A stretch of DNA of 64,000 nt. It comes from Bartonella australis AUST/NH1 (GTDB lineage Bacteria > Pseudomonadota > Alphaproteobacteria > Rhizobiales > Rhizobiaceae). The DNA lies in contig NC_020300.1 of NCBI RefSeq assembly GCF_000341355.1, positions 1-64,000 of the forward strand. Direction: 5' to 3'. The notes beneath the pieces were generated by a model that searched no databases, was not told where the DNA came from, and saw only the letters and a program-made list of their open reading frames with translations. The position numbers were made by a program, and so were the translations under genes. This document shows, in pieces, positions 1 to 64,000 of the stretch (position 1 is the first letter of the stretch; each line of letters opens with the position of its first letter).

Positions 1-825
1 GTGATGAAAGAAAAAAAATCCTTTCATCTCCATATGGTTTCTGATGCAACAGGGGAGACAGTAATTTCTTGTGGGAGGGCAGTTGCGTCGCAATACGCGA
101 TGTTTCATGCCATAGAGCATGTTTATCTGATGATTCGCAGCAAAACACAGTTCCAGCGAGTTCTAGATGAAATCCGACAAGAGCCAGGTATTGTTCTCTA
201 CACAATTATTGATGAAGAAATCAAAAAACTTCTTGGTAAAACATGCAAAAAAATAGGTGTTCCTTGCGTTGCAATATTATCTCCCGTTTTGAATGTTTTT
301 CAGTCATATCTCGGGACGCCGACAAATTTAAGAGCCAGCGCGCAGCACGATCTCAATGCAGATTACTTCCGACGCATCGATGCGTTAAATTTTACGATAG
401 AACACGATGATGGTCTGTCCCCTTCTAGTTTATCGGATGCAGATGTAATACTCGTAGGCATTTCAAGAACTTCTAAAACGCCAACGAGCATCTATTTAGC
501 AAATCGCGGAATAAAAACAGCTAATGTTCCTCTTATTCCGGGAATTGATTTACCTCGGGCTCTTTTGGAAGAAAAAAATGCTTTGATCATTGGTTTAATT
601 GCCTCAGCCGAGCGAATTTCGCATATCCGACAAAACAGAGATCTTGGAGGTGATTTTGCTATCGAAAGTTACACCGATCGTGTTAGTATATCTGAAGAGT
701 TGATCTATGCAAAGCGCATCTGCGAACGTTTTGGTTGGCCTATTATAGATGTCACAAGGCGATCTATTGAAGAAACTGCGGCAGCAGTCTTTGAGCTTTT
801 ATTGCGATTCCGTGAAGGAAAATGA
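1..825 (+). CDS. Pyruvate, phosphate dikinase / PEP synthase regulatory protein (DUF299 family)
   Basis: This bifunctional ADP-dependent kinase and phosphorylase is predicted to switch pyruvate phosphate dikinase or PEP synthase on and off by phosphorylating an active-site threonine. The protein opens with the family signature HMVSDATGET and carries the nucleotide-binding loop GISRTSKTPTS near residue 155. Its 273-274 residues match the family's full length, so the gene looks complete. A GTG at position 1 is followed directly by ATG at 4, and the window edge hides the ribosome binding site, so either could be the start. It is followed 13 bases later by maf, the usual rhizobial order near the replication origin. 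The family assignment is firm; the exact target enzyme is inferred. Confidence 0.92.
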   Translation: MMKEKKSFHLHMVSDATGETVISCGRAVASQYAMFHAIEHVYLMIRSKTQFQRVLDEIRQEPGIVLYTIIDEEIKKLLGKTCKKIGVPCVAILSPVLNVFQSYLGTPTNLRASAQHDLNADYFRRIDALNFTIEHDDGLSPSSLSDADVILVGISRTSKTPTSIYLANRGIKTANVPLIPGIDLPRALLEEKNALIIGLIASAERISHIRQNRDLGGDFAIESYTDRVSISEELIYAKRICERFGWPIIDVTRRSIEETAAAVFELLLRFREGK

Positions 826-838
826 GGGGAATTCTTTG

Positions 839-1432
839 ATGAAAAATACGTTGATATTAGCATCTCTGAGCCCTTATCGTGCGCAATTGTTGAAAAAGTC
901 TGGCTTAGACTTTTTGATTGAAGGAGCTTCCTTTGACGAACGAGAAATACAAGAAAAAACAGGAACAAAAAGACCTAGAGAGCTTAGCTATTTTCTCGCA
1001 ATCGCTAAAGCAAAAAATGTTTCCGATCGTTTTCCCGATGCAGTTGTAATTGGTTGTGATCAAGTCCTTGATTTAGAGGGGAAAGCTCTTCATAAAGTGG
1101 CAGATAGCAAAGAAGCATATCAACGTCTATGCGCCTTGTCAGGGAAAACTCATTCTCTTCATAGTGCGGTGGCATTGTTTCAAAATGGCCGAGAAATTTG
1201 GTCGGAGGTTTTTAGCGCTTATATGACAGTACGTCCTCTTTCTCCAAAATTTATTGAACGTTATTTAGCACGTGCAGGAAAAGATGTTTTAAAAAGTACG
1301 GGGGTGTATCAGATTGAGGGAGAAGGAATCCATCTTTTTGAAAAAATTGAGGGAGACTTTTTTACCATCATTGGCTTACCTCTGTTGCCTCTATTGGTTA
1401 AGTTGCGTTATTTAGGAGTCATTGATGGCTGA
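839..1432 (+). CDS. maf: Maf-family nucleoside triphosphate pyrophosphatase
   Basis: Maf proteins hydrolyse non-canonical or modified nucleotides (dTTP, UTP or m7GTP depending on subgroup) to monophosphates. The protein starts with the family motif LILASLSPYRAQLL (canonical LASxSPRR; here YR replaces the usual RR), followed by FDE near residue 40 and VVIGCDQVL near 75, which holds the catalytic aspartate. The start at 839 was chosen over an in-frame upstream ATG because GAGGGGA lies at Shine-Dalgarno distance and the family motif begins four residues in. The last 8 bases overlap the aroE remnant that follows, implying translational coupling. About 197 residues, normal length. The subgroup, and so the preferred substrate, cannot be decided by eye. 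Confidence 0.9.
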   Translation: MKNTLILASLSPYRAQLLKKSGLDFLIEGASFDEREIQEKTGTKRPRELSYFLAIAKAKNVSDRFPDAVVIGCDQVLDLEGKALHKVADSKEAYQRLCALSGKTHSLHSAVALFQNGREIWSEVFSAYMTVRPLSPKFIERYLARAGKDVLKSTGVYQIEGEGIHLFEKIEGDFFTIIGLPLLPLLVKLRYLGVIDG

Positions 1433-1757
1433 TTCAACAATAAAGTGCATAAATACAATATATCCATGTGCTTTTATTGCTGGTTATCCTATTCATTATT
1501 TAAAATCACTAAAAATTCACGATTTTTTTGCTTTTAATAAAGCTAAGTCGGCAGTGTTAGTGATGGGTACTGTCTATACTCCGTCGATAATATCTTTTTT
1601 ACGACAAGCAAAAATTTGCGGCTTGGAAACAGTCAATCAGTTTTATGCGCTTTTGCATCAGGCTGTTCCTGGCTTTGAACTGTGGTTTAGAATAAGGCCA
1701 CAAGTAACAGAAAAATTATGGGTGATCCCGGAAGATATGGATAAAGATAAAATATGA
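1425..1757 (+). pseudogene. aroE: Shikimate dehydrogenase with a large in-frame internal deletion
   Basis: The 110-codon open frame joins the two ends of AroE. The first 25-30 residues (CAFIAGYPIHYLKSLKIHD) resemble the AroE N-terminus around the shikimate-binding SxS loop, with the serines partly lost. Residues from about 48 onwards (TVYTPSIISFLRQAK, then LLHQAVPGFELWF, RPQVTEKL) match the AroE C-terminal helix region. About 160 residues are missing between them, including the catalytic Lys/Asp pair and the whole NADP-binding Rossmann fold, so it cannot catalyse the step. It overlaps maf by 8 bases and coaE by an ATGA, exactly the intact gene's place in rhizobia. The frame may persist because it carries ribosomes from maf into coaE. 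A new function is possible but unsupported. Confidence 0.85.
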
Positions 1758-2356
1758 AAATTATAGGATTGACCGGATCAATCGCTATGGGAAAATCAAC
1801 GGTCGCTGATTTTTTTAAACAAGCTGGTATTCCTGTTTTTAGCTCGGATGAAGCCGTACATGAACTTTATAAAAGTGAGCCGGTTTTGTCGCTCATGGCG
1901 CGTACTTTCTCCAATGTTGTTGAAGATGGTCAAGTTAATCGCTTAAAACTTTCTAAGATCTTAATAAACAACAGTGAGGGCTTACAAGCATTGGAAAAAG
2001 TAATTCATCCTTTAGTACTCATAAAAGAGAAAGAATTTATTGATACAGCGCGTCAGCAGGGAAATAAATTAATTGTCCTTGATATTCCGCTTCTTTTTGA
2101 GACGAATAGTGAAAATCGCGTAGATAGTGTGGTTGTGGTGTCTGCACCATCAGCTATACAAAGAAAGCGCGTAATGACTCGCCCAAATATGGACGAAGAA
2201 AAATTCGCGATGATAAATGCCAGACAAGTATCCGATAAAAGAAAACGGGAATGTGCTGATTTTGTTATTGACACAGGAAAAGATCTAGAAAATACGCGCC
2301 AGCAGGTTTTTCATGTGATAAAGAGTTTGTTAAAAGATGTTTCTTTAAAGAATTGA
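1754..2356 (+). CDS. coaE: Dephospho-CoA kinase
   Basis: CoaE performs the last step of coenzyme A synthesis, phosphorylating the 3'-hydroxyl of dephospho-CoA with ATP. The N-terminus IIGLTGSIAMGKST is the P-loop, followed by FSSDEAVHELY, the family's aspartate-containing substrate motif, and VLDIPLLFET near residue 107, typical of CoaE. It is 200 residues, the usual length. The start overlaps the stop of the aroE remnant (ATGA), so its translation probably depends on ribosomes arriving from upstream. dnaQ begins 4 bases after its stop. CoaBC, two steps earlier in the same pathway, is encoded at 40578-41978. Confidence 0.95.
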   Translation: MKIIGLTGSIAMGKSTVADFFKQAGIPVFSSDEAVHELYKSEPVLSLMARTFSNVVEDGQVNRLKLSKILINNSEGLQALEKVIHPLVLIKEKEFIDTARQQGNKLIVLDIPLLFETNSENRVDSVVVVSAPSAIQRKRVMTRPNMDEEKFAMINARQVSDKRKRECADFVIDTGKDLENTRQQVFHVIKSLLKDVSLKN

Positions 2357-2360
2357 AGCA

Positions 2361-3065
2361 ATGCGTGAAATTATTTTTGATATTGAGACAACAGGCTTAG
2401 ATAAAGACAGTGATCGTATAATTGAAATCGGTTGTGTAGAAATGGTTGATCATTATCTCACAGGACGCCGATTTCATGTTTATTTGAATCCGCAGGGCGT
2501 TATGATTTCCGACGAAGTTGTTGCAATTCATGGCTTGACTAATGAACGCTTAAAAGACGAAAAAAAATTTAATGATATAGCTGATGAGCTTTTGGAATTC
2601 ATTGATAATGCGGTGATAATTGCTCACAATGCGAGTTTTGATGTCAGCTTCCTTAACGCAGAATTAGAGCGGATAAATAAACCACTTATCAGCATCAATA
2701 ATGTCATTGATACATTGGCTATGGCGCGCCGCAAATTCCCTTTAGGGCCTAATTCTCTTGATAGTTTATGCAAGCGTTTTGGAGTTGATAACAGTCATCG
2801 TTCTCTTCACGGCGCTCTACTTGACGCAGAGATTCTTGCTGGCGTTTATATAGAGTTAACTGGTGGAAAGCAAGGGACTCTTAATTTTGATGATGGGAGC
2901 AGCATTGGCGTGAATATCCCAAGCAACGAATTTCCTTATGCAGTCAGGGCCCGCCCGCGGGCTCTACCTTCACGGTTAAGTGCGCAAGAAAAAAATATGC
3001 ACGCCGAGCTGGTTAAAAAAATAGGCGATAAAGCTTTATGGAACAATTTCCCCTCTCCTTCATAA
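2361..3065 (+). CDS. dnaQ: DNA polymerase III epsilon subunit (3'-5' proofreading exonuclease)
   Basis: DnaQ is the proofreading exonuclease of the replicative polymerase core. The DEDDh catalytic set is visible: IIFDIETTGLD (Asp and Glu, residues 4-14), IIAHNASFDVSFL (Asp, near 95) and HRSLHGALLDAEIL (His and Asp, near 150). The roughly 60 C-terminal residues after the exonuclease domain contain the region that contacts the polymerase alpha subunit. At 234 residues it is normal for alphaproteobacteria. It closes the maf-aroE-coaE-dnaQ run. In most rhizobia secB follows on the opposite strand; here the next gene is polA. Confidence 0.95.
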   Translation: MREIIFDIETTGLDKDSDRIIEIGCVEMVDHYLTGRRFHVYLNPQGVMISDEVVAIHGLTNERLKDEKKFNDIADELLEFIDNAVIIAHNASFDVSFLNAELERINKPLISINNVIDTLAMARRKFPLGPNSLDSLCKRFGVDNSHRSLHGALLDAEILAGVYIELTGGKQGTLNFDDGSSIGVNIPSNEFPYAVRARPRALPSRLSAQEKNMHAELVKKIGDKALWNNFPSPS

Positions 3066-3106
3066 AGAAAACTCTAAATTGGGAAAGCAGAACTTGCACA
3101 ACTGTC

Positions 3107-3149
3107 AAAAAGAAATGGCCGCTGCGGGGAGGGGAACACCGCAACGGCC
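3107..3149 (-). terminator. Rho-independent terminator of the small RNA
   Basis: The inverted repeat at 3117-3127 and 3139-3149 forms an 11-bp GC-rich stem with one mismatch. On the minus strand it is followed by ATTTCTTTTT (3107-3116). On the plus strand no T-run follows it, so it acts only for leftward transcription, away from polA and toward the dnaQ end. Confidence 0.7.
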
Positions 3150-3235
3150 CCTGCCGTTACGTGGCACCTTAACTATCATAGGAGGAGCAAAACGAAAATC
3201 GCCACACCCCGCAATAATAAAGAAAAGCTCTAGGC
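3107..3235 (-). ncRNA. Probable trans-acting small RNA with anti-Shine-Dalgarno loops (alpha-r7-like position)
   Basis: Read on the minus strand, the dnaQ-polA gap holds two hairpins. The 5' one pairs GTGGC (3201-3205) with GCCAC (3161-3165), and its large loop exposes CTCCTCCT (complement of 3180-3187), a perfect anti-Shine-Dalgarno sequence. The 3' one pairs GGCCGTTGCGG with CCGCAGCGGCC (10 of 11 pairs), has a pyrimidine-rich loop with CCCCTCCCC (3126-3134), and runs into a T-rich tract, so it doubles as the terminator. Rhizobial small RNAs of the alpha-r7 and alpha-r14 type have such CCUCC loops, and from memory the alpha-r7 locus lies beside polA. The 3' end is well placed; the 5' end is a guess because no promoter was identified with confidence. 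Confidence 0.6.
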
Positions 3236-3372
3236 ACCAAACACAGAAAGCAACGGCATCACCCTCATGAAATGCAAAAAAAATGGCTTTTCAGAGGCGA
3301 TTTTGTAAATTTTATAAAAATAAAAATACAAAATGAATTTATTAAAGATTGAGATAGAGAAATGAAATTGAC

Positions 3373-6282
3373 ATGAAAACAGATGACCACCTTTTTTTGG
3401 TCGATGGATCAAGTTATATTTTCCGCGCTTACTACGCTTTGCCACCTTTGAAACGCAAAAAAGACGGGCTTCCTGTGGGGGCTGTGGCCGGTTTTTGCAA
3501 TATGTTGTGGAAATTGCTCTGTGATGCTCGTAGCATGGATTCTGGCGTTATACCGACACATTTTGCCGTTATTTTCGATCATTCGTCCGATACATTTCGT
3601 AAGCAAATTTATCCCCAATACAAGGCTAATCGGGAGGCACCCCCCGAAGATCTTATCCCCCAATTCGCTTTAATACGGCAAGCGACAAAAGCTTTTAATT
3701 TGCCCTGCGTTGAAAAAGATGGATTTGAAGCAGATGATTTAATCGCTACTTATGCGCAATTAGCGACTAAAGCGGGAGCAAAGACAACCATTATTTCCTC
3801 TGATAAGGATTTAATGCAATTGGTGAGTGCGCATGTGTCTCTGTATGATGGGATGAAAGATAAGCACATCGGCGTTTCTGAAGTCATAGAAAAATGGGGA
3901 GTAACACCCGAAAAAATGGTCGATTTGCAAGCTTTAACCGGAGATTCAGCAGATAATGTGCCTGGAATTCCGGGTATTGGTCCTAAAATTGCAGCACAAT
4001 TATTGAATCACTTTGGTTCCCTAGACCTTTTACTGGAGCGTGTAACGGAAATTAAGCAGACAAAACGACGTGAAAATATTCAATCTTATAGTAAACAAAT
4101 AAAAATGTCCCGCGAATTAGTCAGGCTAAAAATGGACGTACCTGTGGATGATGATCTAGACAGTTTTATCTTGGAACCACAAGATGGCCCGCGTTTAATT
4201 TCTTTTCTAAAAGCTATGGAATTTACGACATTAACCCGCCGTGTGGCGGAAGAAACAGCCTGTGATGCGACGGTTATTGACGCACTTAGCATAGATATTG
4301 AATGGGAGAAAACTAAATATAACGGGTCCGATTTGGTTCCTGGAAAGACTAATATAACACCATCTCACGGCGCTTTTGAAAATTCTCCACGGATCTTGGC
4401 ACAAAAACGCAAAAACCAGGCTATCGCTTCAAAGATTACAAGAGATGCTTATGAAACTATCCTTGATGAAGGAGTCTTGAAAGAATGGTTATCGGAAGCG
4501 CAGGAGCAGGGCTACTTCGCTTTTGATACTGAAACGACTTCTCTCGATCCTATGCAGGCAGAGCTCGTTGGTTTTTCATTGGCGCTACGGCCAAATAAGG
4601 CGGCCTATATACCGTTAGAACATGTGGAAGGAAGAGACGATCTTTTAGGAGATGGGCGTATAGCCGCGCAGATTGAGACACAAAAAGCTTTGGCGCTTTT
4701 AAAGCCGATATTAGAAAATCAAGCGGTGTTAAAGATTGGCCAGAATATAAAATACGACTGGTTGATGATGAAGCAACACGGTATTGTCATGCGTCCTTTT
4801 GATGATACAATGCTTTTATCGTATGTTTTAGACGCTGGAACCTTGACCCATGGTATGGACGTTTTATCCCAGCATTGGCTGGGACATACCCCAATTTCCT
4901 ACAAAGATTTAACGCATAATGGAAAAAAAATTACTTCTTTCGCACAAGTGGATTTAAAACAAGCAACCCTTTATGCAGCGGAAGATGCCGATGTAACTCT
5001 GCGTTTATGGGAGGTTTTGAAGCCGCAGCTTGTAGCGCAGGGATTAACAAAAATTTATGAGCGCCTTGATCGACCACTTATAGAAGTTCTTGCAAAAATG
5101 GAAGAGCGTGGGGTTCTTGTGGATAGACAGATTTTATCGCGTCTTTCAGGAGAATTAGCGCGAGCTGCTTCTGTGTTAGAAGAGGAAATTTATCAATTGG
5201 TTGGTGAAAAATTTAATGTCGCTTCACCAAAGCAATTAGGGGATATCATTTTTGGTAAAATGGGCTTGTCCGGGGGAACTAAGACAAAAGGTGGGCAGTG
5301 GTCAACTTCTGTACAGACCTTAGAAGAATTGGCTGTTGAGGGGCACATTTTGCCACGTAAAGTTATTGATTGGCGTCAGCTTGCGAAACTAAAATCTACT
5401 TATGCAGATGCTTTGCCTCATTATATTCTACCTAGAACGGGGCGTGTCCATACAAGCTATTCTTTAGCAACGACGTCAACAGGACGATTATCATCATCTG
5501 AACCTAATTTACAGAATATCCCAGTGCGGACCGCCGAGGGACGTAAAATTCGAGCAGCTTTTATCGCCCCCAGAGGGCATTCGCTGTTATCGGCTGATTA
5601 TAGTCAAATTGAATTACGTGTCCTCGCGCATATCGCGGATATCACAGCGTTAAAAGAGGCTTTTGCGCAGGGGAAAGATATCCACACTATAACTGCATCG
5701 CAAATGTTTGGGGTTGCAATAGAGGGGATGCCTTCAGATATACGCCGACGCGCGAAAGCGATTAATTTTGGCATCATTTACGGTATTTCGGCTTTTGGAT
5801 TAGCAAATCAATTAGGGATTTCGCGCAAGGAAGCAGGCCATTATATTCAGCTTTATTTTGAAAGATTTCCAGGAATTAAGGAATATATGGAAGAGATTAA
5901 GATATTTGCGCGTCAGCACGGTTATGTAGAAACTATTTTTGGACGTCGTATTCATTATCCTGAAATAAAAGCGGCTAATTCACAAGTTCGTTCTTTTAAT
6001 GAACGAGCCGCTATTAATGCACCGATTCAAGGATCGGCGGCGGATATTATTCGCCGGGCTATGATACAAATAGAAACTGCTTTAGAAAAAGAAAAGCTCT
6101 CAGCTAAAATGCTCCTACAAGTTCACGACGAACTGATTTTTGAGGTGCCGGAAGCTGAGATTGAAAAAACAGCAATCCTCGTTAAAAAAGTTATGGAAAC
6201 TGCTACAATGCCGGCGTTATCTTTATCTGTGCCGCTTGAAGTAAAAGTCGTAACAGCTCAAAACTGGGATGAAGCACATTAA
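3373..6282 (+). CDS. polA: DNA polymerase I
   Basis: PolA removes RNA primers and fills gaps in lagging-strand synthesis and excision repair. All three domains are present in 969 residues. The 5'-nuclease occupies about residues 1-300 (FLVDGSSYIFRAYYAL, then GFEADDLIATYA and TGDSADNVPGIPGIGPK). The 3'-5' exonuclease spans about 370-560 with its acidic residues intact (FAFDTETTSLDP, QNIKYDWLM, AAEDADVTLRLW). The polymerase domain has motif A (LSADYSQIELRVLAHIA), motif B (RRRAKAINFGIIYG) and motif C (LLQVHDELIFEVPE). The proofreading site is therefore active, unlike in Taq-type enzymes. The gene starts just beyond the small RNA, whose promoter must lie in or near its leader. Its stop is 14 bases from that of the convergent next gene. 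Confidence 0.97.
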   Translation: MKTDDHLFLVDGSSYIFRAYYALPPLKRKKDGLPVGAVAGFCNMLWKLLCDARSMDSGVIPTHFAVIFDHSSDTFRKQIYPQYKANREAPPEDLIPQFALIRQATKAFNLPCVEKDGFEADDLIATYAQLATKAGAKTTIISSDKDLMQLVSAHVSLYDGMKDKHIGVSEVIEKWGVTPEKMVDLQALTGDSADNVPGIPGIGPKIAAQLLNHFGSLDLLLERVTEIKQTKRRENIQSYSKQIKMSRELVRLKMDVPVDDDLDSFILEPQDGPRLISFLKAMEFTTLTRRVAEETACDATVIDALSIDIEWEKTKYNGSDLVPGKTNITPSHGAFENSPRILAQKRKNQAIASKITRDAYETILDEGVLKEWLSEAQEQGYFAFDTETTSLDPMQAELVGFSLALRPNKAAYIPLEHVEGRDDLLGDGRIAAQIETQKALALLKPILENQAVLKIGQNIKYDWLMMKQHGIVMRPFDDTMLLSYVLDAGTLTHGMDVLSQHWLGHTPISYKDLTHNGKKITSFAQVDLKQATLYAAEDADVTLRLWEVLKPQLVAQGLTKIYERLDRPLIEVLAKMEERGVLVDRQILSRLSGELARAASVLEEEIYQLVGEKFNVASPKQLGDIIFGKMGLSGGTKTKGGQWSTSVQTLEELAVEGHILPRKVIDWRQLAKLKSTYADALPHYILPRTGRVHTSYSLATTSTGRLSSSEPNLQNIPVRTAEGRKIRAAFIAPRGHSLLSADYSQIELRVLAHIADITALKEAFAQGKDIHTITASQMFGVAIEGMPSDIRRRAKAINFGIIYGISAFGLANQLGISRKEAGHYIQLYFERFPGIKEYMEEIKIFARQHGYVETIFGRRIHYPEIKAANSQVRSFNERAAINAPIQGSAADIIRRAMIQIETALEKEKLSAKMLLQVHDELIFEVPEAEIEKTAILVKKVMETATMPALSLSVPLEVKVVTAQNWDEAH

Positions 6283-6296
6283 CTTTTTCTATCTAC

Positions 6297-7160
6297 TTAT
6301 TTTAAAGAATGATCAGTTATGCCAGCAAAGTTAAGGTAAGCTTTAATTGGTAAATGGTCCGAGGCAACACGTGCTAGCGGCGAGTAATGGCTTTCAATCT
6401 TTGTAATTAATTGAGGGGGAAAGGTAAAAATTCTATCAAGAGCTAAAAGGGGAAAGCGAGAGGGAAAGCTCGGCGCAGTTCCGAGGGTAATATCAAAATA
6501 GGGAGAAAAATGGTTTAAGGAGGAGTTTTTCCCCATTCGCCATTCGTTAAGGTCACCAATAAGGACTGTAGGCATGAATGGGCGTTTTTGCAGAAGTGTG
6601 AGAAGCATTTTTGCTTGCTTATTACGAGAGTGACGTAATAACCCAAAGTGGGTGGTAATAACGCGAATAAGGCCTACCTTAGTTTCTAATTCTATAATTA
6701 TAGCACCACGTGGTTCAACACCAGGCAGGGTGATTTGCGAGATGTTATGCACACGGCCTTGGCGCAAGAAAAGAGCGTTGCCGTGCCAGCCGTGGCCGTT
6801 AGGCGTCATGGTGCGCAGGGGTACTGGGGTGAGGCCTGTTTCAGTCTTCAAAAATTGAAGATCAATCAAGCCGATTCGTTCACCAAAACGCTTATCTACT
6901 TCTTGAAGCGCAATAATATCAGCTTGTAGCTCAGCAATAACACGTACGATGCGAATAGGATCAAAAATTTTGTCAGTGCCCACGCATTTATGGATATTAT
7001 AGGAAGCAACAACGAGATCATAATTACTACGCCGATCCACAGTGTTTTGCTGGTGGTCAGAAAGGTTGTACAGAGCCTTTAACAAAGGGGCAGGGAGGTT
7101 TTTTTTGATAAATGCGGGAGCCGCCCAGCGAGATTGTGATTTATAATGCCTCTTTGTCAT
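6297..7160 (-). CDS. Endonuclease/exonuclease/phosphatase-family protein
   Basis: The metal-dependent phosphodiesterase fold of the DNase I/ExoIII superfamily is clear from its ordered motifs: VASYNIHKC (Asn, near residue 54), IIALQEVDKRFG (catalytic Glu), VITTHFGLL (His), VLIGDLNEWR (Asp-Asn) and RVASDHLPI (Asp-His at the end). At 287 residues it has an N-terminal extension of about 45 residues with no clear signal peptide. Such stand-alone proteins may cleave nucleic acids, lipids or phosphoinositides; the substrate cannot be told from sequence. It is monocistronic, converging on polA and lying downstream of a terminator for the BI-1 gene. Confidence 0.85.
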   Translation of the reverse strand: MTKRHYKSQSRWAAPAFIKKNLPAPLLKALYNLSDHQQNTVDRRSNYDLVVASYNIHKCVGTDKIFDPIRIVRVIAELQADIIALQEVDKRFGERIGLIDLQFLKTETGLTPVPLRTMTPNGHGWHGNALFLRQGRVHNISQITLPGVEPRGAIIIELETKVGLIRVITTHFGLLRHSRNKQAKMLLTLLQKRPFMPTVLIGDLNEWRMGKNSSLNHFSPYFDITLGTAPSFPSRFPLLALDRIFTFPPQLITKIESHYSPLARVASDHLPIKAYLNFAGITDHSLK

Positions 7161-7210
7161 TGTTGCTTTTTGTATAGTTTGGATATGGTACTAAAAGGCG
7201 TGCGCTTATA

Positions 7211-7249
7211 TTAAAAACAAACAAACCCCGCTCCCCTCAGGAAACGAGG
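7211..7249 (-). terminator. Rho-independent terminator downstream of the BI-1-family gene
   Basis: On the minus strand CCTCGTTTCC (7240-7249) pairs with GGGAGCGGGG (7226-7235), ten pairs including G-U wobbles, around a TGAG loop. A T-rich tract (TTTGTTTGTTTTT) follows. It lies about 40 bases after the stop of the gene at 7289-8062. Confidence 0.8.
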
Positions 7250-7288
7250 CTTTTGGTGAAGTAATAGCCGCTACGGCGACTACCGCAG

Positions 7289-8062
7289 CTAATCCCGGTT
7301 TGAACCAAGAAATTGCAATAAAAAGACGAACATATTGATGAAGTCGAGATAAAGATTCAACGCACCCATAATAATTTTACGACCGCGTGCATCACTTGCA
7401 TCTCCTTCATAATACATTAGCTTGATGTTCTGTGTATTATAAGCCGTCAGACCAGCAAAGATGAAAACACCTATCACCGAAATAGCGAATTGCAAGGCGC
7501 TTGACCCAAGAAAAATATTAACGATCATAGAAAGCATTAAGCCAACCAAACCTATGAAAAGGAATGACCCCATTGCTGTCAGATCGCGCTTAGTTACGTA
7601 ACCGTAAAGAGAGAGAGAGCCAAAAGCCGCAGCGGTAATAACAAATGTTTGCACGATACTCCCTGGTGTGTAACGCAAAATGATCGATGACAGCGAGAGC
7701 CCGACGAGAGTAGCATAGCCAAAAAAGAGGCCACGGGCTGCGGCAGTACTGAGTGTGTTAATTTTGAAACTGAGAAATAACACAGCTACAAGCGGTGCAA
7801 ACATGATAATGTAAGAGAGCGGCGACGTATAAAATGCCACTCCAAACGACGTTAAGTAGACGCTGCTACTGATTTGAGCAGCTGCTTGACTCATGTCTGT
7901 TGTTGTGGCCAATGACGCAATTGCATAAGCGGCAGCAGCTGTGATAAGCAAACCGATGGCCATTGTGTTATAGACGCCCAGCATATAGCTGCGCAGTCCT
8001 TGATCGATTGATGCATCGGCGTGAGCAACAGGTGCCGAACGTAAATTTTTAAAATCAGCCAT
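7289..8062 (-). CDS. Bax inhibitor-1 (BI-1/YccA/YbhL) family membrane protein
   Basis: This is an inner-membrane protein of the transmembrane BAX-inhibitor motif family, whose members conduct or modulate calcium or protons and interact with membrane proteases in some bacteria. Seven hydrophobic segments can be seen in 257 residues, starting at about residue 30 (TMAIGLLITAAAAYAIA). Near the C-terminus are the family hallmarks: FAGLTAYNTQNIK and then GALNLYLDFINMFVFLLQFLG, which contains the conserved aspartate of the pH sensor. The start at 8062 is an ATG 5 bases after AAGGATATTATATC, a weak Shine-Dalgarno match. The upstream leader may hold a ybhL-type RNA element. The gene appears monocistronic with its own terminator. 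Confidence 0.9.
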   Translation of the reverse strand: MADFKNLRSAPVAHADASIDQGLRSYMLGVYNTMAIGLLITAAAAYAIASLATTTDMSQAAAQISSSVYLTSFGVAFYTSPLSYIIMFAPLVAVLFLSFKINTLSTAAARGLFFGYATLVGLSLSSIILRYTPGSIVQTFVITAAAFGSLSLYGYVTKRDLTAMGSFLFIGLVGLMLSMIVNIFLGSSALQFAISVIGVFIFAGLTAYNTQNIKLMYYEGDASDARGRKIIMGALNLYLDFINMFVFLLQFLGSNRD

Positions 8063-8110
8063 GATATAATATCCTTTAGCATATGTCCCGCCAGACGCTG
8101 GAGCTAAAAA
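8063..8110 (-). promoter_or_regulatory. Possible ybhL-type leader element
   Basis: A small RNA element called the ybhL motif has been described in leaders of BI-1 genes in Rhizobiales. The 48 bases before this start contain a small hairpin (CCAG, loop CGT, CTGG at about 8090-8100) followed by CGGGAC and the ribosome-binding region. The position and clade fit. I cannot match the published consensus from memory, so this is a candidate only. Confidence 0.3.
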
Positions 8111-8534
8111 GAATTTTCACCTTTTTAACAACGTTTTATATAAGCCTTTATGTTGGCAGACACAAACAACTCCACGTGCTGCTGACGAAATCCAAGCACA
8201 ACTCTCCCTCTTATTATGGGGATTTATTTGAAAATTACAAGAGACTTTTACAGAGAGGAAAGCTTACAAATGAGTAATAAAAGAGCCAATTTTTGTCAAA
8301 ATATTGAGCATTTGGGTGAATTGAATAACGTAAAATTTGATGGCCTGTTTTCCTGCTAGTTAGAACAGGCTGTTCTACAGGGACGAATTTAGGGCAAATC
8401 ATTATTTTAGCGGTTTTATTAAATATTGATGCCAGAGAATACGCAGATAAGTGTTTGCTTTAAAAGAATAATCACAGGCAATCATTGCCGGCGTATGGGG
8501 AGGGGGACAGTGTTCTTATTCGGAAAATATGTCG
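8111..8534. other. Gene-free interval between the BI-1 gene and lspA
   Basis: No convincing gene is seen. A 64-codon plus-strand frame (8083-8277) shows no recognisable family and runs through the BI-1 leader. An imperfect 7-bp hairpin (GCCTGTT and AACAGGC, near 8341-8370) is present but without a T-run. In many rhizobia M16-type peptidase genes lie near lspA; none is present here, so the stretch may be what is left after a deletion. Confidence 0.4.
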
Positions 8535-9020
8535 TCAGAGCAGACTTCGTCCTTTGATGAAGGTACGAAGTTCGTCAATTAGAATAGCAGTGGCTCCAAG
8601 CGTGATAAATGCATCTGCGAGATTAAAAACGGCAAAAGAAAAGACATCGCCAATGTGGAAAAATATATAATCGATGACATAATGAAAAAAGACGCGGTCG
8701 ACGAGATTCCCAATTGCTCCGCCGATAATGAAGATGATACCAAAACACGATAAGGCTTTAGTAGGTTCGATATTTTTCCATAGCCATAAAAGAAAAATGA
8801 TTATCACAAATGTGAGGGCAATAAGCCCCCAGTGAGAAAAAGAAGAAAGAAATGAAAATGCGATACCGGAATTGTGTACGTGGTAAAGAGAAATAAAGGG
8901 AAGAAGCGGAATTTCTGTCCCTAAGGGTATTGTGTACATAATCCAATATTTGACAACTTGATCAAGTCCTACTGTGACAGCCAAACCAAGGAGAAGAACA
9001 GACAAAGATTTACGCGTCAT
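8535..9020 (-). CDS. lspA: Lipoprotein signal peptidase (signal peptidase II)
   Basis: LspA is the inner-membrane aspartyl protease that cuts the signal peptide from prolipoproteins after lipidation. About 161 residues with four hydrophobic segments; conserved motifs are DQVVKYW near residue 22, HVHNSGIAFSFL near 48, GGAIGNLVDRV (catalytic Asp) and FNLADAFITLG (second catalytic Asp). The start at 9020 is preferred over an in-frame ATG 12 bases upstream because GAGG lies 7 bases before it. The gene is followed by nothing recognisable and is preceded by a SpoU methyltransferase gene 16 bases upstream, so the two may be co-transcribed. Confidence 0.95.
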   Translation of the reverse strand: MTRKSLSVLLLGLAVTVGLDQVVKYWIMYTIPLGTEIPLLPFISLYHVHNSGIAFSFLSSFSHWGLIALTFVIIIFLLWLWKNIEPTKALSCFGIIFIIGGAIGNLVDRVFFHYVIDYIFFHIGDVFSFAVFNLADAFITLGATAILIDELRTFIKGRSLL

Positions 9021-9036
9021 TTTTAACCTCATATGG

Positions 9037-9864
9037 CTAAAGAGTTAAGTAAGGGCGGCGGATTTCGTAGAGCATGACAGCTGTAGCTACCGCCAGATTA
9101 AGCGAGTCAGCGCGCCCACTTTGCGGGATACGCGCAAGTTTATGGCAACAATTCGCGAGAATGTCCGGTAGGCCTCGTTGCTCATTACCCATTAAAAGTA
9201 TAACGGGGCCGTTTTTAAAGTCGATAGTACGGTAATCAACGGATCCTTTAAGATGTGTACCAACAATGAAGCCTTTAAAGTGAGTAGACCAGTTCAAAAA
9301 AGCTTCTTCATGCAAACGATAGAGAGGGACAGAAAAAATTGATCCCATCGTTGCACGGACGGTTTCAGGCGAGAAAGGATCTGTTGTTTCACCAATTAAA
9401 ATAACTCCTTTAGCTCCTACTGCATCGGCGGTACGGATGATTGTGCCTAGATTCCCTGGGTCGCGCACACGTTCAAGGGCAATATAAACATCGTTGGCTA
9501 GACCTTTTATCGTTTCGATAGGTTGCCAGCGTTGTTTAAAAATACCAATAACCGTTTGCGGATTATCGCGGTGAGTTATACATTCCATGACTTTTTGCGA
9601 GGCTTTAATGACAAAACCGCCACTCGCTACAGTACGTGCTGCGGCGTTTTCGATAGCGGCATTACCAGGTTTGTTTTTGGAAAAAATGAGTGTTTGAATC
9701 GTCCAACCTAGATTTAAGGCATCAATCACAAGTTTAAGTCCTTCCGCCATGAAGATACCCCCTCGATTACGACCCTTTTTTTGGCTAAGTGCTTTAAGAT
9801 TTTTAATGATGGGGTTACTGAGGGAGGTAATTTCCTTAACTCTACCGGTTTTTTGTGTACACAT
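9037..9864 (-). CDS. SpoU/TrmH-family RNA 2'-O-methyltransferase
   Basis: SPOUT enzymes of this type methylate ribose 2'-hydroxyls in rRNA or tRNA using S-adenosylmethionine. An N-terminal substrate-binding domain (residues 1-110) begins with ITSLSNPIIKNLKALSQKK. The trefoil-knot catalytic domain has motif 1 (ALERVRDPGNLGTIIRTADA, with the key Asn and Arg), motif 2 (ILLMGNEQRGLP) and motif 3 (IPQSGRADSLNLAVATAV). The ATG at 9864 overlaps the end of the upstream methyltransferase gene by a few bases; a TTG at 9879 is an alternative with a weaker ribosome site. The closest named relatives would be RlmB or TrmH-like proteins, but the target nucleotide cannot be assigned. Confidence 0.9.
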   Translation of the reverse strand: MCTQKTGRVKEITSLSNPIIKNLKALSQKKGRNRGGIFMAEGLKLVIDALNLGWTIQTLIFSKNKPGNAAIENAAARTVASGGFVIKASQKVMECITHRDNPQTVIGIFKQRWQPIETIKGLANDVYIALERVRDPGNLGTIIRTADAVGAKGVILIGETTDPFSPETVRATMGSIFSVPLYRLHEEAFLNWSTHFKGFIVGTHLKGSVDYRTIDFKNGPVILLMGNEQRGLPDILANCCHKLARIPQSGRADSLNLAVATAVMLYEIRRPYLTL

Positions 9865-9866
9865 AT

Positions 9867-10811
9867 TCAGATAATCCAACGGCTAAAAAGAGAGGTAGAG
9901 AGTGCCCGTCCGGCAGCTTCTTCACGTAAAATGAGTTCTCCTGATTCGATTGTGCCACCAAAATTTTTGAACTCATCGCGCATTAGAGTGTGGAGCGCGT
10001 AAAAGGAAGCACGGATAGAATAAGCGGTAAGGACAAAAGCTAGTGGTTTTTCAGATAAAAGTCTGCAGCAATTTTTAATCATTGCCGGTAGGTTTTCAAA
10101 AATTTGCCAGATTTCGCCATGAGGTCCACGCCCATAAGCAGGAGGGTCGAGAAGGATTATATCGTAGGTTTTTTGACGACGTAGTTCACGCTCGACGAAT
10201 TTTACGGCATCATCGCATATCCAACGAATCGAGCGATCTAATAGTCCCGCTTTTTCTTGATTAATTTTTGCCCAACTAATGGCTTTTTTAGAGGCATCAA
10301 CATGGGTGACAGCCGCGCCAGCGCGCGCGCCGATTAAAGACGCAATGCCCGTATAACCGAAAAGATTCAAAAGTTTGACGGGACGATTGGCATTAATAAT
10401 TTGCTCTTCCATTGAACGCCAGTGAGCGTCTTGTTCAGGAAAAACACCTACGTGACGAAAGGAAGTAAAGCGCCCTAAAAAAGAAAGACCGTTCCAAGAA
10501 AGCGGCCACGTTTCACCAAGAGGTTTTTTAGGAAAATACCAGCGGCCAATGCCTTCTTCATCTCTATCCCCTGTGAAAATGGCATCAATATCAGCCCAGT
10601 TTTCTCTCGATAAAGCCGGCTGCCACAGAGCTTGACCTTCTGGCCGAATGATACGGTAAGGGCCATAGCGTTCTAATTTTTGTCTGTTACCAGAATCAAT
10701 TAAAGTGTAATCAGCGCTAGGTCTTGTTTCTAAAATAAGGGGCAATTTTTCTCGCGGATACACACCGCTAGAACGTGGCTGAAAGTATTGTGCAGGCATA
10801 TTCGATGTCAT
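9867..10811 (-). CDS. Class I SAM-dependent RNA methyltransferase (RlmI/RlmK-like)
   Basis: The Rossmann-fold methyltransferase domain is clear: motif I LLNLFGYTGIASLIGARAGA near residue 145, VTHVDASKKAISWAKIN (motif II), then ICDDAVKFVERE and IILLDPPAYGRGPHGE, a DPPxYG motif typical of the RlmI/RlmL group that modifies 23S rRNA cytosine or guanine. The first 120 residues form a less conserved substrate-binding part. At 314 residues it lacks the N-terminal PUA domain of RlmI, so it is a relative and not that enzyme. Its stop lies within the start region of the SpoU gene, suggesting a two-gene RNA-modification operon. Confidence 0.85.
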   Translation of the reverse strand: MTSNMPAQYFQPRSSGVYPREKLPLILETRPSADYTLIDSGNRQKLERYGPYRIIRPEGQALWQPALSRENWADIDAIFTGDRDEEGIGRWYFPKKPLGETWPLSWNGLSFLGRFTSFRHVGVFPEQDAHWRSMEEQIINANRPVKLLNLFGYTGIASLIGARAGAAVTHVDASKKAISWAKINQEKAGLLDRSIRWICDDAVKFVERELRRQKTYDIILLDPPAYGRGPHGEIWQIFENLPAMIKNCCRLLSEKPLAFVLTAYSIRASFYALHTLMRDEFKNFGGTIESGELILREEAAGRALSTSLFSRWII

Positions 10812-10960
10812 GATAAACGTGTTTTGAAAGAGGATTATTTAAAAAATCTACTGCATTTCCGTATGGTAATAAGGATCTAAAATTGGTTAAAGCATGTATA
10901 AGGGAAAAGAGAAAGTGCACTTGCGAATTTATCACTGGGCACAACGGATGTATGCTTCCG

Positions 10961-11284
10961 TTAAAGCGCCGTTATGTCCGACTTATTATTGATCGACATC
11001 TTTAATTTTTCGAGTTCCGCTTTGCTTTCTTTAAGGGCCCTGCGGTATCGGCGTTGGGCAAACCAACTCATCATGCTGCTCAGTAAAACACCAAGGCTAA
11101 AAAAAACAAAAATCCATATAAAGAAGGGAGCTCTATATGTGAAATTTTCTGGGTTGATTTGAAAAGGATCAAGCGTTAACGTGACCATTTGGCGGTTGGC
11201 TATGATAAGAGCAACCAAGAAAATAGTAAGAAGCGCAAGAACAACCACGGAGAAAATACGTCTGACTACCATCATTTTACTCAT
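10961..11284 (-). CDS. LapA-domain (DUF1049) inner-membrane protein
   Basis: A short membrane protein of 107 residues with two hydrophobic segments (about residues 9-31 and 50-70) and a charged C-terminal coiled stretch rich in Arg, Lys and Glu. This is the layout of the LapA/YciS family, which in Escherichia coli works with LapB to control LpxC and so lipopolysaccharide synthesis. Its ATG overlaps the ihfB stop (ATGA), and ihfB-lapA is a conserved pair in rhizobia. There the pair is followed by trpF-trpB-trpA-accD; here no trp gene follows. Function in this organism is inferred from family only. Confidence 0.75.
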
Positions 11285-11559
11285 TGATTAAGCCTGTCAC
11301 GCAATTCTTTGCCAGTTTTAAAAAAAGGGACCCATTTTTCTTCAACCACGACAGTTTCACCCGTCCGCGGATTACGGCCGCTGCGAGCTGAACGGCTTTT
11401 GACGGAAAAAGCTCCAAAGCCGCGAAGTTCGACGCGGTTGCCGTCGGCGAGTGCTGCGGAAATTTCTTCAAAAATAGCATTCACAATATTTTCCACATCA
11501 CGTTGAAAAAGATGCGGGTTATGACGAGCGATGATTTGTACAAGTTCTGATCTAACCAA
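11281..11559 (-). CDS. ihfB: Integration host factor beta subunit
   Basis: IhfB pairs with IhfA to bend DNA at specific sites, aiding replication, recombination and transcription. The 92-residue protein has the HU/IHF fold: [16 protein letters not shown] at the N-terminus, [16 protein letters not shown] in the middle and [10 protein letters not shown], the DNA-intercalating arm with its conserved proline. The start is a TTG at 11559, chosen because GAGAGG lies just upstream and the protein then begins in step with the family; an upstream ATG would add 20 unrelated residues. It overlaps the lapA-like gene by 4 bases. sppA, the usual upstream neighbour, is not present. Confidence 0.92.
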
Positions 11560-11695
11560 AATAGCCTCTCTTTCGCATAAAAAGATAGTCCCCCACGATT
11601 GTGCATCCCACGCACGCACATTACCATATATACATTAAACTGAGAACAAAATAAAACCAATAAGAGGCTGATTGCAATAAGCAAAATTTGAAAAT

Positions 11696-12394
11696 ATGCC
11701 TTATAAAAGCTCGAAGATTAATAAAGCGGAGTATTTGAGAGATCAAAACGATATGGTTATACGCGATCGCTATGAATTTTTTTCAATAAAATCATCTTTT
11801 GGTGACGTTTTTAAAGAAGCGTATCATCATTCAATCCGGATTTGTTTATTGAAATTTTTTTTGCTCTCCTCTGCATTAGCTATAGCGCTTATTTTTTGCT
11901 GGTTCACATTTTTTTCTGTTTCTGCTTCCTCTGACACCATCATTTTGAATCATGAAGAGAGTGAGACGATAAAATTAACTATGACAAATCCAAAACTAGA
12001 AGGCTATACGAGCTCTCGTGATCCTTATTGGATTAAAGCGGAAAAAGCATTTCAAGAGCGTGCACATTCTGGGATGATTAAATTACAAAATATTACAGCT
12101 GAGGCAGTCGCCGGCGAACAGGGGCGGGTTTTTCTCAAGGCACAAGGGGGGGGATACGATAATATTAATGGTCTTTTGCGCTTAGATAAGCCGTTTATGA
12201 TAACGACAACAAGCGGCGCGGTTGCACATTTTATGGCCGCAGATATTAATTTGTCAGAAGGCCAATTAAAAACCGATCAGCACGTGGATATTCAGCATAC
12301 AGATTTTTACCTCACAGCGGGCGCTTTGCACGTCTTGGAAAAAGGGCAGATTATGCATTTTCAAGGTGGTGTACACTTAACACTTAATAAGTAA
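11696..12394 (+). CDS. lptC: LPS export system periplasmic protein LptC
   Basis: LptC is the bitopic inner-membrane protein that passes lipopolysaccharide from the LptBFG extractor to LptA. A single membrane anchor spans about residues 49-73 (LLKFFLLSSALAIALIF). The periplasmic part is beta-rich: LTMTNPKLEGYTSSRDPYWI, then repeated strands resembling LptA. At 232 residues it is the longer rhizobial form with a cytoplasmic N-terminal tail. The ATG at 11696 has a poor Shine-Dalgarno; an ATG at 11753 is a possible alternative that still keeps the anchor. lptA and lptB follow on the same strand, so function in the Lpt bridge is strongly supported by context. Confidence 0.85.
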   Translation: MPYKSSKINKAEYLRDQNDMVIRDRYEFFSIKSSFGDVFKEAYHHSIRICLLKFFLLSSALAIALIFCWFTFFSVSASSDTIILNHEESETIKLTMTNPKLEGYTSSRDPYWIKAEKAFQERAHSGMIKLQNITAEAVAGEQGRVFLKAQGGGYDNINGLLRLDKPFMITTTSGAVAHFMAADINLSEGQLKTDQHVDIQHTDFYLTAGALHVLEKGQIMHFQGGVHLTLNK

Positions 12395-12469
12395 TGAGAC
12401 AGTTTAAAAATTTGTGGGAGACAGGACATGCGTATATGAAGGAGGAAATAAAAAATTAAGAGTGATAAG

Positions 12470-13063
12470 ATGAAATCAAGAATGTTTCGTAGAAAGTGGG
12501 TAGGTGTACATTTGACTTTAAACATTCTGATGTTAGGACCAGCTACTGTTTATGGGTATGCTGAAGCGGCTCAGTCCGGAGTTGGTTTTTTGAACGGTAA
12601 AGAGCCAATAGAACTTCATGCAGATTCTTTAGAGGTACGTGATAAAGAAGGGGTTGCACTTTTTAAGGGCAATGTTTCAGTGATTCAGGGCGAAAGGCTT
12701 TTGCGAACATCAGAATTAACAGTTTATTATGGCCAAGTGCATGAAGAAGTTGGTGCAGGTCGGGTAGGTGAAAAATCGGCGCTGCCTGTTGGGGGTGGCG
12801 ACAAAGATATTAGAAAAATGGAGGCTTCAGGGGAGGTTTATATCAAAATAGACACACGAATCGCCACAGGCGATAAAGGTATTTTTGATGAAAAATCAAA
12901 AACGGTGGTTTTGACAGGTAAAGAAGTTGCGTTGATTGACGGTAATAATGTGGCGAAAGGATGCAAGTTAACGGTGAATACGAAAACAGGAAGAGCTTTC
13001 CTCGAAGGTTGTAAGACATCTGAGAAAAAAGGCCGTATTTCAGTCATTTTAAAACCAAATTAA
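12470..13063 (+). CDS. lptA: LPS transport periplasmic protein LptA
   Basis: LptA oligomers form the periplasmic bridge carrying lipopolysaccharide to the outer membrane. A signal peptide covers about residues 1-34 and ends near YGYAEAA. The mature part has the OstA/LptA beta-jellyroll pattern: IELHADSLEVRDKEGVALFK, then GNVSVIQGERLLRTSELTVY, with repeats MEASGEVYIKIDTRIATGDK and KTVVLTGKEVALIDGNNVAK. Total 197 residues, usual size. It lies 75 bases after lptC and 4 bases before lptB, so the three are probably one operon. Confidence 0.92.
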   Translation: MKSRMFRRKWVGVHLTLNILMLGPATVYGYAEAAQSGVGFLNGKEPIELHADSLEVRDKEGVALFKGNVSVIQGERLLRTSELTVYYGQVHEEVGAGRVGEKSALPVGGGDKDIRKMEASGEVYIKIDTRIATGDKGIFDEKSKTVVLTGKEVALIDGNNVAKGCKLTVNTKTGRAFLEGCKTSEKKGRISVILKPN

Positions 13064-13067
13064 AGGG

Positions 13068-13880
13068 ATGGTTGCTAAGATTCTCATGTTTGGAATCAAA
13101 AAAGAAAAACAGATAGTCGAATGCGATATTGCAAATGGATCTTTTGAAAAAGATGCAAAAAGGGCTCTAGTTGCAAGCCGTTTGATTAAAATTTATCGGG
13201 GAAGACGGGTCGTTGATGGTGTTTCGTTCAGCGTTTGTTCTGGAGAGGCTGTTGGTATTTTGGGTCCTAATGGTGCCGGAAAAACCACCTGTTTTTATAT
13301 GGTTACGGGCCTCGTTGAAGCGGATGGGGGGACAATTGAAGTTAATGGATTTGATATTACTCGTATGCCAATGTACCGGCGTGCTCGTTTGGGCATTGGG
13401 TATTTACCGCAAGAAGTATCTATTTTTCGCGGCCTTTCAGTAGAGGATAACATCAAAGCTGTTTTGGAAGTGATCGAAAAAAATCATTCTAAACGTCGCG
13501 AAGAGTTGGACGCACTTTTACATGAATTCAAGATTGATCATTTGCGCAAAATGCCGGCTATTTCTTTATCAGGAGGCGAGCGGCGGCGGCTCGAAATTGC
13601 GCGCGCCCTGGCTTCTCGTCCTAATTTTATACTGCTTGACGAACCCTTCGCCGGAATCGACCCTATCGCTATTTCCGATATTCAGCAGCTTGTTCGTCAT
13701 TTGACACAGCGTGGTATCGGTGTTTTGATAACTGATCATAATGTGCGCGAAACATTAGGCCTCGTCGACCGCGCTTATATTATTCATACGGGACAGGTGC
13801 TTGTCCACGGTTATCCGGATGACATTATCGATAATGCTGACGCACGCAGAATTTATCTTGGACATCAGTTTTCGCTTTAG
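13068..13880 (+). CDS. lptB: LPS export ABC transporter ATPase LptB
   Basis: LptB powers extraction of lipopolysaccharide from the inner membrane with LptF and LptG (not in this window). Walker A is GPNGAGKTT at residues 66-74, the Q-loop is GYLPQEVSIFRGLSVEDN, the signature is SLSGGERRRLEIARALA, Walker B is FILLDEPFAGIDP and the switch histidine is in LITDHNVRET. The last two are characteristic of LptB. The N-terminus has about 30 residues more than the E. coli protein, so a later start is possible, though such extensions are common in rhizobia. In the ancestral order rpoN, hpf and ptsN follow; only ptsN is intact here. Confidence 0.95.
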   Translation: MVAKILMFGIKKEKQIVECDIANGSFEKDAKRALVASRLIKIYRGRRVVDGVSFSVCSGEAVGILGPNGAGKTTCFYMVTGLVEADGGTIEVNGFDITRMPMYRRARLGIGYLPQEVSIFRGLSVEDNIKAVLEVIEKNHSKRREELDALLHEFKIDHLRKMPAISLSGGERRRLEIARALASRPNFILLDEPFAGIDPIAISDIQQLVRHLTQRGIGVLITDHNVRETLGLVDRAYIIHTGQVLVHGYPDDIIDNADARRIYLGHQFSL

Positions 13881-14139
13881 ATTTTTCCTACCACAGAAGA
13901 TTCATCTAATTTTTAGCTATTAAAGCCGAAACGAAACCTGGCGTCCCTAACATACGGCCCACGCATTTTAAGTTCAGCGAAGATTCATCTTAGGTTTCAT
14001 TATATAATAATTATTGATTACGTATCTACATTGCACAGTTGAAAACTACGTCGGTTAGCAGTTATGACGATATCGATGATGAAAAGAACTAGAATATGCG
14101 TGTGATTGGGAGAATAATGCGTTTGGGCCTGAGATGTTT

Positions 14140-14313
14140 CGTAACGACGAGGTCCGCCGTTCTATCCTTAAATTATAGCGTAAAAATTATTTTATAGTCG
14201 CGATTTTAGGCTTAATTTTTTGCTCACAACTGAGAGAAATATTTCACAAAGGTGATTCGATTTTTTGATTCAGTCTGCTTTGCGAAAAAGATGTCGCTAG
14301 ATTGACCTTGTAG
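14140..14313 (+). pseudogene. rpoN: C-terminal remnant of sigma-54 (RpoN)
   Basis: No long frame exists between lptB and ptsN, where rpoN normally lies. Reading from 14140 gives NDEVRRSILKL, a stop, and later GDSIF, a stop, then SLLCEKDVARLTL. This resembles the end of RpoN: a segment like EAVRHRIRALI, then SDDxIVxLLREKGIDVARRTVAKY, which contains the RpoN box that reads the -24 promoter element. In-frame stops and a two-residue gap inside the box show the piece is dead. The first 1.3 kb of the gene is gone or beyond recognition in 13881-14139. Identification rests on weak similarity plus position. Confidence 0.55.
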
Positions 14314-14319
14314 TAAACG

Positions 14320-14835
14320 ATGGATGAGATCATAACGGGTTTTCGTATTTCTGAGAGACATATGGGCTCAGCGGAGTTCCTCGTTGTGAGACTAAATGGT
14401 GTGCCGACAGCGTCATTTCTGAGTACTTTCGGTGACAGCCTCATGATCGTCAGGTACGGTTCGCGGTATTCTGTTGGTTGTATTGTGTATTTGGAAACGA
14501 ATGCACTATTCGGGCGTATAGTCAGATATAAGGCTTATAAGCAGCTTTTAGCGCGGTTATTAAAAGTATTCAAACATGCTTAGGTGGTCATCACCAGCTT
14601 CCTTAAGCTGCGCAGTAATCACCAAAGTGGAAATGCCATTTTTATCGTATGTTCTTACAGCTTTAAGGAATTTCTTTTTAACCAGAGGAAAATTTTTTGG
14701 AGCATCCACACCAATCATTATGGCTAAATATCAACGGATTGGTGAACAATGGCTATCGCTAAGTTCATAAATAATGCTCTTAACGACAGTTGCGTGTTAT
14801 TTATCGCTGATTCGGTGGTAATATTGAGTAGGTGA
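14320..14835 (+). pseudogene. hpf: Frameshifted ribosome hibernation promoting factor
   Basis: Three pieces in different frames follow the order of long-form HPF. The first (14320-14583) has FRISERHMGSAE, like the HPF start LRISGKHMDIGDA, then GSRYSVGCIVYLETNALF, like GSRYSADCxxxLDTG. The second (14576-14770) has ASTPIIMAKYQ, like the APTIIAE linker. The third (14749-14835) reads MAIAKFINNALNDSCVLFI, like the C-terminal dimerisation segment MSVADAVMELDLTDSPVLIF. The basic RYKRRLK stretch is eroded. At least two frameshifts separate the pieces. HPF makes inactive 100S ribosome dimers in stationary phase. The position between rpoN and ptsN is the ancestral one. Confidence 0.72.
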
Positions 14836-14972
14836 ATTGACCTGTCACTTGTTGTAAATTAAAAAAATAAACATGCATTCTATGATACCAGAACAAACTG
14901 AATCTTTTCGATGATCAATATTATTTGCTGGTTTGTGGGTGAGTATCTGGATATGTAAAAGGGAAATAAAAT

Positions 14973-15437
14973 ATGAATTTGAGTGAGTTAATTGCACCGG
15001 ATGCGATCATTCCAGCGCTTAAAGCAAATTCAAAGAAACAAGTTTTGCAAATTTTAGCTGAGAAAGCTGCTAGATTGACAGGCCTCAATGAGCGTACGGT
15101 CTCTGATATTATTTTGCAACGCGAAAAACTGGGATCAACCGGTTTGGGTGACGGTGTTGCGATCCCTCATGGAAAATTGCCCGGTATTGACAGAATTATA
15201 GGTATATTTGCCCATCTTGAAAATCCTGTTGACTTTGAAGCTGTTGACGACAGGCCGGTCGATCTCATTTTTTTGCTTTTGGTACCTGAAAATGCGAGTG
15301 CCGATCATTTAAAAGCTTTGTCGAAAGTCGCACGTGTTTTACGTTGTCCTGATATTGCTCAAAAATTACGGAACACGCATGATTCTCGCGCGCTCTACAC
15401 TTTATTGATCCAGAATTCAGCGCCAAGCACAGCTTAA
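14973..15437 (+). CDS. ptsN: Nitrogen-PTS enzyme IIA (PtsN, EIIA-Ntr)
   Basis: PtsN is the terminal phosphoacceptor of the regulatory nitrogen phosphotransferase system and controls potassium uptake, stringent response and other traits by protein contacts. The fold is clear: LSELIAPDAIIPALKANSKK at the start, LQREKLGSTGLGDGVAIPHG with the phosphorylated histidine, and LIFLLLVPENASADHLKAL. At 154 residues it is full length, with an ATG preceded by AAAGGGAAATAAAAT. It has survived although rpoN and hpf beside it are decayed, so its role here is evidently independent of sigma-54. Confidence 0.94.
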   Translation: MNLSELIAPDAIIPALKANSKKQVLQILAEKAARLTGLNERTVSDIILQREKLGSTGLGDGVAIPHGKLPGIDRIIGIFAHLENPVDFEAVDDRPVDLIFLLLVPENASADHLKALSKVARVLRCPDIAQKLRNTHDSRALYTLLIQNSAPSTA

Positions 15438-15537
15438 ATGTATATGATATCGCTATTGAGAGCAATTAAAAGGAGTATAGAGGACGATTCTTTGGGTATT
15501 TGAAGAAAACTCAGCTTAAAGAATAAGGGAGAATAGG

Positions 15538-15681
15538 TTGAGTTTTTCTTTAGTTGCCTTTATCGTTTTCGTTTACGAAATCTCGCTGTTGTGCTTCCAG
15601 ATTCGTATAATTCATCAATTTTTAAGGGACGGCGGAGTGGGATCTACGGATATTTTTCTCCTCACATGTGCAAGTGATTAA
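15538..15681 (+). CDS. Possible small hydrophobic protein
   Basis: A 47-codon frame starts at TTG 15538 with GGGAG 6-9 bases upstream. It begins SFSLVAFIVFVYEISLLCF, one likely membrane helix, and ends just 7 bases before a strong terminator. No family is recognised. The ribosome site, single helix and terminator directly after the stop argue for a real small gene, but a frame this short can occur by chance and the codons were not tested. Confidence 0.3.
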   Translation: MSFSLVAFIVFVYEISLLCFQIRIIHQFLRDGGVGSTDIFLLTCASD

Positions 15682-15688
15682 GAAATTG

Positions 15689-15715
15689 CCCCCATATACG
15701 GAAGTGGGGGTTTTT
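15689..15715 (+). terminator. Rho-independent terminator
   Basis: CCCCCA (15689-15694) pairs with TGGGGG (15705-15710) around a 10-base loop, followed by TTTTT. It points rightward and would end transcripts from ptsN or from the small frame at 15538-15681. Confidence 0.75.
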
Positions 15716-16569
15716 ACGGCGGTTTTGGCGTTTTGAGGAGACGTCCGATTTTACTGCTTGCCATTTTCATGAGAGCCGTTTTTATTTACGTGATAAATAC
15801 CAAAAAATGCTGTTATGATATTTATTCGTGCCGTTTCGGTTTATTGCATTTTAGTTTCAAGCATTGTGTTGATAATTATTTGCTACACATGAACATTTTT
15901 TCTTGTACTGAACTTGTTGTCAGTAACAGGGTAAGGAGTCGCGATGAATCGCTGTCGAGCTAATTGATGTAAAAAATAAAACGTTATGCGCTTGATGTTT
16001 AACACTGAAGATAAAGCCAGTCTGCTTCTTGGTCTCCGAAGGCATTTTTGTAAATTGGCGTGAAGAGTTTGAATGAGATTGATTGCCAGAGAGGCCAGAA
16101 TATGTTACACCGCCGTCGATGTAAGTAGGCTTCAGCTCACCGCATCCCCAGTTAATAATATTTACGGGGGGTAAGAACTAGCTTTTTGCATAAGATGCAT
16201 TTTCCTCAGAATTTTGTGGTAGTACGGTCGGATTAAGGTGCAGCTATGAGATTTTTTTTCAGTAATTCAACAATGTGTCCATTTTATATTCTATTTAGAG
16301 GTCGATCTGCGAAGAAAGGTCGGGCTGTGCTTTTGCGTTCTTATCTTCTGGAAGGTATTTTTTATATGTAGGGATACGGACTCTCCGCGTAAAAGTCGTG
16401 ATTTGCGGAATAAAATTAAAATGTTTTTTTTTAAATCTAATTATTAAGTAGAAAATTCATTTTCTGGTAATACCTAAAGAGTCACAATTAAATAAAAAGT
16501 TATTTCGATTGATAATAATATTTATTTCGAAGAAATATTAGTAAAGAATAAAAAAAGAAGCGAGCTAAA
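15716..16569. other. Gene-free interval before the IalB-family gene
   Basis: About 850 bases with no supported gene. A plus-strand frame at 15733-15963 has a TTG start, no recognisable family and a cysteine- and histidine-rich composition like random translation. The last 150 bases before 16570 are very AT-rich (long A and T runs) and probably hold the promoter of the secreted-protein gene. A GC-rich patch with CATCCCC and GGGGGG near 16140-16170 could form a short hairpin. It may be eroded ancestral sequence. Confidence 0.5.
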
Positions 16570-17079
16570 ATGAAAATGTTTAAGAAGACTTTTGTTGCTG
16601 CATTTATAATGGTTCTGTCCGCTACTGAACTATTGTGGGCACAAACACCAAGCCGTTTACATCAATTTGAAGCTTGGGGGACTTATTCTTATGAAGCGCA
16701 AGAAAATACAATATGTTATATCTTGTCGATGCCTTTAAGTGCGCTTCCTACGACTGTTAAACATGGTGATAATTTCTTTCTGGTTACTAAGCGTTCTAAT
16801 TCACCTGTTTCATTTGAGCCACAATTTATGGCTGGTTATTCTCTTAAAGAAGGATCAAAAGTTACCGTGACAGTTGGCGATAAAGATTTTGATTTTTTTA
16901 CAAAGGGTTCATCAGCTTGGTTAGCGTCATCGGAGATGGAGCAACAACTTGTTTCCGCTATGCGCTCGGGTATGCATATGACGGTGAAGGCTACTTCAAA
17001 ACGCGGAACTCGTACAACTTACACTTATTCCCTAAAAGGGGTGACCGCAGCGTTGAATGCGGCACAAAAATGCCGTTAA
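16570..17079 (+). CDS. Invasion-associated locus B (IalB) family secreted protein
   Basis: The protein has a signal peptide (residues 1-25, cleavage probably after LLWA) and one IalB domain, about 145 residues. It keeps family features: WGTYSYEAQENTICYIL after the signal, SFEPQFMAGYSLKEGSKVTV, and FFTKGSSAWLASSEMEQQLV followed by MRSGMHMTVKATSKRGT. Cysteines near residue 48 and at residue 168 probably form a disulfide. In Bartonella the namesake protein promotes erythrocyte entry, but this smaller paralogue group beside rlmN is widespread in rhizobia and need not act in invasion. It probably sits in the periplasm or outer membrane. A promoter in the AT-rich upstream region is likely. Confidence 0.85.
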   Translation: MKMFKKTFVAAFIMVLSATELLWAQTPSRLHQFEAWGTYSYEAQENTICYILSMPLSALPTTVKHGDNFFLVTKRSNSPVSFEPQFMAGYSLKEGSKVTVTVGDKDFDFFTKGSSAWLASSEMEQQLVSAMRSGMHMTVKATSKRGTRTTYTYSLKGVTAALNAAQKCR

Positions 17080-17121
17080 TGCATAGAGAATATTTAAACT
17101 AAATATGCACATCAGAAAGCA

Positions 17122-18357
17122 ATGACTATTTCGTGTAATCTTAAGCCGGTTAATGCATGTCAAACACCGAAAGTGGGTGATGCCGTAGTAAAGGCAGAAT
17201 TGAAGCTGCCTCTGATTGGTTTATCTCAAGATGAAATGGTACAAGCTGTGAAGGCAGTTGGTGTGCCGGATCATCAAGCGCGTATGCGTGTCCGCCAACT
17301 TTGGCATTGGCTTTATGTACGCGGCGTTTCCTGTTTTGATGAGATGCTGAATGTTTCTAAATTAACGCGGGAAGTATTCAAAACCCATTTTTCCATCGCA
17401 TATCCGGAAATTATTGAAGAACAGATATCAAAAGATGGCACACGTAAATGGCTTTTGCGTTTTCCGGAACGTGGAGCCGGTAGGCCTGTTGAAATCGAAA
17501 CGGTCTACATCCCTGAAGAAGGGCGTGGTACGTTGTGTATATCATCCCAAGTTGGATGCACATTGACCTGTTCTTTCTGTCATACAGGAACGCAAATGCT
17601 CGTTCGCAATCTGACAGCTGAAGAAATTTTAGCACAATTATTAGTTGCACGTGTTCGTTTGGGTGATTTCCCTGATAAGAGCGCACCTGATGGTGCAATT
17701 GTTCCAGCTGAAAAACGTAAAATTACCAATATCGTCATGATGGGTATGGGCGAACCACTTTATAATTTTGAAGCAGTCAAAAAAGCTTTATTAATTGCTT
17801 CCGACGGGAATGGCCTTTCTATGTCGAAACGTCGGATTACCCTGTCAACCAGTGGAGTGGTCCCTGAAATTATTCGAGCAGGAAAAGAAATTGGGGTGAT
17901 GCTGGCGATTTCGCTTCACGCGGTGCGTGATGCCTTGCGAGATATTTTGGTTCCAATCAATAAAAAATACCCACTCGCTACGCTGATGGACGCTTGCCGT
18001 AATTATCCAGGCCTTTCTAATGCTAGACGGATTACATTTGAGTACGTTATGTTGAAAGATATCAATGATAGCCTGGATGATGCTAAGCAGTTAATTCAAT
18101 TGCTTAAAGGTATCCCTGCTAAGATTAATTTGATTCCTTTTAATCCGTGGCCCGGGAGTGATTATCAATGTTCTGATTGGGAAAAAATTGAGCGTTTTGC
18201 TGATGTGATTAATCAAGCTGGCTATGCTTCACCCATTAGAATGCCGCGCGGACGTGATATTTTGGCTGCGTGCGGGCAGCTTAAATCCGCTTCAAAGCGC
18301 TTACGTAAGTCCGAACGTTTGCAATTTGAAAATTCAGTTAGCCATGAGCAAGCTTAA
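17122..18357 (+). CDS. rlmN: Dual-specificity 23S rRNA A2503 / tRNA A37 C2-methyltransferase
   Basis: RlmN is a radical-SAM enzyme that methylates C2 of adenosine 2503 in 23S rRNA and A37 in some tRNAs. The iron-sulfur cluster motif [11 protein letters not shown] lies near residue 150, and [11 protein letters not shown] and [10 protein letters not shown] follow as in the family. The second catalytic cysteine is in [15 protein letters not shown] near residue 385, so the site is complete. The 411-residue length is usual for alphaproteobacteria. It lies 42 bases after the IalB-family gene, and a decayed argG follows, the conserved rhizobial order. Confidence 0.96.
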
Positions 18358-18363
18358 TCTAAT

Positions 18364-18907
18364 TTGTTTCAGTGGATAGATAAGTGCAAAACAAAATTAG
18401 CAAACCCCAAATATATGCATAAGTGTACTCTTTACGTTCGGGGCTGCTCTATAGCAGGAAGCCATATTACAATTGGCTTCGAAAAGGCGACGCCGCTTCA
18501 ATTAATGAAAGAAATTTTGTTTTCTGCTACTGTGCTCAATAAATTAAACAATTATAGAGGCGTTGAGGATGTTGGTTGTTTAGATTTAGCGGAAAATCAT
18601 TTTGTTGGTATAAAATCTCATAGTATTTATAACCACGGGCTGAACTATTTTTGATTGCTCATAGGGCGATAGAATCTCCGACGTTGGATTACAGTGTAGC
18701 GCATTTACAAGATAAGCTGATGCAACAAAATTTTACAAGGGTAATGTAGTTGTTGAAGGTTGTAAAAGTCAAAAGTTGCTTTATTTCGGTAATTTAGCAA
18801 CATTTAAAGATGATCAGGGTGCTTACGACTAAAAAGACGCTGCCGGCTTTATCAAATTAAATGCATTGCGCTGACGCACGTTGACGGCGCGTTTACTAAA
18901 ATTATAA
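18364..18907 (+). pseudogene. argG: Decayed argininosuccinate synthase (C-terminal third)
   Basis: Pieces in order and in different frames match the end of ArgG. In 18364-18654: HITIGFEKATPLQL, then VLNKLN and CLDLAENHFVGIKSHSIY, like RLDLVENRFVGMKSRGVY. A frameshift near 18640 leads to LIAHRAIESPTLD and AHLQDKLM. After a deletion of about 45 codons, from 18731: [22 protein letters not shown], a stop at 18830, KDAAGFIKLNALR, another stop, and a final stop at 18905. The first 250 or so codons, with the ATP-pyrophosphatase loop, are gone. ArgG makes argininosuccinate from citrulline and aspartate, so arginine synthesis is broken unless another copy exists. The position after rlmN is ancestral. 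Confidence 0.88.
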
Positions 18908-19301
18908 ATGGGAATAACAGAAATTCTCTTACCATTTTCGGTTTTGAGAGTGATTTTTGCGTGGAACGTTTAGCGTGATTTCTTTTTCCTGTTTTCATTG
19001 GATAGGTACGCGGTTAATCAATCTGTCATCCTGGATAAAAAATTTATTTTCTTTGAGGTAAATATCAGCGAAAAAGGGCTCAGAATATTGGAGATTGGGG
19101 ATTGCAGAATGCATAACCAAAAAGGTACATGATGGTTTACGATTTTTATGTTTGGATTATAAAAAGCTGAGGGAGATCGTAGCTGAAATAATGATAGCGA
19201 CTTTGCGTAGTAACAAGAGTTTGGTGGTTTTTGTTCAGCATTATTGACGGATAAGTTTAACGATCATACACCACATCATCAGAGAATTTAATTTAGGATA
19301 A
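18908..19301. other. Interval between the argG remnant and lysK
   Basis: About 390 bases, with no frame or structure I can support. The last part must contain the lysK promoter; an obvious consensus was not picked out. It may be eroded coding sequence, but no family was recognised in any frame. Confidence 0.4.
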
Positions 19302-20978
19302 ATGACGATGCACGATCAATATAACGCTTTCAGTTTAACGTCTGAATTGATGGAGATAGCAGGCCAGTCAAAAGCTTGGCCATTTGAAGAAGCACGTAAG
19401 ATCATTAAGCGCTATGAAAAAACGGGTTATACAGGGGATGTTTTGTTTGAAACAGGCTATGGACCTTCTGGTTTGCCGCATATCGGTACTTTCGGAGAAG
19501 TAGCGCGCACGACTATGGTGCGTCATGCATTTCATATTTTAACCGAGAACAAAGTTAAAACAAAACTCCTCTGTTTTTCTGATGATATGGATGGTTTACG
19601 CAAGGTTCCCGATAATGTGCCAGATCCCGAAAAAATGCAAAACTATCTTGGCCGACCACTTACCTACGTGCCAGACCCTTTTGGTGACGCTTATCCTTCT
19701 TTTGGAGCGGCTAACAATGCGCGCCTGCGCGCTTTCCTGGATCATTTTGGTTTTAACTACGAATTCGCTAGCGCTACTGATTATTATAGTTCTGGCCGTT
19801 TTGACGAAACACTTTTGAAGATTCTTTCCCGTTATGATAAAATTATGGAAAATATTTTGCCGACATTGGGAGAAGAACGGCGCGCAACTTATTCACTTTT
19901 TTTGCCTATTTCCCCTGTTTCCGGAAAAGTATTACAAGTACCAATAATTTCCCGCAACGTTGAAAAAGGCACTATAACTTACATTGAGCCTGAAATAGGC
20001 GAGGCCATTGAAACAGAAGTCACGGGCGGAAAGGTTAAATGCCAGTGGAAGGTAGATTGGGCGATGCGCTGGAAAGCACTCGGAGTCGACTATGAAATGG
20101 CGGGAAAAGATCTTATCGACTCGGTGCTTCTTTCTTCCAAAATTTGTAAAATACTCGACGGCAAACCGCCCGAGGGATTTAATTACGAGCTCTTTTTAGA
20201 CGATAAAGGGCAAAAAATCTCCAAATCTAAAGGAAACGGTCTAACCCTCGACGAATGGCTAACTTACGCACCGACAGAGAGCCTAGAGCTCTATATGTTT
20301 TTGAAGCCTAAAACGGCAAAACGGCTTTATTTTGACGTTATACCAAAAGCTGTTGATGAATATTATACGCATCTTTCAGCTTATAGCCGTCAACAGTGGA
20401 AAGAGCGATTTAACAATCCTGTATGGCATATTCATAATGGTCGCCCCCCGCAAATCAATTTGCCTCTGTCCTTTTCTATGTTGCTGAATTTGGTTAGTGC
20501 TTCAAATGCTGAAAATGAAGAGGTCCTCTGGGGATTTATTTCTCGTTATGCTAAAGGAGCAAATGCACGGACCTATCCAGCACTGGATCAGTTGGTAAAA
20601 TTTGCCATTAAATATTTTGATGCTTTTGTTAAGCCAAACAAGAAATTTCGTGCGCCTGATGATAGCGAACGCTCAATTTTGGCGGCGATTGATGTAAAGT
20701 TAGCGAGTTTGCCAGAAGCCATCGACGAAAACATTATTCAAAACACGCTTCTTGATGTTGCGCGTTTAACGGAACGTTATCAAGACCACAACAAAAAGGG
20801 TCCTGAAGGGGGGCCTGGTGTTTCAAGTGCTTTTTTTCAAATGCTCTATGAGGTGCTTTTAGGACAAGAACGGGGACCACGGTTTGGAGCGTTTATAGCG
20901 CTTTACGGAATTAGCGAGATGCGCGCACTTATTGCTGAAGCGCTTGCACGGCCTACAGGGGGGAATAATGGGGCCTAG
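19302..20978 (+). CDS. lysK: Lysyl-tRNA synthetase, class I
   Basis: This enzyme charges tRNA-Lys. It is the class I (Rossmann-fold) form found in archaea, spirochaetes and many alphaproteobacteria, unrelated to the class II LysS of most bacteria. The HIGH-type motif is [17 protein letters not shown] near residue 56, and the KMSKS-type motif is [11 protein letters not shown] near residue 304. The C-terminal part is the alpha-helical anticodon-binding cage. At 558 residues it is full length. The start at 19302 (ATG, then ATG three codons later) follows TTTAGGATAA. The final 11 bases overlap the start of prfC, so the two are co-translated. Confidence 0.95.
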
Positions 20979-22545
20979 AGAGCGAGAAGTAAAGCGGAGG
21001 CGTACATTTGCAATAATTGCTCACCCTGACGCTGGGAAAACGACGCTGACGGAAAAACTGTTATTGTTTGGCGGAGCCATCCAGCTTGCTGGTGAGGTAA
21101 AGGCAAAAAAAGACCGTATTCAAACGCGTTCCGACTGGATGAATATCGAACGTGACCGCGGTATTTCGGTCGTAACATCAGTAATGACGTTTGAATATGA
21201 AGATCATATTTTTAATTTATTAGACACCCCGGGGCATGAAGATTTTGCAGACGATACTTACCGTACTCTTACTGTGGTCGACAGTGCAGTCATGGTGTTA
21301 GACGGTGCGCGCGGAATTGAGCCTAGGACGCTGAAATTGTTTGAAGTGTGCCGCATGCGGGATATTCCTATTGTTACTTTTGTTAACAAAATGGATCGCG
21401 AAGCGCGTGATCCCTTAGAAATTTTAGATGAAATTGAGGAAAAACTTGCTCTTGATACAGCGCCAATCACATGGCCTATTGGTACAGGTAAAAATTTTAT
21501 GGGTACATTTGACCTTTATCATAATCGCTTTCGTCGGCGAGATGATGAAGTAATATCGCAAACGGTTTCTGAACTTGGTGAGGTTGCAAATTTACTGCCT
21601 GAAAATCAAGGTAAGTCCTTTGTCGAAGGAGTCGAACTTGCCCGTAGTGCCTGCAAAAATTTTGATCTTCAAGCCTTTCGTGAAGGACATATGACTCCAG
21701 TTTATTTCGGCTCGGCTTTACGAAATTTTGGTGTCCGTGATTTGATAAATGCGTTGGTTGATTTTGGTCCAAGCCCTCGTAATCAGGTAGCGGACCAACG
21801 TAATGTGATAGCCACTGAACCCAGAATGACGGGGTTTGTTTTTAAAATTCAGGCTAATATGGATCCTAATCATCGTGACCGTATTGCCTTTTTGCGGGTA
21901 TGTTCAGGAACACTTGAGCGTGGCATGAAGACAAAGTTGGTACGCACAGGAAAGCAAATGACGCTTTCAGCACCGCAATTTTTCTTTGCTCGTTCACGTC
22001 AAATTGCTGATCAGGCTTATGCCGGTGACGTGGTTGGTATTCCTAATCATGGGACTCTGCGTATTGGCGATACATTAACAGAAGGCGAGGATATCCTTTT
22101 TAAAGACGTACCAAATTTTGCACCAGAAATTTTACGTCGTGTTTGTTTAAGTGACCCTATGAAAGCGAAGAAGCTTAAAGAGGCTTTGCAGCAAATGGCT
22201 GAAGAGGGGGTCGTACAATTATTTACTCCCGATGATGGGTCACCTGCTCTCGTCGGTGTGATTGGTGCTTTGCAAATTGATGTTTTAACGGAGCGGCTTA
22301 AGGTGGAATATTCTTTGCCGGTAAGTTTCACGTCAGCGCGCTTTAGCGTATGCCGTTGGATTTCTGCAGAGAACAGAGATGAACTTCAAAAATTCATCGC
22401 TAATCATCGATCCGCCATTGCTTACGACGTGGATGGCGATCCGGTTTTTTTAGCAGAAAATCATTTTTCGTTGAATTATGAAGCAGAACGAGTTCCAAAA
22501 ATAAAATTCGCAGACTTTAAGGATTACCAAGTGCGCTCCAAATAA
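20968..22545 (+). CDS. prfC: Peptide chain release factor 3
   Basis: RF3 is the GTPase that recycles RF1 and RF2 from the ribosome after termination. The GTPase domain is complete: [15 protein letters not shown] (G1), RGISVVTSV (G2), [16 protein letters not shown] (G3), [12 protein letters not shown] (G4). Domains II and III follow to a total of about 525 residues. The ATG at 20968 is used because GGGGGG precedes it and the family begins near this point; longer upstream frames lie inside lysK. It overlaps lysK by 11 bases. A bidirectional terminator separates it from trxA on the other strand. Confidence 0.95.
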
Positions 22546-22579
22546 ACAAATTTTTCGCCGTAGTAAAGGGACTCCCTTT

Positions 22580-22616
22580 AAAAAGGCTAAGCAAAAAATG
22601 TCGCTTAAGCCTTTTT
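22580..22616. terminator. Bidirectional terminator between prfC and trxA
   Basis: AAAAAGGCTAAGC (22580-22592) pairs with GCTTAAGCCTTTTT (22603-22616) with one bulged base. It ends in T-runs on both strands, so it can serve the convergent prfC and trxA transcripts. Confidence 0.8.
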
Positions 22617-22641
22617 ATGACGAAAGTCGCTGCAGGTAAAT

Positions 22642-22965
22642 CTAAAGAAGACCATCTTTAATCCATTTGGAAAGATTTCCTTTAGAAGTGGCACCGACCA
22701 TATTGGATGAGATATTTCCATTTTTGAACATTAATAAAGTGGGAATCGAGCGTACTCCATATTTGGTGGCCAAGTCCGGATTTTCGTCGATGTTGACTTT
22801 GACAATTTTTACTTGGCCTTGCATTTCTGCTGCAATTTCATCAAGTATGGGCGCGATTATTTTGCAAGGGTTGCACCACTCCGCCCAAAAATCAACGACG
22901 ACGGGGATGGAAGAAGTAAGGACTTCGCTTTCAAAATTGGCGCTGTCAGCTTTTGTACACGTCAT
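22642..22965 (-). CDS. trxA: Thioredoxin
   Basis: A 107-residue thioredoxin that reduces protein disulfides in the cytoplasm. The core is [20 protein letters not shown], followed by [20 protein letters not shown] with the conserved cis-proline and LLMFKNG. The active site reads WCNPCK in place of the usual WCGPCK, an Asn for Gly change between the cysteines that could shift redox potential. The ATG at 22965 is preferred over an in-frame start 57 bases upstream because AAGGATAAATTC gives a good ribosome site and the family starts here. It lies downstream of addA, as in rhizobia. Confidence 0.93.
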
Positions 22966-23072
22966 GAATTTATCCTTTTTATATCTGTTTTTGCACATTG
23001 GTACTGTGGCGATTGAAGTCAAGTTATTGCAAAGATAAATTAACAGCGGGTTTTTAGGAAGGTTTTCTTTAT

Positions 23073-26000
23073 CTATAGGGTGATTTTGTTGAAGAATTCG
23101 TCTAGTTTTTGGGAAGTAAGTGTAAAGATTTTTGCTTCTTCAGTATAAATAAGAAGGCCTTGGGTGTCTTTCTTAGGGTAAATGCTTTGCAGGAGTTTTT
23201 GATAAAGAGCCATTTGCAGAAAATAATGCGGAGCGATGTCTTTTTCATCTTTCGGCGAGACTCCAGTTTTGAAATCAGCAAAGAGGATGCTTTCCTGGGT
23301 GATAAGGAGACGGTCGATTTTACCAGAAATGACCTGCTCTCTGTCATGAATTTTTAAGGTGCCCATCAACGGCACTTCAGCACGAGAAGGACCAGAAAAA
23401 AGTAATTTAAGATGCGGGTTTTCTAAAAGTTTCAGGACATCGTCGAATGCGTTTCTTCTTTGAGCTTCATGCCAGTGAGGTGCTCTGGTGTTTAGGTAAT
23501 GTTTGGCATAATCTCGACGTTTTTTAGGGGGGCAATTAGGGAGATATTGCAGTAATCGGTGGACTAGATTACCGTATTCAACAGGAAAAGCTTTATTGGC
23601 GCTTTCTTCCCCTAAAATAGGTGAAACGCTTTGTTGTTTTGGATTGAGAGAAAGCTCTGTATTTTCTTCGCTGAATAAGCTGGCTACCGAAGGTCTTAAG
23701 GGGCTTTGTATAGGCGATTCTGCAAGTGCTTTGTTATAAAAAAAAGCGGGTAAAATCGGAAATGTTTGGTCAGCCTCAGAAAATTCTCCTTGATTCACTG
23801 AAATAGGAGGAGAAGGTGTGACGCAATAACGCCAAGCTGTGATGTCTTCCGCGGGGCCCTTTATAGAAACCGCGTGCGGTTCGAGGGCTTTCTTTACCAA
23901 TTTTAGCCACGTATTAGGAATTTTTTTCCCGCGTTCATAACCGCAAACAATTAATCTATCTTCAGCGCGCGTCATTCCCACGTAGAGAAGGCGCTTATAC
24001 TCCTCTTCTGCGTGCTCCGTTAAACGCGAAGATGCTTTTTCCATGAGTTTTGTATTAAAGTTTACATTTGGATACCAGATAAAAGCTTGTCTGCTGTCTA
24101 AGGGCAATTTAAGGAGATGCGGTGCGTGCTGTTTATGCCAAATTGCACTTCCTGAATCAACCAAAAACACAACAGCCGCTTCCAATCCTTTAGCTGCATG
24201 GACGGTCATAATGCGGACTTCTTCGTGGTTTTGATCAAGCTCACGTTTAATTTCTGGTTTACTCGCACTCAATGTTTCTAAAAAAGCTTGTAGCCCCGGT
24301 AAACCAGTTTTTTGAATGGCGAGCGTGTAATCCATAAAAGCGTCAAGTACGTCATTTGCTTCAGATCCTAAACGAGAAAGAATTTTTTGTCGGCCTTTGT
24401 CATTGTTAAGAATATGGCTATAAAATTCAAAAACTGGTACTTTATCGACTAAAGTGCGGTATTTATCGAGATTCTTAAGAGCGCTTTTAAAAGATGCACA
24501 CAACGGAGCGTGAGTGCGCAGACTTTGCCAAAGTGACCCCGTACGTTGAGCGGCAAGCTGGTAAAGTTCATCTTCACTCAACGAAAAAAGTGGGCTTTTT
24601 AAAACGCATGCAAGGGAAAGATCATCTTGGGGCTGTAGGACAAAACGCGCAAGCGCCATCAAATCGCGTACACTAATATGACTAGTTAACTGTAAACGAT
24701 CAGTGCCAGCGACGGGGATGTTTCGTAATTTGAGTGAACGGGAAAGAGCAGATATAAACTGATCACGTTTACGAACTAAAATCATTATATCACTAGCACG
24801 TAGTAAACGCCCTTTTGCCGGAAGTATTTCCCCTTTTTTTAGCCAATGACCAATGGTTTCGGCAATTTTATCGGCTAAACGCGTTTCAGGTGTGTCTAGG
24901 TGGTCAACAGTTAAGCGCCAATCATCAGGTAATTGGTTTTCTTCTTTGGAAATGGCATCCCATACAATAACATCGCCTGGGCTATGAAGACGAACAGGCT
25001 CGTGCACTGTCTTCGCATTTTCTGCTGAGAGTCCTTTGTAATTTTCTGGTGTTGAGAAAACAAGATCGACACTTTTAAGGACATCAGCTGTAGAGCGAAA
25101 AGAATAATTCAACTGTATTTTTTGAAATTTCTGATTAACTTGCTGTACTTTTTTTTGAATCATTCGACCATTCGTGGCAAAATTTTCCGGTGCAGCACCT
25201 TGGAAAGAATAAATGGATTGCTTTTCATCACCGACAGCGAAAATAGTACGTATGTTTGTGCGTTGGCTATGACCAGTGAAAAATTCTTGCGCTAAAAGCT
25301 GAATAATTTGCCATTGTTTAGGATTGGTATCTTGCGCTTCATCAAGTAGAATATGGTCAATACCACGATCAAGTTTGTATTGTACCCATTCACCTGCGCC
25401 TTTGCGCTGCAATAAATAAAGTGTGTGTTCGATGAGATCATCAAAATCCAACAAACCTTTAGCTTTTTTTAAGTCCGTATAAATCTTAAGATAAATGGCG
25501 CACAGTTGAAAAGCAGTCATATTGAGTGTAGCGAGTTTTGCGCATTGATATTTATCTAAAAGAACAGACAGATTATTTTGTTTATCTTCAATCTCTTTTT
25601 GAATAAATTGCCAAATTTCATCTGGTTTTTTAGGCAATAAATGCGAAAAATCGCGCGGCTTACCTAGAGATGTAAAATAAATATTTGAAACAATTTTAAT
25701 GATATTGGTTTCATCAGAAATGGTCGCTAATTGCGAGAGTTTCGCTGTTATATCAGTGGCTTTTTTATGTTCATGGGTTTGACAATATTTGAGCGCGTGA
25801 GGAGAAAGTAAAGCGGCTTGTTTAATTTTTTCCAGAAGCATTTTGCTTGTTTCATTAGGCGCTAAATCAAGGATTGTACGTAATCGTTCTTCTCCACCTT
25901 CAGATAGAATGAAGGTTAAGAAACCAGATATTTCATGCTGTTTTTGAGCAGTTTCATCGAGCAATTGATTGAGAGCGCTTTCATTGACAGTTTTAAGCAA

Positions 26001-26534
26001 CTCTTTTAAAATGGGCTGCGTGTCATCGCGCGTCAAAAGTTGGAAGCGGGCTTGCTGCAATAATTTTTTTCGGTTTATATCGTCTAGTAATTCAAAATGG
26101 CCAGCGATATTGGCTTCGAGAGAAAATTGGTGCAATAAAGCTTCGCAAAATGCGTGGATAGTTTGGATTTTTAGGCCACCTGGTGTTTCAAGAGCGTGAG
26201 CGAACAATTGGCGCGCATAAGTTAATTTTTGTGCATTGATAGGTTTATTTTCAAGGTTTGATAAGACAGTTTGGAGTTCTGCATCATGAAGTTCACTCCA
26301 ACTGGAAAGTGTACGAAAAATACGTGATTGCATAACGGCTGCTGCTGCATTGGTATAAGTAAGACATAAAATACGTGAGGGAGGAGTGCCGTTTAAAAGC
26401 AAGCGGACGACACGTTCACTTAAGACGTGGGTTTTGCCGGACCCTGCATTCGCGGAGACCCAGGCACTTGTTTCTGGGTGAATGGCCGTTTTTTGTGCAT
26501 CAAGGGCCGCTTCAGGAATGGAAAAAAGAGTCAT
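23073..26534 (-). CDS. addA: Double-strand break repair helicase-nuclease AddA
   Basis: AddA is the UvrD-type helicase and one nuclease of the AddAB complex, which resects double-strand breaks for RecA (the RecBCD counterpart). Walker A is [20 protein letters not shown] near residue 28; later motifs include [17 protein letters not shown] (Walker B), [36 protein letters not shown] and [13 protein letters not shown]. The C-terminal RecB-type nuclease has [13 protein letters not shown] and LLFADFKTG with the metal-binding Asp and Lys. 1153 residues. The ATG at 26534 overlaps the addB stop (ATGA); the earlier in-frame ATG lies within addB and is unlikely. Confidence 0.95.
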
Positions 26535-29500
26535 AGCTTCTCCGCTTTGTGCAGGCCACTGGACCATTCTAGCAGTCGCGCTAGATGATCATAATCACCT
26601 TCATAACTTTTTTTTGAGGGTATTGCGTGTGATAGGTAGCCTTGCTGTGGGTTTTGATAATAATTGATCAATGCAATGAGGTGTTCCCACGCTTTTTCAC
26701 CGAGAGAAATAGCACTTTTATGATTGTCTACTTTTCTATTGGAGATGACTGATTGAGGCTTAATTTCACCTTGTTTTCCCAAGGGGATATAAAATAAATT
26801 TAATGGGGTGATATCTTGCAGGTTTATAAAGGCTTTTTGCATTAACAAAGCTGCTTCTAATGCTAATTGTGGAGATAATAAGGTAAAGACTTGTTTGGAT
26901 GAAGGGGGGGTATTCGTTTTGAAATCGATAATTTCAGCCATTTTCCCCGGTAAAATATCAATGCGATCAGCGCGTCCAGAAAGAGTTACACCTGTTGTCC
27001 CTATAGGCGTTTCTCGAGCAATTACTTCGGCATATCGTTCTCTAGGTCCGAGACTTCGTTCCCATTCAAGAATAAAAGGAGCAATATTTTCAAAAATTGG
27101 CCACCAAATTGCTCGAATATCTGAAGGCAGGTTCAATTTATCAAATTCTTTACATCCAATAGCCAATAATGCATCTAACGCATTGGCGGCGTGAGGGTCT
27201 TTTATTTGTGCGCAAAAAGCTGCAAGAATAGCGTGGTAGAGTATTCCGCGTTCAGCGGCGCTGGGGTCGTGAGTGAGTTCTTTAAGCGGCCTAAGACGCA
27301 GAACTTTTTTTGCATAAATAGCATAAGGATCGTACCGTAACGTTTCTATTTCAGTTACTGAAAAATGACGTGGACGCGTACAAAGCGGCGGTACAGGGCA
27401 AGGTCGTACTGAAAAAGAGGTTATATCTGTGTTGTCGAGCATTTTTGCCCAACGAAGAAATATTGCACCCCGCGTGCGGATTTGCTTCCATACTCGTTGA
27501 CCTACGACTGTTTCCAAGCGTTGTAGCCAACGTGAAGGAATAGAGGGAGCATGATTAACTCGTGTTGCGCGGCTCATCACAACTTTATCCATTCCCATAG
27601 CCCATTGAAAATCGTGGGCGGAAAGGCCGATACGTTGTTCTGGCGGTTCGAGAGTTAACGCCATTTTCATTGGCCGTGATAAAAAAGCGTCATTACGAGT
27701 GGTTATAGGCCACGATCCTTCGTTTAGGCCGCCTATAACTACTGTATCGACAGTTTGCAAGCGTGATTCTAAAGTACCCCATATAAATAGACGCGGATGC
27801 CCACCAGGAGGAGGGGTCACAGAGCGGGTAGCTATAAGGGCCGAAAATACAGCGGGCCATTCGCAAAGACGAAATTTTAATTCCGACTGATCAGTGATCA
27901 ATTCACGTAAAAAAATTGATAAAGCTTTTCCCGCTTCATCTTGATAAAGATGCATGAGAGAATCGTCATCTTTACGTCCAAAATTTTCAAAAACTTCAAT
28001 AGTCGCTGTAATAGCCTCATTGATGCTGCATTCTCTATCTTGTTGCATGAGAGACACTAGTGGTTTAACTGCTTTGGCTAAAAGATGACAAAGGAAACGT
28101 GCTTCTTCGCTTTTTTTTGGATCTAGGGTACTTTTGTCAGAAATATTATAGGAACGTGTTTTTATCCACGTTTCGAGAAATTGCTCGCAGTCGCAAAGGT
28201 CAATACGGTTGGTGCTCTCCCGAAGAACAAATAATTCAAAATTTTCTGTTATTTCACGCAAATGACAACGATTTTGCCCTAGCGTTGTAAGTGGATGCTT
28301 CAGAAGAGATAGAAAAGAAACAACGTCACCGGGTTTGAATATATTTTCTAAAAGAAGCCGTAACAGGGTTGAAGGCGTGGTTTGTGCGAGTGGTATGCCA
28401 CCTGAATCATTCGCTTCAATGCCAAAGCGTTGTAACTCAGCTGTGACACGGCGTGCTAAATTGCGGTCATTTGTAATGAGAGCCGCAGTTTTTGGGAACT
28501 CTTCAATAGCGTTACGCAATGCGACAGCGATAGCTAAGGCCTCTTCGCGCTCATTCATGGCTTCAATTAATGACCAATCTGCGCAAAGGTTTTCATAATC
28601 ATTGCGTACAATTTTTGCCCACGAATCTGTGGTAGAGGCAGGCCGTAATGCTTCTGATAAAAGAGCCGTGCGTTTTTTCTTTATTGCGCTCTGCTGGCCA
28701 ATTTCACGGACATGGATGCGTTGGCATTTCATCAAGGATAAAAGTTTTTTAAAATGGTATTGGGGATGACCGAAGGCAGGAGGAGTATGATCGGGGACAG
28801 AAGCTGTTTTAAGGGTATGATGGGTATGCATTGCACCTAACGCGTCCCACTGCGCTTCATCCATGTGAAGATCGAGACCTGGGAGAATAACGGCGCCTTT
28901 GGGCAAGCAGGAAATGACCTTTAGAAGATGTGCAACTGCGGGGATAGAGCCTGTTGCACCGGCTGCAATAATAGGTTTATCGGGTTGCGTATATTGTAAG
29001 ATGTCCGCTTGCATTTTAAGGGCTTGATTGCGCCGTTCAGCCGGATTACTTCGTTGTCTTTCTTTTAAGATTTGAGGCCAGTTTTGCGTAACAATAGTGA
29101 GAAAATCTAAAGTTATTTGCCACCATTCAGCAACCGTGTCAGGCACAATGTCTCTAAGTTTTGACCAATCTGCGGATTCTGTTTCAATTTCATCCATCAA
29201 ACACGCTAAATCTTGAGCGAGCCAGATTGCATCGGCGGTACGAGCGGACATGAGCGTATCTTCTGCACCAAATACAGCACGCAGGTGGGCGGGCAAATTT
29301 TCACGCCAAGAGCGGATAAGGCGTGCTAAAAGAAGAAGACGCTCACTTTCTCCAATGGAAGGAGGGGGGACTAAATTATTGGTATGGTCTTCAAAAAAAA
29401 AGAAATCTTCTTCGTTTACATCTCCTAGAGGGCGAATAATTGGCAGAAAACTTGACTGTGTACGGCTTTTTTCAACGAAAGCGGCACTCAAGGCACGAGC

Positions 29501-29665
29501 AGCACGGCGTGTTGGGACATAAATGAGAGTATCAGCTAGAGCGGTTTGAACATCACCATTTAGTGCAAAGTCGCCAATAAGAGCACCCGAAAGAAGCGCG
29601 TCAACAAAATGAGGCAAAAAAGGCGTTCCGGGGGAAATAGAAAATACGCGTGGCTTATGAGTCAT
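26531..29665 (-). CDS. addB: Double-strand break repair protein AddB (alphaproteobacterial type)
   Basis: AddB is the partner nuclease and Chi-recognition-type subunit of AddAB. The N-terminus SISPGTPFLPHFVDALLSG and TLIYVPTRRAARALSAAF are typical, as are VVIGGLNEGSWP and GLSAHDFQWAMG in the inactive helicase region. The C-terminal nuclease holds GRADRIDILPGKMAEIIDFK with the catalytic Asp and Lys. 1044 residues, full length. It overlaps addA by four bases. Upstream, the 330-base gap to tsaE is where rhizobia carry a sugar nucleotidyltransferase and a kinase gene. Confidence 0.93.
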   Translation of the reverse strand: MTHKPRVFSISPGTPFLPHFVDALLSGALIGDFALNGDVQTALADTLIYVPTRRAARALSAAFVEKSRTQSSFLPIIRPLGDVNEEDFFFFEDHTNNLVPPPSIGESERLLLLARLIRSWRENLPAHLRAVFGAEDTLMSARTADAIWLAQDLACLMDEIETESADWSKLRDIVPDTVAEWWQITLDFLTIVTQNWPQILKERQRSNPAERRNQALKMQADILQYTQPDKPIIAAGATGSIPAVAHLLKVISCLPKGAVILPGLDLHMDEAQWDALGAMHTHHTLKTASVPDHTPPAFGHPQYHFKKLLSLMKCQRIHVREIGQQSAIKKKRTALLSEALRPASTTDSWAKIVRNDYENLCADWSLIEAMNEREEALAIAVALRNAIEEFPKTAALITNDRNLARRVTAELQRFGIEANDSGGIPLAQTTPSTLLRLLLENIFKPGDVVSFLSLLKHPLTTLGQNRCHLREITENFELFVLRESTNRIDLCDCEQFLETWIKTRSYNISDKSTLDPKKSEEARFLCHLLAKAVKPLVSLMQQDRECSINEAITATIEVFENFGRKDDDSLMHLYQDEAGKALSIFLRELITDQSELKFRLCEWPAVFSALIATRSVTPPPGGHPRLFIWGTLESRLQTVDTVVIGGLNEGSWPITTRNDAFLSRPMKMALTLEPPEQRIGLSAHDFQWAMGMDKVVMSRATRVNHAPSIPSRWLQRLETVVGQRVWKQIRTRGAIFLRWAKMLDNTDITSFSVRPCPVPPLCTRPRHFSVTEIETLRYDPYAIYAKKVLRLRPLKELTHDPSAAERGILYHAILAAFCAQIKDPHAANALDALLAIGCKEFDKLNLPSDIRAIWWPIFENIAPFILEWERSLGPRERYAEVIARETPIGTTGVTLSGRADRIDILPGKMAEIIDFKTNTPPSSKQVFTLLSPQLALEAALLMQKAFINLQDITPLNLFYIPLGKQGEIKPQSVISNRKVDNHKSAISLGEKAWEHLIALINYYQNPQQGYLSHAIPSKKSYEGDYDHLARLLEWSSGLHKAEKL

Positions 29666-29997
29666 GTTATTTTGTTTTAAGTGTGGGAAAAATTTCAGCT
29701 TTATCCATTATGCGAGTCATTTCGATTGTATCTAATTCCTGTTGAGGAGAAAACTGAAAAATTGTGTTTATACAATAGCTTTATCACAGAGAGTCTAAGA
29801 AAGTGGGATAGGCGGTTGCCCGGATAAAGATATTTAGATTGGTCTGGAGAGTAATATCATGAAAGACTTTTCTTAGGTTACTAAAAGTCATTTTTCTTGT
29901 CGGTCAGCGATAAAATCATTTTATTGTTGTGTTTTTACAGTTCGGTAGCGCTGTCAGCTAAAAAATGCCGATATACATAACTATGACCACGGGTTGT
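29666..29997. other. Gap where the murU/amgK-type pair normally lies
   Basis: In rhizobial genomes a nucleotidyltransferase (MurU-like) and an aminoglycoside-phosphotransferase-like kinase (AmgK-like), used in cell-wall recycling, sit between addB and tsaE. Here only 332 bases remain. I translated the minus strand in all frames and saw no segment matching either protein. The stretch must hold any independent addB promoter. Confidence 0.55.
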
Positions 29998-30468
29998 TCA
30001 AAAAGTACGAACGGCGAGAGATTGGTGCAGATGTTCGGCGGAATGTTCTGCTGATGTAAAAACGATACGACGTCCACAATTTTCATAATGTACGGCGATA
30101 GAAAAAGTAGCAGGCCCTAAAAGATTTGCCCCTTTTTCCGGCCATTCAATCAATATAATACTTTCTCCACGTGCTTCATGAAGTCCGAGTTCGTCAATTT
30201 CTTCTGCCATAGAAAGGCGATAAAGGTCAGCATGAATGATCTCAAATCCTGGAAGTTGATAGCTTTGAACGAGGGTAAAAGTAGGGCTTAGAACGTCTAG
30301 AGTGTTATCATTGGCAAGTGTGCGAATGAGCTCACGAGCGATAGTTGTTTTTCCTGCCCCAAGATCGCCTTGGAGCGTCACGAGGTCGCCCGGCTTTAAG
30401 ATAAGAGCTAAATCTCTCGCAAAGAGTTTTGTTGCTTCTTCATTTTTGAGAAAAAAACTAAAATTCAT
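29998..30468 (-). CDS. tsaE: tRNA threonylcarbamoyladenosine biosynthesis ATPase TsaE
   Basis: TsaE helps TsaB and TsaD install t6A at position 37 of ANN-decoding tRNAs. The Walker A LQGDLGAGKTTIARELIRTL is near residue 35, followed by SPTFTLVQSY, HADLYRL and IILIEWPEKG, all family signatures. At 156 residues it is normal. It lies directly downstream of divL (54 bases), the conserved rhizobial arrangement. Confidence 0.95.
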   Translation of the reverse strand: MNFSFFLKNEEATKLFARDLALILKPGDLVTLQGDLGAGKTTIARELIRTLANDNTLDVLSPTFTLVQSYQLPGFEIIHADLYRLSMAEEIDELGLHEARGESIILIEWPEKGANLLGPATFSIAVHYENCGRRIVFTSAEHSAEHLHQSLAVRTF

Positions 30469-30522
30469 TAAAATTTCCCACTGAATTAATGAGCAAAAAT
30501 TTTGCGATAGTACGATGCGAAG

Positions 30523-32949
30523 TTAAAAAACTTTATTTTCTTTCTGTCCAGGAAAAAAGCACTTCACCGTCGTTCCTTGGCCTGTTCCGGTAAGAATTTC
30601 AACGCGTCCATTGTGAAGTTCAACGAAACTTTTAACGAGGGAAAGGCCCAGACCCGCTCCTGCACGCCCACCGTGATGCGCATGAGAAGAAAAACGTTTG
30701 AAAATCCGGTCAAGAACATCATTCGGAATGTCAGATCCTTCATTATGAACGCTAAAAACTATGTCGTCTCCTTGCATATCAGCGTGAAATTCGATAGTGC
30801 TCCCTTCTGTTGCAAAATTGGCAGCATTACTGAGGATATTAACAAAAATTTGGTGCAAACGCATTGCGTCAGAAAAAATAAAATTTAAGGAAGGAGAAAT
30901 TTTCTGTAAAAGTACAATATGACGCCCATTGAGGCGTTCTTCCACTCGTGCTGCTGCTTGTGCCATAGCCTCGGCAATATCGACAGGTTTTATGTTGAGT
31001 TCCATGATACCTGCATCAAGGGTTGCAAGGTCGAGAATATCATTAACGATGTTCAAAAGTGTGCCTGACTCCGAATGGATATAGCCAAGATATTCGTGTT
31101 GGCGTTCATTGATAGAGCCGAAAATTTGATCACGTAAAATATCTGAAAACCCAATAATATTGGTAAGAGGTGTGCGCAATTCATAAGAAACATGTTGAAC
31201 AAACTCATTGCGCAGACGGTCAGCGCTTTCTAAAGCTTCATTTTTTTCTTGAAGTGCGCGCGCGATGTGAACAGTGTCAGTGACATTAACAAAGGTTAGC
31301 ATTGTTTGTCCATCAAGGAGGGGAACCAATGTATAATCGATGATCGTCCCATTTTTCAGATCTATGCGGCCGGAACATGTGTCACGTTTTTCAGAAAAAC
31401 CGGTAACGAATTGAGCGAATTTGTCCCATTCTTTCCCTATCATTAAGGTTGAACAATGCGCTTGTAGTTGCGTGATATGAATGCCTTCTACAAGCAAATT
31501 ATAAGGAAGAGACCATAATTTTGATAAGGCTGGATTAGATAAACGAAGCCGCCCATCAGCGCCAAAAACGACGACTCCTTCAGAAAGTTTATCGAGTGTT
31601 TCTCCTTGTATTTTGATCAGTGTATTATAACGTCGCTCAAGATCAATTTTTTCTGTGAGGTTTTCATAGAGCCAAGTGATGCCTCCTTGTGGGTGAGGTC
31701 GGGAAATGACGTGCACTGTACGCCCGTCAGGTAGATTCCAAATTTGTTGATTTGGCTCTGTTTGCTGAGAGGCTCTAAAAAGCTCTTCTTTCCACGCGCG
31801 CCAATCAGGATGTTCACCGATGAGGCCTTCTTCGCGCAGACGTTCGAGAAATAGTGTATGGCTCGGTTCATTTTCTAAAAAAGTACTTTCTAATGGCCAT
31901 AAAACTTTAAAAGCATGGTTGCAGAATTTTAATTTTTGATTGGCATCAAAAATCGCAACAGCGGTCGAGATTTGGTCTAGCGTTTCATAATGGCTTTTAA
32001 GAATGTGCTTGATTTCGTTAGCGAGATTTTTATACGTACTTTCGTCACGAGCGAAGGTTGCTGTTCCTTCTTCCGTCATAATACGTGTTAGGTGAAAGTA
32101 ACGTCGCTCTCCACCAATGACTGTGTGAATATAATCTTGAAAAACTGCTTCTTTTTTGTCTGTTTCACGCTGTGTGGCTCCGTTGAAAAGGCTAATGAGA
32201 TCGTTATTGCCTTCTTGGGTGGTCGTCATTTCGCGAAAAATGCGATTCATAAAACAAATTTTTCCTTCACCATCTTGAATCCATACTGGTTCTTGAATAT
32301 GGTCGAGAAGATTTTCCTGTATTTTCAGTTTTGCAAAAATTCGGGTAAAATCTTTCTGCAAACGAGAATTTTCGTTTTGCTGCGCCGAAATATTTTGAAA
32401 ACGTGCGATAGCGGCCGTTCCTGCGATTACCCCTGTGACTTGCAGCAGTATTTTATGTTTAGCGGTGATAGAAAGTTCAAAAGGACAGCTGTTATAACGC
32501 AGCCGAGTCAGTGCTTGCTCGAGTTGCTGTGCGGAGGTTTCTTCGAGCCATAATTCAAAATATTGAAAATTTTTCTGGTTAATACCCGCTTTTTCTAATA
32601 CAGGAACGTTACCAGTTATGCGTGGCAGGTCTGTGGGGTTTTCCCAAATAAGAAGACATTGTTCTGTTTCTTCTAAAAGCCATTCATAGTGCCTGAGTTT
32701 TTCGGAAAAATTTGCCTGAATCATCTTCAAAGACCGCCGTGCAGCCCTTTTTGTGCTCAAAATGACCACTATAGATGTGAAAATAAAAGCACAAGAAATA
32801 CCTCCCGAGAGCGCTAAAATGAGCCACAGGCCGTCTGGTAAAGCTAAAGTAGGAGGCAGTTGCAATGCAGGCGAGTGGGCGGCAGCATATGCAGGAGAAA
32901 GGAGAGAAAGGTAGCAGAAAATACTCACGCAAATTTGGGTGACTTTCAT
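30523..32949 (-). CDS. divL: DivL-type PAS-domain pseudokinase
   Basis: DivL controls the CckA-CtrA cell-cycle pathway by sensing phosphorylated DivK. The N-terminus has a signal-like segment (CVSIFCYLSLLSPAYAA) and a membrane helix near residues 45-65, then several PAS-like regions and a histidine-kinase core. In the dimerisation box the sequence is HVSYELRTPLTNIIGF: the phosphorylated histidine of SHELRTP is a tyrosine (codon 31183-31185), the hallmark of DivL. The ATPase domain keeps NILSNAANFA and GAGLGLSLVKS, but the G1 box reads HNEGSDIP with Asn where Asp is usual. About 808 residues from the ATG at 32949; a GTG upstream would add 13. It is followed by tsaE, and ahcY lies upstream, as in rhizobia. 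Confidence 0.9.
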   Translation of the reverse strand: MKVTQICVSIFCYLSLLSPAYAAAHSPALQLPPTLALPDGLWLILALSGGISCAFIFTSIVVILSTKRAARRSLKMIQANFSEKLRHYEWLLEETEQCLLIWENPTDLPRITGNVPVLEKAGINQKNFQYFELWLEETSAQQLEQALTRLRYNSCPFELSITAKHKILLQVTGVIAGTAAIARFQNISAQQNENSRLQKDFTRIFAKLKIQENLLDHIQEPVWIQDGEGKICFMNRIFREMTTTQEGNNDLISLFNGATQRETDKKEAVFQDYIHTVIGGERRYFHLTRIMTEEGTATFARDESTYKNLANEIKHILKSHYETLDQISTAVAIFDANQKLKFCNHAFKVLWPLESTFLENEPSHTLFLERLREEGLIGEHPDWRAWKEELFRASQQTEPNQQIWNLPDGRTVHVISRPHPQGGITWLYENLTEKIDLERRYNTLIKIQGETLDKLSEGVVVFGADGRLRLSNPALSKLWSLPYNLLVEGIHITQLQAHCSTLMIGKEWDKFAQFVTGFSEKRDTCSGRIDLKNGTIIDYTLVPLLDGQTMLTFVNVTDTVHIARALQEKNEALESADRLRNEFVQHVSYELRTPLTNIIGFSDILRDQIFGSINERQHEYLGYIHSESGTLLNIVNDILDLATLDAGIMELNIKPVDIAEAMAQAAARVEERLNGRHIVLLQKISPSLNFIFSDAMRLHQIFVNILSNAANFATEGSTIEFHADMQGDDIVFSVHNEGSDIPNDVLDRIFKRFSSHAHHGGRAGAGLGLSLVKSFVELHNGRVEILTGTGQGTTVKCFFPGQKENKVF

Positions 32950-33026
32950 AATTTTTTCTTTGGGGTCATAATCGCCAAAGCTGGGCACGGTGCGTCTTTC
33001 TTTTTTTCTTAAATTAAAGAAACTTT

Positions 33027-34424
33027 TTAGTAGCGGTAATGATCTGGTTTATAAGGTCCTCGCTGGGTTACTCCAATATAAGCAGCCTGTTCTTCTGATA
33101 GAACGCTTAATTTTATTCCTAACCGATCAAGGTGAAGACGTGCGACTTTTTCATCGAGATGCTTAGGTAAAATAGTTACTTCATTTTTGTAATTTTCTGT
33201 ATGAGTGAAGAGTTCAATTTGCGCTAAAACTTGGTTGGTAAACGAAGCTGACATAACAAAAGAAGGGTGGCCCGTGGCATTACCGAGGTTTAATAAACGC
33301 CCTTCAGATAATAAAATGATGCGCTTACCATCAGGAAAAGTGATCATATCAACTTGCGGTTTGATATTTGTCCATTGCAAATTCCTAAGAGCAGATACTT
33401 GGATTTCATTATCAAAATGGCCGATATTTCCCATAATACACATGTCTTTAACTTGCCGCATATGTTCTAAACGGACAACGTCTTTGTTGCCAGTGGCCGT
33501 TATGATAATATCAGCACTAGAGGCTGCATCGTCTAAAGTGACCACTTCGTAGCCGTCCATGGCTGCTTGAAGGGCACAAATGGGGTCAATTTCTGTTACT
33601 TTAACACGAGCCCCGGCGCCCGAGAGGGAAGCTGCCGAACCTTTACCGACGTCGCCATAACCGCAGACGATAGCTGTTTTTCCGGCTATCATCGCGTCTG
33701 TTCCGCGCCGAATGCCATCCACTAATGATTCTCTGCACCCGTATTTATTATCAAATTTTGATTTGGTAACACTATCATTAATATTAATAGCAGGAAAAGG
33801 CAAAAGCCCCTTTTTTTGTAGTTTATAAAGCCGACAGACACCCGTTGTAGTTTCTTCACTTACACCTTTAATTGCTGCACGTTGGCGCTCAAAAAATCTT
33901 GGTGTAGCAGTCATACGCTTTTGGATTTGTTTGAAAAAAAATTCTTCTTCTCTTGTCTGGGGATGAGATAAAATATTCTTGTTCACTTCTGCGCGACAGC
34001 CAGTTAAAATATAGTCTGTAGCGTCACCTCCATCATCTAATATAAGATTAGAAGGGTTGCCATCGGGCCATTGGAAAATTGCATCTATATATGCCCAATA
34101 TTCTTCGAGTGTTTCACCTTCAACAGCGAAGACAGCAGTACCAGTTGCCGCAATGGCCGCCGCTGCATGGTCTTGCGTAGAAAAAATATTGCTAGAAGCC
34201 CACCGTACTTCGGCGCCAATCGCTTTTAATGTTTCAATCAAAACGCCTGTTTGGATGGTCATATGCAATGAACCGGAAATACGCGCTCCACGTAAAGGCT
34301 GGCTGGAAGAAAATTCTTTACGACAAGCCATCAAGCCGGGCATTTCCATTTCCGCTATATTAAGCTCTTTACGGCCGTAAGCAGCGAGTGCAATGTCCTT
34401 GACGATATAGTCTTGAGTGGCCAT
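33027..34424 (-). CDS. ahcY: Adenosylhomocysteinase
   Basis: AhcY splits S-adenosylhomocysteine into adenosine and homocysteine, clearing the inhibitor left by methyltransferases. It has [11 protein letters not shown] near residue 25, [17 protein letters not shown], the NAD-binding [20 protein letters not shown] and [11 protein letters not shown], and ends KPDHYRY as the family always does. 465 residues. The ATG at 34424 has GAAGGAATAAAA before it; the longer frame upstream encodes an AT-rich unrelated extension. The alphaproteobacterial insertion near residue 150 is present ([13 protein letters not shown]). Confidence 0.97.
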
Positions 34425-34770
34425 TTTTATTCCTTCAAAATTAGCTTTTTTAAAATGGTAAGTAAAAGATACAAGTGAATATAAAGGCTTCTTTATACGA
34501 AAAAAAATTCTTTTCAAGTTTCCGTAAGTCTGTGCAATAAATATGTATTTGTGGGCTAAATATTAACGTTGCCGACGATATTTAAAGGATTTTACAAGTT
34601 TCATTGACAGGAAAACATCAGCAGTGTCATGTTGACTATAGAGAATAGCTAAAGAGATTATTATAGAATTACGTCTTATATAAAAGACGTGTATATGGGT
34701 TCAAGAGCCAAACCGACTGCTTTTCTTCTTTATAAGATAAAAAGTGATTTTATTGCAAGAAGGATACATA

Positions 34771-35769
34771 TCAAGCTGATAAGTTTTGAGAAAACTGTCC
34801 GTGTGGGCGAAACCGCCATAGGTAACTCGGCACAATAACTGTCATTGCCCTGGGAGTGATTCCTACCCCTTCTAAAGTACATCTATTTTTTATGGCTTCT
34901 TGAGAAACAATATTGTCCGCTTGTAGGAAACGTATTTGATTAGCGGTTATAAGTGTCGGTAACATAGGTAATTTCCCTATGGCTCTAAAAAGATTGCCGA
35001 TAAAAAGTCCCATAAAAAGGGGCATGTGTACAATTATTTTCTCACGATGAATAATTTTTAATACATCTTCAAGAGCATTTTGGACTGTCATAATTTGGGG
35101 CCCACCAAGGTCATAACTTTTCCCAGGGGCAATACGCCCTCCTAAGGCACGCACGACGAATTCGGCGATATCACCAACATAAACAGGTTGCAATTTATTT
35201 TGCCCACCGCCAAAAAGTGGCATAATTGGAAGAAAGCGGGATAAATTTGCCAAGGTATTAAAAAACCGATCTTCCGGTCCAAAAATGACCGACGGGCGCA
35301 TAATGATTGCTTGAGAATGTTTATCACGAATAATTTTCTCGCTCATAAACTTAGTATGGGCGTAGGGGAATGAGGTACTTTCGTTAGCGATGAGTGATGA
35401 CGTGTAAATAAGCGAAATGCCAGCCTCAGCCGCTAATTCAGCAACATTTCGCACGCCATCAATTTGTATAGTGCGAAAATTGGGCTGATTTGCTTGCACT
35501 AAACTACCGGGAAGAAAGACCGCACCATCTGCTCCAAGAAGCGCGCGCGCGACAGAAGCACGATCCTTGACGTCAGTTTTAAGCATTTGAGTCTGCCCTA
35601 CCTCGCCTATTTGCAGCATATAATAGGCATTTTGTGGGCGACGAGCGGCAATACGAACTCGATAACCTCGCTTAGTTAAAGCTTCAACAACATACCGCCC
35701 TACAAAACCTGAGCCGCCAAAAACAGTTATAAGCTTAGGATTTTGGTAAAGGGTATAATCAAGTTTCAT
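34771..35769 (-). CDS. Complex I NDUFA9-like NAD(P)-binding protein
   Basis: An atypical short-chain dehydrogenase fold: nucleotide-binding ITVFGGSGFVGRYVVEAL at residues 14-31, AARRPQNAYY after it and LIYTSSLIANE where the catalytic region would be; the usual YxxxK is replaced by YAHTKFMSEK, which keeps Tyr and Lys. This is the family of NDUFA9, the accessory subunit of mitochondrial complex I, which is widespread in alphaproteobacteria. Its role there may be complex I assembly or ubiquinone-related. 332 residues, full length. It follows folC (52 bases) but may have its own promoter. Function remains inferred. Confidence 0.82.
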   Translation of the reverse strand: MKLDYTLYQNPKLITVFGGSGFVGRYVVEALTKRGYRVRIAARRPQNAYYMLQIGEVGQTQMLKTDVKDRASVARALLGADGAVFLPGSLVQANQPNFRTIQIDGVRNVAELAAEAGISLIYTSSLIANESTSFPYAHTKFMSEKIIRDKHSQAIIMRPSVIFGPEDRFFNTLANLSRFLPIMPLFGGGQNKLQPVYVGDIAEFVVRALGGRIAPGKSYDLGGPQIMTVQNALEDVLKIIHREKIIVHMPLFMGLFIGNLFRAIGKLPMLPTLITANQIRFLQADNIVSQEAIKNRCTLEGVGITPRAMTVIVPSYLWRFRPHGQFSQNLSA

Positions 35770-35821
35770 GATGAAAAGTTCTATATATCACGTACATCAA
35801 AGCTACACAAACAATGAGTCC

Positions 35822-37141
35822 CTAGCATGGTGGTGTTTCATTGTCACGTAAAATATCGCCTGCAAGATAAAGGGAACCGGCAATGAGGATGATCGCATTT
35901 TTATGCTCTAGTTTAATTTTGTGTAAGGCACTTTGTAGATCAGTTAGCGGGGTGGCGATGAGTCCCGCTTTCTGAGCTGATTGAGCCAAAATTGTTGGGG
36001 GGGTACCTGCGTCGCTAGAGGTCAGCGGGATTGTGTATACTTGATCTACGAGATTAGCTAGAGGACGAAAATAGCCGGCGGCGTCTTTAGTATTGAGCAT
36101 GCCAGCAATCATGACAATAGAACGGTTTGATTTTTTTTTCCATTGGGTTAATATTACTGCAATGGCTTTTCCAGCGGCAGGATTATGGCCGCCATCCAGC
36201 CATAAATCAGTACTGGGGGGAAATTGATCAACCAATTTGCCATGGGTAAGGTGTTGCATGCGTGCTGGCCAGTAAATATTTTTTAAAGCGTGGCTGATTA
36301 TTTGTTCTGAGAGCTGAAAACCTGCTTGATAAATTGCTTCGATAGAGGCACCAGCATTGGCAATTTGGTGCGCGCCGATGAGCTTTGGAAGTGGGAGGTC
36401 CATTAAGTTATTGTTATTTTGAAATATCATGCGCCCGTGATCTTCGTAGCTTTGATAATCTTGGTTAAAAAGATAAGAGGGAGCCCTATTTTCTTCCGCA
36501 ATGGCTCTTAAAATAGAATAATTTGTACCGTGGTCTTGTTTGCCAACGACTACAGGAACAGTTGGTTTAATAATTCCCCCTTTTTGAAAAGCGATCGATG
36601 TAATCGTGTTGCCTAGGAGGGTTTCGTGATCGTAATCAATAGGCATAATAAGAGATACAGCGGGTTTGTGGATTACATTGGTGGGATCAAAACGTCCCCC
36701 TAGCCCAGTTTCCAAAATCACTGCGTCTGCCGGATAGGTGCTAAACAACATAAAGGCCGCTGCTGTGAAAACTTCAAAAACGGTTATGGGTTCTTTGCGG
36801 TTCGCTTCCATAACATAGCGGATTGTTTCGGCTAATTGAGTATCTGTAACAAGCTGTCCACCCCCATTTTTGCCTAGTCGACAGCGTTCATTCCAGTTAA
36901 CTAAATGAGGTGAGCTGTATACGTGAACACGGTGACCTGTGCTTTCCAAGAGAGCACGGCAGGTAGCAGAAGCAGATCCTTTGCCGTTTGTTCCAGCAAT
37001 ATGAACGACAGGCGGAAGTTTTAAATGCGGGTTACCAAGATGTTCCAAAAGACGCAAAATACGATCTAAAGAAGGGTCAAATTTCTCTGGATAGCATTTC
37101 CGTAAATCATCTACTACTTCTTGTATGTGGCCTTTTTGCAT
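35822..37141 (-). CDS. folC: Bifunctional folylpolyglutamate synthase / dihydrofolate synthase
   Basis: FolC adds glutamate to dihydropteroate and to folates. The P-loop HIAGTNGKGSASATCRALLE lies near residue 47; VYSSPHLVNWNERCRL, ILETGLGGRFDPTNVI and IDYDHETLLGNTITSIAFQK follow in family order, and LDGGHNPAAGKA marks the C-terminal domain. 439 residues. It starts two bases after the accD stop, so accD-folC form a tight operon; in rhizobia trpFBA lie before them and trxA after, and neither is adjacent here. Confidence 0.95.
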   Translation of the reverse strand: MQKGHIQEVVDDLRKCYPEKFDPSLDRILRLLEHLGNPHLKLPPVVHIAGTNGKGSASATCRALLESTGHRVHVYSSPHLVNWNERCRLGKNGGGQLVTDTQLAETIRYVMEANRKEPITVFEVFTAAAFMLFSTYPADAVILETGLGGRFDPTNVIHKPAVSLIMPIDYDHETLLGNTITSIAFQKGGIIKPTVPVVVGKQDHGTNYSILRAIAEENRAPSYLFNQDYQSYEDHGRMIFQNNNNLMDLPLPKLIGAHQIANAGASIEAIYQAGFQLSEQIISHALKNIYWPARMQHLTHGKLVDQFPPSTDLWLDGGHNPAAGKAIAVILTQWKKKSNRSIVMIAGMLNTKDAAGYFRPLANLVDQVYTIPLTSSDAGTPPTILAQSAQKAGLIATPLTDLQSALHKIKLEHKNAIILIAGSLYLAGDILRDNETPPC

Positions 37142-37143
37142 AG

Positions 37144-38064
37144 TTAAGCAACTTTTGTTTCAACAAGCGGTGGTTGGGTGTCTTTTAGCGATTGATTAGC
37201 AGGCTCGAGAGATACGGGAGATTTCGTCATTAAGCGTAAAAGCCGCGCAATGGTGGCTTTCATTTCTAAACGTGACACAACCATATCAACCATGCCATGT
37301 TTGAGGAGATATTCACTACTTTGAAAGCCCTCGGGCAAGGTCTCGCGAATAGTTTGTTGAATGACGCGTGGCCCTGCAAAGCCAATCATAGCACCAGGTT
37401 CAGCGATGTGGACATCCCCTAGCATAGCGTAAGAAGCAGTAACACCACCTGTGGTAGGATTAGTTAAAACCACAATGTAAGGAAGTTTTGCTTCTTTTAT
37501 CATTTCAATCGCTACCGTCGTTCGGGGCATTTGCATCAGTGATAGCACCCCTTCTTGCATTCGTGCTCCACCTGATGCGGCAAAAAGCACTAAGGGACAT
37601 CTATCTGCAATGGCAGTATGAAAAGCTTTGATGATAGCTTCTCCTGAAGCCATGCCAAGTGACCCACCCATAAAGGCAAAGTCTTGGACAGTAGCGATAA
37701 TAGGTAGGCCCTCAATCGTCCCCCGCGCACTTAAGATGTTATCATCAACACCAAGCTTGGAGCGATAATCTTTTAGTCGGTCGATATAGCGTTTTTCGTC
37801 ACGGAATTTTAGCGGGTCCGTTATAACTTTTGGATTTTCAAGGGTTGTGTAAACACCTTCATCAAAAAAATGCATGAGACGATTTTTGGCGCTGATACGC
37901 ATATGATAACCAGAGCCAGGCATCACATATTGGTTAGCTTCTAAGTCTTTATGAAATACCATTTCACCGCTGGTGGGATCTTTAACCCACAGATTGTCCG
38001 GAATTTCGCGACGCCCTAACATCGAGTTGATCTTAGGACGAACATAATTTGTAATCCAGTTCAT
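37144..38064 (-). CDS. accD: Acetyl-CoA carboxylase carboxyltransferase beta subunit
   Basis: AccD forms the carboxyltransferase with AccA that makes malonyl-CoA for fatty acid synthesis. Family regions are present: [58 protein letters not shown] and [20 protein letters not shown]. 306 residues. The N-terminal zinc ribbon of E. coli AccD has four cysteines; the matching stretch here ([17 protein letters not shown] onwards) has none. Alphaproteobacterial AccD proteins commonly lose most of these. It is followed by folC two bases later. Confidence 0.96.
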
Positions 38065-39096
38065 CTTTGTAGCCTCTTTTTAAATATTACACATTTCCTG
38101 TGTGGTTTAAAGAAACGTAGTGATTAATAGCTCAGCTTATTTTTTTAACAAACCGCTTCATTAAATCCTCTTTACGAATGTGCATACAGCTCCAATTTCA
38201 TTACCTTTTATGTCCTTTTGTTTATCCAGTTTAGCGGCCATAGCCTAGACGAGAATATTCTCTACACCAAGTTTGCTGGAAATTTTAGCAATTTATTCTG
38301 CCTTTATGCAAATTTACTGTAAAGGGTATGAGTATATACAACGTTATATATCTGACACGGCGGCATATATCGCTTAACTGCTTTAATTGCGAGATTAATT
38401 GAGAATGTTTCTTTTAATATCCGGTTTTCAATATCTTTTACAGGGACGTAATAGGAGAAATTTGGGCTATTTTGCAAGATTCGGGGATGCTGTTTGGTCT
38501 TTGTTTATAGTTGATAAATACATAAACTTAAATCCCGCTTTCTACGTGTTGACAGAAAAAGCGCTTCGCGCTCTTTTGAGCGTACACCGACTATAATACA
38601 ATCATCAACGCTTATAGTATCACTTCAAGCTACCAATGTATATAACGGGGGAATGAGAGTCTTCTTAAATAACGGCTACGGCGATATTATGCTGGAACAC
38701 ATCGTTACTGAAGTGAGGTTTTACGAAAATAACCGGATTTAAGCGTGTATAAATGGTATTTGGATACCCGCTTGTTCGCTATTATATCGGAAAATGATGC
38801 GAAAATCCCCTTATAGCGTGGCTAATGCCAGGGCATTTTTTCACTTTTTTAGCAAAGAATCAAATTTTAATTTCGATAGGTTGCACAATTCCTGAGACTC
38901 TATATTTCGATATTTAAGTGAGCAATATTGCAAAACCGCATTAAGACTAAGTTGTTTTGTCGCGAAATATTTGTTCGGTGTGACGGCCCCATATTGCTTT
39001 ATTTAACAATTAAGAAGAGCGCACCTCTTAAAGTTTGAAAAATTTTGGGTTCAATTTTTAAAATATGCGATTCTGAAATTTAGATGTTTAAACTTA
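38065..39096. other. Gene-free kilobase upstream of accD
   Basis: About 1 kb with no supported gene. In rhizobia trpF-trpB-trpA precede accD; I saw no TrpA or TrpB motif in translations of the 300 bases nearest accD. A plus-strand frame at 38399-38596 has no family resemblance. A small hairpin (AGCGC, loop GAA, GCGCT, then T-run on the minus strand, 38556-38572) could be an old terminator. The part next to 38064 must hold the accD promoter. Confidence 0.5.
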
Positions 39097-39126
39097 AAAG
39101 CCCAAAATATATTGATTTTGGGCTTT
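39097..39126 (-). terminator. Rho-independent terminator after the EI24-family gene
   Basis: A perfect 12-bp stem (AAAGCCCAAAAT, 39097-39108, with ATTTTGGGCTTT, 39115-39126) with a 6-base loop and a short T-run on the minus strand, 21 bases beyond the stop of the gene at 39148-39888. Confidence 0.8.
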
Positions 39127-39147
39127 ATACTGTGGATATATGAGCCG

Positions 39148-39888
39148 TCAACGAACGTTGCTCGTAGCGGACGTAGAAGCGCTGTGAGAAAGCATTTTGC
39201 GTAAATACGTCATAAAAGCTGCCGCAAAAAGTGGCGTTGCTAAATTAAGAACAGGAATAGAAGCAAAAAATACTATCAACAAACCAGCGCCAAAAATGGT
39301 CATACGATGAGCGTATAAAAGGGCCGCTGCTTCCTGTTTAGACTGAGAACGGCGGGCAGAGAGAACGAAATATTCATGGCCTAATAAATAGCCATTGACA
39401 GCATAAAAGGTAATGAAATTGATACCAGGAACAAAAAACGAGATAATATAGGCTATGATAAAAGCGATTCCGTTGCAAAAAAGGCTTAACATGGCGAATT
39501 TCAGGGAGAGAACAAAAGAACGCTCGAATGGCATAGCTTGCCCAATAGGCTCACCGGGGTAATCTTCTTTTTCGATAACTTCGGCAGCACTATCAACGAA
39601 AAAACTACCGATTATGGCTGCGGTCAGAGAAACCAAAAAGGCCATCGGCAAAATAAATCCGGGTTTGAAAATGACAAGCACGCCTAACTGCGACCATAGC
39701 GTCCACTCCGACAATTCGGGGAAAAAATAAGCAAATAACGGCCCAAAATAGTGCATAAAAACCTGGCGTATAAGTAGCAATACAACGGCGATAATAGCGA
39801 AAGTAAGCCCAATTTCTTTTAACATTATAACGCGATATTGCGAAGTGAAAAGGCGCTGCAGAGCGCGACAAGCAGAAGTAAAAATCAT
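39148..39888 (-). CDS. EI24/CysZ-like integral membrane protein
   Basis: A 246-residue inner-membrane protein with four to six hydrophobic segments (about residues 25-45, 72-95, 128-160 and 203-232). The segment FVPGINFITFYAVNGYLLGH and the following EYFVLSARR are typical of the EI24 domain (Pfam name), to which the sulfate transporter CysZ belongs; PVLNLATPLFAAAFMTYLR near the end fits too. Transport of sulfate is possible but not shown by any specific residue. It is monocistronic, with its own terminator. The next gene upstream is 700 bases away. Confidence 0.75.
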   Translation of the reverse strand: MIFTSACRALQRLFTSQYRVIMLKEIGLTFAIIAVVLLLIRQVFMHYFGPLFAYFFPELSEWTLWSQLGVLVIFKPGFILPMAFLVSLTAAIIGSFFVDSAAEVIEKEDYPGEPIGQAMPFERSFVLSLKFAMLSLFCNGIAFIIAYIISFFVPGINFITFYAVNGYLLGHEYFVLSARRSQSKQEAAALLYAHRMTIFGAGLLIVFFASIPVLNLATPLFAAAFMTYLRKMLSHSASTSATSNVR

Positions 39889-39922
39889 AAACCGCCCACA
39901 AGAAAAAAAGAATGAAAAACAA

Positions 39923-40375
39923 AAAGTAGATTGGAAAATATATTACATATTTATTTCATAAGTACATGATTTACCTCAACTTATTTTAATTAAGGGCGAA
40001 CAATTGATACTGTCTTGATGGATAAAGCGAGTTCCTTTTTTTACACGCTACGGAGAACAGAGGCAGGGCTTTCTCATATAGTCTGCACAATAAACTACCC
40101 TTAGTAGAGATCCGCTTGGTAAACCACAACCAGATTGAAGTCAATAAATTTCTTCCCTTTATGATTTGGAAAAGGGAAAAGATCCTCCTTTGAAAACGGT
40201 TTCAAACATTTTTGTTTATGACACACACTCATTAATTCATGGAAGGCATGCTAAAAAGGATTTTATAATGATAATTCTTGTCCAAGAAAAACCATCACTG
40301 ATGTTATGTCCGGTAAAGTAAATGGTTGATGTCGTTTGTATTTTAGGAAATAGCGCTTATCGGTTTTCTCTGCAG
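39923..40375. other. Intergenic stretch between the EI24 gene and the coaBC 3' region
   Basis: About 450 bases with no supported gene. In rhizobia dut commonly follows coaBC; no dUTPase motif was seen in translations of this stretch. A minus-strand segment (about 40115-40215) reads as about 35 open codons without a recognised family and is probably chance. Confidence 0.4.
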
Positions 40376-40582
40376 CTATGCCCGTCCAATTTTGGGAAAA
40401 GGGTGCATATTTAGATTTTTTTTGTACAAACTCCATCGTTCAGCCAGCTCTGGCCAGCGGATATAGATATTCTCTCTTAAATTTACGAAATTTGGCCGAC
40501 CTTTAATATATAGGTCGCATTTTTCTGCAAGATGGGGTACCCCCGGAGCTTTTTTGCTCAGGGCAATGGGCTCTTTGTTAAT
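40376..40582 (-). other. Uncharacterised open stretch directly after coaBC (possible gene remnant)
   Basis: The minus strand reads open for 68 codons, overlapping the coaBC stop in another frame and ending at a TAG (40376-40378). The translation looks protein-like: PGVPHLAEKCDLYIKGRP, then NIYIRWPELAERWSLYKKNL. It has no start codon of its own in a good context. It may be the tail of a lost gene or a piece left by rearrangement. I could not assign a family. Confidence 0.3.
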
Positions 40583-41978
40583 TTTGATTAGTCAGAGAAG
40601 AAGAGTGAAAAAACGATATAATGATATCGGTTAATTTTTCAGCCGCCTGCTGTTTTGTCATGTGAGGCCATTGTTCGACATTTTCTCTGCTGACGAGAAA
40701 AATTTTATTTGTGTCTGCGTCCATAGTACTTGTACCATCGGCACGGGGGGAGACATCATTAGCAAGAATGAAATCTGCACCTTTTTTGACGCATTTTCTT
40801 TGTGCATTGGTAATAATATCGTGAGTTTCAGCAGCAAAGCCAATCACAAGAGCCGGCCGGTTTGGGGCGTGACCGATTGTTTCCAGAATATCAGGATTTT
40901 CAACCATACGCAGAGACATTGGCGTTTTATTAGCTTGCTTTTTGATTTTTTTTGAAGATTGTGTTTGGCTGCGCCAGTCGCAAACAGCAGCAACAAAAAT
41001 AGCTCCGTCAGCTGGCAACGCTGCTTGAACAGCTCGTAACATCTGATGAGCCGTTTCAACATGAACAGTTTTCACGTTTTGTGGATCAGCCAGATCAACC
41101 GGTCCACAAATAAGCGTTACTGTTGCCCCTAAATTGGCTAAAGCTGTTGCAATTGCGTGGCCTTGTTTACCTGATGAGCGATTAGCAAGATAACGTACAG
41201 GATCAATTGGTTCGTGAGTAGGGCCAGACGTAACGATGAAATGGCGGCCAGAAAGTGGCTTTTTTTGCGTACTCAAAAGAGTTTCTACTGAAGCTACAAT
41301 AGTTAGGGGCTCACTCATGCGCCCACAGCCCGTTTCATTTTCTTCGGCCATTTCGCCGATTTCCGGTCCTATTATGTGAACTCCGTCTTCGCGTAATTTT
41401 GAAATATTACGAACAGTTGTAGGATGCGTCCACATAGCGGGATTCATAGCCGGTGCAATCAAAAGTGGGCAACGTGCTGCTAAAAGCACGCAATCGGCCA
41501 GGTCATCTCCTATCCCAGTAGCCATTTTTGCAATACGACTGGCTGTAGCTGGTGCCAAAATGATTAAATCAGCACTGCGGGACAGCCGGATATGGCTAAT
41601 ATCGTGCTCTTCTGCCCGCGAAAATAAATCACTATACACAGTTCTACCGCTCAAGGCTTCAGCTGCTAAAGGGGTAATAAATTTTTGAGCTGCTTCCGTC
41701 ATGATAATGTTTAGTTGTGCCCCACGTTCTTGTAAGCGGCGAATCAAATCAAGTGTTTTATAAGCTGCAATACCACCACCGATAATGAGAAGAATAGATT
41801 TTGATTTTAGTAATTGCATTTCGGGAGTACTTGCCTGAAACGGCGGTGTAAACAAGGTGCTGGAATTGCTTAACAAGCGACGGGCTTCTTCTTCTGTAGA
41901 AATACCGTTTTTTGCCGCACGTACGCGCAAAAATTCTTCGGCTTCAGCTGAAAGATTGCGGATAGTAATACTAGCCAT
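40578..41978 (-). CDS. coaBC: CoaBC with an N-terminal ribbon-helix-helix domain
   Basis: CoaBC joins phosphopantothenate to cysteine and decarboxylates the product, two steps of coenzyme A synthesis. The flavin-binding CoaC part (from about residue 54) has LLIIGGGIAAYKTLDLIRRL, the catalytic His in HDISHIRLSRSADL, PAMNPAMW and the Cys in ETGCGRMSEP. The CoaB part begins HFIVTSGPTHEPIDPVRYLA. The first 40 residues (MASITIRNLSAEAEEFLRVR and EEEARRLL) match the FitA-type ribbon-helix-helix DNA-binding fold of antitoxins. The ATG at 41978 has GGGG upstream; starting at residue 54 would remove the extra domain. 466 residues, about 60 more than usual. It sits in the ubiE-ubiB-coaBC order common to rhizobia. 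Confidence 0.92.
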   Translation of the reverse strand: MASITIRNLSAEAEEFLRVRAAKNGISTEEEARRLLSNSSTLFTPPFQASTPEMQLLKSKSILLIIGGGIAAYKTLDLIRRLQERGAQLNIIMTEAAQKFITPLAAEALSGRTVYSDLFSRAEEHDISHIRLSRSADLIILAPATASRIAKMATGIGDDLADCVLLAARCPLLIAPAMNPAMWTHPTTVRNISKLREDGVHIIGPEIGEMAEENETGCGRMSEPLTIVASVETLLSTQKKPLSGRHFIVTSGPTHEPIDPVRYLANRSSGKQGHAIATALANLGATVTLICGPVDLADPQNVKTVHVETAHQMLRAVQAALPADGAIFVAAVCDWRSQTQSSKKIKKQANKTPMSLRMVENPDILETIGHAPNRPALVIGFAAETHDIITNAQRKCVKKGADFILANDVSPRADGTSTMDADTNKIFLVSRENVEQWPHMTKQQAAEKLTDIIISFFHSSSLTNQN

Positions 41979-42040
41979 AAAGATTACCCCGAGGCGTAAA
42001 AGATTTCAGTGATTGCATTTTCTTTAGCATATTGCATAAA

Positions 42041-43627
42041 TCAGAAAAGGTGAAAAAGGAAAAAAGTTAAAAAAATGAGACAAAGGGCAATAATGAATAA
42101 GCTATACCGGCTATAGCGGTTGGAGCGGCTTTGTTCAAAGGCAAGTTGCTTAAGTGTGAGGGGAGAAAGAGAAAGCCCCGTTTTTGTCATTTGGCTGAGA
42201 CCTTCTTCTATGCGCTGGAAATTTTGTAGCAATTGCGGCGTTCGGCGCGCTAACAAAAGCAAAGCTTCCGCTCCTTCGCTAAAGTCCTTTATGAGTTCCG
42301 CAGGTCCCAAATTTTTGCTAATCCATTCTTTAACGATTGGTTCAGAAGTTTTCCACATATTGAAATTTGGGTCTAACGTGCGGGCTACGCCTTCTACAAC
42401 GACCATAGTTTTTTGGAGCAACAAAAGTTCAGGACGAGTTTGCATATCAAATAATTCAGTGACTTCAAACAAAAGTGTAAGCAACTTTGCCATGGAAATA
42501 CTTTGCGCTGATTGTCCGTGAATAGGTTCACCAATAGCCCGGTTAGCTTGAGCAAAGCTCTCAATATTGTGATGTTGTGGCACATAGCCTGCTTCAAAAT
42601 GGGCGTACGCTACCCGATAATAATCGCGGGTGATAAAGCCGTAAAGAATTTCAGCCAGGAAATGCTTCTCTTTTTTGCCGAGCCGTCCAGTGATCCCTAA
42701 ATCAACTGCAACAATGCATCCTTGTGGGTCCACGAATAAGTTTCCAGGGTGCATATCGGCGTGAAAAAAACCATCACGCAGGGTGTGACGGAGAAAAGAT
42801 TGAATAAGCGTAGCTGCTAAAGCTTTTAAATCAAAGCCAGCTTCTTTAAGCGCAGAAATGTCGGACATTTTTATGCCGTCGATCCACTCCATCGTTAAAA
42901 CATTGCGCCCTGTCCGCTCCCAGTCAACTTTAGGTACCCGGAAGCCTGCGTCATGTTGAGTATTTTCGGCCATTTCCGATATAGCGGCCGCCTCTAAACG
43001 TAAATCCATTTCAGTCCTTGTAATTTGTGCTAAAGTGTCAACGACACAAACAGGACGTAGGCGCCGAGAGGCAGGTATATAACGTTCTTGTAAGTGGGCA
43101 ATAAGATAAAAGCCTTTAAGATCTTTGTTAAAACGAGTTCTTATGTCGGGGCGAATAACTTTAACGGCGCATTTTTTTTTATAACCTTTTTTGTCATAGT
43201 GCTCAGCTACATGAACTTGGGCTACAGAAGCGGCAGCGATGGGTGGATAAAAATTTGTAAATAAATCGTTGATAGGACGACCAAGTGAATTCTCAATTTG
43301 AGCAATGGCAGAAGCGAGCGGAAATGTTTGGACACGATCTTGCAGTTGCGCCAGATCTTCTGCAATATCGCGTCCTATAATATCAGGGCGGGTAGCGAGA
43401 AACTGGCCGAGCTTGACGTAGGAAGGGCCAAGCTTGTTGATGGCGTGACACATATTTTCGTATCGATGTTTATTTTTTGTTTTGCGCCGCGCTAAAAGGA
43501 CCGCTATGCGGTGACATGTCGCTGAGAATCCTTGAAGATTATCGCTAGGAAGGGCACTTAAAACTCCTTCACGTGCTAGAATCCATGTTGCACGCATAAG
43601 TTGAAAATAAGAGGAAATTTGGGCCAT
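42041..43627 (-). CDS. ubiB: Ubiquinone biosynthesis protein UbiB (atypical kinase)
   Basis: UbiB is an ABC1/ADCK-family atypical kinase or ATPase needed for ubiquinone synthesis, anchored in the inner membrane. The KxGQ motif is YVKLGQFLATRPD near residue 74; CAVKVIRPDIR holds the nucleotide-binding Lys, HADMHPGNLFV is the catalytic loop and VAVDLGITGRLGKKE the DLG-type metal motif. The C-terminus has one or two hydrophobic helices (SLFIIALCLIFLTFFLF). 528 residues. It starts three bases after ubiE stops, so the pair is translationally coupled. Confidence 0.95.
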   Translation of the reverse strand: MAQISSYFQLMRATWILAREGVLSALPSDNLQGFSATCHRIAVLLARRKTKNKHRYENMCHAINKLGPSYVKLGQFLATRPDIIGRDIAEDLAQLQDRVQTFPLASAIAQIENSLGRPINDLFTNFYPPIAAASVAQVHVAEHYDKKGYKKKCAVKVIRPDIRTRFNKDLKGFYLIAHLQERYIPASRRLRPVCVVDTLAQITRTEMDLRLEAAAISEMAENTQHDAGFRVPKVDWERTGRNVLTMEWIDGIKMSDISALKEAGFDLKALAATLIQSFLRHTLRDGFFHADMHPGNLFVDPQGCIVAVDLGITGRLGKKEKHFLAEILYGFITRDYYRVAYAHFEAGYVPQHHNIESFAQANRAIGEPIHGQSAQSISMAKLLTLLFEVTELFDMQTRPELLLLQKTMVVVEGVARTLDPNFNMWKTSEPIVKEWISKNLGPAELIKDFSEGAEALLLLARRTPQLLQNFQRIEEGLSQMTKTGLSLSPLTLKQLAFEQSRSNRYSRYSLFIIALCLIFLTFFLFHLF

Positions 43628-43630
43628 TTT

Positions 43631-44413
43631 TTAAATTTTCCAACCTGAATGCAACGCTGCGATAGCGCCTGTGAGATTGCGATATGACACCCGTGTAAAA
43701 CCTGCTTCACTGATCATATGGGAAAAATCATCTTGTTTAGGAAATTTGCGAATAGATTCAACTAAATAAAGATATGCATCGCTATCTTCTGCAATTAATT
43801 GGCCAAGGCGGGGAATAGCACGAAAGGACCAAAGATCGTATATTTTGTCGAGCAAGGGCATTTCAACATTTGAAAATTCTAAACATAAAAAACGTCCGCC
43901 TGGTTTTAGGACGCGAAAAGCTTCAGTAAGAGCTTTATCAATATGTGGCACATTGCGGATTCCAAAGGCAATCGTGTAAGCATCAAAAGTTTGATCTCCG
44001 AAGGGTAGGTATTCTGCGTTGGCTTCAACAAAGTCAATAAAAGGGGCTAGGCCATTTTTTTGTGCACGTTTTTTTCCAATATCAAGCATCGAGCCGTTTA
44101 TATCCAGCACTGTAGCATGGGTTTGTCTGCGTGATGCATTAAGAATTCGAAAAGCGATGTCGCCGGTGCCGCCGGCTACATCAAGAACCTTCCAGCTAGA
44201 AATAGCCGGCGGAGATAGCCACGCAACCATGGAATTTTTCCATACACGGTGCAGTCCAAAAGACAAAATATCATTCATTTTGTCGTAGTTTTCAGCGACA
44301 GAATGAAACACGCCATCAACCATGGACTGCTTCTGTGCTTCGTTAATTTTTTTGAAGCCAAAGGAATGCTCCATGCCCCCTTTAACTCCCACGCGTTCTG
44401 TTTCAGCTGTCAT
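43631..44413 (-). CDS. ubiE: Demethylmenaquinone / 2-methoxy-6-polyprenylbenzoquinol methyltransferase
   Basis: UbiE is the C-methyltransferase of ubiquinone (and menaquinone) synthesis. Motifs: [20 protein letters not shown], the SAM-binding [31 protein letters not shown] and, further on, [20 protein letters not shown] and [12 protein letters not shown], all characteristic of UbiE. 260 residues. It heads the ubiE-ubiB-coaBC group; mutM, which stands divergently beside ubiE in many rhizobia, is not present, and gyrB follows instead on the same strand upstream. Confidence 0.95.
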
Positions 44414-44531
44414 GTATATATGACCTTTCTTATTTTTTTACCGCAAGTGAGGTGCAGAGAAAATACCCAAATACGGAAAAATAACGTGCAAAACAACGGC
44501 GTTTATACAGCTTAGAACATAAAGAATGTTT

Positions 44532-47524
<2,993 letters not shown>

Positions 47525-48394
47525 TTGAAGACGAATAAATCCGTGAGTATAGCCAGTACTCTTAGTGGAATTTTATTTATGGCGTCGGTGTTTTTTTTGT
47601 CATCTTTTGCACAAGCTAAAATGTCGGGGATATTACCCCTTTTTTTTAACGCGCGTGAAAATTTGGTGCAACCGGACATAACGGGCGTAACTCGCTTACG
47701 CTTTGTGACGACCTTTGATTTTCCTCCTTTTAATTTCCTTGACGAAACAGGACGCGTTGCAGGTTATAATATCGATTTACTGCGTGCTATTTGTGTAAAA
47801 TTGAACCTCGAAAGAGTGTGTGAGGTGGAAGTTATTCCTTGGGAAGAATTAATAGATCACGTTAAAAACGGGGGAGCAGAAGCAATTATTGCTGGTTTAA
47901 AAGAAACAAAAGAAACGTCTCAAGATCTCATTTTTACACAAACTTATTTGCGTTTTCCTGCTCGATTTGTTGCTCATCAATTTTTTGATTTTGATGAATC
48001 AATAAATGACAAAATTATACGTCTAAAGAGTGGATTTTTGACCAAAAGTGCGCACGAAAAATTATTTCGTAATTATTTCCCTAAAGCCAAATGGCAAGGA
48101 TTTAGTGACAGAGCGGCGCTTTATAAAGCGTTACAGAATCGCGAAATTGATCTTATTTTCGACGATGGGCTAGCTTTATCTCTATGGTTAAATGATTCAC
48201 AATCGGCAGGTTGCTGCCATTTTATTGGGGGCGCTTATATGGCTCCACAATTGTTAGGAAGTGGAATGCAGATTGCCGTTGCAAAAAAGAATGCAAAATT
48301 AGTTGACATGATGAATTATGCTTTGCGATCTTTAGAGCGTGATGGCAAACTTACAGAGCTCTATTTGCGTTACTTTCCGATCAGTTTTTACTGA
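47525..48394 (+). CDS. Periplasmic solute-binding protein, family 3 (polar amino acid type)
   Basis: A secreted binding protein of the family that feeds polar amino-acid ABC transporters. The signal peptide covers about residues 1-32 and ends with SFAQA. The mature part has LRFVTTFDFPPFNFLDETGR and VAGYNIDLLRAICVKLN, the classic start of the fold; IIAGLKETKETSQDLIFTQT and DLIFDDGLALSLWLND follow. 289 residues. The start is a TTG with GGAG 8 bases upstream. No permease or ATPase gene accompanies it, so it is an orphan; it may serve a transporter elsewhere. An amino-acid uptake role would fit the loss of arg, aro and trp genes, but the ligand is unknown. Confidence 0.85.
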   Translation: MKTNKSVSIASTLSGILFMASVFFLSSFAQAKMSGILPLFFNARENLVQPDITGVTRLRFVTTFDFPPFNFLDETGRVAGYNIDLLRAICVKLNLERVCEVEVIPWEELIDHVKNGGAEAIIAGLKETKETSQDLIFTQTYLRFPARFVAHQFFDFDESINDKIIRLKSGFLTKSAHEKLFRNYFPKAKWQGFSDRAALYKALQNREIDLIFDDGLALSLWLNDSQSAGCCHFIGGAYMAPQLLGSGMQIAVAKKNAKLVDMMNYALRSLERDGKLTELYLRYFPISFY

Positions 48395-48406
48395 TGAATA
48401 ATTCCC

Positions 48407-49939
48407 TTAGATGATTGCTGCTAACCTATCATTTCCCAATCGATAGGAGATGGCTTCTGCAAGATGATGACGCGAAAGATGAGTTTCTGCATCGAGATCA
48501 GCGATGGTACGGGCAACTTTAAGGATACGGTGATAAGCACGCGCAGAAAGGTGCATTTTTTCGCTAACATCCTTCAGTAAGGCCATAGCATTTTTATCAG
48601 GAACAGCAATTTTCTCAATAATCTTGGCCGGGCAATCACCATTAGTGCGGATATGGGGGAGACTCAATGTGGTAAAACGTTTAGTTTGAATAGCGCGGGC
48701 TTGCGCAACGCGTTTTGCTACATTACAGCTTTTCTCTGACTGCTCTGGTTGCATAAGGTCCATGGCCGTTAAAGCAGGGACATCAATGCGTAAATCAATT
48801 CTATCGAGTAAAGGGCCGGAAATACGAGCTTGATAATCAGTTTGACAGCGCGTTCCTTTGGCGCAAACATGGCCTTTTTCACCTGCCATGCCGCATCGGC
48901 AAGGATTCATCGCCGCAATGAGTTGGATACGAGCAGGATAGGTGATATGATGATTAGCGCGGGCAATGACACATTCCCCGCTTTCTAGAGGTTGGCGAAG
49001 AGAGTCGAGGACTTGCGGGGAAAATTCAGGCAATTCATCAAGAAATAAAACGCCGTTGTGGGCGAGAGATACTTCTCCTGGCCGCCCTTTGAGGCCGCCG
49101 CCGATCATTGCGGCCATAGAAGCAGAATGATGGGGGGAACGAAAGGGACAGTGGAGTGAAAGAGCGTTATGCGTTGTCGCTCCTACGATAGAGGCAATTA
49201 AAGAAACGTCTAAAAGTTCACGGCTATCGAGGAGCGGTAAAATGGAAGGTAAGCATTGGGCTAGCATAGATTTACCTGCGCCGGGGGGACCCACAAATAG
49301 GAGGTTATGCCGCCCAGCTGCACAAACTTCTAAGGCACGTTTAGCGGTTTTTTGTCCTTTAATTTCGGAAAGATCAGGTAGTCCAGTTTGGACCGTGTAT
49401 TGGCGTGGTTGCGGCCGTTTTTGAATCTGAATTCCTTTAAAATGATTGATTATAGTGAGAAGAGTATCAGGTGCGACGATATCCATCTCTGCATTTGCCC
49501 ATGCAGCTTCAGGACCGCACTGATAGGGACAGATCAATCCTTTGTTTAACGATGAAGCTGTCATTGCAGTTGGTAAAACGCCATTAACAGCAGCAATAGA
49601 TCCATCTAATGATAATTCACCCAAAATGATGTAATTTTGCACCACTTCGGGGGGAAGGAGTTCCATAGCGAGCATTAAGCCTATGGCAATTGGCAGATCA
49701 TAATGCGACCCTTCTTTAGGCAAATCAGCTGGCGCAAGATTGACGGTAACCCGTTTATTAGGCATAGAAAGCCCACAAGCACGGAGGGCTGCTTGCACGC
49801 GTTCGCGGCTTTCCGCAATGGCTTTATCTGCTAATCCGACGATGGCCATCCCTATTTTGCCAGAGGTGATCATAACCTGCACATCAACAGGGACCGCCTC
49901 TAAACCGCGAAAAGCAACCGTCGTGACACGCGCGACCAT
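48407..49939 (-). CDS. comM: ComM/YifB-type magnesium-chelatase-like AAA ATPase
   Basis: ComM is a hexameric helicase that helps branch migration during natural transformation and is widespread beyond competent bacteria. The N-terminal Lon-like domain has VDVQVMITSGKIGMAIVGLA and the YxLP-type motif LPKEGSHYDLPIAIGLM. The AAA core has Walker A FVGPPGAGKSMLAQCLPSIL, the CPFRSPHHSAS motif, LFLDELPEFSPQVLDSLRQP and AAMNPCRCG with later cysteines (zinc-like). 510 residues, full length. Its stop lies 12 bases from the convergent solute-binding gene. Confidence 0.94.
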   Translation of the reverse strand: MVARVTTVAFRGLEAVPVDVQVMITSGKIGMAIVGLADKAIAESRERVQAALRACGLSMPNKRVTVNLAPADLPKEGSHYDLPIAIGLMLAMELLPPEVVQNYIILGELSLDGSIAAVNGVLPTAMTASSLNKGLICPYQCGPEAAWANAEMDIVAPDTLLTIINHFKGIQIQKRPQPRQYTVQTGLPDLSEIKGQKTAKRALEVCAAGRHNLLFVGPPGAGKSMLAQCLPSILPLLDSRELLDVSLIASIVGATTHNALSLHCPFRSPHHSASMAAMIGGGLKGRPGEVSLAHNGVLFLDELPEFSPQVLDSLRQPLESGECVIARANHHITYPARIQLIAAMNPCRCGMAGEKGHVCAKGTRCQTDYQARISGPLLDRIDLRIDVPALTAMDLMQPEQSEKSCNVAKRVAQARAIQTKRFTTLSLPHIRTNGDCPAKIIEKIAVPDKNAMALLKDVSEKMHLSARAYHRILKVARTIADLDAETHLSRHHLAEAISYRLGNDRLAAII

Positions 49940-50347
49940 TGATTTGTCCCCCCCTTTTTACTGCGCAGAAACAATCATATCTGTACATAAAAATCAAGAA
50001 ATGTCTGTACAGTTTTTTGATAAAGAAATCTACGTAAAGAGCTTTGCGGCGTGATTATAAAGAGCGATTTGTACAAATTTAACCATGACGATATACGATC
50101 AGATAAAATATTTAAAATGAGCCAGATTGGCTATGTTAAAAAAAGGAAATAAGACTATTTTGTTCCTTAGCGGTCCAGAATTCTGCGAGCGTAGGAAAAA
50201 CGTGACGTCACGCATCTTAAGTACAAATGTTATGCAATATAAAGAAACACGCGAAGAATCTAAAAGTGAGTGTTTTTCTTTTTTTTGCTACGTTGACGTT
50301 ATTTATAGATGAAGTGGTGAAAATATTTATTGAGAGTATCTGGGCCG

Positions 50348-52306
50348 ATGTCGTATCGAGCGAAATGGAAATTTGGGCTTGTTCGTAGCGTGTTTGTGGG
50401 CGTGTGTTTAATTTTCGCTTTTCCGCAGCCGCTCGCGGCTTTTGAACTTTTCGGTATTCATCTTTTCGGTAAAAAAAAGACAAATTTTCCTCCACGCGAT
50501 ACTAATAGTGCGGAGAAATTCTATGAAGTTGATATTGTTACACCGCCAGGTGCACCATCAGCGGGCGTAAAAATAGTTAAGGCTGTGTCTTCTCTTATTG
50601 CTGACAAAAATAAGGCAGTGCTTAGTTCTTCTGGATTGTTGGCTAAAGCTCGCTCAGATTATAAGGCAATCCTCTTCGCACTTTACGCAGATGGACGTTA
50701 CGGCGGTGTTATTAGTATTAAAATTAATGGTGCAGAAGTTGCTAATTTAAGCCCTGTGATTCAATTGCCAGACCGGTCTAGGATTATTATTACAATCGAT
50801 GCCGGCCCGCAGTATATTTTTCGTTCTGCGCGTGTTAATACAGTTACTCAGTGTGCAAAATATCAAACAGACAAAATGCTTTCCGTCGAAGATTTAGGCT
50901 TTGAAGCCGGTGCCATCGCAAAATCTGAAACGATTCTCAAAACAGAACAGCAGGCAATTAAGGGGTGGAACCAAAAAGGTTATGCTAAAGCCAGCGTAGT
51001 CAGTCGTGATGTTGTCGCTGATCATGCTAAGCGTCTCGTTGATGTACAGATTGTGATTGATCCCGGGCGAGAAGCTTATTACGGTTCTTTAAATGTGCGT
51101 AATGTGAGTGAACAGCCGCGCGCGGATTCGGCCTATGTTGCATGGATGACAGGGTTGAAGGCTGGCCAAAAATATAATATTAACGAGCTGGCGAAGGCCA
51201 ATGAGCGGCTCGTCCGACTCGGTGTTTTCCGCTCCGCAAATTTGCGCGAGGCGGATGAAATTAGTTCTGATGGTCGTTTACCATTTACGCTCATTTTAGA
51301 GGAACGTAAGCCGCAACGTTTCGGTGTTGGTGGCAGTTATTCAACACTAGATGGTGCGGGTCTCGAAGCTTACTGGATGCATAGAAATCTTTTTGGTCGT
51401 GCAGAACGTTTGAAAATTGAGACAAAAATGAGCGGTATCGGCAATAGCCGAACAAAGTCTTATAATCCAAGTAATTTTAATTATCGTTTTGGAGCAGAAT
51501 TCACCAAACCCGGTATAATCACCCCCGACACTGATTTTAGAGCGGAGCTGAAAGTACAACGAGATATCTTAAATAATTACACTACAACGGCTGTCAAAGG
51601 AAAGTGGGGTATCACACACCTTTTCAATGATAATTTATCAGGGCGGATTGTTGTGGCACTTTCTAACGGTTATTCGCGTGATAATTATTTCGGAGGTCGT
51701 AATTTTACGACTATTGGGGTACGAAGCGGTATAATTTACGACAGCCGTGATGATCAGCCTAATGCTACAAAAGGTCTGTATGGTGAAGCGATTTTTGAAC
51801 CACTGTACGAAATGCGTCTGCATAATTTTGCGACAAAAATGACGATAGAAGGCCGTTCTTATTTAGCGCTTGATGCGCGGGATCATTTGATTTTTGCAAC
51901 ACGAGCGAAGCTCGGTACGATTATTGGTAGTGATACACTGCGATTGCCGTCAAGTGCACTTTTTTTTGCTGGCGGCGGCGGGTCTGTCCGCGGTTATGCT
52001 TACCGCAATATTGGAATCAAAACGAAAAACGATACTGTCATCGGAGGGCGCGCGTTAGTTGAAGGTTCAGCTGAATTACGTTTTGCTGTAAGTGATAAAA
52101 TAGGTCTTGTCAGTTTTATTGATGGGGGGCTTGTAGGAGAAAAAGCGTTTTTTGATTTTTCACAAAAAATAAAATGGGGAGCAGGTATTGGGGGGCGTTA
52201 TATGACAGATATCGGGCCCTTACGGTTTGATTTAGCGTTTCCTCTTCAGCGGGAAAGAGGTGACCCTAATGTTGGTTTTTATGTAGGTATAGGGCAAGCA
52301 TTTTGA
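50348..52306 (+). CDS. tamA: Outer-membrane translocation and assembly protein TamA
   Basis: TamA is an Omp85-family outer-membrane barrel working with TamB in outer-membrane protein or phospholipid transport. The first 32 residues form a signal peptide (VGVCLIFAFPQPLAAFE). POTRA domains follow, for example PGAPSAGVKIVKAVSSLI and VDVQIVIDPGREAYYGSLNV. The C-terminal half is the 16-strand barrel, with GGGGSVRGYAYRNIG containing the Omp85 VRGY motif and a terminal aromatic residue (IGQAF). About 652 residues. The ATG at 50348 gives a clean signal peptide; an upstream TTG at 50330 is possible. The stop overlaps tamB. Confidence 0.92.
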   Translation: MSYRAKWKFGLVRSVFVGVCLIFAFPQPLAAFELFGIHLFGKKKTNFPPRDTNSAEKFYEVDIVTPPGAPSAGVKIVKAVSSLIADKNKAVLSSSGLLAKARSDYKAILFALYADGRYGGVISIKINGAEVANLSPVIQLPDRSRIIITIDAGPQYIFRSARVNTVTQCAKYQTDKMLSVEDLGFEAGAIAKSETILKTEQQAIKGWNQKGYAKASVVSRDVVADHAKRLVDVQIVIDPGREAYYGSLNVRNVSEQPRADSAYVAWMTGLKAGQKYNINELAKANERLVRLGVFRSANLREADEISSDGRLPFTLILEERKPQRFGVGGSYSTLDGAGLEAYWMHRNLFGRAERLKIETKMSGIGNSRTKSYNPSNFNYRFGAEFTKPGIITPDTDFRAELKVQRDILNNYTTTAVKGKWGITHLFNDNLSGRIVVALSNGYSRDNYFGGRNFTTIGVRSGIIYDSRDDQPNATKGLYGEAIFEPLYEMRLHNFATKMTIEGRSYLALDARDHLIFATRAKLGTIIGSDTLRLPSSALFFAGGGGSVRGYAYRNIGIKTKNDTVIGGRALVEGSAELRFAVSDKIGLVSFIDGGLVGEKAFFDFSQKIKWGAGIGGRYMTDIGPLRFDLAFPLQRERGDPNVGFYVGIGQAF

Positions 52307-55300
52307 TGAAAAAAATAGTGCGTTTAAGTATTTTCTTGCTTGGATTATCCCTTCTTTTCATAGTTGGTTTTTTTGTTTTTGCGCTGAGAGATAATTTATT
52401 TTCTAGTTCTAGCGAAGCGACAGTAGGTGGTCATTCATTGCTTGTCTCTTTCATAGAACGCAAACTTTCAGCACCCAATCGCCAAATTCGTTTGCATAAT
52501 GTACGAGGAATGATGTCTTCTCGAGCGTCAATTGGCTCTATTACTGTAAGTGATAATGAAGGCATCTGGCTCGAAATTACGGGTGCTAAGATAGATTGGA
52601 GCCGGTTAGCGTTGCTAAAAGGGCGTATTGAAATTGATGAGCTTTTGATAGAGCACGTTACGTTTTCACGTAAACCGCGGAGTTCTTCCTCCGGTTTTTC
52701 TTTCGAGGCTGGTCAGTTTTCCGTGCCCAAATTGCCTGTAGCTATTTCCGTTAACGCGCTTACGGTTGAGCATGTGGCCTTTAAAGATGACCTTTTTGGT
52801 CTTCCTGCTGATCTGTCTCTGAAAGGGCACGTGATTCTAGCCAGTGATAAATTTGACGCTGATATAGCGGCTCATCGCCTAGATGCACCGGGTCGTTTTT
52901 CGTTTTTAACAAAAATATCCAACGACAAGCGCACAGCTAAAATTAATATTGCTACTGATGAACCAGAAAACGGCATTTTAGCCCATATTCTGGGTGTCAA
53001 AAAATATCCTGCGGTCAATCTCGCCGTTAAAGGTGATGGCACTTTTGATGATTTGTTTATCACGCTCCGTTTGGAAGCCGATCGTCGACCTATTTTAGAT
53101 GGTGATGTTGCCTTTGCAGGTACTTCAGAAGGTTACAATTTTTCTTCCAAGTTAGTGGGTGCAGTTGGTCTTTTAGTGCCTTCTCAATATCGCGGCCTCT
53201 TTGGATCAGATGCTGCATTAAAAATAGAAGGGATTATAACGAAAGAAGGCGCAGTGCGACTTGATGATATAATTATTCAAGATAAGGCTATAAATGTCGT
53301 GGCTAAAGCAGAAACGACAGCCGATGGGTTTTTGCGGCGTTTATTCGTTGATGGCAAAGCAATTTTTGATGAAGAAAATGAATCTGCTTGTTTCCCCCTA
53401 TTAGGAAAAAAAACGTGTGTGGGCAGCATTGCTTTAAATATTGACTACGGCCGCGAGGGACAACAAGCTTGGAAGGGGAAACTTATTATACATCATTTGG
53501 GTAATGAAACTGTTCATATTAGCGATGCGGTCTTTGATATGGGAGGGAGTAGCGAAAATCTCGATAATTTAGCTTCTCGCCATGTTGGTATTCAGGTCGA
53601 TGGACTTCTGCAGGGGATTACGAGTACCAAAGATGTATTAACAGGTGACCTAGGCCAAACGGTTCATGTGCATTTAGATACAGATATTGCTTCTGGAAAA
53701 CCGACATTGGTTCGCGATTTTAGTATTATGGCTCAAGACTTTTCTCTTTGGTTAAAAGGAAAAATAGATCATTTCGTCTTTAAAGGTGATCTTGGTTTAA
53801 ACGCAAAAGAATTAAAACTCCTTGGTATGTTAAGTGGGCAGCCGCTTTCCGGTGGTGCAAATTTTAAAGCCAATGGAGTGATTAGTTTAGTTGGCAGCAT
53901 TTTTGATCTTGAATTGTCGGGGACCGCTGATAACGCGAAAATAGGTATAGAAACTGTCGATTATTTATTGAAAGGGAACCTCACTTTTTCAGGCGGCGCC
54001 GCCAAGAATACGAAGAATTTGATTGTACGCCATTTGCATTTGAGAAATCAACATACCGATATAAAAGCTAACGGCCGTTTTTCGAATAAAAATGTTAAGA
54101 TGGATTTTCGCGCCCAAATGTTCGATCTTGCTATGCTGGATTCGAGGATGAGTGGCGCGGCCACGATACAAGGCGCCGCCCGAGGACACAATAACGTCAT
54201 AATGATTAGCACGCGCTTGCATATTGCTGAAGCGTTTTTGGTGGGTAATAAACTTCAGAATACAGTGCTCAATATCAATGCACTCTTGAATAATACATCG
54301 CCAGTTTCTCCTTATGTGACTGGTTCCGCAGAAGGCAAGGGGATTTTTGCCAAGAAACCATTGCAGTTATCTGTTTCTTTCAACAATTCCGACCAGATGT
54401 GGAAGATTCGGGGCCTCAATATTAAAGGAGGCGATGCAAAGGTAATAGGTGATTTTTCTCAAACTCTTGGGGGTTATGTAAAAGGTGCCTTGCATATCGA
54501 CGCTAACGATATCTCAGCGCTCGCCGCGTTATTTTTGCAGGAAGGTACCGGAAAAGTGATGGGAGATTTTGTCTTTGAGGAACAAAATGGTAGACAAAAG
54601 GCCAATCTGAAAGCGCATATTGATCATCTGGTCTTGGCAGAAAATGAAGTCAAAAAATTAGCAATACAAGCTGACATATCCGATCTTTTTGGTCCGGTAC
54701 AATTCGAAGGCTTTGCTAACGCAGAGCATATCCAGACACCGTGGATGGTGGTCAATCACCTCAATGCCCATGCCAATAGTGACGATGGGCGGACATCCTT
54801 CGATGTTCAAGCAAGGGTGCATGATGATATAAATGCCCAGTTTTCTGGTCATTTGGTTACAATGGGATCACCAGCAGGTGTGAAACAGAAAATACTGCTC
54901 GAAACTATGGATGTGAAGCAATCCAATTTTCGTGGAACATTACTCAAGCCAGCTACGATTATTGTGGGCGAAGATGGAGTCTCAATCAGTGAATTAGGAC
55001 TTTCTGTTAATGAGGGAAAAATTGTTCTTATGGGTAATATTCATGATTCTCTCGATTTGCATCTCACAATGAGCGCTGCTCCTTTTGCTTTAGCAAATTT
55101 ATGGAAATCTGATCTCGGCGCTGATGGCACTTTGACGGGAAAGATTATGATTCGTGGTAGTCTTGAAAAACCTAATGTGGTCTATGATGTAAAAGGTCAA
55201 GGACTGAAAGTGGCCGCTCTCCAAGAAAAAAATATAACGCCCCTTGCACTTTCCGCCACAGGTCAAATGGTAGACAAGATCTTATCTGTGCACGCAGATT

Positions 55301-56964
55301 TTACGGGGGAAGAGCTACAAGCACAAACACAGGGAACTATAACTTTAGATGAAAATAAAATCGGTATAAACGTCGATTTGCAAAATTTTCCCGCACGATT
55401 GGTCAATAGTTTTATCCGAGGACAGGCCTTAGGGGGCACGATGGCGGGCAAAATCAATATTGGTGGAAAATTGAAAGATTTGTCTGCTCATTTTGAGCTT
55501 TTTGGTCGAACTATGACGGTCATAACTCATAATGGGCCGGTGCCGGTGAATATGAACGTTAACGGTTTTTACGAAAAATCGATGTTTCATATTGAGCGTG
55601 CGACGGCAACTGGCCCCAAAGAGCTGAATCTTTCTGTAAATGGACATATTTCTTTGAATAATCCGGAAATCGGGCTGAATATAAAAGGTACAATGCCCCT
55701 TACGTTTGTTGATCCATTTTTAGCTGAGCGTGGTGCGCAGGTAACAGGGGTAGCAAAAATTGATGCTACTCTCGATGGTATATTGCTTAAACCTAAGTTG
55801 ATTGGATCTTTGTCTGTGATTAATGGCAGTTTTTTCGATTCACAAACAAATTTAGGATTAAGTAATATAACGCTTGAGGGCAAGTTGGATGGCGACTACA
55901 TTATTTTAAAGCGCGCCAGCGCTCGTTCATTTGGGGGGGGAGCCGTTTCTGCTTCGGGCCGTATTTCTGACGATTTGCAAGCAGATTTGGTAATTCATCT
56001 CGATCATGCCAATTATAACGATGGATCCACAATTTTTGCGACATTAACCGGAACAGCGACAGTGACTGGCCATTTTTTGCATGATATTATTATTGGCGGT
56101 GATGTTACAGTCGAAAAAGCTGAAATTTTTGTTCCTGATCATTTTCAGGGCTCAACATTACTTGATGTCAAACATAAGCATTTAACAAAACCAATTGAGG
56201 AAACGCTTGAGCGTACTTATTTTGACATTTATAGCCGCACTCACGATACGCCGGAGGAATCTCCCTCTGCCTTGCGCTTAAATATGCGCATTAACGCGCA
56301 CAATAAGTTTTTTGTGCGTGGTCGTGGTTTAGATGCTGAATTAGGGGGGCGCATCAGCCTAACTGGTTCATGGCGCGATGTGCGCCCAGTTGGTGAGCTT
56401 CAGATGATTCGTGGACGTTTTGACATTCTTTCACAGCGTCTCGATTTCGATCAAGGGCAAGTAAGTTTTAGCGGTAATTTTAATCCTACTGTTTATTTTG
56501 TTGCCAACAGCAACAGTGGCGATATCAGCGTCGCAGTAACGTTAAGTGGAACTATTCATAATCTCGATGTGAATTTTTCTTCACAACCCGTTCTACCGCA
56601 GGACGAAGTGCTAGCGCGCTTGATTTTTAAGCGTTCTCTCAGTGAATTATCGCCGTTCCAAATTGCTCAGCTCGTTGCGGCTGCAGCTGAACTTGCAGGT
56701 GCTACTAATACATCCTTGTTGGAAGCTTTACGGAGTAAAATTGGTCTCGATGATCTTGACGTCATCGTTAATGAAAATGGCAAAACGGGTTTACGTGTTG
56801 GACGTTATATCCGCGATAATATCTACTTTGGCTTTGAAGCAGGATCGGATGGGACAACGAAAGGAACAATTAATTTGGATATCTCACGTCACCTTAAAGC
56901 TAAAGGCGCCATAGGGAACGAAAAGAATTCCAGTTTCGGTATATTTTATGAAAAGGACTATTGA
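52306..56964 (+). CDS. tamB: Translocation and assembly inner-membrane protein TamB
   Basis: TamB is a very long AsmA-like beta-helical protein anchored in the inner membrane that spans the periplasm to TamA and carries lipids. One N-terminal membrane helix (residues 6-27, LSIFLLGLSLLFIVGFFVF) precedes about 1,200 residues of repeated beta strands. The C-terminal DUF490 domain has FVRGRGLDAELGGRISLTGS, GELQMIRGRFDILSQRLDFD and DEVLARLIFKRSLSELSPFQ. 1552 residues. The ATG at 52306 overlaps the tamA stop (TGATG), so the two are translationally coupled. Confidence 0.95.
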   Translation: MKKIVRLSIFLLGLSLLFIVGFFVFALRDNLFSSSSEATVGGHSLLVSFIERKLSAPNRQIRLHNVRGMMSSRASIGSITVSDNEGIWLEITGAKIDWSRLALLKGRIEIDELLIEHVTFSRKPRSSSSGFSFEAGQFSVPKLPVAISVNALTVEHVAFKDDLFGLPADLSLKGHVILASDKFDADIAAHRLDAPGRFSFLTKISNDKRTAKINIATDEPENGILAHILGVKKYPAVNLAVKGDGTFDDLFITLRLEADRRPILDGDVAFAGTSEGYNFSSKLVGAVGLLVPSQYRGLFGSDAALKIEGIITKEGAVRLDDIIIQDKAINVVAKAETTADGFLRRLFVDGKAIFDEENESACFPLLGKKTCVGSIALNIDYGREGQQAWKGKLIIHHLGNETVHISDAVFDMGGSSENLDNLASRHVGIQVDGLLQGITSTKDVLTGDLGQTVHVHLDTDIASGKPTLVRDFSIMAQDFSLWLKGKIDHFVFKGDLGLNAKELKLLGMLSGQPLSGGANFKANGVISLVGSIFDLELSGTADNAKIGIETVDYLLKGNLTFSGGAAKNTKNLIVRHLHLRNQHTDIKANGRFSNKNVKMDFRAQMFDLAMLDSRMSGAATIQGAARGHNNVIMISTRLHIAEAFLVGNKLQNTVLNINALLNNTSPVSPYVTGSAEGKGIFAKKPLQLSVSFNNSDQMWKIRGLNIKGGDAKVIGDFSQTLGGYVKGALHIDANDISALAALFLQEGTGKVMGDFVFEEQNGRQKANLKAHIDHLVLAENEVKKLAIQADISDLFGPVQFEGFANAEHIQTPWMVVNHLNAHANSDDGRTSFDVQARVHDDINAQFSGHLVTMGSPAGVKQKILLETMDVKQSNFRGTLLKPATIIVGEDGVSISELGLSVNEGKIVLMGNIHDSLDLHLTMSAAPFALANLWKSDLGADGTLTGKIMIRGSLEKPNVVYDVKGQGLKVAALQEKNITPLALSATGQMVDKILSVHADFTGEELQAQTQGTITLDENKIGINVDLQNFPARLVNSFIRGQALGGTMAGKINIGGKLKDLSAHFELFGRTMTVITHNGPVPVNMNVNGFYEKSMFHIERATATGPKELNLSVNGHISLNNPEIGLNIKGTMPLTFVDPFLAERGAQVTGVAKIDATLDGILLKPKLIGSLSVINGSFFDSQTNLGLSNITLEGKLDGDYIILKRASARSFGGGAVSASGRISDDLQADLVIHLDHANYNDGSTIFATLTGTATVTGHFLHDIIIGGDVTVEKAEIFVPDHFQGSTLLDVKHKHLTKPIEETLERTYFDIYSRTHDTPEESPSALRLNMRINAHNKFFVRGRGLDAELGGRISLTGSWRDVRPVGELQMIRGRFDILSQRLDFDQGQVSFSGNFNPTVYFVANSNSGDISVAVTLSGTIHNLDVNFSSQPVLPQDEVLARLIFKRSLSELSPFQIAQLVAAAAELAGATNTSLLEALRSKIGLDDLDVIVNENGKTGLRVGRYIRDNIYFGFEAGSDGTTKGTINLDISRHLKAKGAIGNEKNSSFGIFYEKDY

Positions 56965-56998
56965 ATATTAGGAGCTTCTAGGAGCTACTTGCTTATGT

Positions 56999-58765
56999 TT
57001 AAAGCTCTTGCTTCTTGAATTGGAGATTATGCAATTTTTTAAAAAAGCCTCCCTTTTTTTCTAATAATTCCGATTGCGTGCCTTGTTCAATGAGTTGCCC
57101 ATTTTGTATTACAACGATTTTATGAGCTTGCGCAATTGTAGAAAGGCGGTGGGCTATTACGATAGTAGTGCGTCCTGCAGTAAGGTGGTAAAGAGCTTCA
57201 TTGATTTCTATTTCGGTTTGCGAATCTAACGCGCTTGTCGCTTCGTCAAGAATTAAGATTTCACTGTCATGAAGCATAGCCCGAGCGATAGCGATACGCT
57301 GCTTTTGCCCGCCTGAAAGATTATTCCCATTATCGCCTATTTGTGTGTCGTAGCCATCTGGCAAATTCATAATAAAATTATGAGCATTGGCTGCTTTCGC
57401 CGCTTCGATAATGTCGCTGTTACTGGCCCCTTCTTTTCCAAGACCGATATTATATTTAATGGTTCCTTGAAATAAAAATGTATCTTGCCCTACGTAAGCT
57501 ATAAGATTCCGAAGGGAGCGGAATGTAATATAGCGAATGTCTTGATCGTTAATCAATATGCGCCCCCGCGTAGGGTCATAAAGGCGCATAATGAGGTTGA
57601 TAATAGTTGATTTTCCAGAACCTGATGGCCCTACTAACGCTGTCATTTTTCCCGCTTCTATCTCCAAATTGAGATCATTTAGCACCATTTGATCACCTGC
57701 ATAGGCGAAAAAAACGTGCTCGAAGCGGATAGAACTTCGCGTTTTATCAAGGTCCTTAGCCCCTTTATGTTCTACAACAGTAAGAGGATGATCAAGTATT
57801 TCGAACATAGTACGAGTACTCGCTAAACCAGACTCAATTTTAACGCGCAGATTTGCTAGCCTTTTAGCAGGTTCGTAAGCCAAAAATAGAGCGACAATAA
57901 AAGACATTAATTCGCCGTGAATACTTGCTCCTTGGCTTGCAAGATAACCAGAAAAACAGATAACCGCTGCGATAGCAATGCCGGCTAGTGTCTCCATAAT
58001 CGGATTTGTAGCAGCTTCGAGCCTTGCGATACTATTTGCTTGTTTTTCGACATCCCGAATAGCTTTATCCATGCGCTTTTTCATCAATCTCTCCAATGAG
58101 AAGGCTTTGATTACTCGGATACCAGCAGCACTTTCTTGTACAACCTTAATAATTTCTCCGAGCGAAAGAAGCTCTTTTTCTGTGAGGCCGCGGATGCGTT
58201 TTAACGCTATTCGAACACCTAAAAAAGCGATTGGGCCTATTGTTAAGGTAATGACAGCTAATGTAAAATTTTGAATGAGCATAACAAGCAAAAGGCCAAT
58301 AACAGAGAGCAAATCACGTACGAAGGTTGTGATAATGGTATCAATGACATTGCGAGCTGCTGTTGCGTTATGAGTCACACGAACGAGGAGATCAGATGAG
58401 GCATTATCGTTGTAAAACGAAACTCCCTGTTCCATAAGGCGAGCGTAGATTTTGCGCTGTTGTTCGGCGACGATACTATTGCCCGCTTTGCTCAGAAAAT
58501 AAATCTGAGCAAAAGTTGAAATTCCTTTGAGGATAAAAACGAAGACGATAGCGCCAGAAATGGAAACGACCATATTAAAATTGCGCCCATCAATAACATA
58601 ATTAACAACATCGCGCATAACCCACGCGCTGATCGCTGTAGTACCAGAAATGATGATCATCGAAAAAATAGCTGCGCTATATAAGAATACGTGTTTACGG
58701 AAATTTTCTTGTAAAAGGCGTATGATAAGGCGTTTATCAAAAGAAGATACTTGTTTTTTAACCAT
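56999..58765 (-). CDS. ABC exporter of the MsbA/lipid type (fused permease and ATPase)
   Basis: A 588-residue half-transporter: six membrane helices in residues 25-320, then an ATPase with Walker A ALVGPSGSGKSTIINLIMRL, Q-loop YVGQDTFLFQGT, signature NLSGGQKQRIAIARAML, Walker B ILILDEATSALDSQTE and switch AHRLSTIAQA. It works as a homodimer. The family includes MsbA, which flips lipid A, and other lipid or peptide exporters; the specificity cannot be read from sequence. It is convergent with tamB, 35 bases apart, so it is not in that operon, although its role at the envelope would match. Confidence 0.88.
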   Translation of the reverse strand: MVKKQVSSFDKRLIIRLLQENFRKHVFLYSAAIFSMIIISGTTAISAWVMRDVVNYVIDGRNFNMVVSISGAIVFVFILKGISTFAQIYFLSKAGNSIVAEQQRKIYARLMEQGVSFYNDNASSDLLVRVTHNATAARNVIDTIITTFVRDLLSVIGLLLVMLIQNFTLAVITLTIGPIAFLGVRIALKRIRGLTEKELLSLGEIIKVVQESAAGIRVIKAFSLERLMKKRMDKAIRDVEKQANSIARLEAATNPIMETLAGIAIAAVICFSGYLASQGASIHGELMSFIVALFLAYEPAKRLANLRVKIESGLASTRTMFEILDHPLTVVEHKGAKDLDKTRSSIRFEHVFFAYAGDQMVLNDLNLEIEAGKMTALVGPSGSGKSTIINLIMRLYDPTRGRILINDQDIRYITFRSLRNLIAYVGQDTFLFQGTIKYNIGLGKEGASNSDIIEAAKAANAHNFIMNLPDGYDTQIGDNGNNLSGGQKQRIAIARAMLHDSEILILDEATSALDSQTEIEINEALYHLTAGRTTIVIAHRLSTIAQAHKIVVIQNGQLIEQGTQSELLEKKGGFFKKLHNLQFKKQEL

Positions 58766-58859
58766 GGGCTATTTCTATTTTCTATCATTATTTATGCAAG
58801 GGTGAGGCGTTTTTCATAGAAGGAGCTTAGCTTTGTTTGAGGAAAATAAGCTTTATTTT

Positions 58860-58980
58860 ATAGATTAGGCGTGGGGTTATAAATCAGACAACACCCGAAC
58901 GGCCGCCCACTCCGCATTCTGGAGCACGCCTTCCTTCGCTTAATCCAAAAAAGCCACATGTGGTACGCTGCAAAGCGAGA
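58860..58980 (-). other. GC-rich intergenic segment downstream of infC
   Basis: Between infC and the exporter gene is a patch (about 58886-58940) visibly richer in G and C than the surrounding AT-rich DNA. It contains a short stem (CTCC, seven-base loop, GGAG) and, closer to infC, the palindrome CCACATGTGG followed on the minus strand by a run of T. This may be the infC terminator region or a structured RNA. It does not fold as a tRNA by eye. Confidence 0.3.
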
Positions 58981-59517
58981 TTATTTAGGGACTATCACCA
59001 TCACCATCTGACGGCCTTCAAGTTTCGGCTCAGATTCTATTTTAGCAATTTCGTTCGTATCTTCTTTAACACGCTGAAGAAGCTTCATGCCAAGATCTTG
59101 GTGCGCCATTTCACGACCACGGAAACGCAAGGTCACTTTCACTTTATCACCGTTATCAATAAAGCGGCGAACAGCCCTAAGCTTAACTTCATAATCATGA
59201 ATATCAACATTCGGCCGTATCTTAATTTCTTTAATTTCGATGATTTTCTGCTTTTTACGCGTTTCAGCTGCTTTTTTCTGATTTTGGTATTTCAGCTTTC
59301 CTAAGTCGATAATTTTGCACACAGGCGGCTCCGCATTCGGCACGATTTCAACTAAATCGAGCCCCACATCCGCTGCCATAGCAAGCGCTTCCTGCGTTGC
59401 AACTACACCTTGATGCTGTCCCTCGACGTTAATAAGCTGAACGCAAGGGACCCGGATATCCTGATTGGAACGTGGCCCGTCTTTTTGATTAGACGTCATT
59501 TTAAATGGTCGGCGAAT
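58981..59517 (-). CDS. infC: Translation initiation factor IF-3 with an AUU start codon
   Basis: IF-3 binds the 30S subunit, blocks 50S joining and rejects non-canonical start codons. The protein has the IF-3 N-domain ([20 protein letters not shown], then [20 protein letters not shown]) and C-domain ([38 protein letters not shown]). The conventional ATG at 59499 would cut off the family's N-terminus; six codons upstream lies ATT (59515-59517), giving the family start MRRPFK, with AAGGAG 8 bases before it. AUU starts are the known basis of IF-3 autoregulation: more IF-3 means less initiation on AUU. 178 residues. rpmI and rplT, often next to it, are absent. Confidence 0.93.
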
Positions 59518-59531
59518 AGCTCATGCTCCTT
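59515..59531 (-). promoter_or_regulatory. infC: Ribosome binding site and AUU start of infC
   Basis: On the minus strand AAGGAG (59526-59531) lies 8 bases before ATT (59515-59517). The strong site combined with a rare start codon matches the autoregulated infC leader known in E. coli. The arrangement is read directly; regulation is inferred. Confidence 0.75.
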
Positions 59532-59698
59532 AATTTTAATTTATCCACGGCATACTTTAATATACAATTACGCGCAGAAAAACAACTAGAATTCATGATT
59601 TTTCACTATTTGATTTACCACTTCAAGGTTTAACTTGGAGGATGGTAGTTTTTCTTTTATAAATTTCTCTCAAGAAAGAGAGGTCACGGAGGAAAATA

Positions 59699-60481
59699 AT
59701 GATAGACCAAGATATTCCTTGTCAATTTTTTTCGTTCAAAAATGTGGCTCTTGCCGTACGTTACCGCAAAGGTAATCGCTCACCCGGTTTAGTTTGGCTT
59801 TCTGGTTATCAATCTCATATGCTGGGCGATAAGGCGGTAATGGTTGACGCTTTTGCTCGAAAAAATGATTTGTCTTGTTTACGGTTTGATTATTCTGGCC
59901 ATGGAGAATCTCAAGGAGATTTTTTTCAAGGAACGATTTCACGTTGGGTAAAAGAAAGTTTAGCGGTTTTTGAAGCCTATTGTGAAGGGCCTCAGATTTT
60001 GATTGGTTCCTCTATGGGGGGATGGATTGCTATAAAGCTCGCTATGATGTTAGCAAAGAAAAATAAGGCATTGGCTGGTTTAGTATTGGTCGCACCTGCT
60101 CCCGATTTTACTCAAACCTTGGTGGAATCAGCTTTGGGCGAGGTTGAATGGAAGATTTTGGAAGAACAAGGCTATATCGAGCAGCCTAAAATTGACGATA
60201 CGGAGCCATTATTGTTCACAAAAACACTCATTGAAGATGGGCGGGATAACTGTGTTATGAAAGGGTGTATCGATGTGGGGTGTCCAGTTTACATTTTGCA
60301 CGGGATGGAAGATGAAAAGGTACCTTATCAGCATACATTAACTTTGCTTGATTATTTACCTTTGCATGATGTAACATTGACGCTCGTTCGTGACGCAAAT
60401 CATCGATTTTCGCGCCCGCAGGATCTAGAATGTCTTGAAAGAGTGTTGGCGTCATTGACCGACCAGATTAGTGCAGAATAG
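59699..60481 (+). CDS. Alpha/beta hydrolase (ABHD10/BAAT-like esterase fold)
   Basis: A 260-residue serine hydrolase. The nucleophile elbow is GSSMGGWIAI near residue 103, the oxyanion region is GLVWLSGYQSHMLGDKA and RFDYSGHGES precedes the nucleophile. The acid is probably in ILHGMEDEKVPYQH and the histidine in RDANHRFSRPQDLE. The triad order Ser-Asp-His is normal. It resembles the mitochondrial ABHD10 thioesterase family, so de-acylation is a reasonable guess; the substrate is unknown. GGAGG lies before the ATG. It is followed 18 bases later by the YgjP-like gene, probably in one operon. Confidence 0.85.
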   Translation: MIDQDIPCQFFSFKNVALAVRYRKGNRSPGLVWLSGYQSHMLGDKAVMVDAFARKNDLSCLRFDYSGHGESQGDFFQGTISRWVKESLAVFEAYCEGPQILIGSSMGGWIAIKLAMMLAKKNKALAGLVLVAPAPDFTQTLVESALGEVEWKILEEQGYIEQPKIDDTEPLLFTKTLIEDGRDNCVMKGCIDVGCPVYILHGMEDEKVPYQHTLTLLDYLPLHDVTLTLVRDANHRFSRPQDLECLERVLASLTDQISAE

Positions 60482-60499
60482 AAGTCTGGCGCGTTTATT

Positions 60500-61240
60500 A
60501 TGAAAAGGTACGTGGCCATTTATGAACGGGATTTTGTTCTTTCTGGTTGTGTCGTTCCTTTCCATGTGCGGGAGCATAAATATGCGCGCCGTTTTACATT
60601 GCGTATTGATGCGAGAGGGCAGCGCATTTGCTTGACGACGCCACCAGCGGTGGACCCTTGTGCAGTTCAGAGTTTCATTGATAGGCACAGGTCTTGGATC
60701 GAGGAGCGCTTCGCTTGCGTATTTTCTTCCTTTAAGAATTTTTCTCTCGAAGAGGGAGCGGCAATTCCCTTTTTAGGTGTCGCGCACATCATAACGCGTA
60801 AAGAAGGGCGGGGGATAGCTCAAATTGTTGCTGGTGATACAAAAAAGGAACCACAAATTATTATTTACAGCCGGTCGGAATATTTGCCTAGACGGGTTGC
60901 TGACGTTTTAAAAAAACAGGCTGAAATGATTATGACACCGCTGGCCGCACATTACGCCAGTAAAGTAGAGTGCAAAGTCAAATCAATCCGCTATAAAGAT
61001 ACCAAAAGCCTTTGGGGGTCGTGTTCGGCAGATGGGCGTTTATCCTTTTCATGGCGCTTAGTTATGGCGCCAAAAGAAATTATTGAATATGTTATTGCGC
61101 ATGAAATATCTCACCTTATTGAGATGAATCATGGGCCAAAATTTTGGGCTCTTTGCGAAAAACTTTGTCCTAGCAGCAAAACTTATCAAGCTTGGCTGAA
61201 GAAAAATGGTCATATGTTGCAAGCTATTAATTTTCACTGA
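60500..61240 (+). CDS. YgjP-like (DUF45) zinc metallopeptidase-fold protein
   Basis: A 246-residue protein of the YgjP/WLM family. The zinc site is HEISHLIEMNHGPKFW near residue 200: HExxH plus a downstream His, as in gluzincin-type peptidases. Upstream, RYKDTKSLWGSCSADGRLSF and WRLVMAPKEIIEYV are family signatures. These proteins have no signal peptide, so it should act in the cytoplasm; its biological role is poorly known. Downstream of the hydrolase gene with an ATG at 60500. Confidence 0.88.
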   Translation: MKRYVAIYERDFVLSGCVVPFHVREHKYARRFTLRIDARGQRICLTTPPAVDPCAVQSFIDRHRSWIEERFACVFSSFKNFSLEEGAAIPFLGVAHIITRKEGRGIAQIVAGDTKKEPQIIIYSRSEYLPRRVADVLKKQAEMIMTPLAAHYASKVECKVKSIRYKDTKSLWGSCSADGRLSFSWRLVMAPKEIIEYVIAHEISHLIEMNHGPKFWALCEKLCPSSKTYQAWLKKNGHMLQAINFH

Positions 61241-61523
61241 TACGAAAAATAGGAAGTTTTTTCTAAGATTTTCTGTATTTTTGCTATTCCATGTTGTTTT
61301 GAAAATCTTATTTTTTTTGAGATGTGGCTCGAAAAAAGAATAGGTGGGCGGGTAGTTTATCCAGTGTTTCATTACGCGCGTGTTTAGCCTTATAGTCGCC
61401 CGATCGTTAAAGCTTCAAATAGTGTCTTTCCTGTTTTTTAAGCAGTTGCAGCATTTTACTTTATCTTTTATGTGATTCAGTTTAACATTTCAGGTGACCT
61501 TAATTTAGATTGGAATAGTGCTC

Positions 61524-62696
61524 ATGACTGTTATCATGGATCCCATTCAGCTATTACAGGCACTTATTCGTTGTCCTTCTGTTACGCCTCGTGAAGCAGG
61601 CGCATTGTCGTTTTTAGAGCAATGCTTAAGAAAGATGGGTTTTAATGTTGAACGTCCTGTTTTTGCTGATATAAATACAGAAAATGTTGAAAATCTTTAT
61701 GCAAAAATAGGCAATGAAAGCCCGCATCTTATGTTTGCCGGCCATAGTGATGTAGTGCCACCTGGTAAGTTAGAAAATTGGACTTATCCCCCTTTTGAGG
61801 GTGTAATAAATCAGGGAAAATTATATGGGCGGGGCGCTGCTGATATGAAGGGCGGGATTGCTTGTTTCATAGCGGCACTTGCTCGGTTTCTCGAGAAAAA
61901 ACCGATAAAAGGAACAATAAGCCTTTTGATAACTGGCGATGAAGAGGGCCCCGCTATCAATGGTACTGTAAAACTTTTGGAATGGGCGGCGCAAAGGGGC
62001 GAGAAGTGGGATGCGGCTATCGTAGGTGAACCAACGAGCGTGGAGATTGTCGGCGATATGGTCAAAATCGGCCGCCGGGGGTCAATTTCTGGTATTATTA
62101 CGGTTAAAGGTCGCCAAGGCCATGTTGCTTTTCCTGAGAGGGCAGCCAATCCATTGCCTTTAGTGAGTGAGCTCGTTCAAGCCTTAACACAAACTCCTTT
62201 AGATCAAGGAACAGAGAATTTTCAGGCGAGTAATTTGGAGTTGACAACTATTGATACAGGTAATTCTGTCACCAATGTCATCCCTGCGGAGACGACGGTG
62301 CGTTTCAATATACGCTACAATGATTTATGGACAAAGGAAACGCTTGTTTCTGAAATTGAAAATCGTCTTTCTTTGGTGCAATCAAAAAATGATCATAGCC
62401 AATTACCATATTACCAGCTTGAATGGACGCACAGTTCAGGAGGTGTTTTCTTAACTAAAAATGATGAGCTGATTAAAACCTTGTCAAACGCTATTAAAAG
62501 TGTGACAGGGGATATACCGGAATTATCAACTTCTGGCGGCACTTCAGATGCACGGTTTATCAAGGATTACTGTCCGGTTGTTGAATTTGGTTTACCGGGA
62601 CAAACTATCCATATGGTAGACGAATGTGTAACTCTTGATGCAATGGAAAGCCTTACTTCTATTTATGAGCGTTTTATCGCCGATTTTTTTGCGTAA
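61524..62696 (+). CDS. dapE: Succinyl-diaminopimelate desuccinylase
   Basis: DapE removes succinate from N-succinyl-LL-diaminopimelate on the way to meso-DAP (peptidoglycan) and lysine. M20 peptidase motifs: [18 protein letters not shown] (metal His and the Asp of HxD), [19 protein letters not shown] (second Asp), [15 protein letters not shown] (general base Glu and metal Glu), then VGEPTS. The C-terminal ends with the metal His in [17 protein letters not shown]. About 390 residues. The start is uncertain: ATG at 61524 is used, a GTG at 61518 and an ATG at 61536 are alternatives. Its retention, while aroE and argG have decayed, fits a need for DAP in the cell wall. Confidence 0.94.
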
Positions 62697-62762
62697 AGAG
62701 CTGATTTTGGCGCAAAAAAATAGTCATTACAGACGCAATTAGTGGGCTGAAATTTGACGATT

Positions 62763-63962
62763 TTAATTTGCTAGTTGGCGAATAACGTGATCGAGGAGAA
62801 TACGTCCCGTTGCCGTGACTCGCAAGCGTTGAGTGTCCCCTACTTCTATCAGTCCTTGTTGCTGTAAATTTATGAGCTTTGTCGGGGATAAATTTCCCGA
62901 GTTTAAGGTTTTGTAACGCGAAAGGTCTAAACCTTCCGAAAGGCGTAGGCCCATGAGCAACATTTCATTAGCTTGTTGCAGGGTAGTTAAATGCTCCGTT
63001 TCGATGCATCCATGGCCAGTAGTTTCTACCAATTTGAGCCAACGTTCGGGGTGTTTTTCGTTCATTGTGGCATATCGTGCATGATTTTCGATTGTATATG
63101 ATATTACCTCTGAAGAGGGCGAAGAGTTTTGTAGTGGACGCTTAATTAAGCGCCCGTGCGCACCTGGACCAAAACCCACATATTCATGATAACGCCAATA
63201 AAGAAGATTATGGCGTGATTCAGCACCAGGGGTTGCATGGTTTGAGATTTCGTAGGCCGGGAGGCCGTGCATAGTGGTTATTTCTTGGGTGAGATTATAA
63301 AGGCTTGTTGCTAGCTCTGATACTGGGAGGATAAGTTTTCCCGCATCATGAAGCCGTTTAAAAGCGGTTCCTTCTTCAATAGTGAGCTGGTAAAGAGAGA
63401 GGTGATCTGCAGCTAAATCAATAGCTTGAAAAAGTTCACATTCCCACTGTTTAAGTGTTTGTTCAGGACGGGCATAGATTAAATCAAAAGAGAGACGTGC
63501 GAAGATTTTACGTGCTAAAGCGATAGCGTGGAGAGCTTGTTTGACATTATGGAGGCGACCAAGTTTTTGCAGCGCTTCATCATTAAGTGCTTGCACACCC
63601 AGTGACAGGCGGTTGACACCTGCTGCACGATAGCCGCGAAAACGCTCTGCTTCTACGCTAGAGGGGTTAGCCTCTAATGTAATTTCGGTTTTATCATCGA
63701 CAATCCAGTTTTTTGCAACGGTTTGTAATAAGGTATCAACAGTTTGAGGTGTCATGAGGGAAGGTGTCCCCCCGCCTATAAAAATACTGGTAACGTAACG
63801 TTGTCCGGTCTCACGATACCGCGTTGCCATTTCGCGTTTAAAGGCAGCTACAAAACGCGGTTGATCTACTCCATGTACGCGAACATGGGAGTTAAAATCA
63901 CAATATGGACATTTAGTAGTGCAAAAGGGCCAATGAATGTAAATGCCAAAGGGTTCAGTCAT
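62763..63962 (-). CDS. hemW: Haem chaperone HemW (radical-SAM, coproporphyrinogen oxidase-like)
   Basis: HemW resembles oxygen-independent coproporphyrinogen oxidase but acts as a haem chaperone. The N-terminus IYIHWPFCTTKCPYCDFNSH has the CxxxCxxC cluster motif; the fourth cysteine of true HemN oxidases is missing, as expected for HemW. Next come SIFIGGGTPSLM and VNRLSLGVQALNDEAL, and the C-terminal domain has YEISNHATPGAESRHNLLYW with the haem-binding HNxxYW. 399 residues, full length. The 38 bases at the window end beyond its start hold part of the next intergenic or overlapping gene. In rhizobia rdgB usually lies just upstream. Confidence 0.93.
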   Translation of the reverse strand: MTEPFGIYIHWPFCTTKCPYCDFNSHVRVHGVDQPRFVAAFKREMATRYRETGQRYVTSIFIGGGTPSLMTPQTVDTLLQTVAKNWIVDDKTEITLEANPSSVEAERFRGYRAAGVNRLSLGVQALNDEALQKLGRLHNVKQALHAIALARKIFARLSFDLIYARPEQTLKQWECELFQAIDLAADHLSLYQLTIEEGTAFKRLHDAGKLILPVSELATSLYNLTQEITTMHGLPAYEISNHATPGAESRHNLLYWRYHEYVGFGPGAHGRLIKRPLQNSSPSSEVISYTIENHARYATMNEKHPERWLKLVETTGHGCIETEHLTTLQQANEMLLMGLRLSEGLDLSRYKTLNSGNLSPTKLINLQQQGLIEVGDTQRLRVTATGRILLDHVIRQLAN

Positions 63963-64000
63963 TAAAGTTCCGAGAGTTTTTCTGTAAAAAGCCTGAGGGC

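Follow-up and report, generated by a model that had tools for sequence, protein, structure and literature searches.

Does the intergenic stretch between a dnaQ-like gene and polA of Bartonella australis AUST/NH1 encode a small RNA and, if so, where does this RNA come from and how might it act? We addressed these questions in a stretch of 64,000 nucleotides of the genome (the window), in which two motifs, CTCCTCCT and CCCCTCCCC, lie on the minus strand between the two genes. The original prediction described these motifs as the exposed anti-Shine-Dalgarno loops of a riboregulator at 3107..3235, ending in a GC-rich terminator with a T-run, and likened the position next to polA to that of the ar7 family of rhizobial sRNAs. 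As judged from covariation and synteny, the sRNA gene is very probably real, and it is larger than first described. The best explanation of the evidence as a whole, and one that we consider reasonably probable, is that the RNA is an orthologue of ar7 whose interior was refolded once and that presumably acts in trans through a seed in its terminator loop.

A probable structured RNA beside polA

The predicted sRNA gene lies ~42 nt from the stop codon of dnaQ and ~113 nt from the start codon of polA (Table 1). The span 3108-3259 folds with an energy of -59.1 kcal/mol (z = -4.05), and none of 200 shuffled sequences was as stable. By comparison, the span 3107-3235 has z = -1.58, with 13 of 200 shuffles as stable, because the 5' strand of the outer helix (3249-3257) is left outside it. 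The place first assigned to the RNA was thus correct, whereas the extent was too short.

Table 1. Features of the dnaQ-polA intergenic region, in window coordinates.
Feature	Position	Strand	Basis and remarks
dnaQ-like gene, neighbor convergent with the sRNA	2361..3065	+	ORF list; named from sequence
Predicted small RNA, about 150 nt	3108..3259	-	Both ends inferred; R1 model match at 3111-3257 (137 bits; not independent, as the window's own sequence is among the R1 training sequences); fold z = -4.05
Terminator hairpin P4	3117..3149	-	Columns 111-123 with 132-143; 100% of cells paired; 3 of 12 pairs changed on both sides
CCCCTCCCC, C-rich terminator loop, putative seed; last two bases in stem	3126..3134	-	Sequence; unpaired probabilities
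Helix P1, 3' strand	3153..3161	-	R1 model aligns with ar7 linker of other Bartonella
Helix P2, 3' strand	3164..3169	-	Alignment and consensus fold
Helix P3, 3' strand	3172..3183	-	Alignment and consensus fold
CTCCTCCT, anti-Shine-Dalgarno motif, mostly paired	3180..3187 (minus reading 3187-3180)	-	Sequence; unpaired probabilities
Helix P3, 5' strand, ending in an AGGA-like stretch (GGGG here)	3207..3218	-	Columns 41-52 with 76-87
Helix P2, 5' strand	3232..3237	-	Columns 22-27 with 91-96; 0 pairs changed on both sides
Outer helix P1, 5' strand	3249..3257	-	Columns 1-9 with 99-107; 3 of 9 pairs changed on both sides
Promoter block CGCCTCTGAAAAGCCA, counterpart of ar7 TGCCCTTGAA(T/A)NGCCA	3284..3299	-	Score 14/16; 0 of 200 shuffles
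polA, neighbor divergent from the sRNA	3373..6282	+	ORF list; tblastn relatives

Covariation was evaluated in 26 sequences, consisting of elements from a nucleotide search and nine named Bartonella polA loci, of which 23 were distinct once three exact duplicates had been dropped. Their consensus fold has 38 pairs. Helix P1 joins the 5' end of the RNA to the linker preceding the terminator, helices P2 and P3 lie inside it, and P4 forms the terminator hairpin. Standard pairs occupy 99.3% of the 874 cells (38 pairs in 23 sequences). When the partners are slid by 1 to 3 columns, 33-62% of cells are paired, and the +3 slide keeps 6 pairs and 7 cells changed on both sides. Compensatory changes among relatives, whose absence would have refuted the original prediction, are present at seven pairs and in 14 cells, as against shuffled means of 2.6 and 4.0; either value was reached in 0 of 500 shuffles and further pair types, another measure of covariation, in 42 of 500, these counts overstating significance where sequences are related. 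Covariation is clearest in P1, in which the first pair is GC in 14 sequences, AU in 5, and GU in 4, and the second pair is UA in 18, CG in 3, and UG in 2. Support is weaker for P3 (columns 41-52 with 76-87), the helix bearing the anti-Shine-Dalgarno motif, because its variation is mainly one-sided: 1 of 11 pairs has changed on both sides, and 8 of 11 on one side.

The terminator conforms to the original description, being a GC-rich hairpin of 11-12 bp with CCCCTCCCC at its loop and a T-rich tail after it. Folded by itself, the 49-nt terminator piece has z = -2.62, and 1 of 200 shuffled sequences was as stable; CCCCTCCCC is identical in all 23 aligned sequences. In its loop, CCCCUCCCC, the probability of being unpaired falls from ~1.0 over the first five bases to 0.59 over the next two and to 0 over the last two. 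Both of the motifs are present and the terminator loop is open, whereas CTCCTCCT is mostly base-paired, such that the picture of two exposed anti-Shine-Dalgarno loops applies to one of them. Along CUCCUCCU, partition functions of the 23 RNAs yield mean unpaired probabilities of 0.24, 0.34, 0.84, 0.82, 0.24, 0.19, 0.16, and 0.25. In the window RNA, the first four bases of this internal motif are paired (0.00-0.15) and the last four are partly open (0.80, 0.35, 0.69, and 0.97). Part of the motif pairs in the consensus fold with AGGA (GGGG in the window) of the same hairpin. The motif is altered in eight of the 23 sequences, to TTCCTCCT in four, CTCCTTCT in three, and TTCCTTCT in one. An RNA thermometer was also considered and rejected, as the mean unpaired probability of CUCCUCCU hardly shifted between 25 and 42°C, going from 0.368 to 0.402, and in the window RNA from 0.382 to 0.367.

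A promoter scan listed no sigma-70-type promoter in 2900-3500, and the terminator hairpin was absent from the output of a consensus terminator scan. Rfam at its gathering threshold gave no match in the whole window. A match to rli43 on the plus strand (17.4 bits against a cut-off of 100) was taken as noise in AT-rich sequence.

Relationship to the ar7 family

The ar7 family (RF02342) includes SmrC7 of Sinorhizobium meliloti, which is described as a mapped transcript of 148-150 nt (PMC2780559). According to a survey covering the sRNAs of Rhizobiales, every ar7 member except one adjoins polA, and the family has 29 relatives in Rhizobiaceae, Brucellaceae, and Phyllobacteriaceae; the survey names Bartonellaceae collectively for seven families, that of ar7 included, and does not specify which (PMC3927594). 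Of the 15 non-Bartonella loci in our Rfam scan, 13 carried ar7 above its cut-off at the polA-side place and on the opposite strand to polA (the other two being L052 from Oricola and L078 from Aminobacter), and ar7 was also found at polA of Bartonella sp. M0177 (L028). There was no ar7 match in six loci having the 38-pair fold, which we call the refolded form after the interpretation given below (L002, L019, L020, and L026, and at E <= 1 L001 and L017). Extending the search to 71 Bartonella genomes, we found ar7 over the cut-off at the same polA-side place in 14, with no match reported in the other 57, the window's own genome included; among control genomes, 5 of 14 matched at E <= 10 and 0 of 14 exceeded the cut-off. 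The ar7 model likewise had no match at E <= 10 in 2900-3500, membership requiring at least 60 bits. As a separate observation, one ar7-bearing Bartonella genome has a second, weak ar7-like match (L113; G011:C1:113696-113835, plus strand; 32.7 bits, below the cut-off), on a different contig from its polA-side ar7.

The reciprocal comparison used R1, a covariance model built from the 23 refolded sequences only. R1 matched all 71 Bartonella genomes, 57 at 132-181 bits and 14 at 25.7-42.3 bits, so that each of them has a match, in one form or the other, to the proposed minus-strand structured RNA next to polA. The 14 genomes with weak matches are the 14 that carry ar7, and their best reported match is at the ar7 place, with E-values of 6e-6 to 0.029 that are rough and with "best" meaning best among the 44 candidates per genome that were kept for scoring after a broader first pass. 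The genome scans with the ar7, R1, and ar14 models used stricter filters. Outside Bartonella, in a search of 27 chosen sources separate from the whole-genome scans, R1 matched the ar7 place in six of eight loci at 24.4-34.9 bits, missing L044 and L073, and other matches reached at most 12.2 bits. The alignment between R1 and ar7 covers mainly the linker and the terminator hairpin, leaving the interior unaligned. The two models are nearly equal in length (146 positions for R1 and 145 for ar7).

The nucleotide search recovered the element from 17 of 41 genomes, comprising its own, 16 of 24 others of the same genus and 0 of 16 of the same order, and the eight misses within the genus are all among the 14 ar7-bearing genomes. 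In a PolA tree of 60 distinct rows (from 77, identical ones having been dropped), the window genome's PolA groups among named Bartonella, and a single change separates the two RNA forms (support 100/99), the branch to the refolded clade being long (0.21). The ar7-bearing clade, of which Bartonella sp. M0177 is the member named in the analysis, presumably corresponds to the bee-gut Bartonella. Two polA loci, L042 (recorded as Bacillus subtilis strain SK6B4) and L080 (an Arenimonas MAG), have 68% and 64% identity to the window PolA, in the range of Rhizobiales records; their labels are probably wrong or the records contaminated.

A further link comes from a promoter block that we found upstream of ar7 and that is outside the Rfam definition of the family. 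In all 27 ar7 loci, the block, TGCCCTTGAA(T/A)(A/C)GCCA, precedes the 5' end of the RNA by 38-50 nt, the distance being 38-39 nt in 25 of them; in all 23 refolded loci, where it reads TGCCTCTAAAAAGCCA or similar, it precedes the start of P1 by 39-42 nt. In the window, CGCCTCTGAAAAGCCA begins 42 nt upstream of 3257. When the upstream region was shuffled, the block score was attained in 0 of 200 cases for 49 of 50 loci and in 4 of 200 for L073; this score is not independent evidence, because the consensus was read off the same loci, whereas the constancy of the distance is independent. Since the distance from block to polA varies from 59 to 559 nt while that to the RNA start is constant, the block belongs with the sRNA. 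Its position agrees with the start sites and the transcript of 148-150 nt that have been published for SmrC7 of S. meliloti (PMC2780559).

In a wider set, the block scored at least 13/16 in 60 of the 70 loci from outside Bartonella, in all 15 from ar7-bearing Bartonella, and in all 56 refolded loci, the last of which overlap (L114-L143 include genomes present as L001-L017) and are not independent genomes. TTGAA is kept in 59 of the 60 non-Bartonella and in all 15 ar7-bearing Bartonella loci but in none of the 56 refolded ones, 55 of which read TCTAA or TCTGA. A palindrome, (A/G)TTAC-N4-6-TGTAA, is located just upstream of the block in 47 of 60 non-Bartonella, 0 of 15 ar7-bearing, and 0 of 56 refolded loci. 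With a looser pattern the counts are 55 of 60, 15 of 15 (degenerate), and 3 of 56, respectively. Examples in which the palindrome is directly upstream of the ar7 promoter are L029, L047, and L039. An UlaR-like site has been predicted upstream of smrC7 (PMC2780559).

By its place and orientation beside polA, its promoter block and start, its length, and its C-rich terminator loop, the RNA appears to be a descendant of ar7 (SmrC7/SmelC023/sra03 in S. meliloti), but by the ar7 model, loops, and fold it is not a member of that family. The comparison with ar7 in the original prediction was accordingly right as to ancestry. The two conserved local hairpins of ar7, with loops GUCCCCCGCC and CCCCCUCUCCGGG, are absent from the window RNA, the aligned sequences, and the consensus fold. 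The window RNA differs further from ar7 in that its 5' end pairs with the linker, the core of its -35-like element is changed, and the upstream palindrome is lost.

A proposed refolding of the interior

In the explanation that we favor, the Bartonella RNA would be the orthologue of the alphaproteobacterial sRNA ar7, and its interior would have refolded a single time, on the branch that leads to the main Bartonella lineage. This event would have replaced two local hairpins, both with C-rich loops, by a single long, interrupted hairpin that is closed by the 5' end of the RNA itself. The same lineage would also have altered the TTGAA core of the -35-like element and lost the palindrome upstream of this core, with the place, promoter block, start, length, and C-rich terminator loop retained. 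In most Bartonella genomes searched, the start, length, and end thus appear to be kept and the middle to be folded differently.

Pairing between the 5' end and the linker was compared in 12 of 14 Bartonella ar7 loci (L102 and L103, near copies of L101, were omitted), 13 outgroup loci, and 3 refolded RNAs. The expected number of such pairs is 0-1.3 in the 13 outgroup loci and 0-1.7 in 10 of the 12 Bartonella ar7 loci, 5.9 in L111 and 5.0 in L112, and 8.8-10.6 in the refolded RNAs. L111 and L112 are the first two branches of the ar7-bearing clade in the PolA tree. The 5' end of ar7 RNAs is mostly in a small hairpin of its own. These modeled pairings suggest that the new outer helix may have arisen from an alternative pairing. 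Against so simple a course, the 5' end and the linker taken alone also make a strong duplex in Mesorhizobium L047 and L057 (2 of 200 shuffles as stable), and this duplex is unformed in their folds.

It is possible, and we put this forward tentatively, that, when the main Bartonella lineage arose, a single step both refolded a widely conserved regulatory RNA and changed its control. Promoter position, length, and one seed would have been kept, two ancestral seed loops lost, and a self-locked anti-Shine-Dalgarno element gained, and the dropping of a transcription-factor palindrome would have rewired the regulon. The two deep-branching ar7-bearing Bartonella would then hold both pairings in balance.

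Several other readings of the locus were weighed against refolding of ar7. The interior, being without clear ar7 homology, could have been replaced by other sequence, and an unrelated Bartonella RNA might thus have displaced ar7 locally, with only promoter and terminator inherited. That the ar7 model does not find the RNA fits such a replacement, but the start and total length are the same, the linker and terminator align to ar7, and the ar7-bearing L111 and L112 already favor pairing of the 5' end with the linker; we regard replacement as unlikely. The location of the RNA between dnaQ and polA, at the distances given above, is what would be expected of a cis-acting element that controls polA, as a 5' leader or divergent promoter, or that forms the end of the dnaQ transcript. 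Three features make this quite improbable: the sRNA is divergent from polA, the promoter block keeps a steady distance to the RNA start and not to polA, and the hairpin read on the plus strand has no T-run after it. A polA leader extending across the hairpins is nevertheless conceivable. A short coding sequence is hardly credible. In 22 of 23 sequences, an ATG after CTCCTCCT does open a frame that runs for 22-23 codons, as far as the aligned stretch extends, but the frame has no stop in that stretch, terminator included, L017 has no ATG, a single-base insertion in L001 shifts the frame, and the base changes track pairing. The small ORF was rejected on these grounds.

If refolding of ar7 is the true course of events, the family extends to all 71 Bartonella genomes searched, and the locus offers a before-and-after case of an sRNA that keeps its promoter and terminator and changes its fold. 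Covariance searches alone would score such a refolding as a loss. It would also become testable whether the terminator-loop seed alone is sufficient, and whether loss of the palindrome alters the timing of the RNA.

Possible mode of action and anti-Shine-Dalgarno RNAs

The RNA would be transcribed and would most likely act in trans, its open, C-rich terminator loop UUCCCCUC pairing with G-rich leaders at the ribosome-binding regions of mRNAs and blocking initiation. The internal CUCCUCCU, restrained by pairing, might be at most a second, conditional seed. The C-rich terminator loop is common to the refolded and ar7 forms, and CCCCTC or a similar C-rich stretch also occurs in the terminator loops of the ar7 relatives inspected. 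A C-rich loop is likewise described as the seed of PmaR of Agrobacterium (PMC6234868), resembling the putative terminator-loop seed of the window RNA. Complements of the two motifs (11-12-mers) are not clearly enriched in the genome, numbering 127 for the first motif against 148 for the control and 350 against 325 for the second. Among 30 of the 127 near-matches to the first motif that were inspected, the RNA gene included, one immediately precedes a possible start of an ORF of >100 amino acids.

For SmrC7, no signal was reported with Hfq, from which the authors infer absent or very weak binding (PMC2848018), and nodules are reported to contain ~13-fold more of it than free-living cells do (PMC2780559). 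An early paper suggested that it functions in cell division (PMC2245857). Among the literature matches listed, we found no description of a Bartonella sRNA on the polA side, although the sRNA tables of PMC7717549 may have an entry for one; the words polA and dnaQ are absent from the main text of the B. henselae RNA-seq study (PMC5387305) and of the B. bacilliformis study (PMC7717549).

The two motifs also raise the possibility that the RNA, like those of the ar14/cuckoo type, is specialized for anti-Shine-Dalgarno action and silences many mRNAs through two exposed CCUCC loops. The RNA does contain both CTCCTCCT and CCCCTCCCC, 19 of 23 sequences retain CCTCC at the core of the first motif, and ar14, which is the only Rfam match on the sRNA strand at a relaxed threshold, aligns weakly over its full length (14.4 bits, E 2.7). 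However, this score is far below the cut-off of 58.8. In addition, the internal motif is mostly paired and, as noted, not constant among the aligned sequences, and a better ar14-like candidate exists elsewhere in the same genome. We consider it improbable that the window RNA is of this type. What it has in common with ar14/NfeR1/cuckoo (RF02344) is a CCUCC-type body motif and a C-rich terminator loop; it differs in that its body motif is mostly paired and its genomic place is another. The ar14 family has several hairpins each exposing CCUCCUCCC, a description based on SmelA075/SmelA099 (PMC3927594), whereas in the window RNA one motif is mostly paired and the other reads CCCCUCCCC.

Anti-Shine-Dalgarno motifs are also a feature of BbsR14 of Bartonella bacilliformis, described as two stem-loops with TTCCTCCTAA (PMC7717549). 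This string does not occur in the window RNA but is present in an ar14-like RNA located outside the window in the same genome (L018 1501-1615; G000:C1:106213-106327, plus strand). The ar14-like RNA scores 38.8 bits against the cut-off of 58.8, has a fold z of -5.32, and forms two hairpin loops, holding UUUCCUCCUAAU and UUUUCUCCUCCC, and a strong terminator. In the Bartonella genomes searched, ar14 matches at E <= 0.01 occur in 40 of 71, and 14 are over the cut-off. The ar14-like RNA resembles the published BbsR14 and is a better candidate for an exposed anti-Shine-Dalgarno RNA than the window RNA.
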